Source: Luteipulveratus flavus
Lineage (GTDB): Bacteria > Actinomycetota > Actinomycetes > Actinomycetales > Dermatophilaceae
DNA: 64,000 nucleotides
NCBI RefSeq assembly: GCF_029439465.1
Contig: NZ_JAROAV010000037.1
Coordinates: 1 to 64,000, forward strand
Reading direction: 5' to 3'
Below are positions 1 through 64,000 of the stretch, one piece after another. The position numbers and the translations under genes were made by a program. Within the stretch, counting starts at the first letter, position 1. Each line of letters opens with the position of its first letter. The notes beneath the pieces are model-generated. The model saw only the letters and a list, made by a program, of their open reading frames with translations. It was not told the DNA's origin and did not search any database.

Positions 1-1226
1 ACGGAGTTCATGGCGGGGATGTTCGGCATCGGCTTGCCGTCCTTGCCGGCCTCGAACCACGCCTTCACGTCGGGGTTGGTCGCCGCGACCTTGTCGTACG
101 CGGCCGTCAGCGCCGGCGGGCGGTTGCCGGCGGCGAACAGCGCCTCCTGCACGTCCTCACGCGGGACGTACTTGGTGACGAACTCCTGCGCGAACGTGGC
201 GTTCTTGGCCTTGGCCGAGACGTAGAACATCTGCACGCCGAGGAACGGCTTCATCGAGCCGCCACCGGCGACGGTCGGCAGCGGGCTGATGGCGTACTTC
301 ACGCCGGACTTCTTGATCTTGTCGATCGCCCACGGGCCGCTGATCATGAACGGCGCCTTCTTGGAGTCGAAGAGCGTGTCGACGTTCTTGTCGTCGATGT
401 TGGTGGACAGCGCCTTGGCCTTGCCCATCTTGGCGAGCAGCTCGCCGCCCTTGACCGAGTTCGGGCTGCCGACGATGACCTTGGCCGGGTCGTAGTCGCC
501 GTTGGCCTTGGTGCCGAAGATGCCACCGTCGAACGCCGACAGGTACGGGTAGCCGTTGTACGCGTCGCCCTTCTTGCCGATCTGCTGGGCAAGGACGTTC
601 GTGACCTTCTTGCTGGCCACCAGCTTCTGACCCTGCGTGAGGAGCTCGTCCATCGTCTTCGGCGCGTTCGGGACCAGCTCGGTGTTGCGGATCAGGCCGA
701 TGTTCTCGACGGCGTAGGGAACGCCGTAGACCTGGCCGTTGTACTTGGTCGCGGCCATCGCCTGCGGGGCGAACTTCGCCTGGTCCGCGGCGGAGAGGTT
801 CACCGGGGAGACGGTGGCGTTCTGGACGAGCTCGCCCAGCCAGTCGTGTGCGCCGACGACGACGTCCGGACCCTTGCCGACCTTCGTCGCGTCCTTGAAC
901 TGCTGGCGGGCGTCGGTGACGATCTGCACCGCGACGGTGATGCCGTTCTCCTGGCCGAACTGGGCCGCGTACTTGCTGACGGTCGGGGCGCGGTCGGCGT
1001 CGGACCAGATGACCAGGTCGGCCTTCGCGTCGCGCGCGGGGTCCTTGGTCGAGACCGTGGTGGGCGCGGCGGCAGCGGCAGCGCTCGAGGTGGAGGCGGA
1101 CGCGGCGGGCGGGGTCTGCGCGGCCGACCCGCTGGCGCTGCTGCCCGAGTCGGACGAGCCGCCGCATGCGGTCAGCAGCAGGGCTGCCGACCCGCCGACG
1201 GCGATGGCGAAGGGGCGTTTGAACAC
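1..1226 (-). CDS. malE: Maltose/maltodextrin-type ABC transporter substrate-binding lipoprotein (3' end cut by window edge)
   Basis: Extracellular solute-binding lipoprotein that would capture malto-oligosaccharides or a related sugar for an ABC importer. The gene runs off the left edge; 408 codons are present, so only a few C-terminal residues are missing compared with the usual family length of about 410-420. The GTG start at 1226 has AAGGAG five bases upstream. Residues 1-21 form a lipoprotein signal ending in LLLTAC, with C21 as the lipidated cysteine, followed by a Ser/Ala/Gly linker to about residue 50. The mature part reads like MalE, for example DLVIWSDADRAP near the N-terminus and PMPNIPAMNS at the cut end. 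The gene diverges from the ATPase gene at 1484 across a palindromic operator. The family is clear; the exact sugar is inferred. Confidence 0.9.
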   Translation of the reverse strand, partial: MFKRPFAIAVGGSAALLLTACGGSSDSGSSASGSAAQTPPAASASTSSAAAAAAPTTVSTKDPARDAKADLVIWSDADRAPTVSKYAAQFGQENGITVAVQIVTDARQQFKDATKVGKGPDVVVGAHDWLGELVQNATVSPVNLSAADQAKFAPQAMAATKYNGQVYGVPYAVENIGLIRNTELVPNAPKTMDELLTQGQKLVASKKVTNVLAQQIGKKGDAYNGYPYLSAFDGGIFGTKANGDYDPAKVIVGSPNSVKGGELLAKMGKAKALSTNIDDKNVDTLFDSKKAPFMISGPWAIDKIKKSGVKYAISPLPTVAGGGSMKPFLGVQMFYVSAKAKNATFAQEFVTKYVPREDVQEALFAAGNRPPALTAAYDKVAATNPDVKAWFEAGKDGKPMPNIPAMNS

Positions 1227-1309
1227 GGGCTCTCCTTGAGGGCTGGACGCTCGCGGCGGCCAATGACGGCGTTGTGACGCCGGTCATAGTGCCCGATCTC
1301 TCCATCGTT

Positions 1310-1325
1310 TTGCAAGATCTTGCAA
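1310..1325. promoter_or_regulatory. TTGCAA palindrome, probable LacI-family (MalR-like) operator
   Basis: A perfect 16-bp palindrome, TTGCAAGATCTTGCAA, lies in the 257-bp gap between the divergent malE-type and ATPase genes, about 84 bp before the malE start. TTGCAA half-sites with a short centre are typical of LacI-family sugar regulators, including MalR of Streptomyces. No regulator gene is visible next to it, so assignment to a MalR-like repressor is inference. Confidence 0.6.
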
Positions 1326-1483
1326 GGATCCGTCGGTGAACTGATCTGGAGCAGTCCGGTGTCGAACGACACATGACCTAGGTCACATGGGGCAAGATCG
1401 AGGGACCGGGTCCCCGACGGCCCCGGTGTTCCATCACAACGGATCGTCCGGCACGTTCCTGCCGGTGACGGAAGGGCAGCACC

Positions 1484-2563
1484 ATGGCAACAGTCACGTA
1501 CGACCAGGCAACCCGCGTCTATCCCGGGGCCGAGACCCCCGCGGTCGACGCGCTCGACATCGCGATCGAGGACGGCGAGTTCCTCGTCCTCGTCGGTCCC
1601 TCCGGCTGCGGGAAGTCCACCTCCCTGCGCATGCTCGCCGGCCTGGAGGAGGTCAACGGCGGACGGATCCTCATCGGGGACCGCGACGTCACCGACCTCT
1701 CCCCCAAGGACCGTGACGTCGCCATGGTCTTCCAGAACTACGCGCTCTACCCGCACATGTCGGTCGCCGACAACATGGGCTTCGCCCTGAAGATCGCCGG
1801 CACGCCGAAGGCCGAGATCCGCTCGCGCGTCCTGGAGGCCGCCAAGATCCTGGACCTGGAGCCGTTCCTGGAGCGCAAGCCGAAGGCGCTCTCCGGTGGT
1901 CAGCGCCAGCGCGTCGCCATGGGCCGCGCGATCGTCCGCTCGCCGCAGGTGTTCCTGATGGACGAGCCGCTCTCCAACCTGGACGCCAAGCTGCGCGTGC
2001 AGACCCGCACCCAGATCGCTTCACTGCAAAGGCGGCTCGGCGTCACGACCGTCTACGTCACCCACGACCAGACCGAGGCCATGACGATGGGCGACCGGGT
2101 CGCGGTGCTCAAGGACGGCATCCTGCAGCAGTGCGACACCCCGCGCCGCATGTACGACCACCCGGACAACGTGTTCGTGGCCGGCTTCATCGGCTCGCCC
2201 GCGATGAACCTGCTCGACGTGCCCGTCGCCGACGGTGGCGTGAAGCTCGGCTCCGTCGTCCACCCGGTCGAGCGCGGCGCGCTCTCCGGCGCCGGTCAGC
2301 GGGTCACCCTCGGTGTCCGCCCGGAGGACCTCGCGCTCAACACCGACGGCCAGGGCATCCCGGTCGAGGTGGACGTCGTCGAGGAGCTCGGCGCCGACGC
2401 GTACGTCTACGGCCACACCACCGTCGACGACGACCAGCTGCAGATGATCGCCCGTGTCGACGGACGCACCCCGCCGGAGAAGGGCTCGACGGTGTACTTC
2501 ACGCCCAAGGAAGGCCACGTCCACCTGTTCGACCCCGAGTCGGGCGCCCGCCTGGGCGACTGA
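1484..2563 (+). CDS. msmK: Sugar ABC transporter ATP-binding protein, MsmK/UgpC/MalK type
   Basis: Cytoplasmic ATPase that powers carbohydrate ABC importers; in actinobacteria one such ATPase (MsiK) often serves several sugar systems. The 359-residue protein has Walker [10 protein letters not shown] (residues 39-47), the Q-loop, the signature LSGGQ near residue 137, Walker B VFLMDEP, the switch histidine in VTHDQ, and a C-terminal TOBE/MalK regulatory domain from about residue 240. The ATG at 1484 follows a GGAAGGGC ribosome binding site. It is divergent from the malE-type gene and ends at a strong hairpin. No permease genes are in the window, so it may be a shared ATPase rather than a dedicated MalK. 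Confidence 0.92.
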   Translation: MATVTYDQATRVYPGAETPAVDALDIAIEDGEFLVLVGPSGCGKSTSLRMLAGLEEVNGGRILIGDRDVTDLSPKDRDVAMVFQNYALYPHMSVADNMGFALKIAGTPKAEIRSRVLEAAKILDLEPFLERKPKALSGGQRQRVAMGRAIVRSPQVFLMDEPLSNLDAKLRVQTRTQIASLQRRLGVTTVYVTHDQTEAMTMGDRVAVLKDGILQQCDTPRRMYDHPDNVFVAGFIGSPAMNLLDVPVADGGVKLGSVVHPVERGALSGAGQRVTLGVRPEDLALNTDGQGIPVEVDVVEELGADAYVYGHTTVDDDQLQMIARVDGRTPPEKGSTVYFTPKEGHVHLFDPESGARLGD

Positions 2564-2576
2564 CCCAGCACACGCC

Positions 2577-2614
2577 GAGGGGTACGCCCGGGGCCCTCCC
2601 CAGGCGTACCCCTC
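2577..2614 (+). terminator. Hairpin terminator after the sugar ATPase gene
   Basis: A perfect 12-bp stem (2577-2588 with 2603-2614, GAGGGGTACGCC and its complement) encloses a 14-nt GC-rich loop, 14 nt after the stop codon. There is no U-tract, as is usual in high-GC actinobacteria. Confidence 0.7.
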
Positions 2615-2647
2615 CGCCTGCTCGCCACCTCGCCGCCCGCTGCTCAT

Positions 2648-2703
2648 ACTGCGTTTGGTGTTGATGACGCGGTTCGAACTGCGTCATGAACACCAGTCGC
2701 AGT
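2648..2703. repeat. Nested palindrome, copy A (left of the DUF559 gene)
   Basis: A hairpin within a hairpin. The outer arms 2648-2662 and 2689-2703 (ACTGCGTTTGGTGTT against AACACCAGTCGCAGT) pair with two mismatches. The inner 22-bp palindrome at 2665-2686 starts TGACGC, has TTCGAA at its centre and ends GCGTCA. The inner core is identical to copy B at 3726-3747. It lies 12 bp beyond the stop codon of the DUF559 gene. Confidence 0.8.
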
Positions 2704-2715
2704 TTGATCGCGAGC

Positions 2716-3636
2716 TCAGGCCGCCAGGTCGCTCAACGCCGACCGCACGCGACTCACGATCATCGCTGGGTGGTCGAGATCGGGCCAGATGAGGCGGACG
2801 AAGGACCACCCGAGCCGACGGAGCATGTCCTCTCGGATCTTCTCCTCCTGCAGGGCTTTTGCGCCGTTCTCGCCCTTGTACTTGACCATGCCGTCGAACT
2901 CGATCAGCAGGCGCGTTCCCCGGACCCGGAAGTCGGGTCGAGCGATCAGCCTTCCGTTCACCTCGATACGGAACTGAGGCTCGATGTCGAAGCCTGCGCG
3001 GCGCAGGATGAGGCGGGTGATGGATTCCCCCGCCGACTCGCTCCGACCGTCCATGAGTGCGAACATCCGGGCTGCACGCCCGATCCGGTGGCTGCGCGGA
3101 AGGGCGTCGATGACGTCGGCGAGCGCGGCCCGCGTGAGGAGGTCCTGATGCAGCGCGCTGTCTGCGGAGACGACGCCGGGGAGCACTCCGGCGTCACGTG
3201 CGACGTCGACGACCGCCCAGCTCGGCGCCACGGACGGCCAGCGGCCGACCTGCACGACCTCCGGGCGTACCAGCGGCCGCCTGATGATGACGCACTCCGT
3301 CGAACGTGTCGCACAGCCGTTCAGCCACACACCTTGAGCCCGGTCGTAGTTCACGCCGTGGGTGTCGATGCCGTGCAGGATGAGCGCTGACCTTCCGGCG
3401 GCCGCCACACCGGGGTTGCTCAGCAGCATCGCGTGCGTCTTCTCCAGAAGCCGCTCGTCGCGATCTCGGGGCGGGGCCGGGCGGGTGCTGTAGATGCCGC
3501 GGATCACCGGTCGGCAGCGGCGTTCCTTCACCCAGGAGCGCAGCTGGGTCGGGTGGATGCCCGCGGCGAGTACGTCCGTGCGCCCGAACAGCTCTCCCTG
3601 GGACGCCGCGAGCACGAGTAGTGCGTCATCGATCAC
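2716..3636 (-). CDS. DUF559-type endonuclease-like protein with AbiEi-like N-terminal part
   Basis: A 306-residue protein of the common actinobacterial group with an N-terminal winged-helix part resembling AbiEi antitoxins (ELFGRTDVLAAGI, then RGIYSTR) and a C-terminal DUF559 domain of the restriction-endonuclease-like (Vsr/PD-(D/E)XK) fold. The C-terminal motif is visible as RPDFRVRGTRLLIEFDG followed by K, then LGWSFVRLIWPDL. The molecular role of the family is not established; such genes are often annotated as type IV toxin-antitoxin components without proof. I chose the GTG at 3636; an upstream TTG at 3708 would start inside the repeat. The gene sits alone between two copies of a nested palindrome, which suggests a mobile or repeat-associated cassette. 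Confidence 0.75.
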   Translation of the reverse strand: MIDDALLVLAASQGELFGRTDVLAAGIHPTQLRSWVKERRCRPVIRGIYSTRPAPPRDRDERLLEKTHAMLLSNPGVAAAGRSALILHGIDTHGVNYDRAQGVWLNGCATRSTECVIIRRPLVRPEVVQVGRWPSVAPSWAVVDVARDAGVLPGVVSADSALHQDLLTRAALADVIDALPRSHRIGRAARMFALMDGRSESAGESITRLILRRAGFDIEPQFRIEVNGRLIARPDFRVRGTRLLIEFDGMVKYKGENGAKALQEEKIREDMLRRLGWSFVRLIWPDLDHPAMIVSRVRSALSDLAA

Positions 3637-3705
3637 GCCGGCAGGGTGGCACTTTCGGGAGGAGCACGCCGGTGACCCTGTGGACGGCCGCCCCGATCGC
3701 GTGTT

Positions 3706-3767
3706 CAAACTGCGTCTGGTTCTCCTGACGCGGTTCGAACTGCGTCAAGAACACCAAACGCAGTTTG
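3706..3767. repeat. Nested palindrome, copy B (right of the DUF559 gene)
   Basis: Second copy of the nested palindrome. The outer arms begin CAAACTGCGT and end ACGCAGTTTG; the left arm lacks two bases compared with the right. The inner 22-bp core at 3726-3747 is identical to that of copy A. It lies about 70 bp upstream of the DUF559 start and 67 bp before the DUF4032 gene. Confidence 0.8.
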
Positions 3768-3833
3768 GGCGGCGGCGGTGCGTCGGCCTGTTGGTGGGTG
3801 CGTCGAGGGGCGTGCGGTGGGACGATCGAGGAC

Positions 3834-5078
3834 GTGGCTCTGGAACTCACGGCCGCGCGGCCGTACCCCGCTCTGCTGGACCTGCCCTGGAGCACGCCGC
3901 TGGAGGAGTGGCCGGAGGAGATCCTGGCGGCTCTGCCGCGCGGCATCTCTCGGCACGTCGTCCGGTTCGTGCGCGTCGAGGGCCGGGTGATGGCAGTCAA
4001 GGAGATCAAGGCCGACATCGCCCGCCGCGAGTACGGCATGCTCCGGATGCTGCGCCGCCTCGGACAGCCGGCCGTCGAACCCGTCGGGGTGGTCGCGGGC
4101 CGGACCACCATGGCCGGCGAGCCGCTGGACGCCTGCCTGCTCACCCGGCACCTGCAGTTCTCCCTCCCCTACCGCGCGATGCTCAGCCAGACGCTGAAGC
4201 CCGACACCGCCCAGCGGCTGATCGACGCGCTCGCCGTGCTGCTCGTACGTCTGCACCTGAGCGGTTTCTGGTGGGGCGACGTGTCCCTGTCCAACACGCT
4301 GTTCAAGCGCAACGCCGGCGAGTTCGCCGCGTACCTCGTGGACGCCGAGACCGGCGAGCTGCACGACCGGCTGAGCACCGGCCAGCGGGAGCACGACCTC
4401 GACATCGCGCGCGTCAACATCGCCGGCGAGCTGATGGACCTGCAGGCCGGTGGCCTCATCGGCGAGGAGGTCGAACCCATCGAGGTCAGCGAGCAGATCA
4501 TGACCCGGTACCGCACCCTGTGGGAGGAGCTGACGAAGACCGAACGGTTCGAGACCGGCGACCGGTGGCGGGTGGACGAGCGCATCCGCCGCCTCAACGA
4601 CCTGGGCTTCGACGTCGGCGAGCTCGACATCACCACCGACATCGGCGGCACCGAGATCCAGATCCAGCCCAAGGTCGTCGACGCGGGCCACCACCGGCGC
4701 CGGCTGCTGCGACTCACCGGCCTCGACGTCGAGGACAACCAGGCCCGGCGCCTGCTCAACGACCTGGACGCCTACCGCGCGGCGACCGACCGGCAGAACG
4801 ACGACGAGGAGCTGGTCGCCTACGACTGGCTGACCAAGATCTACGAGCCGGTGACGCGGACCGTGCCCGCCTCGATGCGCGCCAAGCTCGAGCCGGCCGA
4901 GATCTTCCACGAGGTGCTCGAGCACCGCTGGTACCTCTCGGAGAAGCAGGGCCACGACGTCGCGATCGAGGACGCGATCGTCGACTACGTCGACACCGTT
5001 CTGCCGACCAAGCCGGACGAGAAGGCGGTCGTCGGCGTCGACACGGAGTCCATCCCGGTACGCGCGCGTACGGACTGA
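3834..5078 (+). CDS. DUF4032 protein, lipopolysaccharide-kinase-like
   Basis: A 414-residue cytoplasmic protein of the actinobacterial DUF4032 family, which joins a small kinase-like N-terminal half to a conserved C-terminal domain. The kinase-like signature is LHLSGFWWGDVSLSNTLF (D and N of an HxD-N type loop), followed by LVDAETGE in the position of the metal-binding DFG. The C-terminal half is rich in acidic helices. The substrate is unknown. I chose the GTG at 3834 because the protein then begins VALELTAARP; a GACGAT box seven bases upstream could be a leaderless -10 element. An in-frame ATG at 3765 lies next to the repeat and is less likely. The gene is monocistronic, facing the decayed acetyltransferase gene. 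Confidence 0.82.
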   Translation: MALELTAARPYPALLDLPWSTPLEEWPEEILAALPRGISRHVVRFVRVEGRVMAVKEIKADIARREYGMLRMLRRLGQPAVEPVGVVAGRTTMAGEPLDACLLTRHLQFSLPYRAMLSQTLKPDTAQRLIDALAVLLVRLHLSGFWWGDVSLSNTLFKRNAGEFAAYLVDAETGELHDRLSTGQREHDLDIARVNIAGELMDLQAGGLIGEEVEPIEVSEQIMTRYRTLWEELTKTERFETGDRWRVDERIRRLNDLGFDVGELDITTDIGGTEIQIQPKVVDAGHHRRRLLRLTGLDVEDNQARRLLNDLDAYRAATDRQNDDEELVAYDWLTKIYEPVTRTVPASMRAKLEPAEIFHEVLEHRWYLSEKQGHDVAIEDAIVDYVDTVLPTKPDEKAVVGVDTESIPVRARTD

Positions 5079-5090
5079 GCGGCGGGACGC

Positions 5091-5757
5091 TCAGCCAGCA
5101 ACCGGCGTGCAACCCCGGATCACGTTGTCCCACAGGGAGTTTCGGTCGCCCACCGGCACCCGGTCGACCGGCAGCTCGAGCTCGTCACCGACCAGCTGCC
5201 ACCACTCGGCGCTCGACGCGCATACCTGCTCGTGCAAACCCGTTCGCGTCGAAGCGGCGGTACGTCGCCCCTTTGAGCAACCGGACGACGTCGGCCGAGC
5301 GGCGCTGAGCGGACACCGCGCCGACGCAGCTGCCGAGCCCCACGTCGACCAGCCAGTCGGCGCTGTCGAGCCTCACCGTGATCACCGCGTGCTCACCGGT
5401 CGCGCCGGGCGGTGCGTCCTGGCGGCCACCCTGGACGCCGCCGCGGTGCAACCGCGCGTCGTACCCCAGCTCGCCGAGCAGCCAGTGGAACGCGCCGTTG
5501 AGGTGGAAGCAGTAGCCGCCCCAGCCGGACAGGATCCGGGAGACCGACGAGCCGACGTCGATGCCGACCTGCCTGCCGAGGGCCAGCCAGATCGTCTCGT
5601 ACGGCACGCGCTCGACGTGAGCCCGCTGCAGCTCGGTCAGGGCCTCGAGCGACGGCGGCCGACGGATGACGCCGAGCCGGTCGAGGTACGCGTCGCGGGC
5701 ACCGTGGTCTCGATACGGCTCGCCCTGCGGGGCTCGCCTACTCGACCGGCGAGACAT
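5091..5757 (-). pseudogene. nat: Arylamine N-acetyltransferase, shortened and probably frameshifted
   Basis: The open part (5185-5757, 190 codons) matches the N-terminal half of arylamine N-acetyltransferases, which transfer acetyl from acetyl-CoA to arylamines. The catalytic triad is present: Cys in GGYCFHLNGAF, His in GEHAVI and Asp in VDVGLG. The family is normally 260-280 residues; here the frame ends early with VERRVVAAGR. In another frame of the same strand a plausible C-terminal tail continues (SSAEWWQLVGDELEL, then LWDNVI) to a stop at 5091, so a frameshift near 5230 is likely, together with loss of the middle of the C-terminal domain. The ATG at 5757 and the first 17 codons come from a REP repeat, with AGGGGA upstream. 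It could still be a short expressed protein. Confidence 0.65.
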
Positions 5758-5815
5758 GGGTTCCCCTACTCGACCGGCGAGACATCGGTTCTACTCGACC
5801 GGCGAGGCATGGGTC
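5706..5815. repeat. 45-bp REP-like palindrome plus tandem partial copies
   Basis: The unit 5706-5750 begins GGTCTCGATACGGCTCGCCC and ends CTACTCGACCGGC. It is almost identical to 49853-49897 in treY and, in reverse orientation, related to 52336-52380 in the helicase gene. It is followed by three tandem copies of its right end, CTACTCGACCGGCGAGACAT or close variants (from about 5739, 5767 and 5791). The array fills the gap between rlmB and the N-acetyltransferase remnant and supplies that gene's 5' end. Confidence 0.85.
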
Positions 5816-6785
5816 AGGCGCGGGCGCGCTGGCGGGAGATCTCGTAGAGGGTGACCGAGGCGGCGATGCCGGCGTTCAGTGACTCCACGGCCGAGCTCAT
5901 CGGCACCGAGACGATCTGGTCGCAGGTCTCGCCGACGAGCCGGGACAGGCCCTTGCCCTCGGAGCCGACCACGATCACCAGCGGCTCGGACGCCAGCGTG
6001 ATCTCGGGCAGCGACACGTCGCCGTCCATGTCGAGGCCGAGCACGAAGAAGCCGGCCTTGCGGAAGTCCTCCAGCGCACGCGTCAGGTTGCCGGCCAGGG
6101 CGACCGGGACGCGTGCGGCGGCGCCGGCGGACGTCTTCCACGCGGAAGCGGTCATGCCGACGGAGCGGCGCTCGGGCACGACCACGCCGTGGCCGCCGAA
6201 CGCGGCGACCGAACGGACGATCGCGCCGAGGTTGCGCGGGTCGGTGATGCCGTCCAGCGCCACCACGAGCGGGATGCCCGGCGTCTCGGGGTCGATCAGG
6301 TCACTCGGGTGCGCGTACTCGTACGGCGGCACCTGCAGCGCGAGGCCCTGGTGGACGGCGCCGTCGGTGAGGCGGTCGAGCTCGCCGCGCGGTGTCTCCA
6401 GGATCGGGATCGCTCGGTCGGCGGCGATCTTCAGCGCCTCGCGGACCCGGTCGTCGGAGTCGATGCGGCCGGCGACGTACATCGTCGTGGCCGGGATGTC
6501 GGACCGCAGTGCCTCGACCACCGAATTGCGCCCGGCGATGACCTCCGACGACTGCTTGTTGCGCCGCTGCGGTGGCCTCGACGAACGCTGCCCGCCAGCA
6601 CCGTCACCCGCCTTGTCCGCACGCCGAGCAGCCTTGTACGCCTTGTGGTTCGGCCGCTCGGCGGCCTTCGGGGTCGGGCCCTTGCCCTCCAGGCCGCGTC
6701 GGCGCTGGCCGCCGCTGCCGACGACCGCACCCTTCTTCGAGCCTGCCTTACGGATCGCGCCTCGACGGCGCGAGTTGCCGGCCAT
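5814..6785 (-). CDS. rlmB: 23S rRNA 2'-O-methyltransferase RlmB (TrmH/SpoU family)
   Basis: SpoU-class methyltransferase that methylates the 2'-OH of a 23S rRNA guanosine (G2251 in E. coli) using S-adenosylmethionine. The 323-residue protein has a basic, disordered N-terminal extension of about 75 residues ([17 protein letters not shown]), the substrate-binding domain from [12 protein letters not shown], and the SPOUT knot with motif 1 [16 protein letters not shown], motif 2 [15 protein letters not shown] and motif 3 [19 protein letters not shown]. The ATG at 6785 lies one base after the cysS stop codon, so the two are translated from one message, an arrangement common in actinobacteria. The last codons overlap the REP array by a few bases. 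Confidence 0.95.
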
Positions 6786-6786
6786 G

Positions 6787-8214
6787 TCAGTCCTTCTCGT
6801 CGTGTGCGGGACGGGCGAGCGACCAGCGCGCACCGTCCGGAGTGTCCTCGACCACGACGCCCGCCGCGGTCAGCTGGTCCCTGATGGTGTCCGCGGCGGC
6901 GAAGTCCTTGTCCGCTCGGGCCGTCTTCCGCTGCGCGATGAGCGCCTCGACGAGAACGCCCAACGCCTGCTCACCACGGCCGTCACCACCCGAGCTCCAC
7001 TGCGGGTCAAGGGGATTCACGCCGAGGACCGCAGTCATCGCCACGACCTCGGCCGCCCGGTCGCGGGCCGTGTCGGTGTCGCCGTCGTCCAGAGCGGTGT
7101 TGCCCTCGCGGACGGCGTCGAACACGACCGCGAGCGCCCCGGACACGTTCAGGTCGTCGTCCATAGCGGCCGCGAAGGTTGCTGGTACGGGGACAAACCG
7201 GTCGGCGTACTTCGCCGGCTCGGCCCGCTGCAGGAAGCCCTCGATCCGCTCGACGGCGGCGCCGGCCTCGGCGAGCGCGCCCTCGTGGTACTCGATCGTC
7301 GAGCGGTAGTGCACCGAGCCGAGGTAGTAGCGCAGCACGATCGGCCGCACGGTCTTCGTGAGCTCCTCGACGGTGAGGGTGTTGCCGAGCGACTTGCTCA
7401 TCTTCTCGCCCGACAGCGTCACCCAGCCGTTGTGCATCCAGTACTGCGCGAAGCCGAGGCCGGCGGCACGCGACTGGGCCTGCTCGTTCTCGTGGTGCGG
7501 GAAGCGCAGGTCGATGCCGCCGCCGTGGATGTCGAAGGAGTCGCCGAGCCAGCGCCGCGCCATGGCGGAGCACTCCAGGTGCCAGCCCGGGCGCCCCTCG
7601 CCGTACGGTGTCGGCCAGGACGCCGTCGCGGGCTCCTCGGACTTGCGGCCCTTCCAGAGCGCGAAGTCGCGCGGGTCCCGCTTGCCGCGCGGGTCGGCGT
7701 CCTCGGCCGCCTCCATGTCGTCCAGCGACTGCCGGGTCAGCTCGCCGTAGGCGGGCCAGGACCGCACGTCGAAGTAGACGTCGCCGCTCTCGTCGGGCGC
7801 CGGGTAGGCGTGGCCCTTGTCGATCAGGGTCCGCATCAGGTCGACCATGTCGGTGATGTGACCGGTGGCGCGCGGCTCGTACGTCGGTCGCAGCACCCCG
7901 AGGGTGTCCAGCGCGTCGCTGGTCTCCCGCTCGTGCGCGTACGACCAGGCGAACCACTCCTCGTCGTGCTCGGCCGACTTGCGCAGGATCTTGTCGTCGA
8001 TGTCGGTGACGTTGCGGACGAGCGTCACGTCGTACCCGTGGCCGGTCGTCAGCCAGCGCCGCAGGATGTCGAAGGCGACGGTGAACCGGACGTGCCCGAT
8101 GTGCGGTGAGCCCTGGGTGGTGAGGCCACAGATGTAGATGCCGACCTTGCCCTCGTGCTGCGGGACGAAGTCGCGCAGCGACCGGGTCGCGGTGTCATAG
8201 ATCTGCAGAGTCAC
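6787..8214 (-). CDS. cysS: Cysteinyl-tRNA synthetase
   Basis: Class I aminoacyl-tRNA synthetase that charges tRNA-Cys. The 475-residue protein has the zinc-ligand Cys at C29 (GIYICG), the HIGH motif at residues 38-41 (SPHIGHVRF), the cysteine-site segment [19 protein letters not shown] and the KMSKSLGN loop. The C-terminal anticodon-binding domain ends with a normal tail. The GTG at 8214 is preceded by TAGACT only six bases upstream and has no Shine-Dalgarno sequence, which suggests a leaderless message. It is the first gene of a cysS-rlmB operon. Confidence 0.96.
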
Positions 8215-8384
8215 GCGCAGAGTCTAACGAGCGCAGCGGTGGCGCCGGACGACGCGAGAGTCACGCCCGCACGGGCCGCGACCGACCGGGACGTTCACGA
8301 GCGCCGTCGAGGGCTGCCAGACGGGGGCCGCGGTGCTAGACAGAGCAGGGTCAGCGCTCATCGTCTCGTCCAGCTGGAGTGACC

Positions 8385-9971
8385 ATGCGTCGTCTCACCT
8401 CTGCCGTCTGCATCCTCGGAGCGACCGGGCTCGCCGCCGCCGCGACCGCCTTCCCCAGCGCCGCCTCGGCCAAGCCGCACCATCAGGCCGGACCACTGCC
8501 CGGCGGCTACAAGAACCTCGTCGTCATCTACGAGGAGAACCACTCCTTCGACAACCTGTACGGCGGGTGGGGCCGGGTCAACGGCCAGCGCGTCGAGGGC
8601 CGCCGGGCCGTCACCCAGGTCGCCCAGGACGGCACCCCGTACGGCTGCCTGCCGCAGAACGACGTCAACCTGACCTCGCCGCCGCTGTCCAGCACCTGCA
8701 CGGACCCCGCCCACGGCATCGCGGCGAGCCACTTCACCAACGCGCCCTTCACGTTCGACGACTACATCAAGCCCGACGACACGACCTGCCCGCCCGAGGG
8801 TACGTTCGCCCCGCACGGCGTCCTGAAGGGCACGGGCCTGCCCGGCGGCTGCACCCAGGACCAGGTGCACCGCTTCTACCAGGAGCAGTACCAGCTCAAC
8901 GGGGGCCGGCAGAACCGGTACGTCACGGGTTCGGACGCCGTCGGCTCCACGGTCGGCGTGTACGACACGAAGGCGCTGCCGATCTACCGCTACCTGCACG
9001 GCAAGGGCGCCCCGAACTACGTGCTCGCCGACCATTTCTTCCAGGCCGCGTTCGGCGGGTCGTTCCTCAACCACCAGTGGCTCATCGCCGCCCGCTCTCC
9101 GCTGGACACCTCCGGTGGGGGACTCGGCGCCAAGACGTCGGTGCTGGACTCGAACGGCATGCCGACCTCGTACGACCAGTACAAGGCGACCGGTCCGGTG
9201 GTCGACGGCCAGCTCACCCAGGCGTGCGCGGCCGGCGGCAACGACCCCGTACGGGCGTGCGGCGCGTACGCCGTCAACACCGTCCAGCCGAGCTCGCCGC
9301 CCGCGTCCGCGAGCGGCGCGAAGATCCCGCTGATCAACGACGCGGTGTACCCGAACATCGGCGACCGGATGACCGCCGGCGGGGTCTCGTGGAACTGGTA
9401 CTCCGGCGGCTGGGACGACGCGGTCGCGGGCCACCCGGGCGGCACCTTCCAGTACCACCACCAGCCGTTCAACTACTTCGCGAACTACGCGCCGGGCACC
9501 CCCGGACGCAGCCACCTGCAGGACGAGAAGAAGTTCTTCGCCGCGGCCAAGGGCGGCACCCTCCCGCAGGTCAGCTTCGTGAAGCCGTACGGGTCGGAGA
9601 ACGAGCACCCGGGGTACGCCAGCGAGCACGACGGCTCCGACCACCTGGTCGACCTGCTGGAGGCCGTGACCAAGGGCCCGCAGGCCAAGGACACGCTCGT
9701 CGTGGTGACGTACGACGAGTTCGGCGGGTCCGCCGACCACGTCGCCCCGCCGACGGTCGACGCCTGGGGTCCGGGCACCCGGATCCCCGCGCTGGTGCTC
9801 TCGGCCGGCATGAAGAAGTCCGGTGTCAGCCGGACCTCCTACGACACGACCTCGATCCTCGCGACGATCGAGCGTGCGTACGGGCTGCCGGCGCTGAGCC
9901 CCCGCGACGCCGCGGTCAACGACCTGGCACCCGCGGTGAAGGTCGGCAACCCGGGTCCCTCGCACCACTGA
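8385..9971 (+). CDS. Secreted phosphoesterase (phospholipase C / acid phosphatase family)
   Basis: A 528-residue secreted enzyme of the phosphoesterase family that includes bacterial phospholipases C and AcpA-type acid phosphatases; it hydrolyses phosphate esters outside the cell. A Sec signal peptide (RRLTSAVCILGATGLAAAAT, cleavage after about SAASA) is followed by the family start NLVVIYEENHSFDNLYG, where the E-N-H-S-F-D block carries metal-site residues. Later family blocks are VLADHFFQAAFGGSFLNHQW, NEHPGYAS and VVVTYDEFGGSADHVAPP. I chose the ATG at 8385 because GGAG lies five bases upstream; a GTG at 8379 is less likely. A TAGACA box (8337-8342) could be its -10. A single GTTCACG at 8293 is only weak evidence for phosphate control. 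A strong terminator follows. Confidence 0.88.
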   Translation: MRRLTSAVCILGATGLAAAATAFPSAASAKPHHQAGPLPGGYKNLVVIYEENHSFDNLYGGWGRVNGQRVEGRRAVTQVAQDGTPYGCLPQNDVNLTSPPLSSTCTDPAHGIAASHFTNAPFTFDDYIKPDDTTCPPEGTFAPHGVLKGTGLPGGCTQDQVHRFYQEQYQLNGGRQNRYVTGSDAVGSTVGVYDTKALPIYRYLHGKGAPNYVLADHFFQAAFGGSFLNHQWLIAARSPLDTSGGGLGAKTSVLDSNGMPTSYDQYKATGPVVDGQLTQACAAGGNDPVRACGAYAVNTVQPSSPPASASGAKIPLINDAVYPNIGDRMTAGGVSWNWYSGGWDDAVAGHPGGTFQYHHQPFNYFANYAPGTPGRSHLQDEKKFFAAAKGGTLPQVSFVKPYGSENEHPGYASEHDGSDHLVDLLEAVTKGPQAKDTLVVVTYDEFGGSADHVAPPTVDAWGPGTRIPALVLSAGMKKSGVSRTSYDTTSILATIERAYGLPALSPRDAAVNDLAPAVKVGNPGPSHH

Positions 9972-9977
9972 CGCCTG

Positions 9978-10007
9978 GGCCGGCCGGCGGAGCACCGCCG
10001 GCCGGCC
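9978..10007. terminator. Strong hairpin between the phosphoesterase gene and yidC
   Basis: A perfect 13-bp GC-only stem (9978-9990 with 9995-10007, built of GGCCGGCCGGCGG and its complement) with a 4-nt AGCA loop lies between the convergent phosphoesterase and yidC genes. It probably terminates both. Confidence 0.8.
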
Positions 10008-10016
10008 ACGGCGTCC

Positions 10017-10634
10017 TCAGACCGCGGGGACCGGACTCGCGTACGTCCGGTGCAGCCACATCCGCTCCGCCAGCGCCCACGCGGTGGAGGTCAGCAGGTA
10101 CAGGCCGGCGGCGAGCGGCAGCACGGCGACCGCGAGCACGGTCCCGAACGAGAGGACGGGCAGCAGCCGCGCGGTCCGCTGCATCGCGACGGCCACCTCG
10201 GGTGCGGTCCCGTCCGGGAACGTCGGCGCCGTCGCCGTACGCCGCGTGAACCGGTACGAGCCCCACGCCACCAGCGCCACGGCCACCAGCAGCGCGCCGA
10301 AGACCAGGGACCCCGACCCGGCGGCCGCCACCAGGTGGGACCCGAGCGGGACCCCGAGCAGGCTCTGGTTCAGCAGCAGGTTGGCGTGCCCGGCGAGGCT
10401 CGACGCGGTGAACAGCCGGTACACGGACGAGACGACGGGGATCTGGACGAGGAGCGGCAGACAGCCCGCCCGTCCGTCGCGGGTGGCGCGGTACGCCGAC
10501 CGCACCAGCGGGTGCAGGGCGAGCCGGACGAGCGCGGTGAGCACGACCACGGCGAGCGAGGCGGGCAGGACGTCGGTCAGGTGGACGAGGGCGGTGTGGA
10601 GCAGCAGGACGAACGGGTCGAGCAGGGACAGCAC
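10017..10634 (-). CDS. yidC: YidC/Oxa1 family membrane protein insertase (second, short type)
   Basis: Membrane insertase that helps hydrophobic segments enter the cytoplasmic membrane. The 205-residue protein is shorter than housekeeping YidC and lacks the long C-terminal basic tail. It has about five membrane segments: near residues 5-20, 25-40 (AVVVLTALVRLALHPLVRS), 60-75, 110-125 and 155-190. The conserved arginine of the substrate groove is probably R37 or R45 in the early segment. The GTG at 10634 has a GGAGG site six bases upstream, and that site lies in a hairpin that would hide it. The gene is the last of a leftward operon, 56 nt after a small membrane ORF ending in RAPG. Confidence 0.85.
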   Translation of the reverse strand: MLSLLDPFVLLLHTALVHLTDVLPASLAVVVLTALVRLALHPLVRSAYRATRDGRAGCLPLLVQIPVVSSVYRLFTASSLAGHANLLLNQSLLGVPLGSHLVAAAGSGSLVFGALLVAVALVAWGSYRFTRRTATAPTFPDGTAPEVAVAMQRTARLLPVLSFGTVLAVAVLPLAAGLYLLTSTAWALAERMWLHRTYASPVPAV

Positions 10635-10640
10635 GGCGAA

Positions 10641-10675
10641 CCTCCGGTGAGGTCGAAGAAGAGGAGGACCGGAGG
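10641..10675 (-). promoter_or_regulatory. Hairpin sequestering the yidC ribosome binding site
   Basis: On the message strand CCTCCGGT (10675-10668) is perfectly complementary to ACCGGAGG (10648-10641), whose GGAGG is the yidC Shine-Dalgarno. The loop is 19 nt and contains a second CCTCC that could pair with the same site. The layout would keep yidC translation low unless the hairpin is opened. Confidence 0.65.
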
Positions 10676-10690
10676 CGGGGGCCCGATGGG

Positions 10691-10969
10691 TCAGGCGCCC
10701 GCCGGGCCGACACCGGGCGCTCGAGGGCGCGGGCGGCCGGGCAGGTCGGGGCGCCGGAGCGCGACCAGCAGGGAGCGCCAGGCGCGACGGCGGCGGTCGA
10801 CGTGCACCGACCGGGTGGTCGTGGGTGCGACGACCGTGAGCGCGACGGCCGCGAGCAGCAGCACGATCGCGGTGGCCGCCACGGCGATCGACGTGCCCAG
10901 CACGATGTGGGCCACGGGCAGCAGGAGCGCCACGGCCAGGGCCGTGTCGAGGTCGCTCAGCAGCTGCAC
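10691..10969 (-). CDS. Small membrane protein upstream of yidC, candidate translation-arrest sensor
   Basis: A 92-residue protein with two close hydrophobic stretches (about residues 8-27 and 28-48), a basic stretch (DRRRRAWR, residues 59-66), and a Pro/Arg-rich tail ending GRPRPRAPGVGPAGA. It resembles a small actinobacterial family seen beside yidC, possibly DUF6412, though I cannot confirm the family. The R83-A84-P85-G86 sequence is close to known arrest motifs (RAGP of SecM, RAPP of ApdA and ApdP), and the 38 residues between the last hydrophobic segment and the motif match the ribosome tunnel length. Its stop codon is 16 nt before the hairpin hiding the yidC ribosome binding site. The GTG at 10969 starts nine bases after the hydrolase stop codon. 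The role as a nascent-chain sensor is inference. Confidence 0.7.
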   Translation of the reverse strand: MQLLSDLDTALAVALLLPVAHIVLGTSIAVAATAIVLLLAAVALTVVAPTTTRSVHVDRRRRAWRSLLVALRRPDLPGRPRPRAPGVGPAGA

Positions 10970-10978
10970 CCGGCCAGG

Positions 10979-11638
10979 TTAGTGCCCGCGGTCGATCCAC
11001 TCCTGCAGGTGCGGTGCCTCGTCGCCGATCGTGGTCGAGTCGCCGTGGCCGGTCAGGACCACCGTCTCCGGCGGCAGCGTGAGCAGCCGGTCGCGGATGG
11101 ACCCGATGATCGTCGGGAAGTCGCTGAACGACCGGCCGGTCGCGCCCGGCCCGCCCTGGAAGAGCGTGTCACCGGTCAGCACGACGCCGAGGTCGCGGGC
11201 CAGGAAGCAGCAGGCGCCCGGCGCGTGACCCGGCGTGTGCAGGACCTCCAGCGTCGTGCCGGCGACCTCGATGCGGTCGCCGTCGGCGAGCTCGTGGTCC
11301 GGGCCGACCTCGTCGTACACGCGGTCCCACAGCTCGCGGTCGGCCGGGTGCAGATACGACGGCGCGTGCGTCGCGTCGTACACCTCGCCGACGGCGCTGA
11401 TGTGGTCGTCGTGCGCGTGCGTGCACAGGACGGCGAGCAGGCGACGGTCGCTGACCGCCGCGAGGATGGGTGGCGCGTCGTGGGCGGCGTCCACGACCAC
11501 GCACTCGTCGTCGTTGCCGATCACCCAGACATTGTTGTCGACGTCCCAGGTCCCGCCGTCGAGGCTGAACGTGCCTGAGGTGACGACCTTCTCGATGCGT
11601 ACGCCGTCGCGGTCGAGCACCGTCTCCGCGCCGCTCAC
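10979..11638 (-). CDS. MBL-fold hydrolase of the mycothiol formaldehyde pathway
   Basis: A 219-residue metallo-beta-lactamase-fold hydrolase. The metal-binding motif is [11 protein letters not shown], with later ligands in [22 protein letters not shown] and LTGHGDSTT. This glyoxalase II-like protein usually follows the mycothiol-dependent formaldehyde dehydrogenase and is thought to hydrolyse the S-formylmycothiol product; that substrate is inferred from context. The GTG at 11638 overlaps the dehydrogenase stop codon (GTGA), so translation is probably coupled. All ligand motifs look intact. Confidence 0.88.
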
Positions 11639-12723
11639 AGGACCACCACCGAGCGCAGCACGTCGCCGCCGTGCATCTTCTCGAACGCCGCCTCGACGTC
11701 GCCGATCCCGACCTTCTCGGTGACGAACGCTTCCAGGTCGAAGCGGCCCTGGCGGTAGAGGTCGACCAGCATCGGGAAGTCCCGGGAGGGCAGGCAGTCG
11801 CCGTACCAGCTGGACTTCAGCGCACCACCGCGCCCGAAGACCTCGATCAGCGGCAGCTCGATCTTCAGGTCCGGCGTGGGGACGCCGACGAGGACGACCG
11901 TGCCGGCGAGGTCGCGCGCGTAGAACGCCTGCTCGTACGTCTCCGGTCGCCCGACCGCCTCGATGACGACGTCCGCGCCGAAGCCGCCGGTGAGGTTGCG
12001 GATCTCTTCGACGACGTCGGCCTCCTTGCTGTTGATCGTGTGCGTGGCACCGAAACCCTTGGCGTGGCTGAGTTTTCGGTCATCCACGTCGACCGCGATG
12101 ACCGTCGTCGCACCGGCGATGGACGCGCCCGCGATCGCCGCGTCGCCGACACCGCCGCACCCGATCACGGCGACGGAGTCACCGCGGCCGACGTTGCCGG
12201 TGTTGACCGCCGCGCCGAACCCGGCCATGACGCCGCAGCCGAGCAGCCCGACGGCCGCCGCCTCGGCGTCCTTGTCGACCTTGGTGCACTGACCGGCGGC
12301 GACGAGCGTCTTCTCCGCGAACGCGCCGATCCCGAGGGCGGGCGTCAGCTCGGTGCCGTCGTCGGCGAGCGTCATCCTCTGCTCGGCGTTGGCGGTGTCG
12401 AAGCAGTACCAGGGCCGGCCCTTGGCGCAGGCGCGGCACGTGCCGCACACCGCGCGCCAGTTCAGCACGACGAAGTCACCCGGCTCGACGTCGGTCACGC
12501 CCTCGCCGACGGCCTCGACCGTCCCCGCGGCTTCGTGACCGAGCAGGAACGGGAAGTCGTCGTTGATGCCGCCCTCGCGGTAGTGCAGGTCGGTGTGGCA
12601 GACCCCGCACGCCTCGACCTTCACGACCGCCTCGCCCGGTCCGGGGTCCGGTACGACGATGTCGACGACCTCGACCGGCGACCCCTTCGCTCGGGCGATG
12701 ACTCCCTTGACGGTCTGCGGCAT
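11635..12723 (-). CDS. mscR: S-(hydroxymethyl)mycothiol dehydrogenase (mycothiol-dependent formaldehyde dehydrogenase)
   Basis: Zinc-dependent class III-type alcohol dehydrogenase that oxidises the formaldehyde-mycothiol adduct to S-formylmycothiol with NAD+. The 362-residue protein shows the catalytic zinc site [14 protein letters not shown] and [12 protein letters not shown], the structural zinc cluster [15 protein letters not shown], and a Rossmann motif [15 protein letters not shown] followed by VDVDDRKL. The sequence [14 protein letters not shown] is characteristic of the mycothiol enzymes. The ATG at 12723 is used. It is the first gene of the operon that continues to the MBL hydrolase, the RAPG protein and yidC. 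The name nitrosomycothiol reductase (MscR) refers to the same protein family. Confidence 0.92.
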
Positions 12724-12802
12724 GGTGGCTCCCTCGGCGTCGAGTGCGGCGTACGTGACCGACCATAGGCGCCCGGCCCCGCGCCCGACGTACGGTGTCC
12801 GG

Positions 12803-13105
12803 ATGAGCGATGCCGAGCTCGACCCCGTGCTGCAGGACCCGGTACGCCGGCGGATCTGCGCGGCGCTGATCCTGCCCGGCCCGGTGGAGCGCCCGGCCCT
12901 GCAACGACTGCTCGCGCTGCCCGACGCCACGCTGGCGGACCACCTCGACGCGCTCGGCGAGGCCGGCTACCTCGAGGAGCAGGACGGCCGGGTCGGCCTG
13001 ACCGAGTCCGGGCGTGCGGCGCTGGTGACGTACGAGGCCGAGCGCGACCGGCTCGAGCGACAGCTGCGCGAGAACGACCGGCCGTATCCGCCGGTCACTT
13101 CCTAG
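12803..13105 (+). CDS. Small winged-helix DNA-binding protein
   Basis: A 100-residue protein of the single-domain winged-helix type (MarR/ArsR-like). The helix-turn-helix reads [10 protein letters not shown], then [20 protein letters not shown], and the wing is [21 protein letters not shown]-terminal helix rich in Arg and Glu may serve for dimerisation. No ligand-binding part is visible. TACGGT six bases before the ATG at 12803 suggests a leaderless promoter, facing away from the formaldehyde dehydrogenase operon; regulation of that operon is possible but unproven. Confidence 0.78.
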
Positions 13106-13117
13106 AGCCTTGGCGCA

Positions 13118-13149
13118 GAAGGAACGTGCGGCATCACGCCCGTTCCTTC
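13118..13149. terminator. Hairpin between convergent genes
   Basis: A perfect 9-bp stem, GAAGGAACG (13118-13126) with CGTTCCTTC (13141-13149), lies between the end of the winged-helix gene and the end of ispF. It is likely a bidirectional terminator. Confidence 0.6.
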
Positions 13150-13166
13150 GGCACCGAGCCGGCCGC

Positions 13167-13667
13167 TCAGCCGACGAACGGCTCCTCGCCCGGCACGACG
13201 AGCGCGGTCGCGATCGCCGCCACGCCCTCGCCACGACCGGTGAGCCCGAGGCCGTCCGCCGTCGTGGCGGACACCGACACGGGTACGCCACCGAGCGCCT
13301 CCGCGAGCGCCTGCGCGGCCTCGTCCCGCCGGGGGCCGAGCTTCGGGCGGTTGCCGATCACCTGGACGGCGACGTTGCCGATGCGGAACCCGTGACTGCC
13401 GAGGATCCGCCGGGCTTCCGCGAGCATGTCGACCCCGCGGGCGCCGGCCATCTCGGGCCGGTCGGTCCCGAAGTGCTGACCCAGGTCGCCCAGCCCGGCC
13501 GCCGAGAACAACGCGTCGCACATCGCGTGCGCGACCACGTCACCGTCGGAGTGCCCCTCGATGCCCCGCTCGCCGGGCCACTCCAGGCCGGCCAGGTGGA
13601 GCGGGCGGTCGTCCTCGGCGTACGCGTGGACGTCGACGCCGATGCCGGTGCGCGGGAGGTGGGTCAC
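13167..13667 (-). CDS. ispF: 2-C-methyl-D-erythritol 2,4-cyclodiphosphate synthase
   Basis: Zinc-dependent enzyme of the MEP isoprenoid pathway that cyclises CDP-methylerythritol phosphate and releases CMP. The 166-residue protein is of normal length. Motifs are the metal-binding start [10 protein letters not shown], the signature [27 protein letters not shown], and the C-terminal [19 protein letters not shown]. The GTG at 13667 follows GACGAT by seven bases, a possible leaderless -10. It lies downstream of ispD on the same strand but is separated by 157 bp of repeats, so it may have its own promoter. Confidence 0.96.
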
Positions 13668-13703
13668 AGTCCCGATCGTCCCACGGTGGCTGCTGCCAGC
13701 CAG

Positions 13704-13830
13704 GACGAGCGCCCCGAACGGTCACTCGTCGCGCGCACCCCACCGCGCCAGCGCTCACGAGCGGCCCGAACGGTCACTCGTCGGGCTGAGCCGAGGGTTT
13801 GGCGTCGACGGACGACCCGAGCGGTCACTG
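13704..13830. repeat. Three copies of a short palindromic repeat between ispF and ispD
   Basis: Copies at 13704-13731 and 13756-13783 share ACGAGCG followed by CCCGAACGGTCACTCGTCG; a shortened third copy at about 13811-13830 reads GACGACCCGAGCGGTCACTG. Each full copy can fold as a small hairpin (CGAGCGGCC with GGTCACTCG, one mismatch and one GU pair). The third copy contains the ispD stop codon (TCA on this strand at 13825-13827). Confidence 0.75.
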
Positions 13831-15087
13831 CCTGGACGCAGCGAGGGCGGTGAGCACCGCCTGGGCGAGGTCGTCGGAAGTGGCGTGCGCCGTGTCGAGG
13901 CGCAGGTCGGGGTCCCAGGCCGCGTACTCACGGTCCCGCACCTCCTGCCAGGTCGGGTCGACGTGCCCCTCGATGTCAGGGACCCGGCCGGTCACCCGGG
14001 CCTCGTGCACCGCGGGGTCGGAGCACACGAGCTCGATCTCCAGCACCCGGGCGTCGTGCCGTGCCGCCACGGCCCGCCAGGCCTCACGGGTGACGAGCAG
14101 CGGATTGACCGTGTCCGCCACCACGGACGTACCCAGCGCGAGCTGGTCGCCGGCCACCTCGAACGCGATCGCGTAGCCGGTCTCCGGCGGCACCTCGCCC
14201 GCGCCGACCCGGCGCAGGCCCGTCTCGATGGTGTCGACCCGCAGATGAGCCACCGGCGTACGTCGCGCGATGGCCCGGGCCAGCGAGGTCTTCCCGACCC
14301 CGGGCAGCCCGCCGAGTACGACGAGCGCCGGCCCCTCGGGCCCCGCGCCGGGCGTGGCCGCTGCGGCGAGGCGCTCGACAGCCTCCAGGTCCGCGGGGTG
14401 GGTCACCTTGATCGCCTGCGTGTCGCCGTCGATCACCACGACCGTGCCGCCCTGCCGCTCGACCAGTGCCGCGTCGTCGGTGGCCTGGTCGCCCCCGGTG
14501 TGCGCGCGTTCCAGCGCCGCCCGCGCGAAGCCCTGCGGGGTCTGTACCGCGCGCAGCGTGGAGCGGTCGGGCGTGGCCACCACGTGACCGGCGGCGTCGA
14601 CCTGCTTGACGGTGTCGGTGACCGGCAGCCCGGGGACGACGGCATCGGCGCCCGCGCGGACGGCGGCCACCACGGCGTCGAACAGGGTCGTCGGCGCGAG
14701 CGCGCGCGCGGCGTCGTGGACGAGCACGACGTCGACCTGCTCGTCCAGGGCCTGCAGTCCCGCGGCGACCGAGTCGGTGCGCTCGGCCCCGCCCTCGACC
14801 ACCGTCATCCCGGGGAAGCCGTCCGGGTCGAGAGCGCGTGTCGTGCTGCCTCCGCCCTCCGGGAACCCGCACGACACGCGCTCTCGGCGTAGGAGGAGGT
14901 CGAACTCCGCCCGGTGCGACGCCGGGACGACCACGACGACCTGCTGTACGCCCGCTGCGGCGCGAGCCCGGCGGACGGCGTGCACCACCATCGCCTCGCC
15001 GGCCACCTCGACCAGGGCCTTCGGACGGTCGGCCCCGAGCCGGGTGCCGAGGCCACCGGCCACGATCACGACACCGACCGCGCTCAC
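13825..15087 (-). CDS. ispD: IspD fused to a C-terminal P-loop kinase domain
   Basis: A 420-residue fusion. Residues 1 to about 235 are 2-C-methyl-D-erythritol 4-phosphate cytidylyltransferase of the MEP pathway: the CTP-binding loop IVAGGLGTRLGADRPKAL, VHDAARAL, TPQGF and TDDAALVE are present. From about residue 250 a separate domain begins, LVVLGGLPGVGKTSLARAIA, a P-loop of the AAA_33/Zeta-like small-molecule kinase type, followed by VADTVNPL and TWQEVRDREYAAWD. Such kinases are normally free-standing proteins of about 170 residues. I chose the GTG at 15087 because AAGGAGGT lies five bases upstream. Inside the IspD part, residues about 68-86 are encoded by an inverted repeat. The substrate of the kinase domain is unknown. 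Confidence 0.9.
   Translation of the reverse strand: MSAVGVVIVAGGLGTRLGADRPKALVEVAGEAMVVHAVRRARAAAGVQQVVVVVPASHRAEFDLLLRRERVSCGFPEGGGSTTRALDPDGFPGMTVVEGGAERTDSVAAGLQALDEQVDVVLVHDAARALAPTTLFDAVVAAVRAGADAVVPGLPVTDTVKQVDAAGHVVATPDRSTLRAVQTPQGFARAALERAHTGGDQATDDAALVERQGGTVVVIDGDTQAIKVTHPADLEAVERLAAAATPGAGPEGPALVVLGGLPGVGKTSLARAIARRTPVAHLRVDTIETGLRRVGAGEVPPETGYAIAFEVAGDQLALGTSVVADTVNPLLVTREAWRAVAARHDARVLEIELVCSDPAVHEARVTGRVPDIEGHVDPTWQEVRDREYAAWDPDLRLDTAHATSDDLAQAVLTALAASRQ
14829..14886. repeat. Intragenic 18-bp inverted repeat inside ispD
   Basis: Perfect 18-bp arms, 14829-14846 (CGAGAGCGCGTGTCGTGC) and 14869-14886 (its complement), are separated by 22 bp. The element lies wholly inside the cytidylyltransferase coding region, keeps the frame, and encodes residues between the LLLRR helix and the conserved VEGGAERTDSV strand, a loop that is much shorter in E. 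coli IspD. Confidence 0.85.
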
Positions 15088-15119
15088 GGCCACCTCCTTG
15101 CAGTGCTGCGGACATGGAC

Positions 15120-15150
15120 GACGCCCGCGACGAGGAGCGTCGCGGGCGTC
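15120..15150 (-). terminator. Hairpin between carD and ispD
   Basis: A perfect 13-bp stem, GACGCCCGCGACG (15120-15132) with its complement (15138-15150), has a 5-nt loop and lies 12 nt after the carD stop codon. It should end or attenuate carD transcription before ispD. Confidence 0.7.
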
Positions 15151-15162
15151 ATCGGGACTGAG

Positions 15163-15645
15163 TCAGGAGGCGAGGACCTCGTCGAGAGTGGCCTCGGCCT
15201 TGTCCTCATTGGTGTGCTCGGCCAGGGCCAGCTCGGAGACGAGGATCTGGCGCGCCTTGGCCAGCATCCGCTTCTCACCGGCGGACAGACCGCGGTCCTG
15301 GTCGCGGCGCCACAGGTCGCGGACGACCTCGGCCACCTTGATCACGTCTCCGGAGGCGAGCTTCTCGAGGTTCGCCTTGTAGCGGCGCGACCAGTTGGTC
15401 GGCTCCTCGGTGTGGTCGGCGCGCAGGACCTCGAAGACCTTGTTCAGGCCTTCCTTGCCGACGACGTCACGCACGCCCACGAGATCACAGTTCTCGGCGG
15501 GAACCTCGATGGTGAGGTCTCCCTGGGCAACCTTGAGCTTGAGGTACTGCTTGTCCTCTCCCTTGATCTTGCGGACGTTGATCTCTTCAATGAGGGCCGC
15601 CCCGTGGTGCGGGTACACGACCGTCTCGCCGACCTTGAAAGCCAT
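15163..15645 (-). CDS. carD: CarD-family RNA polymerase-binding transcription regulator
   Basis: Essential actinobacterial regulator that binds the RNA polymerase beta subunit and stabilises the open promoter complex, notably at rRNA promoters. The 160-residue protein has the N-terminal Tudor-like RNA polymerase interaction domain ([20 protein letters not shown]) and a C-terminal helical DNA-contacting domain containing [13 protein letters not shown] and the conserved tryptophan in VVRDLWRRD. Length and sequence are typical. The ATG at 15645 is preceded by AGGGGC and by a TATCCT box around 15692. The carD-ispD-ispF order is widespread in actinobacteria. Confidence 0.97.
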
Positions 15646-15872
15646 ATGGTGTTTGCCCCTTTCGCGGGTCTCAGGATAGCACGATCGGGCACCATCCCCG
15701 AAACGTTTGCGCAGGTCAGAGGCCTGCGAGGCGGCTCGAAGGGCTATGCATCGCCCCTTGACACCGCCCCCTCCAGCGTGCTTCGCGCGCGACAGGAAGG
15801 TGGTACGGAAGTGACGGGGGTCACCGGCGCACCGGCGCGGGAGGGCCCGTCCGGGACCGGTACGCTGGCGCC

Positions 15873-16445
15873 GTGATGCGTCCTGCCCTCAGTCCCCTTC
15901 GTGCGCGAACCCTCGCCGGCGTCGGTGCGCTCGGCGCGGCCGTGCTGCTCAGCAGCTGCCAGTCGCTCTCCGAGCAGACCACCGACCTGAAGTACGACGC
16001 CGGCGACGGTGTCAGCGCCACGGTCGGCGCGCTCCAGCTGTCGAACGTCCTGCTCGTGACCACCGGGAAGGGCAAGCCGGGCGAGATGCACGGCATGGTC
16101 ACCAACAACGGTTCCACCGCCGCCCAGCTGCAGGTGACGCCCGCGGGCTCCACGCCGGCGACCATCTCCGTACCCCCGCTCACCGCCGTCCGGCTCGACG
16201 GCCAGGCCTCCGGTGACGCCGCCGCGGGCGGCTCGGGCGTGAAGGTGCCCTCGGTGAGCGCCGACCCCGGCCGCATGGTCCAGGTCACCTTCAGCACCGG
16301 ACGGTCCGGCTCCTCCGCTGTCCAGGTCCCGGTCCTGCTGGACCAGTACCCGTACGGCACCGCGACGCTGACCCACGAGCCCGACGGCACCGCCAGCCAG
16401 CCGGGCGACGTCGGCGAGGAGGCCGGGTCCGGCTCCGAGCACTGA
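15873..16445 (+). CDS. Conserved actinobacterial lipoprotein of unknown function
   Basis: A 190-residue exported lipoprotein. The signal sequence ends in the lipobox LLSSC with C29 as the lipidated residue. The mature part is a beta-rich domain ([19 protein letters not shown]) that reads like a copper-chaperone or DUF-type immunoglobulin-like fold, then a Gly/Asp/Glu-rich tail. No enzymatic motif is visible. TACGCT (15861-15866) lies six bases before the GTG at 15873, consistent with a leaderless start; an ATG follows directly at 15876. It stands divergent from carD and convergent with regX3, a common actinobacterial neighbourhood. Confidence 0.75.
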
Positions 16446-16463
16446 CCCGCCCACCACGGACGA

Positions 16464-16497
16464 CGACGGTCACCCCGCTGCAGCGAGGTGGCCGTCG
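16464..16497. terminator. Bidirectional hairpin between lipoprotein gene and regX3
   Basis: An 11-bp stem with one GU pair, CGACGGTCACC (16464-16474) with GGTGGCCGTCG (16487-16497), occupies the short gap between two convergent stop codons. Confidence 0.65.
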
Positions 16498-16509
16498 GCA
16501 TCGGTGGTC

Positions 16510-17193
16510 TCAGACGGTCTCGAACTTGTAGCCCAGGCCGCGCACCGTGACGATGAACTGCGGGTTCCCGGGGTCCGGCTCGACCTTGGCGCGCAGGCGC
16601 TTGACGTGCACGTCGAGCGTCTTGGTGTCCCCCACGTAGTCGCTGCCCCACACCCGGTCGATGAGCTGCATGCGGGTCAGCACCCGCCCCGCGTTGCGCA
16701 GCAGCATCTCCAGCAGCTCGAACTCCTTCAGCGGCAGCTGCACCGACCGCCCGTTGACCGCCACGGTGTGCCGCTCGACGTCCATCCGGACCGGTCCGCT
16801 CTCCAGGGTGGCCGGCAGCAGCTCGTCGGCCTCCTGACCGCGCCGCAGCACGGCCTTGATCCGAGCCAGCAGCTCACGGCTGGAGTAGGGCTTGGTGACG
16901 TAGTCGTCCGCGCCGAGCTCCAGCCCGACGACCTTGTCGACCTCGCTGTCCTTGGCGGTCAGCATGATCACGGGCACGTTCGAGCGCTGGCGCAGGTTGC
17001 GACACACGTCCACTCCGGACATGCCCGGCAGCATCAGGTCCAGCAGCACCAGGTCGGCCCCGCCCCGGTCGAACTCCACGAGCGCGTCCGGGCCGGTCTC
17101 GGCGACGGTCACGTCGTAGCCCTCCTTGCGCAGGAGGTACGACAACGGGTCGGAGAAGGACTCCTCGTCCTCGACGACCAGGATCCGGGTCAT
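16510..17193 (-). CDS. regX3: Response regulator RegX3 (phosphate starvation)
   Basis: OmpR-family response regulator, partner of SenX3, that activates phosphate-starvation genes. The 227-residue protein has a receiver domain with the acidic pair E8-D9, phospho-acceptor D52 (LVLLDLMLPG), T79 and K101, and a winged-helix domain from about residue 130 (KEFELLEMLLRNAGRVLTR, then TLDVHVKRLRAKVE). The ATG at 17193 overlaps the senX3 stop codon (ATGA), so the pair is translationally coupled. Its predicted targets, the GTTCA repeats, are found upstream of phoU, the 5'-nucleotidase gene and pstS in this window. In Streptomyces the orthologue is called PhoP. Confidence 0.94.
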   Translation of the reverse strand: MTRILVVEDEESFSDPLSYLLRKEGYDVTVAETGPDALVEFDRGGADLVLLDLMLPGMSGVDVCRNLRQRSNVPVIMLTAKDSEVDKVVGLELGADDYVTKPYSSRELLARIKAVLRRGQEADELLPATLESGPVRMDVERHTVAVNGRSVQLPLKEFELLEMLLRNAGRVLTRMQLIDRVWGSDYVGDTKTLDVHVKRLRAKVEPDPGNPQFIVTVRGLGYKFETV

Positions 17194-18503
17194 GCGTGTG
17201 TCCTTCCTCGGGGAGCCGCGGGCGGGTGCTCGCGCGGCCGAACGTGGTGGTCGACCGTTCCGGCGCCGTCGTCGACGACGTCCGGTCCGGGGGCGGCCTC
17301 GGTGACCGGGTCTGCCCGGGGGCCCGCCCCGGCGTCCTGCGCGGGCTCGACCGACGCCGCGTCCGCGGCGGGGAGCCGCATCGTGAACGTCGAGCCCTGG
17401 CCTTCCTCGCTCCACACGGTGACCTCACCGCCGTGGTTGACACAGATGTGCTTGACGATCGCCAGGCCGAGCCCGGTACCACCGGTCTCACGGGAGCGCG
17501 CGGGGTCGACGCGGTAGAAGCGCTCGAAGATGCGCTCCTGCTCGGCGGCCGGGATGCCCGGGCCCTGGTCGGTGACCGCGATCTCGACGAGCTCGTCCAC
17601 GCGGCTGACGACCGTCACCACGCGGGTCCCGGCCTCGGAGTAGTTGACGGCGTTCGCGACCAGGTTGCGCACGGCCGTGGTGAGCAGCTCACCGTCGCCG
17701 TACACCACCAGCGGCCCCTCACCGGACGTGGCGGTCACCAGCTCGATGTCGCGGTCCTCGGCGACCACCCGCAGGTGGTCCAGCGCCTCCGCGACCGACT
17801 GGGTGACGTCGACCAGGACCGGCTCGTGCAGCGTGTCGGCGACCTGGAGGCGCGACAGCTGGACGATCTCGCGCACCAGCGTCGAGAGCCGCTGGGTCTC
17901 GATCTGCATCCGCATGGCGAACCGCTCGACCGCCTCCGGGTCGTCCTTGGCGCCCTCGACCGCCTCGGCGAGCAGCGAGAGCCCGCCGACGGGGGTCTTC
18001 AGCTCGTGACTCACGTTGACGACGAAGTCGCGCCGGGTCTCCTCCACCCGCCGGGAGTGGGTGCGGTCCTCGACCAGCACCAGCACCAGGTCGCCGTGCA
18101 GCGCCGCGACGCGTACGCCGAGGGTGAGCCGGCCCCGGCCGAGCGGGCCGCGCGGCAGCTCCATCTCGACCTCGCGCACCACGTGGTCGCGGCGGACCTG
18201 GCGGACGAGGTAGCGCAGCTCGTGGTGCATCAGCTCGGCACCGCGGACCAGGCCGAGGGCCTGGGCGGCCGGTGAGCACCGGACGACGCGGTCGGAGGCG
18301 TTGACGACGACGGTGATCGAGCGCAGCGCGCCCAGCACGTCCTGAGCACCCGGGCGCAGCGTCTCCGCGTCGCCGGCAGCCGCGTCGTCGCGGTCCTGGG
18401 CGTGGTCACGGCCGGCGAGCGCACGACGTGCCAGCCACACCGCGACAGCGCCCAGGACGACGCCGACGAGCAGCCACAGCACGGCCCAGGTCAGGTCAGA
18501 CAC
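17190..18503 (-). CDS. senX3: Sensor histidine kinase SenX3
   Basis: Membrane-bound histidine kinase that phosphorylates RegX3 when phosphate is scarce. In the 437-residue protein one clear membrane segment (residues 6-28) is followed by a PAS-like domain (about 55-145), the dimerisation and phospho-acceptor helix with H166 in NVSHELKTP, and the ATPase domain with the N box (LVANAVNYSE), G1 (VTDQGPGIP) and G2 (GGTGLGLAIVKHI). The GTG at 18503 is preceded by TACATT seven bases upstream, consistent with leaderless transcription. It is divergent from phoU, whose product restrains this kinase in other actinobacteria. Confidence 0.94.
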   Translation of the reverse strand: MSDLTWAVLWLLVGVVLGAVAVWLARRALAGRDHAQDRDDAAAGDAETLRPGAQDVLGALRSITVVVNASDRVVRCSPAAQALGLVRGAELMHHELRYLVRQVRRDHVVREVEMELPRGPLGRGRLTLGVRVAALHGDLVLVLVEDRTHSRRVEETRRDFVVNVSHELKTPVGGLSLLAEAVEGAKDDPEAVERFAMRMQIETQRLSTLVREIVQLSRLQVADTLHEPVLVDVTQSVAEALDHLRVVAEDRDIELVTATSGEGPLVVYGDGELLTTAVRNLVANAVNYSEAGTRVVTVVSRVDELVEIAVTDQGPGIPAAEQERIFERFYRVDPARSRETGGTGLGLAIVKHICVNHGGEVTVWSEEGQGSTFTMRLPAADAASVEPAQDAGAGPRADPVTEAAPGPDVVDDGAGTVDHHVRPREHPPAAPRGRTHA

Positions 18504-18575
18504 GCCGTCCAATGTACGGCCGGCCTGGACGTGCTCCCGACCATCGTCGCCGCCACGCGCGCTGAGTCGCCGAGT

Positions 18576-18608
18576 GTTCATCTGAGCGCTGGAGGACGTT
18601 CATGCCAT
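18576..18608 (+). promoter_or_regulatory. PHO-box-like repeats upstream of phoU
   Basis: GTTCATCTGAG (18576-18586) and GTTCATGCCAT (18598-18608) are 22 bp apart, that is two 11-bp units, with a degenerate unit CGCTGGAGGAC between. PHO boxes bound by RegX3/PhoP are 11-bp direct repeats starting GTTCA. The middle unit is poor and no good -10 follows at the spacing seen at pstS, so this is the weakest of the three sites. Confidence 0.5.
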
Positions 18609-18693
18609 CCTGAGATGGTCGCCCGTGCGTACCGCCCGGGCGCCGATGTCGGCTGCGCCGATGGCAACCACGGACAGAAGGATGTAGGACACC

Positions 18694-19365
18694 ATGCGCG
18701 ATGCGTTCCACGAGAACCTCGATCGCATCTCCGATGAGCTCGTCGAGATGACCACGATGGTCGGCCAGGCCATCGAGCGAGCCACCACGGCGCTGCTGGA
18801 CGCAGACCTCAGCGTCGCGGAGAGCGTGATCGCCGCCGACGACGACATCGACGAGGTGCGCCGCCAGGTGGACGACCGGTGCGTCGACCTGCTCGCCCGG
18901 CAGCAGCCGGTCGCGACCGACCTGCGCATGGTGGTCACCGCCATGCACATGGCCTCCGACATCGAGCGGATGGGTGACCTGGCGCGCCACGTCGCCAAGG
19001 TCGCACGCCGCCGCTACCCCAGCGGCGCCGTGCCGGACGACGTCGCCGAGATCATCTCCGCCATGGAGAACGTCGCCAAGCGCCTGGTCGCCAAGACCGG
19101 TGCCGCGATCGCCGACAAGGACGTCCACGCCGCCATCGAGATCGCCAAGGACGACGACGAGATGGACGAGCTGCACCGCACGATCTTCAACACGCTGCTC
19201 AGCGGCGAGTGGTCGCACGGCACCGAGTCGGCCGTCAACCTGACCCTGATCAGCCGGTACTACGAGCGGTTCGGCGACCACGCCGTCGCCGTCGCCGACC
19301 GGATCGTCTACCTGGTGACCGGCAGCTACGGCACCGTGGACGAGGGCCTGGTCACGAACGCCTGA
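18694..19365 (+). CDS. phoU: Phosphate signalling protein PhoU
   Basis: Cytoplasmic regulator that links the PstSCAB transporter with the SenX3 sensor and damps phosphate signalling. The 223-residue protein has the two three-helix bundles of the family, each with its metal-binding motif: first ESVIAADDDIDEVRRQVDD, second EIAKDDDEMDELHRTIFN. The stretch HMASDIERMGDLARHVAKVA and its repeat YYERFGDHAVAVADRIVYLV are diagnostic. The ATG at 18694 follows AGAAGGATGTAGG. It diverges from senX3-regX3, as in many actinobacteria. Confidence 0.95.
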   Translation: MRDAFHENLDRISDELVEMTTMVGQAIERATTALLDADLSVAESVIAADDDIDEVRRQVDDRCVDLLARQQPVATDLRMVVTAMHMASDIERMGDLARHVAKVARRRYPSGAVPDDVAEIISAMENVAKRLVAKTGAAIADKDVHAAIEIAKDDDEMDELHRTIFNTLLSGEWSHGTESAVNLTLISRYYERFGDHAVAVADRIVYLVTGSYGTVDEGLVTNA

Positions 19366-19371
19366 GCGCCC

Positions 19372-19389
19372 GGCCGTCGATCGACGGCC
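19372..19389 (+). terminator. Palindrome after phoU
   Basis: A perfect 18-bp palindrome, GGCCGTCGATCGACGGCC, starts seven bases after the phoU stop codon and probably contributes to termination of phoU. Confidence 0.6.
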
Positions 19390-19412
19390 ACGCCGAGGCG
19401 CCCCGGCCCCCC

Positions 19413-19437
19413 GCCCGGACCGATCATCGGTCCGGGC
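19413..19437. terminator. Hairpin between phoU and gpmA
   Basis: A 10-bp stem, GCCCGGACCG (19413-19422) with its complement (19428-19437), has the loop ATCAT. Outer bases GAGGCGCC and GGCGCCTC can extend it. It lies just beyond the gpmA stop codon and serves as gpmA terminator in the leftward direction. Confidence 0.65.
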
Positions 19438-19451
19438 GCCTCGTCGGTGGG

Positions 19452-20195
19452 TCAGCGACCCTGGTTCGCGACGGCTGCGGCAGCCGCAGCCGCCGTCTCC
19501 GGGTCCAGGTACGTGCCGCCCGGCACGGTCGGACGGAGCTGCTCGTCCAGCTCGTACACCAGCGGCATGCCGGTCGGGATGTTCAGCCCGACGATGTCGT
19601 CGTCGGAGACGCCGTCCAGGTGCTTGACCAGCGCCCGCAGCGAGTTGCCGTGCGCCGCGACCAGGACCGTGCGACCGGAGCGCAGGTCGGGCACGATGCC
19701 GGACTCCCAGTACGGCAGGAACCGCTCGATGACGTCCTTGAGGCACTCGGCGAGCGGTGCCTCGTCGCCCAGGTCGGCGTACCGCACGTCCGCGTCCTGG
19801 CTCCACCGCGACCCCTTCTCGATGGGCGGCGGCGGCGTGTCGTACGAGCGGCGCCAGGTCATGAACTGCTCCTCGCCGAACTCCTCGAGGGTCTCCTTCT
19901 TGTTCTTGCCCTGCAGCGCGCCGTAGTGCCGCTCGTTCAGGCGCCAGCTGCGCTTGACGGGGATCCAGTGCCGGTCCGCGACGTCGAGCGTGATGTTGGC
20001 CGTGGTGATCGCGCGACGCAGCAGCGAGGTGTGGACGACGTCCGGGGTCAGACCCGCCTCGCCGATCAGCTCGCCGCCGCGCCTCGCCTCCGCCCGTCCC
20101 TTCTCGGTGAGGTCGACGTCGACCCACCCGGTGAACAGGTTCGCGGCATTCCACTCCGACTCGCCGTGGCGCAGCAGGACAAGGGTGTACGTCAT
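19452..20195 (-). CDS. gpmA: 2,3-bisphosphoglycerate-dependent phosphoglycerate mutase
   Basis: Glycolytic enzyme interconverting 3- and 2-phosphoglycerate. The 247-residue histidine-phosphatase-fold protein has the phospho-histidine motif [10 protein letters not shown], the substrate segment [40 protein letters not shown], and the second catalytic histidine in [12 protein letters not shown]. The C-terminus ends in an Ala-rich tail. TAGACT lies seven bases before the ATG at 20195, and there is no Shine-Dalgarno, suggesting leaderless transcription. It follows the mshA-YbjN pair with its own promoter. Confidence 0.96.
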
Positions 20196-20249
20196 GCCCG
20201 CGAGTCTAGGGACCCGCGCGGACCGACCTGACACGACGTGCACCAGGGC

Positions 20250-20744
20250 TCACGAGCTGCCCGGTGGGGCCTCCAGGAGGTGGCGGAAGGCCTCGAGGTT
20301 GCGGGTGGACTCACCTCGCGAGACCCGCCAGTCCCACTCCTTCTGCATCGAGCTGCGGAAGCCGAGCACGAGCAGCTCGTTGAACGCGTTGTCGCTCGCC
20401 TCCAGCAGCACCCCCATCAGCTGGTCGAGGTACTCGTCGGTGACCGCGCCCAGCGGCACCCGCCCGACGACGTACACGTCACCGCTCCGGTCGATCGCGT
20501 ACGCGAGGCCGGGCAGGCGCAGGTTGCGCTGCAGCAGGTAGCGGTAGAACGCCTCGTGGTTCTCGTCGGCGTTGCGGATGACGAACGCCGACACCGACAG
20601 CGACTGCTCGCCGACCTTCAGCGAGGCCACCGTCCGCAGCTTGCGCTCGCCCGGCAGCGTCACGACGTACTCGCCGTCGGACGCGCCCGCCTCCCACTCG
20701 ATCTCGGCGTCCGCCAGGAAGCCCTCGATCACGTCCGTCACCAC
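20250..20744 (-). CDS. YbjN domain-containing protein
   Basis: A 164-residue soluble protein of the YbjN family, a type III secretion chaperone-like fold of unclear function that is often next to mshA in actinobacteria. It begins VVTDVIEGFLADAEIEWE and has the family segments GEYVVTLPGERKL and RYLLQRNLRLPGLAYAID. I chose the GTG at 20744 because GGAGGG lies seven bases upstream; a GTG at 20768 overlapping the mshA stop codon (GTGA) would add eight residues and is the alternative. Co-transcription with mshA is likely. Confidence 0.85.
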   Translation of the reverse strand: MVTDVIEGFLADAEIEWEAGASDGEYVVTLPGERKLRTVASLKVGEQSLSVSAFVIRNADENHEAFYRYLLQRNLRLPGLAYAIDRSGDVYVVGRVPLGAVTDEYLDQLMGVLLEASDNAFNELLVLGFRSSMQKEWDWRVSRGESTRNLEAFRHLLEAPPGSS

Positions 20745-20764
20745 GGCAACACCCTCCTCGCCGC

Positions 20765-22072
20765 TCACGGGATCACCGCGGTCGGGATGCCGGCCAGACC
20801 TGAGGCCGGGTCCGGCGCGGGCGCGGCCTCGCCGTCGCACGCCGCGCGGTAGAGCGTCAGCAGCCGCTCGGTCGTGCGCTCCCAGCCGAACCCCGCTGCG
20901 TGCGCCACCGCGCGCTCGGCGAGCGCGCTACGTCGCTCGGTGTCGTCCAGCAGCTCACCGAGGGTGCGGCCCCACTCGGCCGGGTCGTGGGAGTCCAGCA
21001 GGACGCCGCCGTCACCGACGGCCGTCGGGAGGCCGCCGACCGCGGCGGCGACGACAGGGGTCCCGCAGGCCTGGGCCTCGACGGCGACCAGCCCGAACGA
21101 CTCGTTGTACGACGGCACCGCGAGCACGTCGGCCGCGCGGTACCACTGCGCCAGCTCGTCGCGCTCGACCGGCGGGACGAGCCGGACGACGTCGCCGAGC
21201 CCGAGCTCCTCGACCAGGTCGGCGAGCGACTCCGGGTGGTCCAGCCCCGAGCCACTGGGGCCGCCGAGGACGGCGACGACGAGCCGGTCGCGGCGGCCGG
21301 GGTCGCGCTCCAGCAGGTCCGCCGCCGCGCGCACGAGGACGTCCGGTGCCTTGAGCGGCTGGATCCGGCCGACGAACAGCAGCACCTCGGCGTCGGGCGG
21401 CAGACCGACGTGGGCGCGAGCCGTGTCGCGGTCACCGGGCGTGAAGGTCTCCAGGTCCACGCCGGGTGGGATCACCCGCACCACGGCGGGGTCGGCGTCG
21501 TACAGATCGATCAGCTCCGACGCCTCGCGCTCGGTGTTGGCGACCAGCCAGGCAGCCGCGCGTACGACCTGCTGCTCGCCGATCTCGCGACCGGGCGGCT
21601 CGGGCCGGTCGCCGTCGGCGAGCTGGGAGTTCTTGACCCGCGCCATGGTGTGCATGGAGTGCACGAGCGGCACCTGCCAGCGGTCGGCGGCCAGCCAGGC
21701 GACCTGGCCGGAGAGCCAGTAGTGGGAGTGGACGAGGTCGAAGTACCCCTCGGGGTGCGCGGCGCCGAGCCGCTGCACGCCGACCGTGAACGCGCACAGC
21801 TGACCGGGCAGGTCGTCCTTCCCGAGGCCCTCGAACGGGCCAGCGTCGATGTGCCGGACCAGGACGCCGGGCACCAGCTCGACGGTCTCCGGCTGGGCGG
21901 CGGTGGTCCGGCGGGTGAAGATCTCGACCTCGACGCCCTGCCGCGCGAGCTGCTTGGCCGTCTCGACGACGTACACGTTCATGCCGCCCGCGTCGCCGGT
22001 GCCCGGTCGCTCCAGCGGCGAGGTGTGCACGCTGATCATCGCGACGCGACGGGGGCGGGGAAGGGTGCTCAT
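20765..22072 (-). CDS. mshA: D-inositol-3-phosphate glycosyltransferase MshA
   Basis: First enzyme of mycothiol synthesis: transfers GlcNAc from UDP-GlcNAc to 1L-myo-inositol 1-phosphate. This GT-B fold protein of 435 residues shows the MshA start [36 protein letters not shown], the inositol-phosphate site region [23 protein letters not shown], and the nucleotide-sugar site [20 protein letters not shown]. Length is normal. The ATG at 22072 has a weak ribosome binding site; AAGACT lies eight bases upstream. It is coupled to the YbjN gene and complements mshD at 37.2 kb. Confidence 0.96.
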
Positions 22073-22128
22073 CGGTTTCGAGTCTTGCACGGTCGGCCGG
22101 CCCGCACGCCGCTGGATAGCGTGGCGCC

Positions 22129-22941
22129 GTGAGCACGCAGCGGCCCGTCGGAGCGATCACCCGCGGGACCACCAACCCCAACCGGCTGCGGCGCTGCGAC
22201 CGCTGGCTCGCTGGACCGCAGGCGTGGCGGCTGCGGCGGTCGCCGGAGCCGCCGGTGGTGGTCGACCTCGGGTACGGCGCCTCCCCCATCACCGCCGTCG
22301 AGCTGTACGACCGGCTGAGCGCCGTCCGTACCGACCTGGACGTCGTGGGCGTCGAGATCGACCCTGCGCGCGTCGACGCGGGGAAGCCCCTCGAGCACGA
22401 GCACCTGTCGTTCCGGCTGGGCGGGTTCGAGGTGCCGCTGGGCGGGCGGGACGCGACCGTGGTCCGGGCGTTCAACGTGCTGCGCCAGTACGACGAGGAT
22501 CAGGTGACGTCGGCATGGGGGCGGCTGCAGGACCGGCTGGCCCCGGACGGCCTGCTCGTCGACGGGACGTGCGACGAGGTCGGGCGGCTGGCCACCTGGG
22601 TGGCGCTGGACCGGGCCGGCCCCCTCTCCCTCACCCTCTCGATGCGGCTGGCCGCGCTCGACGACCCCGCCACCGTCGCCGAACGGCTGCCCAAGGCGCT
22701 CATCCACCGCAACGTCCCCGGCGAGCCGGTGCACGCGTACCTGCAGGCGCTCAGCCGAGCGTGGGCGCGCTCCAGCCCGCACGCGTCGTACGGCGCCCGG
22801 CAGCGGTTCCTGGCGACGGCGGGCGCGCTGCGCGAGGCGGGCTGGCCCCTGGAGGACGGGCCGAGCCGGTGGCGGCTCGGCGAGATCACGGTCGCCTGGA
22901 GCGCGGTCGCGCCTCAGTCGAGTCCGGGCGCCGCGACGTAG
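22129..22941 (+). CDS. SAM-dependent methyltransferase-like protein
   Basis: A 270-residue Rossmann-fold methyltransferase-like protein that regularly neighbours mshA in actinobacteria. The SAM-binding motif is [16 protein letters not shown], with the acidic residue of motif II in [11 protein letters not shown]. The substrate is unknown. TAGCGT six bases before the GTG at 22129 suggests leaderless transcription. The last 28 bases overlap the 3' end of the oppositely oriented manA gene (22914-22941). Confidence 0.82.
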
Positions 22942-24038
22942 AGCGTGCCGTCGCCGGTCGCGGTCACCTCTTCGCCCGGCAGGAGGTACGCCGACTCCCC
23001 CGACTCCAGCCACAGGTCGCCGTCGGTGGTGAGCTGCGCGGACCCGTCCAGGCAGAGCACGATGCGCGGCCGCTGGTCGCCCGGCACCCGGGCGCTCGCG
23101 CCGGACAGCCGCGTGAGGTCGAGCCGGAAGTACGGCGTGTGCGGCGCGAAGCTCGTCCAGCCGTCCTCGTCCGCGCCCGGTTCGACGCGCACCTGCGAGT
23201 CGACGTCGACGATGTGCAGCAGCTCCGGAACGTCGATCTTCTTGGGCGTCAGTCCTGCGCGTACGACGTTGTCGGAGTTGGCCAGGACCTCGACGACCAG
23301 TCCGCTGGTCAGCGAGTGCAGCACCCCCGCGTCGAGGAAGACGTGGTCACCCGGCTCCAGAGACCGGTGCCGCATGGTGAGCAGGACCACCAGCCCGATG
23401 TCGTGGGGGAAGTGCTCGGCGACCCGCAGGACCGCCGCGACGGTCGGGTCGTTCGCGCGACTCGCGCAGGCGTCCAGCACCTCGCCGACGAGTGCCTCGG
23501 GGTCCGTCGCGCCGAGGACGAGGCGTAGCAGCTCGTGCGCCGGGGAGTCGGTCGAGGCGGCCCGCTCGACCAGCGCGGAGAGACCCGCGACCCCGAGATG
23601 CGAGGCCAGCGAACGAACCTCGTCGAACGGACGCGAGCCGACGAACGCCTCCGTCGGCTCGACCGCCACCCAGGCCTCGGGCTTGGGCCAGGTGTCGGCG
23701 TACGTCTCCTGCGGAGCCGACGCGGCGCGGTCGGGGTCGGGGTGGACCTGGATGGAGAGCGCCTTGGCCGGCGCCAGCACCTTCAGCAGGAACGGCAACC
23801 GCCCGCCGAACCGGTCCGCGACCGCCGGCCCGAGCCAGGCGACCGGGTCACTCGCGATGGCCTGGTCCAGCGTGGTCCGGTCGTCGTCGACACCGAGCTC
23901 GGACGGCGCGGCCTCGTGCGCACCCATCCACAGCTCCGCCTCCGGCACCGCGGTCGGGAACGGACGCCCGCTGATGCGCGCCAGCCCCTCGTACGAGCCC
24001 CACTCGTAGTTCTGGACCACCGGCGTCAGTCGGTGCAT
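22914..24038 (-). CDS. manA: Mannose-6-phosphate isomerase, class I
   Basis: Zinc enzyme interconverting mannose 6-phosphate and fructose 6-phosphate, which feeds GDP-mannose and cell-envelope mannose. The 374-residue cupin-fold protein starts LTPVVQNYEWGSYEGLARI and has the zinc-ligand motif SIQVHPD, the KPEAWVAVEP segment, the late motif LLHIVDVDS and the family arginine in RAGLTPKKIDV. The ATG at 24038 lies within the end of the upstream hydrolase gene (13-base overlap), so translation is probably coupled. Confidence 0.95.
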   Translation of the reverse strand: MHRLTPVVQNYEWGSYEGLARISGRPFPTAVPEAELWMGAHEAAPSELGVDDDRTTLDQAIASDPVAWLGPAVADRFGGRLPFLLKVLAPAKALSIQVHPDPDRAASAPQETYADTWPKPEAWVAVEPTEAFVGSRPFDEVRSLASHLGVAGLSALVERAASTDSPAHELLRLVLGATDPEALVGEVLDACASRANDPTVAAVLRVAEHFPHDIGLVVLLTMRHRSLEPGDHVFLDAGVLHSLTSGLVVEVLANSDNVVRAGLTPKKIDVPELLHIVDVDSQVRVEPGADEDGWTSFAPHTPYFRLDLTRLSGASARVPGDQRPRIVLCLDGSAQLTTDGDLWLESGESAYLLPGEEVTATGDGTLYVAAPGLD

Positions 24039-24850
24039 GTGTCACCTCTGAGGGACAGGAACTCACCGATCATCCGGCGGACCTGGGCGCGGTGCCGCCA
24101 CAGGATGCCGCCGGGTGGCAGCACGGCGAGCTCGGCGCGCGGGAGCAAGCCGGCGGCCTGCTCGGCGACCCACACCGGGTGCGCCGGGTCCTCCTCCTGG
24201 GCGATGAGCAGGACGGGTACGTCCACCCGCCTCAGCGCCTCACGGGACGACATCGCCACCTCGTGCGGGATCGTCCGGAGCGCCCGGCTGACGTCGGTCC
24301 GCACGATCGTCTCCGCCTGCGCCCGGCACCAGCCGATCACGGCGGCCCGCTCGCGCTCGGCGGCGGGCTGCTCCTGCAGGAGCAGGTCGGTGACGCCGTC
24401 GACGTCCCGCTCGTCGGCGAGCTCGCCCATCCGCAGCAGCCGGTCGAGCGCGGCGTCGCGGCGAGGGGTGTCCAGGACGGCGGGGATGACCAGCACGACC
24501 CGCTCGAACCGGTCCGGCTGCTGGGCGAGCCAGTGGCACAGCGCCCCGGCCCCCATGCTGACGCCGAGCGCCCGCGTGGCCCCCACGTGGTCGGCGACCG
24601 CGCGCAGCTCACCGGCGAGCGCCGCGTACGTCCAGGGCGACTCCGGTGACGACGACGCGCCGTGCCCGCGGAAGTGGAAGAACGCCCGGGTGCCGGCGAC
24701 GGCGCCGCCGAACGGGCGGGTGGTGTCGATCGAGCCGGCGAGACCGTGCGCGAAAACCGTGGTGGGAGAACCGGATCCGGTCAGCAGGTACTCCAGCGCA
24801 CCCTCACGGGTGGGCAGGAGCGAGGTGAGGGTGTGTGCGGTGGCGGTCAC
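24026..24850 (-). CDS. Alpha/beta hydrolase
   Basis: A 274-residue alpha/beta-hydrolase-fold protein. The oxyanion region is VFAHGLAGSID, followed by FHFRGHGASSSP, and the nucleophile elbow is LGVSMGAGALCH with Ser as nucleophile. The catalytic acid is probably Asp in IAQEEDPAHPVW. The usual histidine position near the C-terminus is unclear. The natural substrate is unknown. The GTG at 24850 overlaps the DUF2516 stop codon (GTGA). The DUF2516-hydrolase-manA genes form one compact unit. Confidence 0.85.
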   Translation of the reverse strand: MTATAHTLTSLLPTREGALEYLLTGSGSPTTVFAHGLAGSIDTTRPFGGAVAGTRAFFHFRGHGASSSPESPWTYAALAGELRAVADHVGATRALGVSMGAGALCHWLAQQPDRFERVVLVIPAVLDTPRRDAALDRLLRMGELADERDVDGVTDLLLQEQPAAERERAAVIGWCRAQAETIVRTDVSRALRTIPHEVAMSSREALRRVDVPVLLIAQEEDPAHPVWVAEQAAGLLPRAELAVLPPGGILWRHRAQVRRMIGEFLSLRGDTCTD

Positions 24851-25170
24851 CACGGACCGTACGGACCCTCGTTGCGGCCGCGGCCCATGACCCGGTGCAG
24901 CGCGGGACGGACGTCGGCCAGGTAGACGGCGGCCCCGACGACAGCGATGATCTCGAAGATCGACAGGGGGTTACCGAGGCTGAGCAGGCCGAGCGCCGCG
25001 CACACGCCCGTGATCGCGCACCACCAGACCTTGGTCAGCTTGCCCGCGGCGCGGTAGGCGTCTTCGCGGTGGCGCAGCGCGTCGACGAACGCGGACAGCT
25101 GCATGACGAACAGCGCGATGCTCAGCACCAGCGCCACGACGTTCTGCACCTGAAACAAGCCGTTGTTCAT
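24847..25170 (-). CDS. DUF2516 family small membrane protein
   Basis: A 107-residue membrane protein of the actinobacterial DUF2516 family with three membrane segments: about residues 8-30, 48-65 and 68-86. The family signature FVDALRHREDAYRAAGKLTK lies between the first two. Function is unknown; in Mycobacterium the gene stands next to hbhA. The ATG at 25170 is preceded by TACCCT six bases upstream, so the message is probably leaderless. It is the first gene of the unit that continues to the hydrolase and manA. Confidence 0.85.
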   Translation of the reverse strand: MNNGLFQVQNVVALVLSIALFVMQLSAFVDALRHREDAYRAAGKLTKVWWCAITGVCAALGLLSLGNPLSIFEIIAVVGAAVYLADVRPALHRVMGRGRNEGPYGPW

Positions 25171-25221
25171 GGCGTAAGGGTACGGCGTCGCACCGTGCTC
25201 CTCGTGGTCAACACCGCCGGT

Positions 25222-25647
25222 TCAGACGTCGACGAGCACCGTGAACGGGCCGTCGTTGACCGACTCGACCTGCATCATCGCCCCGAACCGGCCGGTCGCG
25301 ACGTCCAGCCCGAGCCCGCGCAGCGCCTCGACCACGGCCTCCACCAGCGGCTCGGCCACCGGTCCGGGTGCCGCCCTGGACCAGGACGGACGCCGGCCCT
25401 TGCGGGTCTCTCCGTACAGGGTGAACTGGGAGACGACCAGGACCGGCGCACCCTCGTCGGCCACCGACCGTTCGTCTCGCAGGATGCGCAGCTCGGCGAT
25501 CTTGCGCGCCATCGCCGCGACCTGCTCGGGGCCGTCGTCGTGCGTGGCGGCGACCAGGGCGAGCAGCCCCGGGCGGTCGATCGCCCCGACGACCTCGCCG
25601 TCGACCGACACCGACGCGCGGGTGACCCGCTGGAGGACGGCCCGCAT
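25222..25647 (-). CDS. dtd: D-aminoacyl-tRNA deacylase
   Basis: Proofreading enzyme that removes D-amino acids, and glycine from tRNA-Ala, mischarged on tRNA. The 141-residue protein has the start [21 protein letters not shown] written in part as [13 protein letters not shown], the active-site SQFTLYGET, and the second cross-subunit motif [10 protein letters not shown], where most homologues have GPVT. The ATG at 25647 overlaps the asparaginase stop codon by one base, so the two are coupled. Confidence 0.95.
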
Positions 25648-26612
25648 CAGAGCCCGTGAACCTCGACCGAGCCCACCGGCTCCCCGTGCCCGAGCACCGC
25701 CACGTGGCCGACCTCGTCCAGCACCGGTGCGTCGACGCCCGCGGTACGCAGGAGCGCCGCCATCACGGGCGTCCGCGCCCGCTGCGACCCGTCGGTGACC
25801 TTGACCGCGAAGCCGCGCCCGTCGGCCAGCCCCGCCGCGTACACCGCCTCGGCGCCGTCCTTGGCGATCAGCCCGTCGACGCCGCGGATCAGCGCCGTGA
25901 CGTCGCGCCGGGTGCCGCCGAGGTACTCCGGGTACGCGCGGATCGCGTCGCGTACCCGCGCCTCCGGGCCTCCTGCCGGGGCCGCCGCGATCCGGCCGAA
26001 CGACCGCGCCAGCCCGGCCAGGCCGATCGCCATGACCGGCGCGCCGCAGCCGTCGACGCCGGTCGCCGCGACCGGCTCGCCGGCGAGCTCGCCGATCGTC
26101 TCGGCCATCAGCCGCTGGAGCGGGTGCTGCGGGTCGCGGTAGGTCTCCAGGTCCCACCCGGCGGCCGCGCAGGCGGCGAGCATGGCTGCGTGCTTGCCGG
26201 AGCAGTTCTGCGCGATCGGCCGCTTCGGCCGGCCCTCCTGCAGCCAGACCTGGCGCGCCCGCTCGTCCAGCGGGAGGTCCGGGGTGTTCTGCAGGTCCTG
26301 CTCGGCCAGACCCGCGTCGGCGAGGATCCGGCGGACGCCCTCGATATGGAAGGCCTCGCCGGAGTGGCTCGCGGACGCCAGCGCCAGCAGCTCACCGTCG
26401 AGGTCGGCGCCGGCCCGCAGCATGGCGACCGCCTGCATCGGCTTGTTCGAGGACCGCGGCATCATCGGCGCGGTGACGTCGCCGTACGCCCGCGTGACCG
26501 AGCCGTCCGCAGCGACCTCCACGGCCACGACGTGATGGACGGACTCCACGAAGCCGGAGCGGACGACGTGCGCGAGGACGGGGGCGGCAGCGAGCGGGTT
26601 CGGGTCGGTCAC
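25647..26612 (-). CDS. Asparaginase (plant-pathogen/AspII-like family)
   Basis: A 321-residue protein of the L-asparaginase II family common in actinobacteria, predicted to deamidate asparagine. Family motifs are [25 protein letters not shown] with a Ser-Ser-Asn-Lys core, [23 protein letters not shown] and [17 protein letters not shown] lies six bases before the GTG at 26612, consistent with a leaderless start. It is co-transcribed with dtd. The activity is inferred from family membership. Confidence 0.88.
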
Positions 26613-26745
26613 TCCAGCAGCGTAGGACCGCCCCTTCGGCAGATCGGGGGTGGTCCACGAGCCTCATCGCCCGTTCGCGTGGCATGGTGGACGAGGGGGT
26701 CGGGGCTCCCGCACCATCCTTCGTCCACGACGGGAGACCGTTCCG

Positions 26746-27825
26746 ATGACCGCACAACTCACCCGCCGAGCCGTCCTGGGGGGCGCGGTGGCGACCGCCG
26801 CCGGCGCCGGACTCCTGCTCGGTGCGCCCGCTGCCTCCGCAGCCCCCAACTACTCCACGGGAACGTTCCCGACCCTCTCGCCCGGCATGACCGGGCTGTC
26901 GGTCCGCGCGCTGCGCTACCTGCTGACGCACCGGGGCCACCACTGCGGCATCGCCAACACCTACGACACGGCCACCACCAGTGCCGTGCGCGCGTTCCAG
27001 TCCCGCCGCGGCCTGCCCGCGACCGGCACCTGCAACGACGCCACCTTCCGCGTCCTGATCGGCGACCTCCCGGCCACCCACTACGGCGAGACCAACTACT
27101 TCGTGGGCGGCCTGCAGACGCTGCTGATCAAGCACGGCTACCACATGGACGGCACGACGTACTTCGGCTCCAAGACCCGGCGCAACGTGTGGGCGTTCCA
27201 GGTCGGCCACAACGTCGGCCGCTCCGACTACGTCTCGATGCTCGCGTGGTCCTCGCTGTTCGGGCCGGTCTCCTCGGGGCCGATGTATCCGATGCTGCAG
27301 CGCGACACCGGCACCGCGCAGTGGTCCAACTGCGGCCCGGTCGCGGCCATCGTGCTGCTCATCCACCAGGGAAAGACGCCGTCGGGCTGGACCTGGGACG
27401 TCACGACCCGGCGGACGGCCGTGGAGAACTTCCGTTACGTCGCGATGGGCCTGGCCCACACGGCGGCGCGCGACGCCATCGGCACCGAGTACCCCGACTT
27501 CGTCAACGGCTTCGGCAAGTACGGCATGAGCCTGTGGCACGGCGGCATCGAGGACACCCTGACCCAGGCCCGCGCCGGCCGGCCGTCCATCGCCGGCGGT
27601 GACGTCTACAAGATGCCGTACGCCAAATCGGTCAGCGGGCCGGTGTCGCACTGGGTCACGGTCCTGGGGTTCGACGGGACGTACTACCTGGTGGCCGACT
27701 CCATCTCCGCCACGACCGCGGACTACGTGCACCGGCTCACGGCCACGCAGCTGCGCACGTACGCCGCGACCAACCCCGGCCACCCGCCGGAGACCGCGAA
27801 GCAGAACTCCATCCTGCTGCGCTGA
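26746..27825 (+). CDS. Tat-exported peptidoglycan-binding protein with C39-like peptidase domain
   Basis: A 359-residue secreted protein. A twin-arginine signal (TRRAVLGGAVATAAGAGLLL, cleavage near ASAAP) leads into two peptidoglycan-binding type 1 repeats: about residues 45-105 (LRYLLTHRGHHCGI, VRAFQSRRGLPATG) and 115-160 (LQTLLIKHGYHMDG, VWAFQVGHNVG). The C-terminal half is a papain-like C39-type domain with the catalytic Cys in SNCGPVAAIVLL, His in VSHWVTVLGFDG and Asp in YLVADSISA. It probably cleaves a peptide in or near the cell wall; the target is unknown. The ATG at 26746 follows GGGAGA. A strong terminator follows. Confidence 0.85.
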   Translation: MTAQLTRRAVLGGAVATAAGAGLLLGAPAASAAPNYSTGTFPTLSPGMTGLSVRALRYLLTHRGHHCGIANTYDTATTSAVRAFQSRRGLPATGTCNDATFRVLIGDLPATHYGETNYFVGGLQTLLIKHGYHMDGTTYFGSKTRRNVWAFQVGHNVGRSDYVSMLAWSSLFGPVSSGPMYPMLQRDTGTAQWSNCGPVAAIVLLIHQGKTPSGWTWDVTTRRTAVENFRYVAMGLAHTAARDAIGTEYPDFVNGFGKYGMSLWHGGIEDTLTQARAGRPSIAGGDVYKMPYAKSVSGPVSHWVTVLGFDGTYYLVADSISATTADYVHRLTATQLRTYAATNPGHPPETAKQNSILLR

Positions 27826-27843
27826 CCGTCACGGGCAGGCGAG

Positions 27844-27870
27844 AGCCCGGTCGGCGAGGCCGACCGGGCT
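27844..27870. terminator. Hairpin terminator after the C39-like gene
   Basis: A perfect 12-bp stem, AGCCCGGTCGGC (27844-27855) with its complement (27859-27870), has a GAG loop. It lies between convergent genes and can end both. Confidence 0.8.
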
Positions 27871-27894
27871 CCTGCGTGTGCGGGACTGCCGACG

Positions 27895-29175
27895 TCAGCG
27901 GTCGGTGTCCTTGTCGGTGGAACGGCGGTCGGTCCCGCTGGTGTCGGACGAGCGGGTGTCGTCGCCGCGGAAGCTGGACCGGAGGTTGTCCGGGACACCG
28001 TCACCGTCGAGGTCGAACCGCTCCTTGCGGATCTTGTCGGTGACCTGGCGCTCCTCCTGGACCATGTTCTTGCGCAGCCCGATCCGCTCGACCGCGACGG
28101 CCTGCTTCGTCACCACGGGGACCTCCTCGTAGATGACGAACTCGCGCACGTCGTCCTCGGCGCCGAACGGGTCGTGGTCGACGGCCTCCGGCGTGTCGAT
28201 GGCGAAGCGCTCGAGGCTGACCTCCTCGCGGGTCAGCGGCACGGTGACCGTGTGGTCCTCGGTGACGACCGACTTGCGCAGCCGGAACCGGCCGGTCTCG
28301 CGGCGCTCCTTGGCGACGCTCAGCCGCTCCTCGTACCGCGTGACGACGCCGTCGCCGTCGAGGTCACGGGCGTCACCCTGGGTGGCCCGCTCGCCGGTGA
28401 GACCGGAGCGCTGGGTGGCGGTGCCGGTGTCGGTGTCCGTCCGGCCGGCGGTGGCGTCGGTCCGGGACACGGCGTCGCGGTCGCCCGTACGGCTCCGGTC
28501 GGTCGTGTCGGTGTCGGCCCGGCCGGTCGTGGCGGTGTCGTAGGAGGACTGCTCACCGCGTCCCGCGTCGAAGCTCGCGCGGTTGGTCGCGAGGTCGGAG
28601 TCGGCCGTGTCGGCGCGGCCGGTGGTGGCGTCCGTACGACCACGGTCGGCATCGGTACGGCCACGGTCGGCGTCCGTACGGCCACGGTCGGCGTCGGTGC
28701 GGTCGCGACCGGCGAATCCGGCTCCGGCTGCTGCGGTCCCGGCAGCTGCCGTGCCCGCGGCGGCGGTGTCCCGCCCGGTGCCGCCACTGGTGTCGATGGC
28801 CTGCGTCTGGGCCTCGTCGCTGCTGGTGCCTCGGCCGGTCTGGCCGGTGGTCGACTGGGCGTCGTAGGAGACGCCGTAGTAGCGGTAGAGCTCCTTCTCC
28901 TGCTCGACGTCGAGGTGCTGCTCGGCGTCGACGCGCGGGGCGTCCTTGACCTTGTCCTTGGTGTACGGGACCTTGACGTCCTTGCCCTCGACCGTGGCGT
29001 CCTGCAGCGGGATGAACGACTCCGAGGTGCCGAACAGGCCCGTGTTGACGGTGACCCAGGCCGGGTTGCCCGTACGGTCGTCGAGGTAGACCTCGCCGAT
29101 CGAGCCGATCTTCTCGCCGTTGCTGTCGAGTGCGTGACCGCCGCGCACCGTCTGTACCTGATCCGTGGTGATCAT
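27895..29175 (-). CDS. PRC-barrel and DUF2382 stress-type protein with repetitive acidic linker
   Basis: A 426-residue cytoplasmic protein with an N-terminal PRC-barrel (about residues 1-80, NGEKIGSIGEVYLDDRTG) and a C-terminal DUF2382 domain (about 300-385, VAKERRETGRFRLRKSV, then KQAVAVERIGLRKNMV). The two are joined by about 180 residues of low-complexity Asp/Arg/Thr/Gly sequence including tandem DRGRTDA heptads. Two short EF-hand-like loops, DLDGDGVVTRYEE and DLDGDGVPDNL, flank DUF2382 and could bind calcium. Relatives are general-stress proteins; function is unknown. The ATG at 29175 follows GAGGGG. An upstream TAGACA (29274-29279, this strand) may be its -10, giving a leader of about 90 nt. 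Confidence 0.82.
   Translation of the reverse strand: MITTDQVQTVRGGHALDSNGEKIGSIGEVYLDDRTGNPAWVTVNTGLFGTSESFIPLQDATVEGKDVKVPYTKDKVKDAPRVDAEQHLDVEQEKELYRYYGVSYDAQSTTGQTGRGTSSDEAQTQAIDTSGGTGRDTAAAGTAAAGTAAAGAGFAGRDRTDADRGRTDADRGRTDADRGRTDATTGRADTADSDLATNRASFDAGRGEQSSYDTATTGRADTDTTDRSRTGDRDAVSRTDATAGRTDTDTGTATQRSGLTGERATQGDARDLDGDGVVTRYEERLSVAKERRETGRFRLRKSVVTEDHTVTVPLTREEVSLERFAIDTPEAVDHDPFGAEDDVREFVIYEEVPVVTKQAVAVERIGLRKNMVQEERQVTDKIRKERFDLDGDGVPDNLRSSFRGDDTRSSDTSGTDRRSTDKDTDR
28634..28702. repeat. 21-bp tandem repeats encoding DRGRTDA heptads
   Basis: Three full 21-bp units (28634-28654, 28655-28675, 28676-28696), each built on GTACGGCCACGGTCGGCGTC, and a partial fourth unit lie inside the linker of the PRC-barrel/DUF2382 gene. 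The period is a multiple of three, so copy number can change without breaking the frame. Confidence 0.85.
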
Positions 29176-29434
29176 TGTCAGACCCCTCTTCGTGATCGGA
29201 TGACTGCTGTGAGGCGCGCCCCGAGGAACGTGCTGCACGCCCTTCTCACAGCGGAGCACCTTGGGTGCGCGTTGTCTAGACCTGGGGTGGCCCGAACGTT
29301 GCGAAACCGCGATTTTCGAGGCCAACCCATGACCTGAGGGAGGGAGCACGTCACCCCTAGGGGTCGGCCACTGCCGCCAACGGTACCCGGTCCCGTCGCT
29401 TCCAGGACGCGATCCGCCACCTCTCGCCCACGCA
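29176..29434. other. Intergenic region upstream of the PRC-barrel gene, no gene seen
   Basis: These 259 bases, plus the following terminator, separate the PRC-barrel/DUF2382 gene from the end of the HbhA-like gene. I see the ribosome binding site and a possible TAGACA -10 for the PRC-barrel gene and an AT-richer patch (CGATTTTCGAGG, about 29310), but no ORF or RNA gene I can support. Confidence 0.6.
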
Positions 29435-29470
29435 CGAGGCCCCCGCGAGCAGCTGCTCGCGGGGGCCTCG
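29435..29470. terminator. 36-bp perfect palindrome, terminator of the HbhA-like gene
   Basis: The palindrome begins CGAGGCCCCCGCGAGCAG and continues as its exact complement (18 bp per arm, CAGCTG centre). It lies 24 bp beyond the stop codon of the HbhA-like gene. Confidence 0.85.
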
Positions 29471-29493
29471 GCGCCGTGACGGCTCCGTCGTGC

Positions 29494-30147
29494 TCAGTTG
29501 GCCGGCTTGGCGGCGGACTTCTTGGCCGGAGCCTTCTTGGCCGGGGCCTTCTTCGCGGGGGCCTTGCGGGTACGGGCCGCGGTGGAGCGGACCTCGTGGG
29601 TGGCCTCGGCGTCGACCGCGGCCGCCGCCTGCTCGACCGACTTCGCGGCGTCCGAGACGACCTCGGCGGCCTCCTTGCGCCCGACCAGGACGGTACGGCG
29701 GGCGCGGGCCTGGGTGTCGTCGGCGGTCTTGCGGGCGGTGGCGACGGCGTCCTTGCCCTGCGAGACCAGCTGCTGGGTGGTGCGGTCCTGCTGCTGACGC
29801 AGGTCGGCGACGACCTTCTCGCCCCGCTTGCTGAAGTCGACGTAGGACTTCTCGGCCTGGCCGGCGAAGGACTTGCGACGGGCCTCGAGGGTCGCCGGGA
29901 CGGACCGCACCTGGGCGACGGCGTCCTTGGCGATGGTCTGCACCTTGGTGGACAGGACGGTGGGCTCGAGCTCGGCGCGCAGGCCGGCGACCCGGTCGCT
30001 CACGTCGGAGACACGCTCGTTCACGCGGTCGGTGGCCTCGTCCGAGGCGGTGCGCGCGGCGGAGATGGCCAGGTCGGCCACGCCGACAGCGGCGTACAGG
30101 GGGGTCGGGTCGGTGACGGTCTTGCGCAGGTTGGTCAGCACTGGCAT
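29494..30147 (-). CDS. hbhA: Heparin-binding haemagglutinin-like protein (HbhA family)
   Basis: A 217-residue protein resembling mycobacterial HbhA, a surface-associated coiled-coil protein. It starts MPVLTNLRKTVTDPTPLYA, close to the HbhA N-terminus, followed by long amphipathic helices and coiled coil (about residues 35-175) and a lysine/proline/alanine tail (RKAPAKKAPAKKAPAKKSA). In Mycobacterium the lysine-rich tail binds heparan sulfate; outside pathogens the protein may instead act in envelope or membrane organisation. The ATG at 30147 follows GAGAGGAAG. An XRE regulator gene lies just upstream on the same strand, the same pairing as in M. tuberculosis. Confidence 0.85.
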   Translation of the reverse strand: MPVLTNLRKTVTDPTPLYAAVGVADLAISAARTASDEATDRVNERVSDVSDRVAGLRAELEPTVLSTKVQTIAKDAVAQVRSVPATLEARRKSFAGQAEKSYVDFSKRGEKVVADLRQQQDRTTQQLVSQGKDAVATARKTADDTQARARRTVLVGRKEAAEVVSDAAKSVEQAAAAVDAEATHEVRSTAARTRKAPAKKAPAKKAPAKKSAAKPAN

Positions 30148-30194
30148 GAGACTTCCTCTCGGTGAACGGTCTGGATGGGCGAGGGCGCCGGTGG

Positions 30195-30554
30195 TCAGTC
30201 GCCCACGAACGAGGCGTAGACGTCGAGCAGCACGGCGCGCTGCCGGTCGGTCAGCCTCGGGTCTGCCTTGATCGCCACCCGGACGTCGAAGCCGGTGGCG
30301 ACCTCCTCGTCACGGGCCTCGAGGATCCCGGCGCGGACGTACAGCTGCTCGGCCGAGATCCGCAGGCCCTTCGCCAGGGCCTGCAGGATGTCGGCGCTGG
30401 GCCGCTTCAGCCCGCGCTCGATCTGTGACAGGTAGGGGTTGCTGATCCCGGTGCGATCCGCCAGCTGCCGGATCGACAGCTCGGCGGCCTGACGCTGCTC
30501 CCGCAGGTACGCACCCAGGTCGGGTACGGCGGGAACGGGGATCTTGGACGTCAC
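30195..30554 (-). CDS. XRE-family transcriptional regulator (upstream of the hbhA-like gene)
   Basis: A 119-residue regulator with an N-terminal Cro/C1 helix-turn-helix (LSIRQLADRTGISNPYLSQI, residues about 26-45) and a short C-terminal helical part (VRVAIKADPRLTDRQRAVLL). The paired gene in M. tuberculosis is Rv0474. I chose the GTG at 30554; CATGAT lies six bases upstream and the Shine-Dalgarno is poor, which fits leaderless transcription. Two GTTAGC repeats in its promoter could be an autoregulatory site. It probably forms an operon with the HbhA-like gene 47 bp downstream. Confidence 0.85.
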   Translation of the reverse strand: MTSKIPVPAVPDLGAYLREQRQAAELSIRQLADRTGISNPYLSQIERGLKRPSADILQALAKGLRISAEQLYVRAGILEARDEEVATGFDVRVAIKADPRLTDRQRAVLLDVYASFVGD

Positions 30555-30575
30555 GCCCTCATCATGCTTGCTGTA

Positions 30576-30607
30576 GTTAGCACGATGCAAGCCCTGGTTA
30601 GCGTGAT
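30576..30607. promoter_or_regulatory. Direct repeat in the XRE regulator promoter, possible operator
   Basis: GTTAGCACGAT (30576-30586) and GTTAGCGTGAT (30597-30607) are direct repeats with 21-bp spacing, two helical turns, just upstream of the XRE regulator start. They could bind the regulator itself. The evidence is the repeat and its location only. Confidence 0.4.
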
Positions 30608-30633
30608 CTGACTCACGCAGGCGCCTGGAGAGG

Positions 30634-31689
30634 TCAGGGGTCGACGACGACGGTCTGCGCGGCGGCGACGCCACCGATCACCAGGTCGGCCTCGACGGGC
30701 ACGTTGCGCTTGAGCAGCACCAGCCCGATCGGCCCGTCCTCGCGGTGCCGCGCGACGCTGGTCAGGTGGCCGACCGGGCGTCCGCCACCGGCCACTTCGA
30801 CGGGGGTCCCTGCGTCGGGGAGGACGTGACCGGAGCCGTCGAGGTGCACGAACGCGAGCCGGCGCGGCGGCCGCCCGAGGTTGTGGACCCGGGCGACGGT
30901 CTCCTGCCCGCGGTAGCAGCCCTTGTGCAGGTGGACGGCCGTCCGCAGCCAGTCCAGCTCGTGCGGGATGGTCCGGTGGTCGGTCTCCTGGCCGAGCCTC
31001 GGGCGCCACGCCGCGACCCGCTCGGCCTCCGCCGCCCACAGGCCCGCGGGGGGCCGGTCCCCGACCCGTTCCCCCAGCCGCTCCACCGGGACGACGAGCT
31101 CGCGCCACGCGCGCCCGGCCGCCGGGTGCGGGTCGGCCGAGCTGTACGCCGCGGTGTCCGCACCGGGCTCGGGCCACGGGTCGCGCCAGGCGATCTCGCC
31201 CCGCTCCTGCAGCTCCTGGGGCGTCGACTCGGCCCCGATCGGCTCGCCCAGGACCGCGTACCGGTCGCTGACGTCCTCGACCTCGACCCGCAGCATGAAC
31301 CGCATCCGGTCCAGCCACTCGGTCAGCTCGCCGGAGGTGCCCGGCTCGACGGACAGCCACGTCGCGGTGCCGTCGTCGACGACGTGCAGCGCGTGCTCGA
31401 CATGGCCCTTCGGGCTGAGCACGAGCGACTCGGCCGACCGGTGCGGCGGGAGGTCCTTGAGCTGCTGGGTCGTCATGGAGTCCAGCCAGGTCAGCCGGTC
31501 CTGCCCGGTGACGCGGACGACGCCGCGGTGCGAGAGGTCGACGACGGCCAGGCCCTCCTGCAGCATCCGCTGCTCACGCGACGGGTCGCCGTAGTGGGCG
31601 GCCACTCCGGCGTCCCGACCCTCCGCGGCGACCGCTCCGGGCCGGCTCAGCAGCGGGCTGACGGCGGTGGGCTCGGCGATGTCGGTCAT
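30634..31689 (-). CDS. ygfZ: Folate-binding protein YgfZ (Fe-S cluster repair/assembly)
   Basis: A 351-residue tetrahydrofolate-dependent protein of the YgfZ/IBA57 family, related to aminomethyltransferases (GcvT) and involved in assembly or repair of certain Fe-S enzymes. The signature KGCYRGQETVARVHNLG near residue 255 contains the conserved cysteine. The N-terminal part has the GcvT-like VVRVTGQDRLTWLDSMTTQ. TACCCT lies six bases before the ATG at 31689, consistent with a leaderless start. It is divergent from the LCP gene. Confidence 0.92.
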   Translation of the reverse strand: MTDIAEPTAVSPLLSRPGAVAAEGRDAGVAAHYGDPSREQRMLQEGLAVVDLSHRGVVRVTGQDRLTWLDSMTTQQLKDLPPHRSAESLVLSPKGHVEHALHVVDDGTATWLSVEPGTSGELTEWLDRMRFMLRVEVEDVSDRYAVLGEPIGAESTPQELQERGEIAWRDPWPEPGADTAAYSSADPHPAAGRAWRELVVPVERLGERVGDRPPAGLWAAEAERVAAWRPRLGQETDHRTIPHELDWLRTAVHLHKGCYRGQETVARVHNLGRPPRRLAFVHLDGSGHVLPDAGTPVEVAGGGRPVGHLTSVARHREDGPIGLVLLKRNVPVEADLVIGGVAAAQTVVVDP

Positions 31690-31749
31690 GCATCGAGGGT
31701 ACGTCGGGAACGCCTGCCGATCCGCAGGCCCGCACCTAGACTGCGGCGC

Positions 31750-32829
31750 ATGAGCGGGGAGGCGCCTGTCGGCGGGGAGGGCACGGCGCAACGGGCCGGC
31801 ACCGGTGCGAGCACGGAGACGGCGCCCGGGGAGGAGCCCACGACCGGGCCTGAGCGCGGGCGTCGGCCACGCAGCCGGGCGCGCGTGATCGCGTACACGC
31901 TGCTGACGATGCTCCTCGTGGTCGTGCTGGCCGCGGTCGGCTTCGGCCTCTACCTCGACCACCTCGTCAGCGCCAACGTGCGCCACGACCCGCTGCTCCC
32001 GCCCGCGGAGTCCCGCGCCGCGCGGGCTCAGGGGGCCGGCGACGCCCAGAACATCCTGCTGCTCGGGTCGGACAGCCGGACCGAGCAGCTGCAGGACGCC
32101 AGCCGCGCCGACGTGATCCAGCTGGTCCACATCTCCGACGACCGATCGTCGGTCCAGGTGATCCACTTCCCCCGCGACCTGTACGTCCCCATCCCCGGCC
32201 ACGGCAGGAACAAGATCAACGCCGCGTACGCGTTCGGCGGCGCGCCGCTGCTGGTGCAGACGATGGAGGGCATGCTCCATGTCCGGATCGACCACGTGGC
32301 GCAGATCGGCTTCGACGGCTTCCGCGACCTGACGAACACGGTCGGCGGCGTCGACGTCAACGTCGACCAGCCCACCACCTCCGACGGCCACACGTTCACC
32401 CGGGGGATCAACCACCTGGACGGGGACGCGGCGCTGGCGTTCGTCCGCGAGCGCAAGCAGCTCAGCGAGGGCGACATCGACCGCGGTCGCCGGCAGCAGG
32501 CCTGGCTCAAGGGGCTCTTGGACAAGACGCTGCGCGCCGGGACGCTGGCCAACCCGGTCCGGCTGGCGCACGTGGTGGACGACACGACGTCCAACCTCGT
32601 CGTCGACGACGGGTTCAGCACGGGCGAGATGCGCTCGCTCGCGCTCAGCCTGCGCAACCTGCGCGGCGGCGGCGTCACCTTCGCCACGGCACCGTTCTCG
32701 GGTTTCCGTTCGGTGCCGGGCGTCGGGTCGGTCGACGTGGTCGACGACGCCGGGATGGCCCGGCTCGGCACGGCACTGCGCGAGGACCGCGTCGCCGACC
32801 TGCCGAAGACCACGTCGAGCCCCGGCTGA
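31750..32829 (+). CDS. LytR-CpsA-Psr family cell-wall ligase
   Basis: A 359-residue membrane-anchored protein with a cytoplasmic Pro/Arg-rich N-terminus, one membrane segment (about residues 45-68, AYTLLTMLLVVVLAAVGFGL) and an extracytoplasmic LCP domain. LCP enzymes transfer lipid-linked glycopolymers to peptidoglycan. Conserved residues are visible in NILLLGSDSRTE, RADVIQLVHISDD, FPRDLYVPIPGHGRNKINAAYA, VGGVDVNV and ALAFVRERKQLSEGDIDRGR, with the arginines that hold the pyrophosphate. TAGACT lies seven bases before the ATG at 31750. Confidence 0.93.
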   Translation: MSGEAPVGGEGTAQRAGTGASTETAPGEEPTTGPERGRRPRSRARVIAYTLLTMLLVVVLAAVGFGLYLDHLVSANVRHDPLLPPAESRAARAQGAGDAQNILLLGSDSRTEQLQDASRADVIQLVHISDDRSSVQVIHFPRDLYVPIPGHGRNKINAAYAFGGAPLLVQTMEGMLHVRIDHVAQIGFDGFRDLTNTVGGVDVNVDQPTTSDGHTFTRGINHLDGDAALAFVRERKQLSEGDIDRGRRQQAWLKGLLDKTLRAGTLANPVRLAHVVDDTTSNLVVDDGFSTGEMRSLALSLRNLRGGGVTFATAPFSGFRSVPGVGSVDVVDDAGMARLGTALREDRVADLPKTTSSPG

Positions 32830-32877
32830 CCGCCCGAGGAGACCGCCGGTCCACCCACCGCCGTTACGATCGCGGAC

Positions 32878-33387
32878 GTGCCCTTCGAACTGGATCCCGA
32901 CCTCCCCCGCGAGCTCGCACCGCTGGCCTGGCTGGCCGGTCGGTGGGAGGGCGCGGGCACGATCGGCTACCCGACGATCGACGACGCCCGCTTCGCGCAG
33001 GAGGTGCACTGCTTCCACGACGGGCGGCCGCTGCTGGAGTGGCACAGCCACACCTGGCTGCTGGACGAGCAGGGTGAGCGGGTCCGTCCGCTCGCCAGCG
33101 AGCTCGGCTTCTGGCGACCGTTGCCGAACGACGAGGTCGAGCTCGTCCTGTCCCACTCCTCGGGCGTCGTCGAGCTCTACTACGGCCGGACGGAGACCGC
33201 CCGCGTCGAGCTCGTCACCGACGGCGTGATCCGCAGCCCGCACGCCAACGAGTACTCCGCCGGCAAGCGCCTGTACGGACTCGTGAGCTCCCGGCTGATG
33301 TGGGCCATGGACATGGCGGCGATGGGTCTGCCGCTGCAGAGCCACGCCTCCGCGGAGCTGGTGCGCGTCGAAGCCTTCGACGCCTGA
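32878..33387 (+). CDS. Nitrobindin-like heme/fatty-acid-binding beta-barrel protein
   Basis: A 169-residue protein of the FABP/nitrobindin (THAP4-like) family, a ten-stranded barrel that in homologues binds ferric heme and reacts with nitric oxide or peroxynitrite. The family motif is LAGRWEGAGTIGYPTI near residue 18. A histidine in the C-terminal LQSHASAELVRVE is at the place of the heme ligand. TACGAT lies seven bases before the GTG at 32878, consistent with leaderless transcription. Heme binding itself is inferred. Confidence 0.87.
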   Translation: MPFELDPDLPRELAPLAWLAGRWEGAGTIGYPTIDDARFAQEVHCFHDGRPLLEWHSHTWLLDEQGERVRPLASELGFWRPLPNDEVELVLSHSSGVVELYYGRTETARVELVTDGVIRSPHANEYSAGKRLYGLVSSRLMWAMDMAAMGLPLQSHASAELVRVEAFDA

Positions 33388-33391
33388 CCGG

Positions 33392-34150
33392 TCAGCGGAA
33401 CAACCACGCCACGGCGTAGGCCGTGATGCCGGCGGCCAGGACGGATGCGGCACCGAGCGCGACCTGGGCTCCACGGTCCCTCGCGGTCGAGGAGTGGCCG
33501 AGCAGCCGGCGCACGGGCTGGGCGACCAGCGGTGCCGCCACCGCGGCCAGCACCATCGCGCTCCAGCGCACGCCCCACGACTGGGCCAGCACGAACGCCA
33601 CGATCCCGGACGCCGCCATCGCCACCGGCAGGCCCCACTCGGCCAGCGAGGTGCGGGCCAGAGCCACGTCGACGACCATGCCGATCGTGCAGGCCACCAC
33701 CGCGGCGACGACCAGCTGGCGCCCGGTCCGTTCGTCGAGCGCGGCGAGGTAGAACCCGCCGCTGCCGAGGATGCCGATGGCCAGGCAGGTGCTCGCCAGC
33801 GTGACCACGAGCCGGCGGCGTCCGTCCTTGCGCAGCAGCTGATGGCCGAAGGCCGCGAGCAGCGCGACGGCGAGCACCGTCGGTAGCCACCGCATGCCGC
33901 GCTCGTCCTCACCCAGCGCGCTCACGCCCGCGACGAGGACGGCCGTCAGCACGACGACGACCCGTACGCCGCCCGCGCTCGGGACCGCGAGCAGACGCGG
34001 CCAGCCCACCGCCAGCACGAGCGCGCCCACCACGAACGCGCCGGCCGTGGCGACGTCGGACACGGCGGCGCCGGCCACGAGGACACCGCTGACCAGCGCA
34101 GCCGACAGTGCGGCGACAGGGGTCAGGACAGGATCAGCGGCGCGGGACAC
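33392..34150 (-). CDS. Conserved integral membrane protein of unknown function
   Basis: A 252-residue protein made almost entirely of hydrophobic segments, about nine by eye, separated by short charged turns such as [15 protein letters not shown] and [10 protein letters not shown] do not recognise a family. The GTG at 34150 gives [16 protein letters not shown]; the frame is open further upstream, but that would overlap the MoaD/ThiS gene. It follows the MoaD/ThiS gene by 16 bases, suggesting co-transcription. Confidence 0.65.
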
Positions 34151-34166
34151 GCGGGGAATCCTGCCA

Positions 34167-34421
34167 TCACCCGCCGGCGAAGGGGGGCAGGACCTCGACG
34201 GTCTCACCCGCGGCGAGGGTCCGCTCCGGGCCGCTCGCCACGCCCGCAACGAGGATCGAGGCCACCCCGAGCACCGGCTGGAGGCCGGGGTGCGCGGCCC
34301 GGGCGGCGGCGAGGACGTCGGCCACGGTCGCCCCCTCGAGCGTCTCCTCGTCGACCCCGGTGGCGGCCCGGGCGGCGGCCCAGTACCGGACGAGGACGGG
34401 CGTCGCAGCGGCTGCGGTCAC
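34167..34421 (-). CDS. MoaD/ThiS family sulfur-carrier protein
   Basis: An 84-residue beta-grasp protein ending in the required Gly-Gly (LPPFAGG), where sulfur is carried as a thiocarboxylate. [20 protein letters not shown] at the N-terminus is typical of MoaD-type carriers for molybdopterin synthesis, though other sulfur-transfer roles are possible. The GTG at 34421 has GGGAG upstream. No partner E1 or MoaE gene is in the window. Confidence 0.85.
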
Positions 34422-34514
34422 GGGTCGTACTCCCGGATCGACGGAGTGTGGCGCATCCCACGGTACGGCGAAGGTCGAGGTCGAGGGCCGACGGGCCAGT
34501 ATTCTTGGCCGGCA

Positions 34515-35222
34515 ATGGCTCGTCTGCTGCTGCTCACCGACTCGCGTGGCGCGAGTGTCGATGTGCTGCCAGCGCTCGGTCTCCTCGGTCATCGCGTGCG
34601 CATCCTGCCCCCCGAGCCCCAGGCCCTGGTGGACCCGCCCGACTGTGACGTCGTCCTGCTCGACGCCTGCCGGGACCTCGCGGGCGCGCGCGGCCTGTCC
34701 CGCGTGCTGCGCTCCAGCGGCCTGTCGACGCCGCTCATCGCGATCTTCACCGAGGGCGGGCTCACCGCCCTCACCGCCGAGTGGCAGGTCGACGACGTCG
34801 TGCTGCAGTCCGCCGGCCCCGCCGAGGTCGAGGCACGGCTCCGGCTGGCGATGTCACGCGTCGAGCAGGACGAGGAGGAGGAACCCGTCCACATCACCGC
34901 CGGCGAGCTGGTGATCGACGAGGAGGCGTACGCCGCCCGCGTCCGGGGACGCTCACTCGACCTGACGTACAAGGAGTTCGAGCTGCTGAAGTACCTCGCG
35001 CAGCACCCGGGACGCGTGTTCACCCGGGCGCAGCTGCTGCAGGAGGTGTGGGGGTACGACTACTTCGGCGGCACGCGCACGGTCGACGTCCACGTCCGCC
35101 GGCTGCGGGCCAAGCTCGGCTCGGAGCACGAGGCCCTGATCGGCACCGTCCGCAACGTCGGGTACCGCTTCGTCGGCGCGCACGAGCTGCGGCAGCAGCG
35201 CATGGCGGACGCCGACGTCTGA
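34515..35222 (+). CDS. glnR: Atypical OmpR-family regulator, GlnR-like
   Basis: A 235-residue response-regulator-like protein matching actinobacterial GlnR, the global regulator of nitrogen assimilation. The N-terminal receiver-like domain ([23 protein letters not shown] with D50) lacks the usual paired acidic residues near residue 8-9, as expected for an unphosphorylated orphan regulator, and there is no kinase gene nearby. The winged-helix domain ([20 protein letters not shown], then [16 protein letters not shown]) is intact. TATTCT lies nine bases before the ATG at 34515. The nearby mshD gene agrees with the mycobacterial order Rv0818-Rv0819. Confidence 0.85.
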
Positions 35223-35231
35223 GGACAACGA

Positions 35232-35264
35232 ACGCCCCGGCCCCCGCGAGGGAGACCGGGGCGT
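35232..35264. terminator. Hairpin between glnR and the 5'-nucleotidase gene
   Basis: A 9-bp perfect stem, ACGCCCCGG (35232-35240) with CCGGGGCGT (35256-35264), lies between convergent stop codons. Confidence 0.65.
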
Positions 35265-35287
35265 CCGGCGTACGGGCTGGGCTCAGG

Positions 35288-37108
35288 TCACTGAACGGTG
35301 ATGCGGTTCAGGGCGCCCGGGGTGTAGGGCGAGACCTTCTGCAGGTAGCTCGCGAAGGAGTCGATGTCGAGACCGCCGTAGTAGACGCCGGTGCCCTTGG
35401 TGAAGGCGGCGAACCCGTCGCCCCCGCCCTGCAGGAAGTTGTTCGTCACGACGCGGTACGTGGTGGCGCTGTCGACGGCCACGCCGTTGAGGCGAACGCT
35501 GCCCGGCACGACCTGCTTGGTCGCTGCGGACCAGCTGTAGGTGAAGCCCTTGGACACCTGCAGCACCTTCGGCGACGCGGCGTTGGCACCGCTCCACTGC
35601 TGGTTGAGCAGGGCGTACAGGTCGGCACCGGTCAGGTCGAGCGAGACCATGTAGTTGTTGAACGGCTGCACCGTGAACGCGTCACCGAACGTCACCTGCC
35701 CGTTGTCCGGGCCGTACGGCAGGTCGGCGCGGATGCCGCCGGGGTTCATGAACGCGATCTGCGGCGTCTTGCCACCGGTCACGGTCGAGGGGTCCGCCAG
35801 CTGCGCGTCCGCGATCAGGTCGCCCAGCGGCGACTCGCCCGCGGCGTTCTGGGTCTTGGAGACGTCGGTCGTGATCGTGCCGAGCACCTTGTTCGCGATG
35901 GGCGCGATCTGCGCCTGCGAGCGGGTGATGAGGTCGGTGATCCGCGCGTCCTTGGCCACGTCGCGGGTGACGATGACGTCGCGCGTGGTGACGTCCGGAC
36001 GGACGATGTCCTTGGTCTTGCGGCTGTACGGCAGGATCGTCTCGGTCAGCTGCCGGCCGAACGAGGACGCCGAGGTGACCGTGCGCGGCTGACCGGCCGG
36101 GTCGGGGATCGTGCAGCTGTACGACTGGTGGGTGTGACCGGTGACGATCGCGTCGTACGCGGGGTCCAGGCCCTTGGCGATCGGGATGATCGGCGAGTCG
36201 GGGGCGAGCGCGCCGCCCTTGCCGCAGACGTAGTCGTACGTGGGGTTCACCTGGTAGGTCTTGCCGTCCGGGCCCGTCCAGTCCTCCTTGGGCAGGTTGC
36301 CGCCCTGGTGGATCAGGATGACCATCGCGTTGACGCCCTTGCGCTTCAGCTCCGGCACGAGGGCGTTGGCGGCCTTCACCTCGTCGGTGAACTGCAGGCC
36401 CTTGACGCCGGCCGCCGTGACGATGCTCGGCGTCTCCTTCAGCGTGAGGCCGACGAACGCCACGGGGACGCCGTTCTGCTTCTTGATGGTGTACGAGGGC
36501 AGCAGCGTCTCGCCGGTGTCCTCGCGGACCACGTTGGCGTCGAGGTAGGAGAAGCCGGCGCCGTCGAACGTACCGGCGCCGTCGGGGCAGGAGTTCTGGT
36601 TGTTGGCGCCGGCACCGTCGTCGAGGCAGCCACCGCGCTGCATGCGCAGCAGCTCGGTCGAGCCCTCGTCGAACTCGTGGTTGCCGACCGCCGAGACGTC
36701 GGTGCCCATCATGCTGAGCGCGTCGATCGTCTTCTCGTCGTGGAACGCGGCGGACAGCAGCGGCGACGCGCCGATCAGGTCGCCCGCCGTCACGGTGTAG
36801 GAGACCTTGTGGCCCTGACGCAGGCTGGACAGGTGGGTCGACATGTACTCGGCGCCACCGGCGTCGACGGTGACGTCGACCGCCTTGCCCGTCGCGGGAT
36901 CGATCTTGTGGTCGACGACGACGCGGCCGCTGGAGCCGGTCGGCGGCTCGAGGTTGCCGTGGAAGTCGTTGTACGACAGCAGCTGGATCGGGACGGTGCC
37001 GCCACCGCCGTGGTCGGCCCCGCCGGCGTCGGCCGGCAGGGCGAGCGCCACGGCACAGGCGCCGGCCGCGGTCGCGGCGGCGAGGCCCATGGACAGGCGT
37101 CGGGTCAT
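35288..37108 (-). CDS. Secreted bifunctional metallophosphatase / 5'-nucleotidase
   Basis: A 606-residue exported enzyme of the UshA family that releases phosphate from nucleotides outside the cell. A signal peptide (MTRRLSMGLAAATAAGACAV, cleavage near ADAGG) precedes the metallophosphatase domain with LLSYNDFHGNL, TAGDLIGASPLLS, VGNHEFDEG and VTGHTHQSYSC, which carry the di-metal ligands. The C-terminal nucleotide-binding domain (from about residue 370) shows IAFMNPGGIRADL and NNYMVSLDLTGADLYALLNQ. The ATG at 37108 follows AAGGAGT. Two GTTC repeats of 11 bp stand 27 nt before a TAATCT -10, so it is probably induced by phosphate starvation through RegX3. Confidence 0.92.
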   Translation of the reverse strand: MTRRLSMGLAAATAAGACAVALALPADAGGADHGGGGTVPIQLLSYNDFHGNLEPPTGSSGRVVVDHKIDPATGKAVDVTVDAGGAEYMSTHLSSLRQGHKVSYTVTAGDLIGASPLLSAAFHDEKTIDALSMMGTDVSAVGNHEFDEGSTELLRMQRGGCLDDGAGANNQNSCPDGAGTFDGAGFSYLDANVVREDTGETLLPSYTIKKQNGVPVAFVGLTLKETPSIVTAAGVKGLQFTDEVKAANALVPELKRKGVNAMVILIHQGGNLPKEDWTGPDGKTYQVNPTYDYVCGKGGALAPDSPIIPIAKGLDPAYDAIVTGHTHQSYSCTIPDPAGQPRTVTSASSFGRQLTETILPYSRKTKDIVRPDVTTRDVIVTRDVAKDARITDLITRSQAQIAPIANKVLGTITTDVSKTQNAAGESPLGDLIADAQLADPSTVTGGKTPQIAFMNPGGIRADLPYGPDNGQVTFGDAFTVQPFNNYMVSLDLTGADLYALLNQQWSGANAASPKVLQVSKGFTYSWSAATKQVVPGSVRLNGVAVDSATTYRVVTNNFLQGGGDGFAAFTKGTGVYYGGLDIDSFASYLQKVSPYTPGALNRITVQ

Positions 37109-37192
37109 GAGGGTCACTCCTTGCGATGGGCGCGGCACTGACCTCCGCGCGACCCCGGCAGATTAGCCGCGCGGACGCGGCGACATGCCTCG

Positions 37193-37214
37193 CTCCGAGG
37201 AACCCTCGATGAAC
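37193..37214 (-). promoter_or_regulatory. PHO box upstream of the 5'-nucleotidase gene
   Basis: On the minus strand GTTCATCGAGG (37214-37204) is followed directly by GTTCCTCGGAG (37203-37193), two 11-bp direct repeats of the RegX3/PhoP type. Exactly 27 nt separate the second unit from TAATCT (37165-37160), a candidate -10. The same spacing is found at pstS. Confidence 0.7.
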
Positions 37215-37231
37215 CGTGATGGAATGCAGCG

Positions 37232-38125
37232 ATGCAGCAGTCGACGGCGCTCAGTCCTGCCCAGGTCGACGCCGTGCACGCGGTGGCGCAGGCCGCCGCT
37301 GCGGCCGACGGTGTCGCACCCCTGTCCGAGGAGACGCTGCTCGCGCTCGACCGGACGCCCGGGGGCGACGGCACGACCGCCACGTACCTCACCGTCGTCA
37401 CCGACGGGACGCTGGTCGGGTACGGCCACGTGGCCCCGGACGGCTCGTCCGAGATCGTCGTGCACCCCGACAGCCGGCGCCACGGCCACGGTCGTGCACT
37501 GCTCGAGGGCGCCCTCGGCGTCCGGTCCGACGTACGCGTCTGGGCGCACGGCAACCTCGCGCCGGCCCGGGCGCTCGCTGCGTCGCTCGCGCTGGAGCCG
37601 GTCCGCGAGCTGTGGCGGATGAGCCTGGACGTCGAGTCCCACCCCGCCCCGGAACCCGTGGTGCCACGCGGTTTTCGAGCGCGCTCGTTCGAGCCCGGTC
37701 GGGACGAGCAGGCCTGGCTGGACGTGAACTCCCGCGCGTTCGCCCACCACCCGGAGCAGGGCCGGATGACCCTGGCGGACCTGCGCGACCGGATGGACCA
37801 GCCGTGGTTCGACCCGGCCGGGCTCATCCTCGTCGAGGACCAGAAGTCGGGCGCGCTGGCCGCCTCCCACTGGACCAAGATCGCCGACGAGGGCGGCGAG
37901 GTGTACGTCGTGGCCGTCGACCCCGCGTACCAGGGGCGCGGCCTCGGCGGCGTCGTCACGGCGCTCGGGCTGCGCCACCTGGCCTCGCGCGGCGTGGCGC
38001 GGATCGACCTGTACGTCGAGGGCGACAACGCGCCCGCGCTCGCGACCTACCGCCGGCTGGGCTTCGAGCAGTCCGCGCTGGACGTCATGTATTCGCGCAC
38101 GGTTCACGAACGCCTGCCACGATAG
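37232..38125 (+). CDS. mshD: Mycothiol synthase (acetyltransferase MshD)
   Basis: Final enzyme of mycothiol synthesis: acetylates Cys-GlcN-Ins using acetyl-CoA. The 297-residue protein has two tandem GNAT domains as expected. The C-terminal active domain holds the acetyl-CoA motif [21 protein letters not shown] and ends [20 protein letters not shown]; the N-terminal domain is degenerate ([19 protein letters not shown]). The segment [20 protein letters not shown] is diagnostic of MshD. The ATG at 37232 has a TGGAAT box six bases upstream. It lies five bases before ppk. Confidence 0.94.
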
Positions 38126-38130
38126 GAGGC

Positions 38131-40412
<2,282 letters not shown>

Positions 40413-40416
<4 letters not shown>

Positions 40417-41366
40417 GCCCGTCGCTGCCACGAGCGGCGGGCAGCCGTCCGGTCGAGGCCTCCGGAGCCGTCGTCTGGCGGCGGCGGCACGGCCGTCTCG
40501 AGGTGGCGATGGTCCACCGGCCGCGGTACGACGACTGGTCCTGGCCCAAGGGCAAGCTCGAGCCGGACGAGACCTGGGCCGGCGCCGCCGTCCGCGAGGT
40601 CGCCGAGGAGACCGGGCTGGTCGTCCGGCTCGGCATGCCGTTGCCCCGGGCCGTCTACCCCCTGCCGCGCGGCGAGCTGAAGGAGGTCCGCTACTGGGCC
40701 GCCGAGGCGACAGGTGGCGACGGGACCCTGCTGCACGAGGTGGACGACGTGCGGTGGCTGCCGGCGGCCACCGCGTTCGAGCGGTTGACCCACGTACGCG
40801 ACGGGCTGCAGCTGCAGGCGGTCGTGGACGCCGAACGACGCGGTCTGCTGCAGACGTGGCCCCTGCTGGTGATCCGGCACGCGGAGTCCCTCCCCCGCTC
40901 GACCTGGGAGCCACCGGACCGCGAACGCCCGCTGGACCCCGCCGGCAGCGCCCGCGCCGAGGTCCTGGCCGCGGTCATCGCCGCGTACGGCGTGACCCGG
41001 GTCCTGTCCTCACCCGCCGAGCGGTGCCTGGCGACCGTCGGTCCGTTCGCGAAGGCGGCCGAGGTCCCGGTCCGGAACAAGAACGGCCTCTCCGAGGAGG
41101 GGTACGAGCAGGACCCGACCAAGGTGACCACGCACGTCGAACGCGTCCTCGCCCGGGCCGAGGCCACCGCGATGTGCACGCACCGTCCGCTTCTGCCGGC
41201 CCTGCTGACCCGGCTGGCCGACCAGGCGCTGCCCGGCTCGGCGGCCGCCAGCATCCTCGCCGACCTCGCCGACGACGGCCTCGACAAGGGCGAGGCCGTC
41301 GTGTGCCAGGTCATCCGGCACGGCTCGAGCGCGCGCATCGTGACGGTGGAACGCCAGCGGCCGTGA
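40413..41366 (+). CDS. mutT1: Nudix hydrolase fused to histidine phosphatase (MutT1-like)
   Basis: A 317-residue two-domain protein as in mycobacterial MutT1. Residues about 10-145 are a Nudix domain with the box [20 protein letters not shown] plus TGL; residues about 150-317 are a histidine phosphatase with [21 protein letters not shown] and a second histidine in [12 protein letters not shown]. MutT1 hydrolyses 8-oxo-(d)GTP and diadenosine polyphosphates; the activity here is inferred. The GTG at 40413 overlaps the ppk stop codon (GTGA), so the two are coupled. Confidence 0.92.
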
Positions 41367-41382
41367 GGCCCGCCACGCCGGT

Positions 41383-41481
41383 GTTCACACCACGCTCATG
41401 TCGCCGTTACCCGACCGTGTCAGGAGCCTCCGCCGACGTTCATCTCGCGTTCACCCGCGCGCGGACATCGCTTCATACGCC
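41383..41481 (+). promoter_or_regulatory. PHO box cluster upstream of pstS
   Basis: GTTCATCTCGC (41438-41448) and GTTCACCCGCG (41449-41459) are adjacent 11-bp direct repeats, an almost ideal PHO box. The phase continues at 41471 (CTTCATACGCC). A weaker upstream set, GTTCACACCAC, GCTCATGTCGC and CGTTACCCGAC, lies at 41383-41415. A candidate -10, TACTGT (41487-41492), starts 27 nt after the core pair. The remaining bases up to the pstS start at 41554 hold the leader and ribosome binding site; no gene is seen in this 187-bp gap. Confidence 0.8.
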
Positions 41482-41553
41482 CTGCCTACTGTCCCTGCCG
41501 TCGGGTGAACCGCCCGGCCTTGAACATCCTGTCCTCATCGAGAGGTTTCGAAC

Positions 41554-42693
41554 GTGAAGATCACGCGCATCGGCCGAGTGTCCGCCGTCGCCCTGGTCGG
41601 GGCGCTTGCCCTGTCCGCCTGTGGTTCCGACGACAACAGCACCGGCAGCGGCGACTCCACCGGGAGCACGTCGGCCGGCGGGACCGGGGCGGGCGCGGCC
41701 GGCGGCGACGCCGGCTGCGGCACCAAGGCGATCACCGCCGAGGGCTCGACCGCTCAGGACAACGCCATCCAGGAGGCGATCTCCGGCTTCGAGAGCGTCT
41801 GCGCCGACCAGAAGGTCACCTACAACGCGACCGGATCGGGCGACGGCATCAAGAAGTTCATCGCCGGTCAGGTCAGCTTCGCGGGCTCGGACTCGGCGCT
41901 GAAGAGCACCGACGGCAAGACCGAGGCCCAGGACGCGGCGAAGGCCTGCGGCTCGCCGGCCTGGAACATCCCGATGGTCACCGGCCCGATCTCGATCGCC
42001 TACAACCTCAAGGGCGTCGACAAGCTCACCCTGACGCCGGCGCTGCTGGCCGACATCTTCCAGGGCAAGATCACGACCTGGAACGACCCGCAGATCGTTG
42101 CGGTCAACAAGGGCGTCACGCTCCCGGCCACCCCGATCAAGCCGTTCTTCCGCTCGGACGAGTCGGGCACCACCGAGAACTTCACCAAGTACCTCAAGGG
42201 CTCGGCCGCGGCCAAGTGGGCGGCGGAGCCGGCCAAGAAGTGGGCGGGCAAGGGCGAGGGCAAGGCCAAGACGGCCGGCGTCGCGTCCGCCGTGAAGGGC
42301 ACCGAGGGCGGCATCACGTACGCCGAGTGGGGCGCTGCGAAGGACAACAAGCTCGGCATCGCGCAGATCGACAACGGTGCGGGCGCCGTCGAGCTGACCG
42401 GCGAGTCCGCCGGCAAGGCCATCGCCGCGGCGAAGGTCGACGGCCAGGGCAACGACCTGAAGCTGAAGCTGAACTACGCGACCAAGGAGGCGGGTACCTA
42501 CCCGATCGTCCTGGTGACCTACGAGATCGTCTGCTCCAAGTACAAGGACGCGCAGACGGCCAAGGGCGTCAAGGCGTTCCTGAACCACTTCGCCTCCGCG
42601 GACGCGCAGAAGAAGATCGAGGAGATCGGCTACGCGCCGCTGCCGGACGAGATCCGCAGCAAGGTCAGCACCGCCATCAACGCGATTCAGTGA
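41554..42693 (+). CDS. pstS: Phosphate ABC transporter substrate-binding lipoprotein PstS
   Basis: High-affinity phosphate-binding protein of the Pst importer, anchored to the outer face of the membrane. The 379-residue precursor has a lipoprotein signal ending ALSAC with C23 as lipidated residue, then a Ser/Gly/Thr linker (about residues 25-55). Phosphate-binding segments are ITAEGSTAQDN, YNATGSGDGIKKFI, FAGSDSALKS and FFRSDESGTTENFTKYL. The GTG at 41554 follows AGAGG. It has the best PHO box in the window and is followed by a hairpin before pstC. Confidence 0.96.
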   Translation: MKITRIGRVSAVALVGALALSACGSDDNSTGSGDSTGSTSAGGTGAGAAGGDAGCGTKAITAEGSTAQDNAIQEAISGFESVCADQKVTYNATGSGDGIKKFIAGQVSFAGSDSALKSTDGKTEAQDAAKACGSPAWNIPMVTGPISIAYNLKGVDKLTLTPALLADIFQGKITTWNDPQIVAVNKGVTLPATPIKPFFRSDESGTTENFTKYLKGSAAAKWAAEPAKKWAGKGEGKAKTAGVASAVKGTEGGITYAEWGAAKDNKLGIAQIDNGAGAVELTGESAGKAIAAAKVDGQGNDLKLKLNYATKEAGTYPIVLVTYEIVCSKYKDAQTAKGVKAFLNHFASADAQKKIEEIGYAPLPDEIRSKVSTAINAIQ

Positions 42694-42697
42694 TTCA

Positions 42698-42739
42698 CTC
42701 GTGTGGTGGGGCGCCCGTCCGGGCGTCCCACCACACGAG
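42698..42739 (+). terminator. Strong hairpin between pstS and pstC, probable attenuator
   Basis: A 19-bp stem with one GU pair (42698-42716 with 42721-42739; CTCGTGTGGTGGGGCGCCC and its partner) has a GTCC loop and is followed by GTTTTCC. Placed right after pstS, it can end most transcripts or protect the pstS 3' end, giving more PstS than PstCAB. Confidence 0.75.
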
Positions 42740-42777
42740 CGTTTTCCGTCCCAGACGTCAGATAGGTATTCCCCCTC

Positions 42778-43791
42778 ATGAGCTCCGTGACCGGAGTCTC
42801 CGTCACTGACGAGACACCTGATTCCGACGGCCGCGATCCACTCCCGGGCGACAACGCCTCCACCGGTCGCCTCGGTGACCGCCTCTTCGGTGGGGCCGCG
42901 CGCGGCGCCGGCATCGTGGTCGTCGCCCTGGTGACGCTGATCGGCGTGTTCCTGCTCGTGCAGGCCGTCCCGTCCCTCGCCGACAACCACGAGAACTTCC
43001 TGACCTCGCAGAAGTGGGACGTCTCCGACGCCGACAACCTGGGGTTCGGCATCGCCCGGCTGCTCTGGGTCACGGTCATCTCGTCGGTGCTCGCGATGCT
43101 CATCGCCGTGCCACTGGGGGTGTGCATCGCCCTGTTCATCACGCACTACGCGCCGCGCGTGCTGGCCAAGCCCGCCGCCATCCTGGTCGACCTGCTCGCC
43201 GCCGTGCCCTCGATCGTGTACGGCCTGTGGGGCGCCATCGTCGTCGGCCAGTACTTCGAGCCGGTGCAGAGCTTCTTCATCGCGGCCCTCGGCTGGATCC
43301 CGCTCTTCGAGGACACCGGAGCCAGCGCGGCCAGCACCATCGCGTTCGTCTCGGTCGTGCTCGCCATCATGATCCTGCCGATCGTCACCGCGCTCTCGCG
43401 CGAGGTGTTCGCGCAGACGCCGACCGCCCATAAGGAGGCGGCGCTGGCCCTCGGCGCGACGAAGTGGGAGATGATCCGTACCGCGGTCCTGCCCTTCGGC
43501 AGGCCCGGCGTGATCTCCGCCGCGATGCTGGGCCTCGGCCGGGCGCTCGGCGAGACCATCGCCGTCATGTTCATCGTGTCGTCGCTGCCCGATGGTGCGC
43601 CGTGGAGCTGGTCCATCTTCAACGGCGGTGAGACCTTCGCGTCCAAGATCGCCAACAACGCCGGTGAGTTCGACTCGCCGTCCAAGACCGGCGCCTACAT
43701 CAGCGCGGGCCTGGTCCTTTTCGTCCTGACGTTCGTCGTCAACGCGATCGCGCGGATCGTCATCGAGCGCCGGAAGGCCTTCACCGAATGA
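42778..43791 (+). CDS. pstC: Phosphate ABC transporter permease PstC
   Basis: Membrane permease subunit of the Pst phosphate importer. The 337-residue protein has six predicted membrane segments, starting near residue 43 (GIVVVALVTLIGVFLLVQAV) and ending near residue 325, and the ATPase-contact loop EAALALGATKWEMIRTAVLPF of the EAA type. A cytoplasmic N-terminal stretch of about 40 residues is typical of actinobacteria. The ATG at 42778 follows a modest site. The stop codon overlaps the pstA start (ATGA). Confidence 0.95.
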   Translation: MSSVTGVSVTDETPDSDGRDPLPGDNASTGRLGDRLFGGAARGAGIVVVALVTLIGVFLLVQAVPSLADNHENFLTSQKWDVSDADNLGFGIARLLWVTVISSVLAMLIAVPLGVCIALFITHYAPRVLAKPAAILVDLLAAVPSIVYGLWGAIVVGQYFEPVQSFFIAALGWIPLFEDTGASAASTIAFVSVVLAIMILPIVTALSREVFAQTPTAHKEAALALGATKWEMIRTAVLPFGRPGVISAAMLGLGRALGETIAVMFIVSSLPDGAPWSWSIFNGGETFASKIANNAGEFDSPSKTGAYISAGLVLFVLTFVVNAIARIVIERRKAFTE

Positions 43792-44711
43792 GCACCCTCG
43801 ACACCACCTCCGGGTCGGTCCCGCAGACCGCACGTCTCACCAGCGGGCTCGGGCCGAAGTCCTCCAGCCGCGCCATCAAGGACCGCGCCGCGACCGTCGT
43901 GATGTGGCTGGCGTTCCTCATCGCCATGGTGCCGCTGGTCTGGATCCTCGCCACGGTCGTCATGAAGGGCGGCAGCCTGCTGCTGCACGCCGACTGGTGG
44001 ACCCACTCCCAGCAGGGCATCACCAACCGCGAGGAGGGCGGCGGCGCCGCCCACGCCATCCAGGGCACGCTCATCCAGGCGGCCATGACGGCGCTGATCG
44101 CCGTGCCGATCGGTGTCCTGACCGCCGTCTACCTCGTCGAGTACGGCGGCGGGAGGTTCAAGCGGGTCGTCAGCTTCATGGTCGACATCCTCACCGGTGT
44201 CCCGTCGATCGTCGCGGCGCTGTTCGTCTACGCGGTGTGGATCACGACGCTCGGCTTCGACCGCATGGCGTTCGCGGTCTGCCTGGCCCTGGTGCTGCTC
44301 ATGGTGCCGGTCGTCGTCCGCTCCACCGAGGAGATGCTCAAGCTCGTCCCCAACGAGCTGCGCGAGGCGTCGTACGCCCTCGGTGTGCCCAAGTGGAAGA
44401 CCATCACCAAGGTGGTCCTGCCCACCGCGTTCTCCGGCATCGTCACCGGCGTCCTCCTCGGCCTGGCCCGCGTCATGGGCGAGACCGCGCCGCTGCTGAT
44501 CCTCGCGCCGTACTTCCGGTCGATCTCGACCAACCTGTTCGACGGCCTGATGGGCACGCTGCCCACGATGATCAACGCCGGCCGCGACAACATGGCGATC
44601 GAGGCCAACTCCGAGCGCGTGTGGGCGTCCGCGTGCACGCTGATCGTGCTGATCCTCGTCCTCAACCTGCTGGGCCGGCTCATCAGCCGGTTCAACAAGC
44701 TCGACCGCTGA
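43788..44711 (+). CDS. pstA: Phosphate ABC transporter permease PstA
   Basis: Second permease subunit of the Pst importer, 307 residues with six membrane segments, the first about residues 38-62. The EAA loop reads REASYALGVPKWKTITKVVL. The characteristic PstA segment FMVDILTGVPSIVAALFVYA is present. The ATG at 43788 overlaps the pstC stop codon, so the permease subunits are made together. pstB follows after 42 bp. Confidence 0.95.
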   Translation: MSTLDTTSGSVPQTARLTSGLGPKSSSRAIKDRAATVVMWLAFLIAMVPLVWILATVVMKGGSLLLHADWWTHSQQGITNREEGGGAAHAIQGTLIQAAMTALIAVPIGVLTAVYLVEYGGGRFKRVVSFMVDILTGVPSIVAALFVYAVWITTLGFDRMAFAVCLALVLLMVPVVVRSTEEMLKLVPNELREASYALGVPKWKTITKVVLPTAFSGIVTGVLLGLARVMGETAPLLILAPYFRSISTNLFDGLMGTLPTMINAGRDNMAIEANSERVWASACTLIVLILVLNLLGRLISRFNKLDR

Positions 44712-44753
44712 CCGCCCCTCCCCCGCAGACCACGCAACAAGGAAGTAACCCAC

Positions 44754-45530
44754 ATGGCCAAGCGCATCGACGTCAGTGACCTGAACGTCTACTACGGCGA
44801 CTTCAAGGCAGTCGAGGGCGTCAGCATGACCGTGGAGCCCCGCTCCGTCACCGCCTTCATCGGCCCGTCCGGCTGCGGGAAGTCGACCTTCCTGCGCACC
44901 CTCAACCGCATGCACGAGGTCATCCCCGGCGGCCGGGTCGAGGGGAAGGTCATGCTGGACGACCAGGACCTGTACGCCGCCGACGTCGACCCGGTGGGCG
45001 TCCGGCGGACGGTCGGCATGGTGTTCCAGCGGCCGAACCCGTTCCCGACGATGTCGATCCGCGACAACGTCGTGGCCGGCCTGCGGCTGAACGGCGTCAA
45101 GAGCAAGAAGGCCCTGGACGAGGTCGCCGAGAAGTCGCTGCGCGGCGCGAACCTGTGGAACGAGGTCAAGGACCGCCTCGACAAGCCGGGCGCCGGTCTG
45201 TCCGGTGGTCAGCAGCAGCGGCTGTGCATCGCCCGCGCGATCGCGGTCGAGCCGCAGGTGCTGCTGATGGACGAGCCGTGCTCGGCGCTCGACCCGATCT
45301 CGACGCTGGCGATCGAGGACCTGATCAACCAGCTCAAGGAGACGTACACGATCGTGATCGTGACGCACAACATGCAGCAGGCGGCGCGCGTCTCCGACCG
45401 GACCGCTTTCTTCAACCTGGCGGAGACCGGGAAGCCGGGCAGGCTCATCGAGATGGACGACACCGCCACGATCTTCAACAACCCGAACGAGAAGGCGACG
45501 GAGGACTACATCTCCGGCCGTTTCGGCTGA
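44754..45530 (+). CDS. pstB: Phosphate ABC transporter ATP-binding protein PstB
   Basis: Cytoplasmic ATPase of the Pst importer, 258 residues. Walker A is GPSGCGKST (residues 37-45), the Q-loop [12 protein letters not shown] is diagnostic for PstB, the signature is LSGGQQQR, Walker [14 protein letters not shown] and the switch histidine is in VTHNMQQA. The sequence begins [20 protein letters not shown]. The ATG at 44754 follows AAGGAAG. It is the last gene of the pstSCAB operon. Confidence 0.97.
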
Positions 45531-45579
45531 TCGATCGTTCGTGCAGGCGGGTGGTCGGCGCCGTCTACGCTCCGTGGTG

Positions 45580-46116
45580 ATGACCGAGGACCGAGTGGTG
45601 CGGGACGCCGACCGACCCGGCGATGCGGGGGCCTGCGCGGCGATCTACGCGCCGTACGTCACTGACACCGCCATCAGCTTCGAGACGGTGGCGCCGAGCG
45701 CCGAGGAGATGGCGCAGCGCATCGAGCGGGCCCGCCGTACGCACGCGTGGCTGGTCCTGGAGGAGGCAGGCGCCGTGGTCGGGTACGCGTACGCCGGTCC
45801 GTTCCGGGAGCGCGCGGCGTACCGGTGGTCGTGCGAGGTGAGCGTCTACCTGAAGCAGGACCACGGTCGGCGGGGCGGCGGCCGGCTGCTGTACGACGCC
45901 CTGCTGGAGCGGCTGGTCGAGCGGGGCTACCGGACCGCGGCCGCCGGGATGACGCTGCCGAACGCTGCGAGCGAGCGGTTCCACGAGGCGATGGGCTTCG
46001 AGCCGGTCGGGACCTACCGCGGGGTCGGCTGGAAGCACGGCCGCTGGCGGGACGTGGCCTGGGCCCAGAAGGCGCTCGTCCCCTCGGACGAGGGCGACCC
46101 GGCCCCGCCGTCCTGA
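45580..46116 (+). CDS. GNAT acetyltransferase, phosphinothricin acetyltransferase-like
   Basis: A 178-residue acetyltransferase of the Pat/Bar/YncA group. Visible parts are the N-terminal RDADRPGDAGACAAIYAPYV, the acetyl-CoA pyrophosphate loop KQDHGRRGGGRLLYDALL and the C-terminal MGFEPVGTYRGVGWKHGRW. The real substrate may be methionine sulfoximine or another amino-acid derivative. The ATG at 45580 is preceded by TACGCT at 45566-45571, eight bases away. It stands alone after pstB. Confidence 0.87.
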   Translation: MTEDRVVRDADRPGDAGACAAIYAPYVTDTAISFETVAPSAEEMAQRIERARRTHAWLVLEEAGAVVGYAYAGPFRERAAYRWSCEVSVYLKQDHGRRGGGRLLYDALLERLVERGYRTAAAGMTLPNAASERFHEAMGFEPVGTYRGVGWKHGRWRDVAWAQKALVPSDEGDPAPPS

Positions 46117-46126
46117 CCAGGACGCG

Positions 46127-46255
46127 TCAGCTCGAGGACGCGACACCGAGCAGGCGGTCGATCTCGGCAAGGGTGAGACGGCGGGCCCGCAGCCGGGCGG
46201 CAGCCGCCAGCACGGCGACCAGCTCGATCTCCTCGCGCAGGTCGCGGTCGTTCAC
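46127..46255 (-). CDS. Small conserved-looking helical protein, 42 residues
   Basis: A short acidic-to-basic helical protein, VNDRDLREEIELVAVLAAAA at its start and ending RLTLAEIDRLLGVASSS. The N-terminal part looks like short actinobacterial proteins beginning MNDRDLREEI. The GTG at 46255 has GGAGGGG five bases upstream, which decides the start; an upstream GTG at 46309 would give 60 residues but lacks such a site. Function is unknown. Confidence 0.55.
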   Translation of the reverse strand: MNDRDLREEIELVAVLAAAARLRARRLTLAEIDRLLGVASSS

Positions 46256-46433
46256 ATCATCCCCTCCGTCGTCGTTGACCGAGGAGACGAGACTCCGCTC
46301 CATGCTCACAGGTTAAGCGCCCAGTCACGGTTCCGGTAGGAACGAGAGGGCCGCGTTCTGCTGAGCCTGTGAGTCTCGTCACGGGTCCGCGTTCACTGCG
46401 GAACGTGCCTGACCCCGGTCTCACAATGAAGAC

Positions 46434-46703
46434 GTGGGCGAACGGACGAAGAAGCGCAAGGAGCTGCGCGCGCAGCTCAAGCTGCTCAGCCATCGGGAGA
46501 TCAAGGCCGAGGTGCCGTTGCAGGAGCCGGACGGCCACACCAAGGAGCGCGGCAGCTTCACCTACGGCTACTGCACCAGCTGCGACTGGCAGGGCCACGG
46601 GCGGCGCGCGCGCGACAAGGCGAGGCGGGATGCGCTGGAGCACCGGATGACATGCAAGGGCGTCCACGAGATCCGCGTGGCGACCACGGACGAGAAGAAG
46701 TAG
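46434..46703 (+). CDS. Small basic protein with possible zinc ligands
   Basis: An 89-residue basic protein. The N-terminus is lysine-rich (GERTKKRKELRAQLKLLSHR). A CTSCDWQGHGRR segment followed by HRMTCKG offers Cys-x-x-Cys with later His and Cys, a possible zinc site. I do not recognise the family. The GTG at 46434 has no clear ribosome binding site; CACAAT lies six bases upstream, which would fit leaderless transcription. It is followed by a structured element. Confidence 0.6.
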   Translation: MGERTKKRKELRAQLKLLSHREIKAEVPLQEPDGHTKERGSFTYGYCTSCDWQGHGRRARDKARRDALEHRMTCKGVHEIRVATTDEKK

Positions 46704-46705
46704 GC

Positions 46706-46787
46706 GCGTCGGGCCGGGAAGCGCCTCACGGCGCGTGGCCGCTCGTAGCGGCGAATATTGGGACCCGGGGCTACCGCGGCCCGACGC
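46706..46787. other. Structured 82-nt inverted-repeat element (candidate RNA structure or complex terminator)
   Basis: GCGTCGGGCC (46706-46715) pairs perfectly with GGCCCGACGC (46778-46787), extended by G46716-C46777. Inside are two smaller perfect hairpins, GCGCC-TCAC-GGCGC (46721-46734) and GCCGCT-CGT-AGCGGC (46738-46752), and a single-stranded purine/pyrimidine-rich segment (46753-46776). It lies in the 162-bp gap between two convergent genes. It is not a tRNA: there is no T-arm or 7-nt anticodon loop. It may be a terminator or a small RNA. Confidence 0.45.
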
Positions 46788-46865
46788 ACGAACAAGGCTA
46801 ACCCGAGGCGACGCCGTTCTGTTCCCGGTTCGGCCGGACCGGGCGACCCGTCCGCCGATCGGTCG

Positions 46866-47501
46866 TCAGTCCAGCGTCCCGGTACGCCAGAGCGAGGCGG
46901 ATCGTTGCAGGTCAGCGGCCGTCCCGAGGAGCGCGGACGCCGTCCGGGTCGCGGCCTGCGCGCCCGGCTCGTCGTGCCCGTCCTGGTCGTCCGCGCGGTG
47001 GGCGCGACCGATCGAGATCACCCGGCAGAACGCCGCAGCGCGCTCGAGCGCCACCGCGAGGTCACCCTCGAACACCCCGCGCAGGATCTCGTCGCCGAGA
47101 GCCTTGATCTGCTCCGGCCCGAACGGGTCGGCCGCCCCGGCCACGGCGTGGGCCACGTCCGCGTGCCGCATCCCGGCGTCGTAGTCGGCCGCGGCCCCGA
47201 CCGGGTCCCGGTGGACCCATTCCCGCAGCGTGTAGAGGCGCCACAGTGCTCCGGGCAGGCTGGTCGCCGGACGGGCCGCCCACAGCTCGGCCACGGTCGA
47301 GAGCCCGAGCTCGTCGACGAGGTGGATCAGCCGCGTACGCACCTGCGGATCCTGGGTCGCCCGTCCGGCACCGACCAGGACGGCAGCCGTCTCGTGGGCG
47401 ACCTCGCTGACCTGGGCAGGGTCCGGCGACTCGCCCTCGATGTCCATCTCCGCAGGAGGCCGGAAGGCCGGGCGGCGAGGGCGTCCGGGCTGGTCGGTCA
47501 T
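46866..47501 (-). CDS. Conserved helical protein of unknown function downstream of treZ
   Basis: A 211-residue, mostly helical soluble protein without a recognisable domain. It begins TDQPGRPRRPAFRPPAEMD and has a repeated pattern of amphipathic helices (VSEVAHETAAVLVGAGR, LGLSTVAELWAARPA, LWRLYTLREWVHRDP). The ATG at 47501 overlaps the treZ stop codon (ATGA), so it is the last gene of the helicase-treY-treZ chain. Its link to trehalose metabolism is context only. Confidence 0.75.
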   Translation of the reverse strand: MTDQPGRPRRPAFRPPAEMDIEGESPDPAQVSEVAHETAAVLVGAGRATQDPQVRTRLIHLVDELGLSTVAELWAARPATSLPGALWRLYTLREWVHRDPVGAAADYDAGMRHADVAHAVAGAADPFGPEQIKALGDEILRGVFEGDLAVALERAAAFCRVISIGRAHRADDQDGHDEPGAQAATRTASALLGTAADLQRSASLWRTGTLD

Positions 47502-49261
47502 GGCGTCGCGTGCTCCTTGAGGTGGGTGTGGCCACCGCCGTTCGGGCCTCGGATCACGACGCCGTCCGGGTGGACGACGGCCTTCTTGGCCCGCTCGGAG
47601 GCGCCCCGCGACCCGAGGACCGCCTCGCCCTGCGGGAGGTCGAGCGGCACGTCGTGGCCGGACAGGTTGACCACCACCGTATGCGCTCCGCGGTGGACGG
47701 TGATCACGCCGTCGACCCGGGTCACCCGCGTCGAGGCCAGCGTCGAGTTCTGCAGGTCGGGGATGGCGCGCCGCAGCCGGATCAGCCAGCGGTACCAGTT
47801 GAGCAGGTCCGCATGCTCCGGCCGGTCCAGCTCCTCCCAGCGCAGTGTCGACGCCTGTGCCGTACGCGCGTCCTGCGGGTCGGGGACCTCGTTCGCCCAA
47901 CCGTGCTCGGCGAACTCCGCTCGTCGCCCGAGGGACACCGCCGTGGCGAGCTCGGGCTCCTGGTGGTCGGTGAAGTACTGCCAGGGCGTCGAGGCACCCC
48001 ACTCCTCCCCCATGAACAGCATCGGCGTGTACGGACCCGTCAGCAGCAGCGCCGCCGCGCACGCCAGCCGTCCCGGCGACACCAGGTGCGACAGACGCTC
48101 GCCGCCGGCGCGGTTGCCGACCTGGTCGTGCGTCTGCAGCGAGGCGACGAACCGCCAGCCCGGCAGCTCCGGCGGCACCGGGCGACCGTGCGTACGGCCG
48201 CGGAAGGAGGACCAGGTGCCGTCGTGGAAGAACGGCGTCGCGAGGACCTTCCCGATGGCGTTCGGGTCGGCGAAGTCGGCGTAGTAACCCTGGGTCTCAC
48301 CCGTCAGCAGGACGTGCAGGGCGTGGTGGACGTCGTCCGCCCACTGCGCGTGGAGGCCGACCCCGCCGATGCCGCCGGGGCCGCGCCTGGCGACGGTGGC
48401 GGGGTCGTTGCGGTCCGACTCGGCGATGAGCGTCACCGGCCGGTCCAGCTCGTCGGAGAGCCGGTCGGCGTACTCGGCGAGCTCCTCGAGGAAGGTCGTG
48501 GCACGGTCGTCGACCATCGCGTGGACGGCGTCCAGCCGCAGCGCGTCGAGGTGGAAGTCGCGCAGCCACATCTCCGCGTTGTCCCGCAGGTAGCGGCGGA
48601 CCTCGTCGCTCTCCCCGCCGTCCAGGTTGACCGCCCAGCCCCACGGCGTGTGGTGGCGGTCGGTGAAGTACGGGGCGAACTCCTGCAGGTAGTTGCCGCT
48701 CGGCCCCAGGTGGTTGTAGACGACGTCGAGGCACACCCCGAGGTGGTGCTGGTGGCAGGCGTCGACGAACCGCTGCAGCGCGGCCGCCCCGCCGTACGCC
48801 TCGTGCACGGCGTACGGGGCCACACCGTCGTACCCCCAGCCGCGCCGGCCAGGGAAGGCGGCGACGGGCATCAGCTCGACCAGGGTCACGCCGAGCGAGG
48901 CGAGGTGGTCCAGATGCTCGGCGGCCGCGTCGAGGGTGCCCTCTGGAGTGAACGTGCCGATGTGCAGCTCGTAGATGATCGCGCCGTGCAGGCGGCAGCC
49001 GTCCCAGCCCTCGTCGTGCCACTCGTGGGCGTCGAGGTCGACCACCTCGGAGGCGGCGTGCGGGCCCTGGGGCTGGCTGAGGGAGCGCGGGTCCGGACGC
49101 GGGTCGCCGCCGTCGAGCCGGAAGGCGTACCGCATCCCGGGCTCGGGCTCGACGTCGCTGCTCCACCACCCGTCCGGGTCGCGGAACATCGGGGTGTCGG
49201 TGCCGTCCAGCACCAGACGCACGTCATCGCGAGTGGGCGCCCACACGCGAATCGGCTTCAT
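47498..49261 (-). CDS. treZ: Malto-oligosyltrehalose trehalohydrolase
   Basis: Second enzyme of the TreY-TreZ route: cleaves trehalose from maltooligosyltrehalose. The 587-residue GH13 protein has an N-terminal beta-sandwich domain (VWAPTRDDVRLVLDG), the barrel with LDVVYNHLGPSGNY, the nucleophile Asp in LRLDAVHAM, the acid/base Glu in LIAESDRND and the transition-state Asp in THDQVGNRA, and a C-terminal beta domain. FMGEEWGASTPW is typical of TreZ. The ATG at 49261 directly abuts the treY stop codon (49262-49264). Confidence 0.96.
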   Translation of the reverse strand: MKPIRVWAPTRDDVRLVLDGTDTPMFRDPDGWWSSDVEPEPGMRYAFRLDGGDPRPDPRSLSQPQGPHAASEVVDLDAHEWHDEGWDGCRLHGAIIYELHIGTFTPEGTLDAAAEHLDHLASLGVTLVELMPVAAFPGRRGWGYDGVAPYAVHEAYGGAAALQRFVDACHQHHLGVCLDVVYNHLGPSGNYLQEFAPYFTDRHHTPWGWAVNLDGGESDEVRRYLRDNAEMWLRDFHLDALRLDAVHAMVDDRATTFLEELAEYADRLSDELDRPVTLIAESDRNDPATVARRGPGGIGGVGLHAQWADDVHHALHVLLTGETQGYYADFADPNAIGKVLATPFFHDGTWSSFRGRTHGRPVPPELPGWRFVASLQTHDQVGNRAGGERLSHLVSPGRLACAAALLLTGPYTPMLFMGEEWGASTPWQYFTDHQEPELATAVSLGRRAEFAEHGWANEVPDPQDARTAQASTLRWEELDRPEHADLLNWYRWLIRLRRAIPDLQNSTLASTRVTRVDGVITVHRGAHTVVVNLSGHDVPLDLPQGEAVLGSRGASERAKKAVVHPDGVVIRGPNGGGHTHLKEHATP

Positions 49262-51922
49262 CTAGGACTGCCTCTCCAGCAGGGCCACCGGGAGCGTCGC
49301 CATCAGGTCGGCGCACCGGGCGGGCCCGTCGACGTCGTACGTGCGCCCGGTCAGCAGGTCGCGCCACGTCCCGGGCTCGAGTTCGACGGTAGCGTCCGAC
49401 CAGCCGCCTGTGCGGTCTAGACGTCGACCTGCTCGCGTGGTGAGCACGGCCACGGCGCTCCGCCTGCTCCGGCCGAGCACGCCGGCGACCAGCCCCGGCT
49501 CGTGCCGGCGCACGAACCCGACCACGTGCTCGCTGCTGGAGACCACCGGTGCGTACGTCGCCTGGGCGCCGAACAGCTCCGGCACCCGCTGCCTCAGCTG
49601 CAGCGCCGTCCGGGTGACCAGCATCTTCGCCTCGTCCAGCCCCCCGCTGGTTGAGCCGTCGCCACCCCCGCTGGTTGAGCCGCCGCCCCCACCCCCGCTG
49701 GTTGAGCCGTCCACACTCCCGCTGGTTGAGCCGTCCCCACCCCCGCTGGTTGAGCCGTCCGCACCCCCGCTGGTTGAGCCGTCCGGAGCGCTAGCGAAGG
49801 ACGAGTCGAAACCCGGTGACGTCCGGGGAGAGTCTCCGTCCGCGGCTACGGGGGTCTCGATACGGCTCGCCCTGGGGGGCTCGCCTACTCGACCGGCGGG
49901 TGCGACATCGTCCCGGCCGGTGAGGGCGCGGCGGGCGGCGTAGTCGACGGGGCGGCGGTTGTCCGGGTCCACCAGCGACAGGTCGACCACCTCGCAGCCC
50001 TGGTAGGTGTCCGGCACGCCGGGCAGCATCAGCTGAAGCAGCTTCGCGCCGAGCGTGGTCGCGGCGATGGCGCCGGCGTTCGCCTCGAGCGCCGCGTCGA
50101 TGGCGTCCTTGAGCGGGCCGCCCTTGGTCACGCCGATCGCGAGGTCGATGACGCGCTGCTCGTACGCCTCGTCCCCGTCGACCCAGGCGGTGTGCACCTT
50201 CGCCTCGCGCAGGGCCTTGCGCAGGTACTCCGACAGCCGCTCCCCGCCGATGTCACCGACGCCGGCGAGGGTCTGCCACACCAGGTGGCCGGTCGGCCGG
50301 TCGACGCCCGCCTCGTCGGCCGCGACCCGAGCCGCCGCCGAGCAGGCCGCCCACGCGTCCGGGTCGCCGGCGAGCGCGAGCAGCCGAGCACGCACGTCCT
50401 CGCTTCGCTTGTTGTCGTGGGTCGACAACGTGGTCATGCCGAGCGGCCAGTGCTCCTGCTGCCAGGCCGCCCAGTCGTGCAGCGCCTGCGGGCTCGCGTC
50501 GGCGACGACGGTCGGGTCGCCGCCGACCTCGTTCAGGGCGACGAGGCGGTGCCAGCGGTAGAACGAGGTGTCCTCGATGCCCTTGGCCATCACCGGACCC
50601 CAGGTCTGCTGCAGCCGGATGCCGAAGTCGGTCGCGGCCTCGTCGTCGTCGGCCAGCACGGTCAACGGGATGAGCGCGGTCAGCTCCGGCTCGAGGTCCG
50701 GACGCTGCCCGATCGCCCCCGCGAACGCGTCGGTGAGGCGAGCACGCGTCGTCCGGGTCATCCGGTGGTCGGGCCGGACGTACGCGCGGTACACCTCGCC
50801 GGCGACCAGCAGCTCCACGACGGCCTCGCGCAGCCGCTCGGGGTCCAGGTCGGGCAGCGTCTCGCGCGCCCGGCGGGTGAGGCGCTCGACCTCGGGGGCC
50901 AGCGACTGGTCGACGACCTGCCGCTTGGACTCCTGGACCGTCGTCTCGAACGAGCGGTTACCGTCGGCGTCCGCCCAGGTCTGGTCGAGGACGGGCGCGC
51001 TCGCGGGGTCGGTCAGGGCGATCTGCACGGCCCGGATGGCGTCGTACCCGGTGGTGCCCTCGCAGCGCCAGTCCCGCGGCAGCCGCTCCCCCGGCTCGAG
51101 GATCTTCTCGACCCAGACGGGCGTGCCCTTCTCGCAGGCGGCGCTGAGGCGTTCGAGGTACCCCGTCGGATCGGCGAGGCCGTCCGGGTGGTCGATGCGG
51201 AAGCCGTCGATGAGCCCGCGGTGGTGCAGGTCGAGCAGCAGGGCGTGGGTGACGTCGAAGACCTCGGGCAGCTCGACGCGGATGGCGATCAGGCCGTCGA
51301 CCTCGAAGAAGCGCCGGTAGTTGAGCACCTCGTCCTTGTCGCGCCAGCTGGTCAACCGGTAGTGCTGGCGCTGCAGGATCTCACCCACGTCGTCGCCGGT
51401 GTCGGTGCCGAGCGCGACCGGGTAGACGTGGTCGAAGTAGCGCAGGACGGGTTCGCCATCCAGCTCGTCCAGACGAATCTCATTGTCGCTCAGGGCTTCC
51501 AGGGTCGGCTTGCCGAGTACGGGCAGCCCGATCCGGCCACCGCCGGCCTTCCAGTCGATGTCGAACCAGTCGGCCGTCGGGGCGTCGCGGCCCTCCTTGA
51601 GCAGCTGCCAGACCTGGTGGTTGTCCGGCGTCTCGAACGCCATGTGGTTGGGGACGACGTCGACCACGATCCCGAGGTCGTACGCGTGGGCGCGCGCGGC
51701 CAGCGCCTCGAACCCCTCGATGCCGCCGAGCTCCTCGCTGATGTGCGAGTGGTCGGTGACGTCGTACCCGTGCATCGAGCCGCGGACGGCCTGCAGGATC
51801 GGCGACAGGTAGAGGTGGGAGACGCCCAGACCGGCGAGGTAGTCGACCTGCTCGGCGGCATCGGCGAACGTGAACCCGGCGTGCAGCTGCAACCGGTACG
51901 TCCCGGTGACCGGGCGGCTCAT
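49262..51922 (-). CDS. treY: Malto-oligosyltrehalose synthase with repeat-derived in-frame insertion
   Basis: First enzyme of the TreY-TreZ route: turns the reducing end of maltodextrin into a trehalosyl unit. The 886-residue GH13 protein is about 90-100 residues longer than most homologues. Motifs are TYRLQLHAGFTFADAAEQVD, VDVVPNHM, FRIDHPDGLADP with the nucleophile, the acid/base in VWVEKILEPGE, TLSTHDNKRSEDVRARL and NRRPVDYAARRAL. Residues about 673-762 are a low-complexity insertion with six GSTSG blocks, encoded by REP-like repeats between the end of the catalytic domain and KMLVTRTALQLRQ. The frame is kept. The ATG at 51922 overlaps the helicase stop codon (ATGA). Activity is likely retained if the loop is on the surface, but this is not proven. 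Confidence 0.95.
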   Translation of the reverse strand: MSRPVTGTYRLQLHAGFTFADAAEQVDYLAGLGVSHLYLSPILQAVRGSMHGYDVTDHSHISEELGGIEGFEALAARAHAYDLGIVVDVVPNHMAFETPDNHQVWQLLKEGRDAPTADWFDIDWKAGGGRIGLPVLGKPTLEALSDNEIRLDELDGEPVLRYFDHVYPVALGTDTGDDVGEILQRQHYRLTSWRDKDEVLNYRRFFEVDGLIAIRVELPEVFDVTHALLLDLHHRGLIDGFRIDHPDGLADPTGYLERLSAACEKGTPVWVEKILEPGERLPRDWRCEGTTGYDAIRAVQIALTDPASAPVLDQTWADADGNRSFETTVQESKRQVVDQSLAPEVERLTRRARETLPDLDPERLREAVVELLVAGEVYRAYVRPDHRMTRTTRARLTDAFAGAIGQRPDLEPELTALIPLTVLADDDEAATDFGIRLQQTWGPVMAKGIEDTSFYRWHRLVALNEVGGDPTVVADASPQALHDWAAWQQEHWPLGMTTLSTHDNKRSEDVRARLLALAGDPDAWAACSAAARVAADEAGVDRPTGHLVWQTLAGVGDIGGERLSEYLRKALREAKVHTAWVDGDEAYEQRVIDLAIGVTKGGPLKDAIDAALEANAGAIAATTLGAKLLQLMLPGVPDTYQGCEVVDLSLVDPDNRRPVDYAARRALTGRDDVAPAGRVGEPPRASRIETPVAADGDSPRTSPGFDSSFASAPDGSTSGGADGSTSGGGDGSTSGSVDGSTSGGGGGGSTSGGGDGSTSGGLDEAKMLVTRTALQLRQRVPELFGAQATYAPVVSSSEHVVGFVRRHEPGLVAGVLGRSRRSAVAVLTTRAGRRLDRTGGWSDATVELEPGTWRDLLTGRTYDVDGPARCADLMATLPVALLERQS
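49636..49897. repeat. REP-like repeat array inside treY
   Basis: Six copies of GCTGGTTGAGCCG start at 49646, 49670, 49697, 49721, 49745 and 49769; the spacings 24, 27, 24, 24 and 24 are all multiples of three. They are followed by CTAGCGAAGGACGAGTCGAA (the companion arm) and by a 45-bp palindrome at 49853-49897 (GGTCTCGATACGGCTCGCCC to CTACTCGACCGGC) that differs from the copy at 5706-5750 by about one base. Confidence 0.9.
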
Positions 51923-54483
51923 CCGTCCAGCCTGTTCAGGCCGAGGACCACGATCACGGCCGTACCGGCCTCGTCGGAGGCCCGCAGCGGGACCTGCGCG
52001 TCGATGCCCCAGTCACTGTCGCCGTCCGGGTCCTCGATCACCTGACGTACCTCCCACATGTCCGGCTTCTCCTCGATCTGCAGCAGCTTCGGGCCGCGCG
52101 CGGTCTGGCTCGTACCCATCTCGTCGTGCTCGTCGAAGTAGGCCGAGATGTCCTCGTGCCAGGCGGCCTCGTCCATGACGATCTCGGTCGGCGGCTCCGT
52201 CGCCTCGGCGGCGTCGCGGTCGAGGGCGGCGAGCGCGGGGTACCGGCGGCGGGCGGCGAGCTCGATTCTCCGGAACATCGCGTTGCGGACCTGGACGCGG
52301 AACGCGCGCTTGTTGGCCGTGACCGGGCGCTCCACGCCGGTCGAGCCGGCGAGCCCCCCAGGTCGAGCCGTGTCGAGACCGGCGGCGAGCTCGTCGGGGT
52401 TGGTCAGCGCCTCCCACTCGTCGAGCAGGCTGGAGTCGGTCTGCCGGATCAGCTCGCCGAGCCACTCGATGACGTCCTCGACCTCGGTCGTCTTCCGGCT
52501 GTCGGGCACCGTCTGGCGCAGCGTGCGGTACGCGTCGGTGAGGTAGCGCAGCACGATCCCCTCGGAGCGCGACAGCTCGTACTGCTTCACGAGATCGCCG
52601 AAGCTCCAGGCGTTCTCGTACATCTCACGTACGACGGCCTTGGGCGACAGGGCGTTCTCGGCGACCCACGGCTGCCCGCTGCGGTATGTCTCGAACGTCG
52701 CCTCCAGCAGCTCGGCCAGCGGCTTGGGCCAGGTGACCTCCTCCAGCAGCTCCATCCGCTCGTCGTACTCGATGCCGTCGGCCTTCATCTCGGCGACGGC
52801 CTCGCCGCGGGCCTTGAACTGCTGCGACATCAGGATCGGGCGCGGGTCGTCCAGGATCGACTCGATCACGGACACGACGTCGACGGCGTACGAATCCCCT
52901 TCAGGATCCAGCACATCCAGCACCGCGAGCGCGAACGGCGCGAGTGGCTGGTTGAGCGCGAAGTTGTCCTGCAGGTCGACGGTGAGCCGCACCTGGCGGC
53001 CGTCGGCCTCGGGGACGGACAGCTTCTCGACGACACCCGCGGCGAGCAGCTCGCGGTAGAGGGTGACGGCCTTACGGGAGAGACGAGCCTGACGTCGCGG
53101 GTCCTCGTGATTGTCGCGCATCAGCCGGCGGACACCGGTGAACGGATCTCCTTCTCGCGCAATGATGTTCAGCAGCATCGAGTGGGTCACGCGCATGCGG
53201 GACTGCAGCGCCTCCGGCTGCGCCTCGACGAGCCGGTCGAAGGTGTCCTCCGACCAGCTGATGAACCCCTCCGGCGCCTTCTTGCGCTGCACCTTGCGCT
53301 GCTTCTTGGGGTCGTCGCCGGCCTTGGCGAGCGCGCGGGCGTTCTCGATCGTGTGCTCGGGCGCCTGGACGACCACCGAGCCGCTCGTGTCGTACCCGGC
53401 GCGTCCGGCCCGGCCGGCGATCTGGTGGAACTCGCGCGCCTTGAGAACGCGCTGCCGGGAGCCGTCGAACTTGGTCAGGCCGGTGAACACCACCGTGCGG
53501 ATGGGGACGTTGATGCCGACGCCGAGCGTGTCCGTGCCGCAGATGACCTTGAGCAGCCCCGCCTGTGCGAGCGTCTCCACCAGGCGGCGGTACTTGGGCA
53601 GCATGCCCGCGTGGTGGACGCCGATCCCGTGACGCACCAACCGGTTCAGCGTCTTGCCGAAGCCCGCGGCGAACCGGAACCCGCCGATGATCTCGGCGAT
53701 CTTGTCGCGGTCCTCCTTGGACGCGATCTTCAGGCTCATCAGCGACTGGGCCCGTTCCAGCGCGGCCGCCTGGGTGAAGTGCACGACGTACACCGGCGCC
53801 TGACGGGTGGTGAGCAGCTCCTCGAGCGTCTCGTGCAGCGGCGTCATCGCCCAGGAGAACGACAAGGGCACCGGCCGCTCGGCCGTCGCGACGGTCGCCG
53901 TGGCACGCCCCGTACGGCGGGTGAGGTCCTGCTCGAACATCGCGACGTCGCCGAGGGTCGCCGACATGAGGACGAACTGCGCCTGCGGGAGCTCCAGCAG
54001 TGGCACCTGCCAGGCCCAGCCGCGGTCGGGCTCGGAGTAGAAGTGGAACTCGTCCATGATCACCATGCCGACGTCGGCGGTGGGGCCCTCGCGCAGTGCG
54101 ATGTTGGCGAGGACCTCGGCGGTGCAGCAGATGATCGGGGCATCGGCGTTGACGGAAGCGTCGCCGGTGAGCATGCCGACGTTGTCCGCGCCGAAGATCT
54201 CGCACAGGGCGAAGAACTTCTCGCTCACCAGCGCCTTGATCGGTGCGGTGTAGAAGGAGACGCGGTCCTCGGCGAGCGCCGCGAAGTGGGCGGCCGTGGC
54301 GACCATCGACTTCCCGGAGCCGGTCGGCGTCGCGAGGATGACGTTCGCGCCGCCGACGATCTCGATGACCGCCTCCTCCTGGTGCGGGTAGAGCGTCAGC
54401 CCGCGCTCGGTCGCCCACCGCGCGAACGCGTCGTACAGCGCGTCGGGGCCGGGTTCGGCAGGGATTCGGTCGGTGAGGTTCAT
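51919..54483 (-). CDS. DEAD/DEAH-box RNA helicase, Ski2-like (DUF3516 type)
   Basis: An 854-residue superfamily 2 helicase of the Ski2/Mtr4-like group with a C-terminal DUF3516 domain, found in actinobacteria and proposed to act on RNA. Motifs: Q region LTLYPHQEEAV, Walker A ATPTGSGKS, Ia YTAPIKALVSEKF, II MDEFH, III MSATL, V CGTDTLGVGINVP, VI QIAGRAGRAGYD. The C-terminal domain includes SWSEDTFDRLVEAQPEAL and VTANKRAFRVQVRNAMFRR. Residues about 701-716 (TARPGGLAGSTGVERP) derive from a REP copy inserted in frame. The ATG at 54483 starts a chain with treY and treZ through short overlaps. Confidence 0.92.
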   Translation of the reverse strand: MNLTDRIPAEPGPDALYDAFARWATERGLTLYPHQEEAVIEIVGGANVILATPTGSGKSMVATAAHFAALAEDRVSFYTAPIKALVSEKFFALCEIFGADNVGMLTGDASVNADAPIICCTAEVLANIALREGPTADVGMVIMDEFHFYSEPDRGWAWQVPLLELPQAQFVLMSATLGDVAMFEQDLTRRTGRATATVATAERPVPLSFSWAMTPLHETLEELLTTRQAPVYVVHFTQAAALERAQSLMSLKIASKEDRDKIAEIIGGFRFAAGFGKTLNRLVRHGIGVHHAGMLPKYRRLVETLAQAGLLKVICGTDTLGVGINVPIRTVVFTGLTKFDGSRQRVLKAREFHQIAGRAGRAGYDTSGSVVVQAPEHTIENARALAKAGDDPKKQRKVQRKKAPEGFISWSEDTFDRLVEAQPEALQSRMRVTHSMLLNIIAREGDPFTGVRRLMRDNHEDPRRQARLSRKAVTLYRELLAAGVVEKLSVPEADGRQVRLTVDLQDNFALNQPLAPFALAVLDVLDPEGDSYAVDVVSVIESILDDPRPILMSQQFKARGEAVAEMKADGIEYDERMELLEEVTWPKPLAELLEATFETYRSGQPWVAENALSPKAVVREMYENAWSFGDLVKQYELSRSEGIVLRYLTDAYRTLRQTVPDSRKTTEVEDVIEWLGELIRQTDSSLLDEWEALTNPDELAAGLDTARPGGLAGSTGVERPVTANKRAFRVQVRNAMFRRIELAARRRYPALAALDRDAAEATEPPTEIVMDEAAWHEDISAYFDEHDEMGTSQTARGPKLLQIEEKPDMWEVRQVIEDPDGDSDWGIDAQVPLRASDEAGTAVIVVLGLNRLDG
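52336..52380. repeat. 45-bp REP-like element inside the helicase gene
   Basis: The 45-bp stretch begins GCCGGTCGAGCCGGCGAGCC and ends GTCGAGACC. It is the reverse complement, with a few changes, of the palindromes at 5706-5750 and 49853-49897; the inner GGCGAGCCCCCCAGG part and both ends match. It lies within the helicase reading frame and adds about 15 residues just before the conserved VTANKRAFRV. Confidence 0.8.
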
Positions 54484-54548
54484 CGCGGACCCATCCTCGC
54501 GTACGCGTCCCTCACCCGACCGCTTCCCCCACCCCCAGACTCCGCGAA

Positions 54549-54654
54549 TCTCGACTACCCGGCGCTCCATGCCGGGCCGGACAGACGAGATCCGCCGCCT
54601 CCCCACCGCGAGTTTCGACTACCCGGCGCTCCATGCCGGGCCGGACAGACGAGA
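54549..54654. repeat. Two copies of a 42-bp palindromic repeat
   Basis: Copies at 54549-54590 and 54613-54654 share TCGACTACCCGGCGCTCCAT followed by GCCGGGCCGGACAGACGAGA, 64 bp apart and in the same direction. Each has a central hairpin CCCGGC-GCTCCAT-GCCGGG. They fill much of the 247-bp gap between the start of the helicase gene and the UBP zinc-finger gene. This family differs from the other repeats in the window. Confidence 0.85.
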
Positions 54655-54730
54655 ATCGCGATGAGGGATGGCGCGGCGGCGGGCGCCGCAGGGGCTTGTG
54701 GGGCGGGCGGGGTGGGGCTTGAGTGGGGCC

Positions 54731-55081
54731 ATGACCACGATCGAGGGAATCGACGCCGGCGTCGCGCCGTCCGGGACCGGGTGCGTGGAGTGCGAGGCCG
54801 CGAGCGGCTGGTGGGTGCACCTGAGGCGGTGCGCTCAGTGCGGTCACGTGGGCTGCTGCGACTCCAGCCCGGGCCAGCACGCCACCGCCCACTTCCAGCA
54901 GACCGGTCACCCCGTGATGCAGAGCTACGAGCCGGGTGAGGACTGGTTCTGGAGCTTCGAGGCCCAGGCGCCCGTCGACGGCCCCCGGCTCGCGGACCCG
55001 CAGAGCCACCCGTCCGGCCAGTCCGCGCCCGGGCCGGCGGACCGCCTGCCCGACGACTGGCAGGACCACATCCACCGCTGA
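54731..55081 (+). CDS. UBP-type zinc finger protein
   Basis: A 116-residue protein made of one UBP-type (BUZ) zinc finger. Zinc ligands are in GCVECEA, RRCAQCGHVGCCDSS, HATAHFQQTGHPVM and the fold ends SYEPGEDWFW. In eukaryotes this finger binds the C-terminus of free ubiquitin; bacterial versions have unknown partners. The C-terminal 35 residues are Pro-rich and probably disordered. The ATG at 54731 follows GGGGC. Confidence 0.88.
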   Translation: MTTIEGIDAGVAPSGTGCVECEAASGWWVHLRRCAQCGHVGCCDSSPGQHATAHFQQTGHPVMQSYEPGEDWFWSFEAQAPVDGPRLADPQSHPSGQSAPGPADRLPDDWQDHIHR

Positions 55082-55091
55082 TCGGGCGGGC

Positions 55092-55322
55092 TCAGCCGCG
55101 CCCGCGGTTGCGCGGATGCTGGCGCGCCGTGCGCTCGTTGCCGTGCTTGTACGCGCCGGTGACCCGGGCCATCAGCTGCTGGGCGTCGCCCGCCTCGACG
55201 TCCTCCAGGAAGTCGGCCGCCCGCCGTCCACGCAGCGTCGCCGCGCGCCGGCCGTGGTGGCGGATCACGACGGACTCCCCCTCCACGACGTACGCGAACC
55301 CGTCCGGGCGACCGCTCCCCAC
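55092..55322 (-). CDS. Small conserved actinobacterial protein
   Basis: A 76-residue protein with the pattern GFAYVVEGESVVIRHHGRRA, AATLRGRRAADFLEDVE and a basic tail (GNERTARQHPRNRGRG). Proteins like this are frequent in actinobacteria, with unknown function. The GTG at 55322 is used. It follows the VOC gene end by three bases on the same strand, so the two may be co-transcribed. Confidence 0.7.
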   Translation of the reverse strand: MGSGRPDGFAYVVEGESVVIRHHGRRAATLRGRRAADFLEDVEAGDAQQLMARVTGAYKHGNERTARQHPRNRGRG

Positions 55323-55325
55323 GGC

Positions 55326-55721
55326 TCAGCCCTCCGCCGGGCGAGGGCCGGCGTCGCGCTCGGCCCTGCTGCGCTCGACGCAGAACTCGTTGCCCTCGGG
55401 GTCGGTCATGACGACCCACCCGGTGCCGTCCGGTCGCCGCTGGTCGTCGCGCTGCGTGGCGCCGAGGCTGCGCAGCCGCTCGACCTCCTCGTCCCGCGGG
55501 ATGCCCGGCCGAAGGTCAAGGTGGACGCGGTTCTTGACCGCCTTGTCGTCCGGCACCTGGACGAACAGCAGGGTCGGCCCGCCCTCGACCCGGACGATGG
55601 CCTCCGGGTCACCGGGGTGGTCCTCCGCGTCGACCGGGACGTCGAACACCTGACACCAGAAGGCGGCCTGGGCGTAGGCGTCGCGGCAGTCGAAGGTCAC
55701 GTGACTCACGGCGGTCTTCAT
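55326..55721 (-). CDS. VOC-family (glyoxalase/bleomycin resistance-like) protein
   Basis: A 131-residue vicinal-oxygen-chelate fold protein, probably dimeric. It begins AVSHVTFDCRDAYAQAAFWC, with a central VHLDLRPG and the C-terminal VVMTDPEGNEFCVE; His and Glu in these segments are at the usual metal-ligand places. The specific reaction is not predictable. The ATG at 55721 follows AGGAGG-like AGGCTCGGACC weakly. Confidence 0.85.
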   Translation of the reverse strand: MKTAVSHVTFDCRDAYAQAAFWCQVFDVPVDAEDHPGDPEAIVRVEGGPTLLFVQVPDDKAVKNRVHLDLRPGIPRDEEVERLRSLGATQRDDQRRPDGTGWVVMTDPEGNEFCVERSRAERDAGPRPAEG

Positions 55722-55883
55722 GGTCCGAGCCTCCTGCCGCAGCCGACGTCCCCGCCACCGGTTATCGGGCGGTCGCCGTCCACGTCGTACGCCGTGGACG
55801 GCGACTTCCCTCCACGACGGCCGCGGGTGTAGAAAACTCCTCATTACTGATGCGTAACTTCCGCCGAGCAGCAGGAGATGTCG

Positions 55884-56285
55884 ATGAGTCACGTCCCGAA
55901 GGCAGCACCCAGCTCCGACCTCAACGCGCGTCAGGAGGCCCTCCTGTGGATCGTCGCCGACGTCGTCTTCCTCGGTGCTCTCCTGCTGATCTGCGTGCTG
56001 TTCAAGCCGACCGGTGAGCACCTCCCCGGCCCCGACTGGCTGACCGCGCCGCTCATCGGCTGGGTCGTCGGCAACATCGTCGCCTGGGTCATCCCGCACC
56101 GGATCACGACGCCGTCGTGGCTGATCCTGGTGGTCGCCGTCGTGGTCGTCGTCCTGATCGCGCTGGTCTTCCCCGCCGACTCACGGCACATCGGGCACAT
56201 GATCGCCGGCTTCGTGGTCGGTGTGACGACCGGCTACCTGGCCTCGCGCGCACTGGCCGCGCTGCGCCGCGCCCGCACCGCCTGA
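55884..56285 (+). CDS. Small membrane protein of unknown function
   Basis: A 133-residue membrane protein with about four hydrophobic segments: WIVADVVFLGALLLICVLF, APLIGWVVGNIVAWVIP, WLILVVAVVVVVLIALVFP and IGHMIAGFVVGVTTGYLAS. I recognise no family. The ATG at 55884 is chosen because AGGAG lies six bases upstream; an ATG at 55878 is too close to that site. AT-richer sequence (GTAGAAAACTCCTCATTACT) before it is unusual here and probably holds the promoter. Confidence 0.75.
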   Translation: MSHVPKAAPSSDLNARQEALLWIVADVVFLGALLLICVLFKPTGEHLPGPDWLTAPLIGWVVGNIVAWVIPHRITTPSWLILVVAVVVVVLIALVFPADSRHIGHMIAGFVVGVTTGYLASRALAALRRARTA

Positions 56286-56316
56286 GCGTCCGGCCCGCCG
56301 GCGGCGGGCACGCCGG

Positions 56317-57225
56317 TCACGCCGGTTCGTCGAGACGGCGGCGCTGGTCCTCGGTGAGCGTCAGCGCAGCCGCCTCGATCGCCTCGTCCAGCTGCGCGAT
56401 CGAGCTGGTGCCGATGATCGGGCGGACGTCCCGGGCGAGCAGCCAGGCGAGCACGACCTGACCCGGCTTGGCGCCCAGCTCGGCGGCGACCTCGCCCAGG
56501 ACGGCCAGCCGCCCCGAGGTCCCCGGATGGTCGTACGCCGTCGGCAGCGGCCGGTCGTCGCGGTCGTACGCGCCCTGGATGAGCGGCGAGTACGCCCACA
56601 GCCCGACGTCCGGGTGGGCCGCCAGGTAGTCGGCGGTCTCCAGGTTCGCGAAGCCGTACGGGTGGTCCTTGCCCTCGACGTGCGCACCCGGGCGCGGCTC
56701 GACGTAGGAGGTCGTCAGCTGCAGCAGGTCGAACTCCGGCAGGCCGCGCTGCTGGGCCAGCATCCGCATCCGCTCCACCCGCCAGGTCGGGTGGTTGGAC
56801 AGGCCGATCCGCCCGACCAGCTCCTCCTGCACGAGCGCGCCGAACGTCTCGACGACCTCCTCGTCCGGCGTCGAGCGGTCCTCGCCGTGCGCCCAGTAGA
56901 CGTCGAGGCGGTCCAGCCCGAGCCGGTCGAGGGACCCGACCAGCTCACGCCGAACGACGTCGGCGCCGAGCCCCTCGACGCCGTCACCCGCGGGCGTCAT
57001 GCCGACCTTGGAGGCGACCTCGACATCGGCGCCCGGGTTCGCGCGCAGCCACTCGCCGATGGCGGTCTCGGACAGGCCGCTGCCTCCGGCCCAGAAGGCG
57101 TACGCGTTGGCGGTGTCGAGCATCCGGCCGCCGGCCGCGACGAACCGGTCGACGAGCGCGAACGAGGTGGCGGTGTCGATGCGGCCGCCGAAGTACATCG
57201 TGCCGAGGACGAGCGCTTCAGCCAT
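56317..57225 (-). CDS. Aldo/keto reductase
   Basis: A 302-residue NADPH-dependent oxidoreductase with the barrel fold. The catalytic tetrad is represented by Asp in LDTANAYAFW (D-x-x-x-x-Y), Lys in VASKVGM and His in VYWAHGED. NADPH-binding segments are LWAYSPLIQGAY and PIIGTSSIAQLDEAIEA. The substrate is unknown. TACAGT lies seven bases before the ATG at 57225, supporting this start over a GTG at 57234. Confidence 0.9.
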   Translation of the reverse strand: MAEALVLGTMYFGGRIDTATSFALVDRFVAAGGRMLDTANAYAFWAGGSGLSETAIGEWLRANPGADVEVASKVGMTPAGDGVEGLGADVVRRELVGSLDRLGLDRLDVYWAHGEDRSTPDEEVVETFGALVQEELVGRIGLSNHPTWRVERMRMLAQQRGLPEFDLLQLTTSYVEPRPGAHVEGKDHPYGFANLETADYLAAHPDVGLWAYSPLIQGAYDRDDRPLPTAYDHPGTSGRLAVLGEVAAELGAKPGQVVLAWLLARDVRPIIGTSSIAQLDEAIEAAALTLTEDQRRRLDEPA

Positions 57226-57287
57226 GCCCGCCACTGTAGGAGCCCGACCGGCCGCGCCGCCCGTACCGCCCTGCCAGAATCACGCGC

Positions 57288-58211
57288 GTGACGTCACTGC
57301 CGGCAGGTGTGGTGCTCGACAGCGAGCCGTTGGAGCGGCCGTGGATCGCGGGAGCGCGACGCGGCGAGGACCCCGGACCGCTGCTGCAGGTCCGGCGCGT
57401 GGACGAGGCGACGTACGTCCTGCGCCAGTCCAAGCGCGTGACGTACGAGGCGCCCTTCATCCCGCTCCTGCTCGGCACGAAGCGCGCACTGCTGCTCGAC
57501 ACCGGGGCGGTCGCCGATCCCTTGCGGATGCCGCTGCGGGCGACCGTGCGGGTACTGGTCGACGAGTGGGTGCGGGCGCACGGCCTCGACGGCCTGGAGC
57601 TCGTGGTGGCGCACACCCACGGGCACGGCGACCACACCGGCGGCGACGCTCAGTTCGTCGACCTCCCGGACGTGACCGTGGTCGGCAAGGGGCGTGAGGC
57701 CGTCCAGGAGTACTTCGGCATCGAGCCCTGGCCGGACGCGGTGGTGCCCTTCGACCTCGGCGGCCGCGAGCTGCTGGTCACCGGCGCGCCCGGGCACGAC
57801 GCGCGTTCGATCTTCGTCGTCGACCCGTCGCGCGGGCTGATGTTCTCCGGCGACACCGCCTACCCCGGACGCCTGTTCGTGCAGGACCTGGCTGCCTTGC
57901 GACAGACCCTCACCCGCATGGTCGAGCTCGCCGAGCGGACCGGCGTGGAGACCGTCGTCGGCTGCCACATCGAGCTGGACGCGCGGGGACGCGAGCACCC
58001 GGTCGGTGTGCGGTTCCACGCGGACGAGACCCCGCTACCGCTCACCGTCGACCAGCTCCGTCGGCTGCGCGACCTCGCGCACGCCGCCCCCGCCGACAAG
58101 AGCGGCGTCGTGCGCGGCACGCCCATGAACCTGTGGATCGGACGGTGCGTCGGGCCGGGCCTGCGATCCACGGCCGCTGCGCTCGTCCGGCGCGCCCGCG
58201 GCCTCGGGTAG
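57288..58211 (+). CDS. MBL-fold metallo-hydrolase
   Basis: A 307-residue metallo-beta-lactamase-fold hydrolase. The metal motif is VAHTHGHGDHTGGD, followed by VTGAPGHDARSIFVVD, MFSGDTAYPGRLF and VVGCHIEL. The C-terminal 60 residues are an extra helical part. The substrate is unknown. CAGAAT lies seven bases before the GTG at 57288. The glycosyltransferase gene follows after 39 bp on the same strand. Confidence 0.85.
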   Translation: MTSLPAGVVLDSEPLERPWIAGARRGEDPGPLLQVRRVDEATYVLRQSKRVTYEAPFIPLLLGTKRALLLDTGAVADPLRMPLRATVRVLVDEWVRAHGLDGLELVVAHTHGHGDHTGGDAQFVDLPDVTVVGKGREAVQEYFGIEPWPDAVVPFDLGGRELLVTGAPGHDARSIFVVDPSRGLMFSGDTAYPGRLFVQDLAALRQTLTRMVELAERTGVETVVGCHIELDARGREHPVGVRFHADETPLPLTVDQLRRLRDLAHAAPADKSGVVRGTPMNLWIGRCVGPGLRSTAAALVRRARGLG

Positions 58212-58250
58212 CCGTTCGGAGCCGCCGTCGCGACTTCAGCGGTCCGCGAC

Positions 58251-59438
58251 ATGCAGGGCACCCTGCGTTCACCCGGACCCATCACGCTGGTCGCCGTGAT
58301 CCTCGGCCCGGCCACGGACCCCGTACGCGTGGCGCAGCTGGCGAACTTCATCGGCCCGGTGTCCGGAGGGATGAAGATCGTGGTCGACCGGCTGGGCGCG
58401 GCGTACCACCGGGCGGGCATCGAGCGGCTGCTGATCATCCCCGGCGCCGAGGACGCCCGCGAGGAGACGGCCGCCGGCACCGTGGTGCAGATCCGGGCGC
58501 CGCGCGTCCGGGGCGATTACCGGCTGATCGTGCAGCCGTGGCGCGTCATCGAGGTGCTGGAGGAGTTCGCGCCGACGTCGCTGGAGATCTCGGACAAGTC
58601 GACGCTGCTGCCGATCGCCCGCTGGGCGCGTCGCGCAGGCGTACCGACCGTGCTGTTCTCGCACGAGCGGATGGGCGCGATGCTCGCGCTGCGGACCGGC
58701 CGACCGAGCTCGGTCGCTGCGCCGATCTCGCTGCTCAACCGCATCCTGCTGCGCCAGTTCGACACCGTCGTGGTGACCTCGGAGTACGCCGCCGCGGAGT
58801 TCGAGCGCGTCCCAGGCCCGCGCACCGCCGGGCTCGTCCGGGTGCCGCTCGGCGTCGACCTCAAGACCTTCGCGCCCCGCGAGCGCGCGCCGTACGCCGG
58901 TCCGTTGCGGCTGGTCCACGCGGGCCGGCTGTCGCGGGAGAAGAGCCCGCACCTGGCCGTCGCGACCGCGGTCGAGCTGCACCGGCGCGGCGTTCCCGTA
59001 CGGCTGGACGTCCTCGGCGGCGGACCGCACCGCGACGAGCTGGAGGCGCTCGCGGGCGACGCGCCCGTCGTGTTCCACGGCCACATCTCCGACCGGGCCG
59101 AGGTGGCCGAGCGGCTCGCGACCGCCGACATCAGCCTGTCGGTGTGCCCGTGCGAGACGTTCGGGCTCGCGGTGCTGGAGGCGTTGGCGTGCGGGACGCC
59201 AGTCGTCACCGCTGACACCGGCGGCGCGCGCGAGCTGATCGACGGCACGTGCGGCTCGTGGGCGGCGCCGGATCCGTCTTCGCTGGCCGACGCCGTGGAG
59301 CGGCTGGCGTCCCGGTCGGTGGGCGCCACGCGGACGTCCGCGCGGGCGCGGGCAGAGCAGTTCACCTGGAAGCGGACTGAACGGACGATGGTCGACCTGC
59401 ACCGCGAGATCACCGAACCCGCCGTCGTCCCTGCGTAG
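58251..59438 (+). CDS. GT4-type glycosyltransferase
   Basis: A 395-residue GT-B fold glycosyltransferase. The N-terminal part has GPVSGGMKIVVDRLG; the C-terminal part has LRLVHAGRLSREKSPHLAV and the nucleotide-sugar site CPCETFGLAVLEALACGTPV with the E-x7-E pattern. It resembles mannosyl- or glucosyltransferases used for cell-envelope glycolipids (PimB-like). Acceptor and sugar are unknown. It probably shares a transcript with the MBL gene upstream. Confidence 0.87.
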   Translation: MQGTLRSPGPITLVAVILGPATDPVRVAQLANFIGPVSGGMKIVVDRLGAAYHRAGIERLLIIPGAEDAREETAAGTVVQIRAPRVRGDYRLIVQPWRVIEVLEEFAPTSLEISDKSTLLPIARWARRAGVPTVLFSHERMGAMLALRTGRPSSVAAPISLLNRILLRQFDTVVVTSEYAAAEFERVPGPRTAGLVRVPLGVDLKTFAPRERAPYAGPLRLVHAGRLSREKSPHLAVATAVELHRRGVPVRLDVLGGGPHRDELEALAGDAPVVFHGHISDRAEVAERLATADISLSVCPCETFGLAVLEALACGTPVVTADTGGARELIDGTCGSWAAPDPSSLADAVERLASRSVGATRTSARARAEQFTWKRTERTMVDLHREITEPAVVPA

Positions 59439-59472
59439 TCGGGCATCATCGAGCGCGTTCTGCGGCGCTTCC

Positions 59473-60330
59473 TCATCCGGACGCCGGTGCCCGCACGCCG
59501 GACACGAGCGCCAGCTGCAGCTTGGTCTCGTCCTCCGAGCCCGGCGCGGTGGTCAGGATGACGACTTTGCGCTCGGCGTCGTCGGTCAGGACGTCGCAGT
59601 CCACAGACACAGCGCCGACGGCCGGATGAAGCACGGTCTTGTGGTCCTCCCGGTGCGCCGCGACCGACCCGGTGGCCCACAGCTGCGCGAAGGTCGGATT
59701 GGCGAGCAGGTCGTGGACCAGGCACGAGAGCCGCGGGCTGCTCCCGAAGCGGCCTGACGCGCGCCGCAGATCCGAGACGACGGCCGCTGCCACGCTGCGC
59801 GCATCGACCGACTCGACCGGCCACTGGGCGAGCGCTGTGCCGCGTTGCTCGACGGGGAAGGTGTCCCGGGCGAAGTTGCGTTCGGCCGGCGGGACCACGC
59901 CCGGGTCGCCCAGGAGGGCCGCCCATGCCGCGTTCCACCAGATGAGCTGCCAGTCGGCGGCGAACACGGCGACCGCGGCATCGTGGAGCCGGTTCAGGAC
60001 CCGCTGCGTGCCCGGCGGGATGTGGTCGGAGATCTCCGCGTCGGCAGGCGGGTCCAGCCCGGCCAGGCGGTACAGGTGGTCGCGCTCGGTCTCGGTGAGC
60101 TGCAGCGCACGCGCGAGCGACGCGACGACCTGACCCGACGGGTTGGCGGCTCGGCCCTGCTCCAGGCGCACCACGTAGTCCACCGAGATCCCGGCGAGCT
60201 GCGCGAGGTCTTCGCGGCGCAGACCCGCGGCGCGACGCGTACGCCGGTACGGCAGGCCTGCAGCAGCCGGCGACAGCCGGTCCCGCCACGCGCGCACGGT
60301 CGGACCGAGTCCCGCCTCGGGGATGCTCAC
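59473..60330 (-). CDS. MmyB-like helix-turn-helix transcriptional regulator
   Basis: A 285-residue regulator with an N-terminal XRE helix-turn-helix (RRAAGLRREDLAQLAGISVD, YVVRLEQGRAANPS) and a C-terminal MmyB-like ligand-binding (PAS-like) domain with ADWQLIWWNAAWAALLGDP and the late HPAVGAVSVDCDVL. Members usually regulate the divergent neighbouring gene, and MmyB-type domains may bind fatty acids or other small hydrophobic ligands. Here the divergent gene is the SnoaL-like protein at 60464. The GTG at 60330 is used. Confidence 0.87.
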   Translation of the reverse strand: MSIPEAGLGPTVRAWRDRLSPAAAGLPYRRTRRAAGLRREDLAQLAGISVDYVVRLEQGRAANPSGQVVASLARALQLTETERDHLYRLAGLDPPADAEISDHIPPGTQRVLNRLHDAAVAVFAADWQLIWWNAAWAALLGDPGVVPPAERNFARDTFPVEQRGTALAQWPVESVDARSVAAAVVSDLRRASGRFGSSPRLSCLVHDLLANPTFAQLWATGSVAAHREDHKTVLHPAVGAVSVDCDVLTDDAERKVVILTTAPGSEDETKLQLALVSGVRAPASG

Positions 60331-60463
60331 GCTCTCATTGTGGCTCCGACGGACCGCGGCTTCGTAGTACTCCTGGTCCTACCGTCGTCCCGTCTCTGGT
60401 GCCGCGAGCCGACCCGGCCGACGCTGGCATCACGACGCACATCGCGTCAGGTCAGGAGACATC

Positions 60464-60970
60464 ATGACGGTGACGGACAGCTCGATCCGGCGGCTGCTCG
60501 ACGAGGCGGCCATCCGAGACGTGACGGCGAGATTCGCGGATGCGGCCGTGCACGCCGACTACGACGCCTTCCGCGCGGTGTGGGCGCAGGACGCCGAGTG
60601 GGTGATCGGAGGTACGAAGTCCCAGCCCTTCGAACGGCGAGCGAGCGGACTCGACGAGATCGTCGCGCTCTACCGGACGCTGCGTGAGGAGCGGGACTAC
60701 TTCATCCAGTTCGCGGTGCAGGGTCCGATCCGGATCGACGGGGACGAGGCGACGGCTCGCACCATCTGTCACGAGGCGGCACGCGGAGGGAGCGACTCCT
60801 ACTACCGCAACAACGGCGTGTGGTTCGACCGCCTCCGCCGGGCGGGCGAGGGATGGGTGTTCGCCAGCCGGACCTACCAGTACCTCTGGCTGGACCTCTC
60901 GGCGTACTCAGGAGACGTCTTTCCCGCTGTGGTCCGGGACGTCGGCGGGGATGTCGCCGCTACCACCTGA
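60464..60970 (+). CDS. SnoaL-like (NTF2-fold) protein
   Basis: A 168-residue NTF2-fold protein of the SnoaL-like group, which includes small cyclases, dehydratases and ligand binders. The start LLDEAAIRDVTARFADAAVH and the tryptophan-containing VWAQDAEWVIGG are typical. A catalytic role is unknown. The ATG at 60464 follows CAGGAGAC. It is divergent from the MmyB-like regulator with a 133-bp intergenic region that contains TAGTACTCCTGGTCCTA, a possible operator. Confidence 0.82.
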   Translation: MTVTDSSIRRLLDEAAIRDVTARFADAAVHADYDAFRAVWAQDAEWVIGGTKSQPFERRASGLDEIVALYRTLREERDYFIQFAVQGPIRIDGDEATARTICHEAARGGSDSYYRNNGVWFDRLRRAGEGWVFASRTYQYLWLDLSAYSGDVFPAVVRDVGGDVAATT

Positions 60971-61002
60971 CCGGAGCCATCCAACGGCTGCCGGCGCAGC
61001 CC

Positions 61003-61530
61003 TCAGTCCGACAGCGCGGCCTCGGCGTACGCGAAGAACGCCTCGTGGTGCACCCGCTTGATGTAGCCCAGGTCTCCGCTGCGGACCTGTTGGAGCATTC
61101 CCTTCGGCGCCAACATGCGTTCCAGCGTAGGGAACCCGTCCAGCTCGAGCTGCTCAACCATGTCCTGCACAGCGGCGGCTGCCGAACCGGCGTCGGAGAT
61201 CTCCCACCAGCCCTCGATCCCCGCGGGCGTCGCGGCGGGATGGAGCCTACGGCGGTAGAGGCCGAGGGACTCGGAGACCTTCTTGGGCATCACCCTGCCC
61301 AGGCGTTCGCCGTGGAGTCGAAGCCAGGGCTGCGGAGCAACGGCCAGATTCAGGATGCATCGGAGCCGTTCGGACGTGCTGGAGGACGAGGACTGGATGT
61401 TCACCACGGCCCAGTCGCCCGCGGCGTTGGACTTCCGCCAGGTCGGCGCCGAACCCTGGTAGCCGCGCTCGCGGGCACTGGGGCCTAGGCGTTCGCGAAG
61501 CGCATCCTTCAGAGCCTGTTGAGCTGTCAC
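61003..61530 (-). CDS. DUF4304-like protein
   Basis: A 175-residue soluble protein resembling the DUF4304 family, whose function is unknown and which often occurs near polymorphic-toxin immunity loci or alone. The N-terminal part ALKDALRERLGPSARERGYQ and the following PTWRKSNAAGDWAVVNIQSS fit that family. I chose the GTG at 61530; the ribosome binding site is weak, so a start further upstream is possible. No toxin gene is visible nearby. Confidence 0.65.
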   Translation of the reverse strand: MTAQQALKDALRERLGPSARERGYQGSAPTWRKSNAAGDWAVVNIQSSSSSTSERLRCILNLAVAPQPWLRLHGERLGRVMPKKVSESLGLYRRRLHPAATPAGIEGWWEISDAGSAAAAVQDMVEQLELDGFPTLERMLAPKGMLQQVRSGDLGYIKRVHHEAFFAYAEAALSD

Positions 61531-61638
61531 GGGGTGACGATCCCACGTGTGCCGTCTCGCGGCCGCGGATGTGCCACCGTGGCTGGGGAATCGGCGCGCG
61601 GACCTCACATCCGGGGGCGCCGACACGACTACTAGGTG

Positions 61639-62142
61639 ATGAACACGACGATCCCTTTCGAGCAGGCCATCACGCAGCACGGCGCCACCGTGCTGCGGGT
61701 GTGCCGTGCAGTCCTCGGTCCCGGAGCGGACGCCGAGGACGCCTGGTCGGAGACGTTCGTCGCCGCGCTGGCCGCCTGGCCGGACCTGGACCCCGACACC
61801 AACGTCGAGGCCTGGCTGGTCCGGGTGGCCCGTCGCAAGGCGATCGACGTCACCCGCGCCCGGGCACGCCACGCGGTGCCGACCGACGACGTACCCGACC
61901 GACCCTCAAACGTCGGCAGGCCCGACGGTCACGACCTCGACCTCTGGCGCGCGGTCGCCGCGCTGCCCGAACGACAACGGCTCGCCGTCGCCTATCACTA
62001 CCTCGGCGGCCTGCCCCACACCGAGACCGCCGAGCTGATCGGTGGCCGACCCGACGCGGTACGACGTGCCGCCGCCGACGGCGTACGCAGCCTGCGGCGA
62101 GCGTTCGCCGCGGCCGATGCCCAGGAAGGAGCATCCCGATGA
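61639..62142 (+). CDS. ECF-type RNA polymerase sigma factor
   Basis: A 167-residue group 4 sigma factor. Region 2 spans about residues 10-80 (VLRVCRAVLGPGADAEDAWSE, then VEAWLVRVARRKAIDVTRAR), and region 4 about 105-160 (ALPERQRLAVAYHYLGGLPH, then a helix-turn-helix with AELIGGRPDAVRRAAADGV). Promoter specificity is unknown and there is no anti-sigma gene. The ATG at 61639 (or GTG at 61636) is used. The stop codon overlaps the ogt start (ATGA), so the sigma factor and the repair enzyme are translated together. Confidence 0.88.
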   Translation: MNTTIPFEQAITQHGATVLRVCRAVLGPGADAEDAWSETFVAALAAWPDLDPDTNVEAWLVRVARRKAIDVTRARARHAVPTDDVPDRPSNVGRPDGHDLDLWRAVAALPERQRLAVAYHYLGGLPHTETAELIGGRPDAVRRAAADGVRSLRRAFAAADAQEGASR

Positions 62143-62729
62143 GCACCGACAACGACCTCTTCCCCGTCGACGAGGCGACCCTCGCCCGCCTGCACGCCCG
62201 CCTCGAGCGGGACGCCGACACCGCCGGCATCCTCGACGTCGCGTACCGCACGGTCGACAGCCCGGTCGGCCCGCTGCTGCTCGCCGCCACGCCCGAGGGG
62301 CTGGTGCGGGTGGCGTACGAGCGGGAGGGTTTCGACGCCGTCGTTCAGACGCTGTCGGACCGGATCAGCCCGCGCATCCTGGAGGCACCGCAGCGACTCG
62401 ACGCCGCCGCCCGCGAGCTGGAGGAGTACTTCGCCGGTACGCGGCACACGTTCGACCTGCCGCTGGACCACCGTCTCTCGTCCGGCTTCCGGCAGACCGT
62501 GCAGGCGGCGCTGCCGTCGATCGAGTACGGCCGCACGCTCTCCTACGGTCAGGTGGCTGCGCTGGTCGGCAACCCCAAGGCCGTCCGTGCGGTCGGCACC
62601 GCCTGCGCGACCAACCCGCTGCCGGTCGTCGTCCCCTGCCACCGCGTGCTGCGGTCCGACGGCTCACTGGGTGGGTACGTCGGGGGCGCCGACGCGAAGT
62701 CCGCGCTGCTGACCCTGGAGGCGGCGTGA
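62139..62729 (+). CDS. ogt: Methylated-DNA-[protein]-cysteine S-methyltransferase
   Basis: Suicide repair protein that removes methyl groups from O6-methylguanine in DNA. The 196-residue protein has the acceptor cysteine in VVVPCHRVLRSDGSLGGY and the helix-turn-helix with the arginine finger in GNPKAVRAVGTACATNP. An N-terminal 35-residue extension carries acidic helices. The ATG at 62139 overlaps the sigma factor stop codon. A strong hairpin follows. Confidence 0.95.
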   Translation: MSTDNDLFPVDEATLARLHARLERDADTAGILDVAYRTVDSPVGPLLLAATPEGLVRVAYEREGFDAVVQTLSDRISPRILEAPQRLDAAARELEEYFAGTRHTFDLPLDHRLSSGFRQTVQAALPSIEYGRTLSYGQVAALVGNPKAVRAVGTACATNPLPVVVPCHRVLRSDGSLGGYVGGADAKSALLTLEAA

Positions 62730-62736
62730 CCTCGCA

Positions 62737-62768
62737 CGCTCGCCGGCGCGGTCAGGCGCCGGCGAGCG
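62737..62768. terminator. Hairpin after ogt
   Basis: A perfect 13-bp stem, CGCTCGCCGGCGC (62737-62749) with its complement (62756-62768), has a 6-nt GGTCAG loop and separates the convergent ogt and SgcJ-like genes. Confidence 0.8.
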
Positions 62769-62770
62769 CG

Positions 62771-63175
62771 TCACGGCTCGACAACCGGCGTGTTCTGGCA
62801 CGCCGCGAGGAGCCACCGCTCGTCGTCCTTGACCATGACGTAGAGCGGCGCGCCCACGGCGTCGGCCACCGGTTCGCCGTCGGCGTCGGCGTAGGTCTGC
62901 CGGACCTGCACCGCGGCGACGTCCGGTCGCAGGAACGACACGTGCGTGACCTCGTACGTCGTCCCCTGCAGGTCGGTCATCGCCCCGGGCAGCACTCGCC
63001 CGGTGAACTCGGCGATGGCGTCGCGGCCGATCAGGCGGACACCGGTCGCGGTGGTCCAGATCGCGTCGGCGGTGAAGAGGTCGACGAACTCGTCGACCAG
63101 CTCGGCCCGCTGGGTGCGTTCGACGGTCGCCACGACGGCCCGGATGCGGTCGAGGTCGGCACGAGTGGAGTCCAT
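62771..63175 (-). CDS. SgcJ/EcaC-type NTF2-fold protein
   Basis: A 134-residue NTF2-fold protein of the SgcJ/EcaC group (often annotated as oxidoreductase, but without a visible cofactor site). It begins MDSTRADLDRIRAVVATVER and has FTADAIWTTATGVRLIGRDA and the C-terminal MVKDDERWLLAACQNTPV, a typical ending. The ATG at 63175 is chosen; an upstream GTG at 63202 is possible. It is divergent from the oxygenase gene. Confidence 0.82.
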   Translation of the reverse strand: MDSTRADLDRIRAVVATVERTQRAELVDEFVDLFTADAIWTTATGVRLIGRDAIAEFTGRVLPGAMTDLQGTTYEVTHVSFLRPDVAAVQVRQTYADADGEPVADAVGAPLYVMVKDDERWLLAACQNTPVVEP

Positions 63176-63234
63176 GACGCGAGCCTCACACCTGAAGCCC
63201 ACTTCACCTCAAGCCCACGAAGGGAGCAGTCGGT

Positions 63235-63957
63235 ATGACCACCACGACCGACGTGTACGCCGACCGGGTCGCCGCAGGTGACTGGGACGCCGTCCGCGGC
63301 GAGCTGGACGAGTACGGCGGCGCTCTGCTGCCGCAGCTGCTCACCGCAGCCGAGGCGAAGGAGATCCGCGACCTGTACGAGCGGGACGACGCCTTCCGGA
63401 CCACCGTCGACATGGGGCGGCACCGGTTCGGCGAGGGGCAGTACCGCTACTTCCAGGCGCCCTACCCGGAGCCGATCGAGGCGCTCAAGCAGGCGCTCTA
63501 CCCGCGGCTGCTGCCGGTCGCGCGCGACTGGTGGAGCCGGCTCGGCCGGGAGACGCCCTGGCCTGACACGCTCGACGAGTGGCTCGCGATGTGTCACGCC
63601 GCCGGGCAGACGAAGTCGACGGCGATCCTGCTGAAGTACGGCGAGAAGGACTGGAACGCCCTGCACCGCGACCTCTACGGCGACCTGGTCTTCCCGCTGC
63701 AGGTCGTCATCAACCTCAACGAGCCGGGCGTCGACCACACCGGCGGTGAGTTCCTGCTGCTGGAGCAGCGGCCGCGAGCGCAGTCGCGCGGGTCGGCGTA
63801 CCTGCTGCCGCAGGGCCATGGCTACGTGTTCACGACGCGCGACCGACCGGTGCGCTCGGCGCGCGGCTGGTCGGCGGCACCCGTACGGCACGGCGTCTCC
63901 GCCATCCGGTCGGGCGAGCGGTTCACGCTCGCCCTCGTCTTCCACGACGCGGCATGA
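63235..63957 (+). CDS. 2-oxoglutarate/Fe(II)-dependent oxygenase
   Basis: A 240-residue oxygenase of the 2OG-Fe(II) superfamily. The iron-binding His and Asp are probably in ALHRDLYGD, followed by FPLQVVINLNEPGVDHTGGE, and the 2-oxoglutarate-binding Arg in SGERFTLALVFHDA. Some members act on damaged nucleobases, but the target here is unknown. The ATG at 63235 follows AGGGAGCAG. Its stop codon overlaps the start of the next gene (ATGA), indicating a coupled pair. Confidence 0.82.
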   Translation: MTTTTDVYADRVAAGDWDAVRGELDEYGGALLPQLLTAAEAKEIRDLYERDDAFRTTVDMGRHRFGEGQYRYFQAPYPEPIEALKQALYPRLLPVARDWWSRLGRETPWPDTLDEWLAMCHAAGQTKSTAILLKYGEKDWNALHRDLYGDLVFPLQVVINLNEPGVDHTGGEFLLLEQRPRAQSRGSAYLLPQGHGYVFTTRDRPVRSARGWSAAPVRHGVSAIRSGERFTLALVFHDAA

Positions 63958-64000
63958 GCTACACCCTCATCGGCGCCGACGGCCGGCCGTACGCCTCCCC
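63954..64000 (+). CDS. Start of an unidentified gene (cut by the right edge)
   Basis: An ATG at 63954 overlaps the oxygenase stop codon and opens MSYTLIGADGRPYAS before the window ends. The N-terminus resembles proteins with an Ada-type zinc-binding domain that often follow such oxygenases, but 15 residues are too few for a firm call. Confidence 0.4.
   Translation, partial: MSYTLIGADGRPYAS

Follow-up and report, generated by a model that had tools for sequence, protein, structure and literature searches.

The treY gene of Luteipulveratus flavus, which encodes malto-oligosyltrehalose synthase, contains an array of short repeats within its coding region. Such an arrangement raises a question: what is this repeated DNA, and how does an enzyme come to carry it? 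We addressed this question in the window (the whole 64-kb stretch of DNA that was analysed) and by comparison with related genomes, above all those of two congeners, designated G001 and G002.

A repeat array and a palindromic element in treY

The 13-mer GCTGGTTGAGCCG occurs in six exact copies within treY, starting on the + strand at 49646, 49670, 49697, 49721, 49745, and 49769, and together spanning 49646-49781. As a preliminary description of this DNA had reported, the spacings are 24, 27, 24, 24, and 24 bp, and the array is read through: all six units have the same codon phase in the minus-strand ORF, which has no internal stop. The spacers between the units are not identical. When up to two mismatches were allowed, the 64-kb window held 19 matches to GCTGGTTGAGCCG against 3.15 expected, a number that none of 100 shuffles reached.

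The sixth unit is the start of a longer, palindromic element, and the five others are tandem copies of its head. It runs from an A arm (head, hairpin, and tail GAGTCGAAACC) through a central part to a B arm in inverted orientation, which ends in CTACTCGACCGGC. The “45-bp palindrome” of the preliminary description has to be corrected on this point: 45 bp is the length of one arm (49769-49813), whereas the whole element measures 129 bp (49769-49897). An alignment, A1, of 26 of the 27 distinct element copies shows two stems, an outer one of 10 bp and an inner one, together with two hairpins in the arms. Seven of the 26 predicted pairs have changed on both sides, five of these seven within the hairpins. 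The outer stem (A1 columns 1-10 with 130-139) supplies the element with terminal inverted repeats like those of a MITE. As single-stranded DNA, the treY copy showed a stability not above that of shuffles (z 0.56).

Table 1. Features of the window that bear on the treY insert
Feature	Coordinates	Strand	Evidence
treY, malto-oligosyltrehalose synthase, 886 aa, with insert	49262-51922	-	ORF; TIGR02401, 788 bits; AlphaFold2 model against 6lcu, TM 0.93 (target length)
treZ, next downstream of treY, full-length match	47498-49261	-	TIGR02402, 724 bits
Inserted linker, TreY codons 673-758; sole segment with pLDDT <50	49649-49906	-	AlphaFold2 model; insert absent in the three other genera examined in detail
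Core palindromic element, 129 bp, A arm to B arm	49769-49897	+	Covariance model R1, 112 bits (the treY copy is itself among the 26 copies that built R1); alignment A1
A arm: head GCTGGTTGAGCCG, hairpin, tail GAGTCGAAACC	49769-49813	+	Sequence, alignment A1
B arm, inverted; on the + strand GGTCTCGATACGG ... CTACTCGACCGGC	49853-49897	-	Sequence, alignment A1
Five additional tandem heads with spacers (24, 27, 24, 24, 24 bp)	49646-49768	+	Repeat search
Right half-element within the DUF3516 helicase gene (51919-54606) beside treY; in-frame translation GLDTARPGGLAGSTG	52336-52380	-	Sequence
Half-element with tandem heads 25 and 28 bp apart, just past the stop of a minus-strand ORF ending at 5817	5706-5803	-	Non-coding comparison in the window

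A predicted unstructured linker in TreY

The translated insert had been described as a GSTSG-rich linker of about 90 residues. It comprises 86 residues, and the GSTSG-rich character holds for its second part; the first part reads AGRVGEPPRASRIETPVAADGDSPRTSPGFDSSFASAP. In an AlphaFold2 model of TreY (mean pLDDT 86.7, pTM 0.87; calculated from a 31-row alignment that did not contain congener G002), this stretch lies between helices 661-671 and 759-779, and it is predicted to be an unstructured linker. The matching stretch in solved TreY structures (6lcu) is 12 residues long (643-654). Among 77 aligned TreY proteins, the segment containing the loop has 145 residues here and 53-120 residues in 75 of the 76 others, the last one being cut. 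The longest of those other loops, from Tessaracoccus rhinocerotis (L044), holds an unrelated tandem repeat.

In a scan of named genera, the closest TreY was that of Flexivirga meconopsidis (75% in the best segment); the proteins of the two congeners stand at 84% and 82%. Purifying selection acts on treY on both sides of the insert. Against the two congeners, dN/dS was 0.099/0.48 and 0.105/0.60 upstream of the insert and 0.255/0.50 and 0.235/0.88 downstream of it, with dN thus higher downstream. TreY carrying the insert is presumably made and works.

A patchily distributed family, abundant in this genus

This genome contains 136 exact copies of the GCTGGTTGAGCCG 13-mer and none of the reversed control. 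Among 198 genomes drawn from the order (own included, congeners G001 and G002 outside the draw), this genome alone had more than five exact copies. The R1 covariance model (128 positions; up to 150 candidates were scored per genome) matched at least 132 times in this genome and at least 103 and 143 times in the two congeners, counting both strands. In a sample of 40 genomes of the family, six had matches (own, G203, G214, G215, G138, and G222), as did, under stricter filters, three of 79 genomes of the order (own, G023, and G056, the latter two belonging to another family). These counts describe a patchy actinobacterial element family that is very abundant in this genus.

Most element copies lie outside genes. 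When 131 distinct full-length copies were scored by codon usage, 108 lacked any in-frame coding flank, 18 had one, and five had both; the treY copy was scored on one side only in this set, and the dnaX copy (see below) is not part of it. The preliminary description had called the family normally intergenic in actinobacteria, which is partly right: the exact head is repeated in this genome alone of the 198, but R1 relatives are present in five of 39 other genomes of the family and in two of another family. Refinement of the ends succeeded for 129 of 133 copies, and these measure 103-137 bp. In this assembly, the ends of several contigs lie no more than about 300 bases from an element copy.

Some copies outside recognised genes (L202, L210, L233, and L235) are close kin of the form found in genes. 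In a tree of 133 copies, which is poorly resolved, the in-gene label changes 10 times versus 12.6 in shuffles (three of 500 shuffles were as low), and the starred branches force at least five changes. In-gene copies are thus mildly clustered and do not have one origin. A single coding lineage of elements was considered and is not supported by this tree.

In-frame copies in other genes

Is treY an isolated case? Nine copies are read in frame and flanked left and right by one and the same gene; they represent eight gene families in the three species. In this genome they lie in treY, in cobN, in the gene of an E2 acyltransferase (between the lipoyl and E3-binding domains), and in that of a transglutaminase/DUF2126 protein; in G002, in purL and a NirB-like reductase gene; and in G001, in a NirB-like reductase gene (the product 76% identical to that of G002), an FdhB-like iron-sulfur protein gene, and dnaX. 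The names NirB-like and FdhB-like reflect scores below the NCBIfam cut-offs. Further copies, with start and stop sites less certain than for the internal ones, lie at protein ends: at the C-termini of GlgB, of an SPFH (Band 7) protein in each of the three species, and of AtuA-like, methyltransferase, and aldolase-like proteins, and at the N-termini of an ABC ATPase and, in two species, an SDR protein. We assigned the names AtuA, SDR, aldolase, and methyltransferase by reading the sequences rather than by family search. The SDR copy of G001 (L172) may precede its gene, as an ATG directly follows the element. The likeness to the Rickettsia palindromic elements (RPE), drawn in the preliminary description, is borne out by these in-frame copies in several more genes of the three congeners.

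The in-gene copies are read in a consistent manner. Each of the nine internal copies has its right end translated in the Ser-Thr-Ser/Asn (...STS/STN) frame. Most copies with the B arm at the left start with AGRVGEPPRASRIET or near it, and those with the A arm at the left start with LVEP, the latter needing a length different from the former. Descriptively, all 12 in-gene copies examined for length and frame are 129 bp long and open in one frame, compared with 14 and 29, respectively, of 117 others; the 12 remain from 13 copies that were picked by the B-left frame (one was lost at end refinement), and the 117 still include in-gene or gene-end copies (at least L131, L197, and L227). We excluded seven copies with an open frame (L127, L145, L162, L180, L190, L191, and L210) from the in-gene count, since either the apparent start of the gene lay past the element or the flank had a non-coding score; two of them, L190 and L191, read the element in other frames, near an uncertain start. 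In G023, which belongs to the other family, a two-ABC-domain protein carries in its linker an in-frame element flanked left and right by tandem heads (L155, 1-2571), and there the element is read in another reading frame.

Selection on the peptide that the element encodes was also considered. Thirteen copies that lie in genes or at their ends show 738, 567, and 646 differences at codon positions 1, 2, and 3, respectively; with no third-position excess in this set, there is no sign of such selection.

Spacings and the reading frame

All spacings in the treY array are multiples of three, from which the preliminary description had concluded that selection kept the frame while the array grew. For treY alone, this argument is weak. 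Tandem heads are frequent outside genes as well, at spacings of 16-45 bp (search range 14-50 bp), and the all-multiples-of-three pattern is found in 32 of 86 arrays outside our list of in-gene and gene-end arrays, or in nine of 35 (hand count) when at least two spacings are required. A single array such as that of treY would thus pass by chance about once in three to four times.

The set as a whole does not pass by chance. In the listed arrays, a list made by hand, 29 of 31 spacings are divisible by three, versus 58 of 141 elsewhere, and 11 of 12 listed arrays have all spacings divisible by three, versus the 32 of 86 (Fisher p = 4e-4). Counting the L173 array outside the list changes these numbers to 10 of 11 versus 33 of 87 (p = 0.001). 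The sole listed exception is the SPFH array of this genome, with 29 + 28 + 27 = 84 bp. Outside the coding frame, the window offers the array past a stop codon at 5706-5803, with its spacings of 25 and 28 bp. All spacings are equal in 21 of the 36 outside-list arrays with at least two spacings (L173 included), as copying of units would give.

Orthologous sites in the congeners

The preliminary description had proposed comparison of TreY with that of relatives as a check. The treY genes of Flexivirga, Allobranchiibius, and Leekyejoonella have neither a half-element nor a remnant. That of G001 has a right half-element, SPVTSRGFDTDSASASSGSTS, and that of G002 has an apparent 12-base left tail remnant, GGTATCGAGACC, in the same codon frame and judged by eye. 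With apparent element parts in the treY of both congeners, the insertion seems older than the preliminary description implied. Most simply, it would predate the split of the three species, a dating that leans in part on the short G002 remnant judged by eye.

Other sites present further states. In purL, the G002 copy is complete and flanked left and right by tandem heads, and G001 has a right half. The DUF3516 helicase gene has a right half here (52336-52380) versus a left half (IAGRVDGALAETYRDP) at the same place in G002. In cobN, the element is absent from both congeners. Congener matches to the transglutaminase gene end at residue 128-129 and restart at 186-190. The NirB-like site holds a copy with two A arms in G001 and a B-type copy in G002 (L195 and L174), and the presence of different element types at one site suggests exchange or repeated insertion.

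With whole, half, remnant, differing, and absent copies at orthologous sites, the insertions seem to be of several ages, and old ones seem to lose parts in frame as they decay. A broader proposition, which we offer tentatively and regard as possible rather than probable, is that the element may be a continuing source of disordered linkers: sites would outlast speciation, the element type would be swapped, the ends would grow and shrink in frame, and the linkers would evolve by turnover of repeats and not by point mutation.

One further site touches on the assembly. In this genome (G000), purL is split between contig C13 (L117 and L241) and the start of contig C32 (L239), at an element copy with a TAG. 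The split is probably a misjoin at the repeat; a real break is less likely.

Origin of the treY insert

The explanation that we favor, with a probability of about 0.8 for the whole, is that a non-autonomous palindromic element entered treY, was expanded there in frame, and is tolerated by the enzyme. An element of approximately 129 bp with two inverted, hairpin-bearing arms is dispersed through the genus and would be mobile. One copy would have entered treY, on the simplest reading ahead of the divergence of the three species. Its site would have been the loop that joins the catalytic part to the C-terminal domain, a place at which TreY is variable in length in any case. Here the copy would have remained complete and open, and its head at the 3' end (in the coding sense) would have given rise to five further units of 24 or 27 bp, probably through slippage or through unequal recombination between direct repeats. 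Changes that break the frame would have been purged by selection on the enzyme. The product would be an unstructured linker that the enzyme tolerates, and the same would have happened at other protein linkers and ends. The element is best read as selfish DNA, with tolerance at positions where a protein can accommodate a loose loop. The element-free sites have diverged too far for a target-site duplication to be recognised.

An alternative is that the linker is a useful, selected flexible hinge, the element having been domesticated as an evolvable linker. Copies do persist at orthologous sites (the SPFH C-terminus in three species, the NirB-like and SDR sites in two, and whole or part copies in treY and the DUF3516 helicase gene), and the shared Ser-Thr-Ser/Asn frame of the right end would suit this idea. 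We nevertheless regard it as unlikely: treY retains just a half-element in one congener and a remnant in the other, and neither in three other genera, in-gene copies lack a third-position excess, and neutral tolerance suffices for sites that are linkers or ends. Low-complexity drift in a variable TreY loop, with no mobile element involved, could appeal to the range of loop lengths (53-120 residues in 75 of 76 others) and to the unrelated repeat of T. rhinocerotis, yet it is already contradicted by the full-length match of the insert to a dispersed element with kin both in other genes and outside genes, and is highly improbable.

The preliminary description had also raised an assembly artefact, i.e., a collapsed or misjoined repeat at treY. 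Several contigs do end near element copies, and purL appears misjoined at one; at treY, however, both flanks belong to one gene on one contig and are in frame, the unit spacers differ, and the congener assemblies (three contigs and one contig) have similar in-gene copies as well as element parts at the treY site. An artefact here is thus very unlikely. Finally, some bacterial genes have inserts that are removed or bypassed, and the insert might likewise be cut from the RNA or skipped in translation and so be absent from the protein. Nothing in our data spoke for this. Bypass would not need the frame, which is kept through the insert and through the arrays in many genes, and this is the least probable of the explanations weighed against the insertion, in-frame expansion, and tolerance of a palindromic element.

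Relation to known elements

Protein-coding palindromes are best known from Rickettsia; here they lie in central genes (purL, dnaX, cobN, and treY) of an actinobacterial genus. Palindromes within genes are themselves already known, as RPE, ERIC, YPAL, and GTAG/CGTC REPs, from the excerpted literature that we consulted. Within the scope of our searches, three aspects are new: the lineage, the expansion of element ends as in-frame tandem arrays in several genes, and the occurrence of whole, half, or differing copies at orthologous sites. We found no report of intragenic palindromes from actinobacteria in the open-licence literature, which is not proof of their absence. With whole, half, and remnant copies at orthologous sites, the three species form a natural series in which to study the entry of selfish DNA into proteins, the time for which proteins tolerate it, and whether it ever becomes useful.

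An excerpt of PMC2229807 describes RPE as palindromic repeats of 105-146 bp that lie between genes and in frame within conserved genes; one RPE-bearing product that was tested was active, with a changed affinity (PMC2229807), and a Wolbachia counterpart is cited. By that description, the present element is similar in being a dispersed palindrome of about 100-150 bp found in frame in several unrelated conserved genes. It differs in its host, a high-GC actinobacterium, in its two-armed A/B structure, and in heads that expand in tandem and in frame at either end. The MITE-like ERIC/IRU (127 bp) and YPAL (~168 bp) repeats can likewise be fused in frame to ORFs, according to the same excerpt (PMC2229807). 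Compared by description, those repeats belong to enterobacteria and Yersinia, and the excerpt describes no tandem head arrays for them.

The preliminary description had called the array REP-like. A dispersed palindrome that has expanded in frame within treY is supported; a REP in the strict sense has not been demonstrated. In excerpts of PMC3733652, GTAG/CGTC REPs occur within genes of Opitutus terrae, Thauera, and Rickettsia conorii and in Xanthomonas recB; intragenic clusters sometimes encode 43-82 aa, and recB of two Xanthomonas species was hit at approximately the same site. The present element resembles them in having hairpin repeats that are read in frame inside genes, and it differs in being longer and two-armed. 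A search for one transposase family, PF01797 (Y1/RAYT-type), found the domain in none of the three congeneric genomes; its control matched in five of 14 genomes. At the position of the GTAG/CGTC tag, the bases before the hairpin are GAGTAG in B heads and GAGCCG in A heads.
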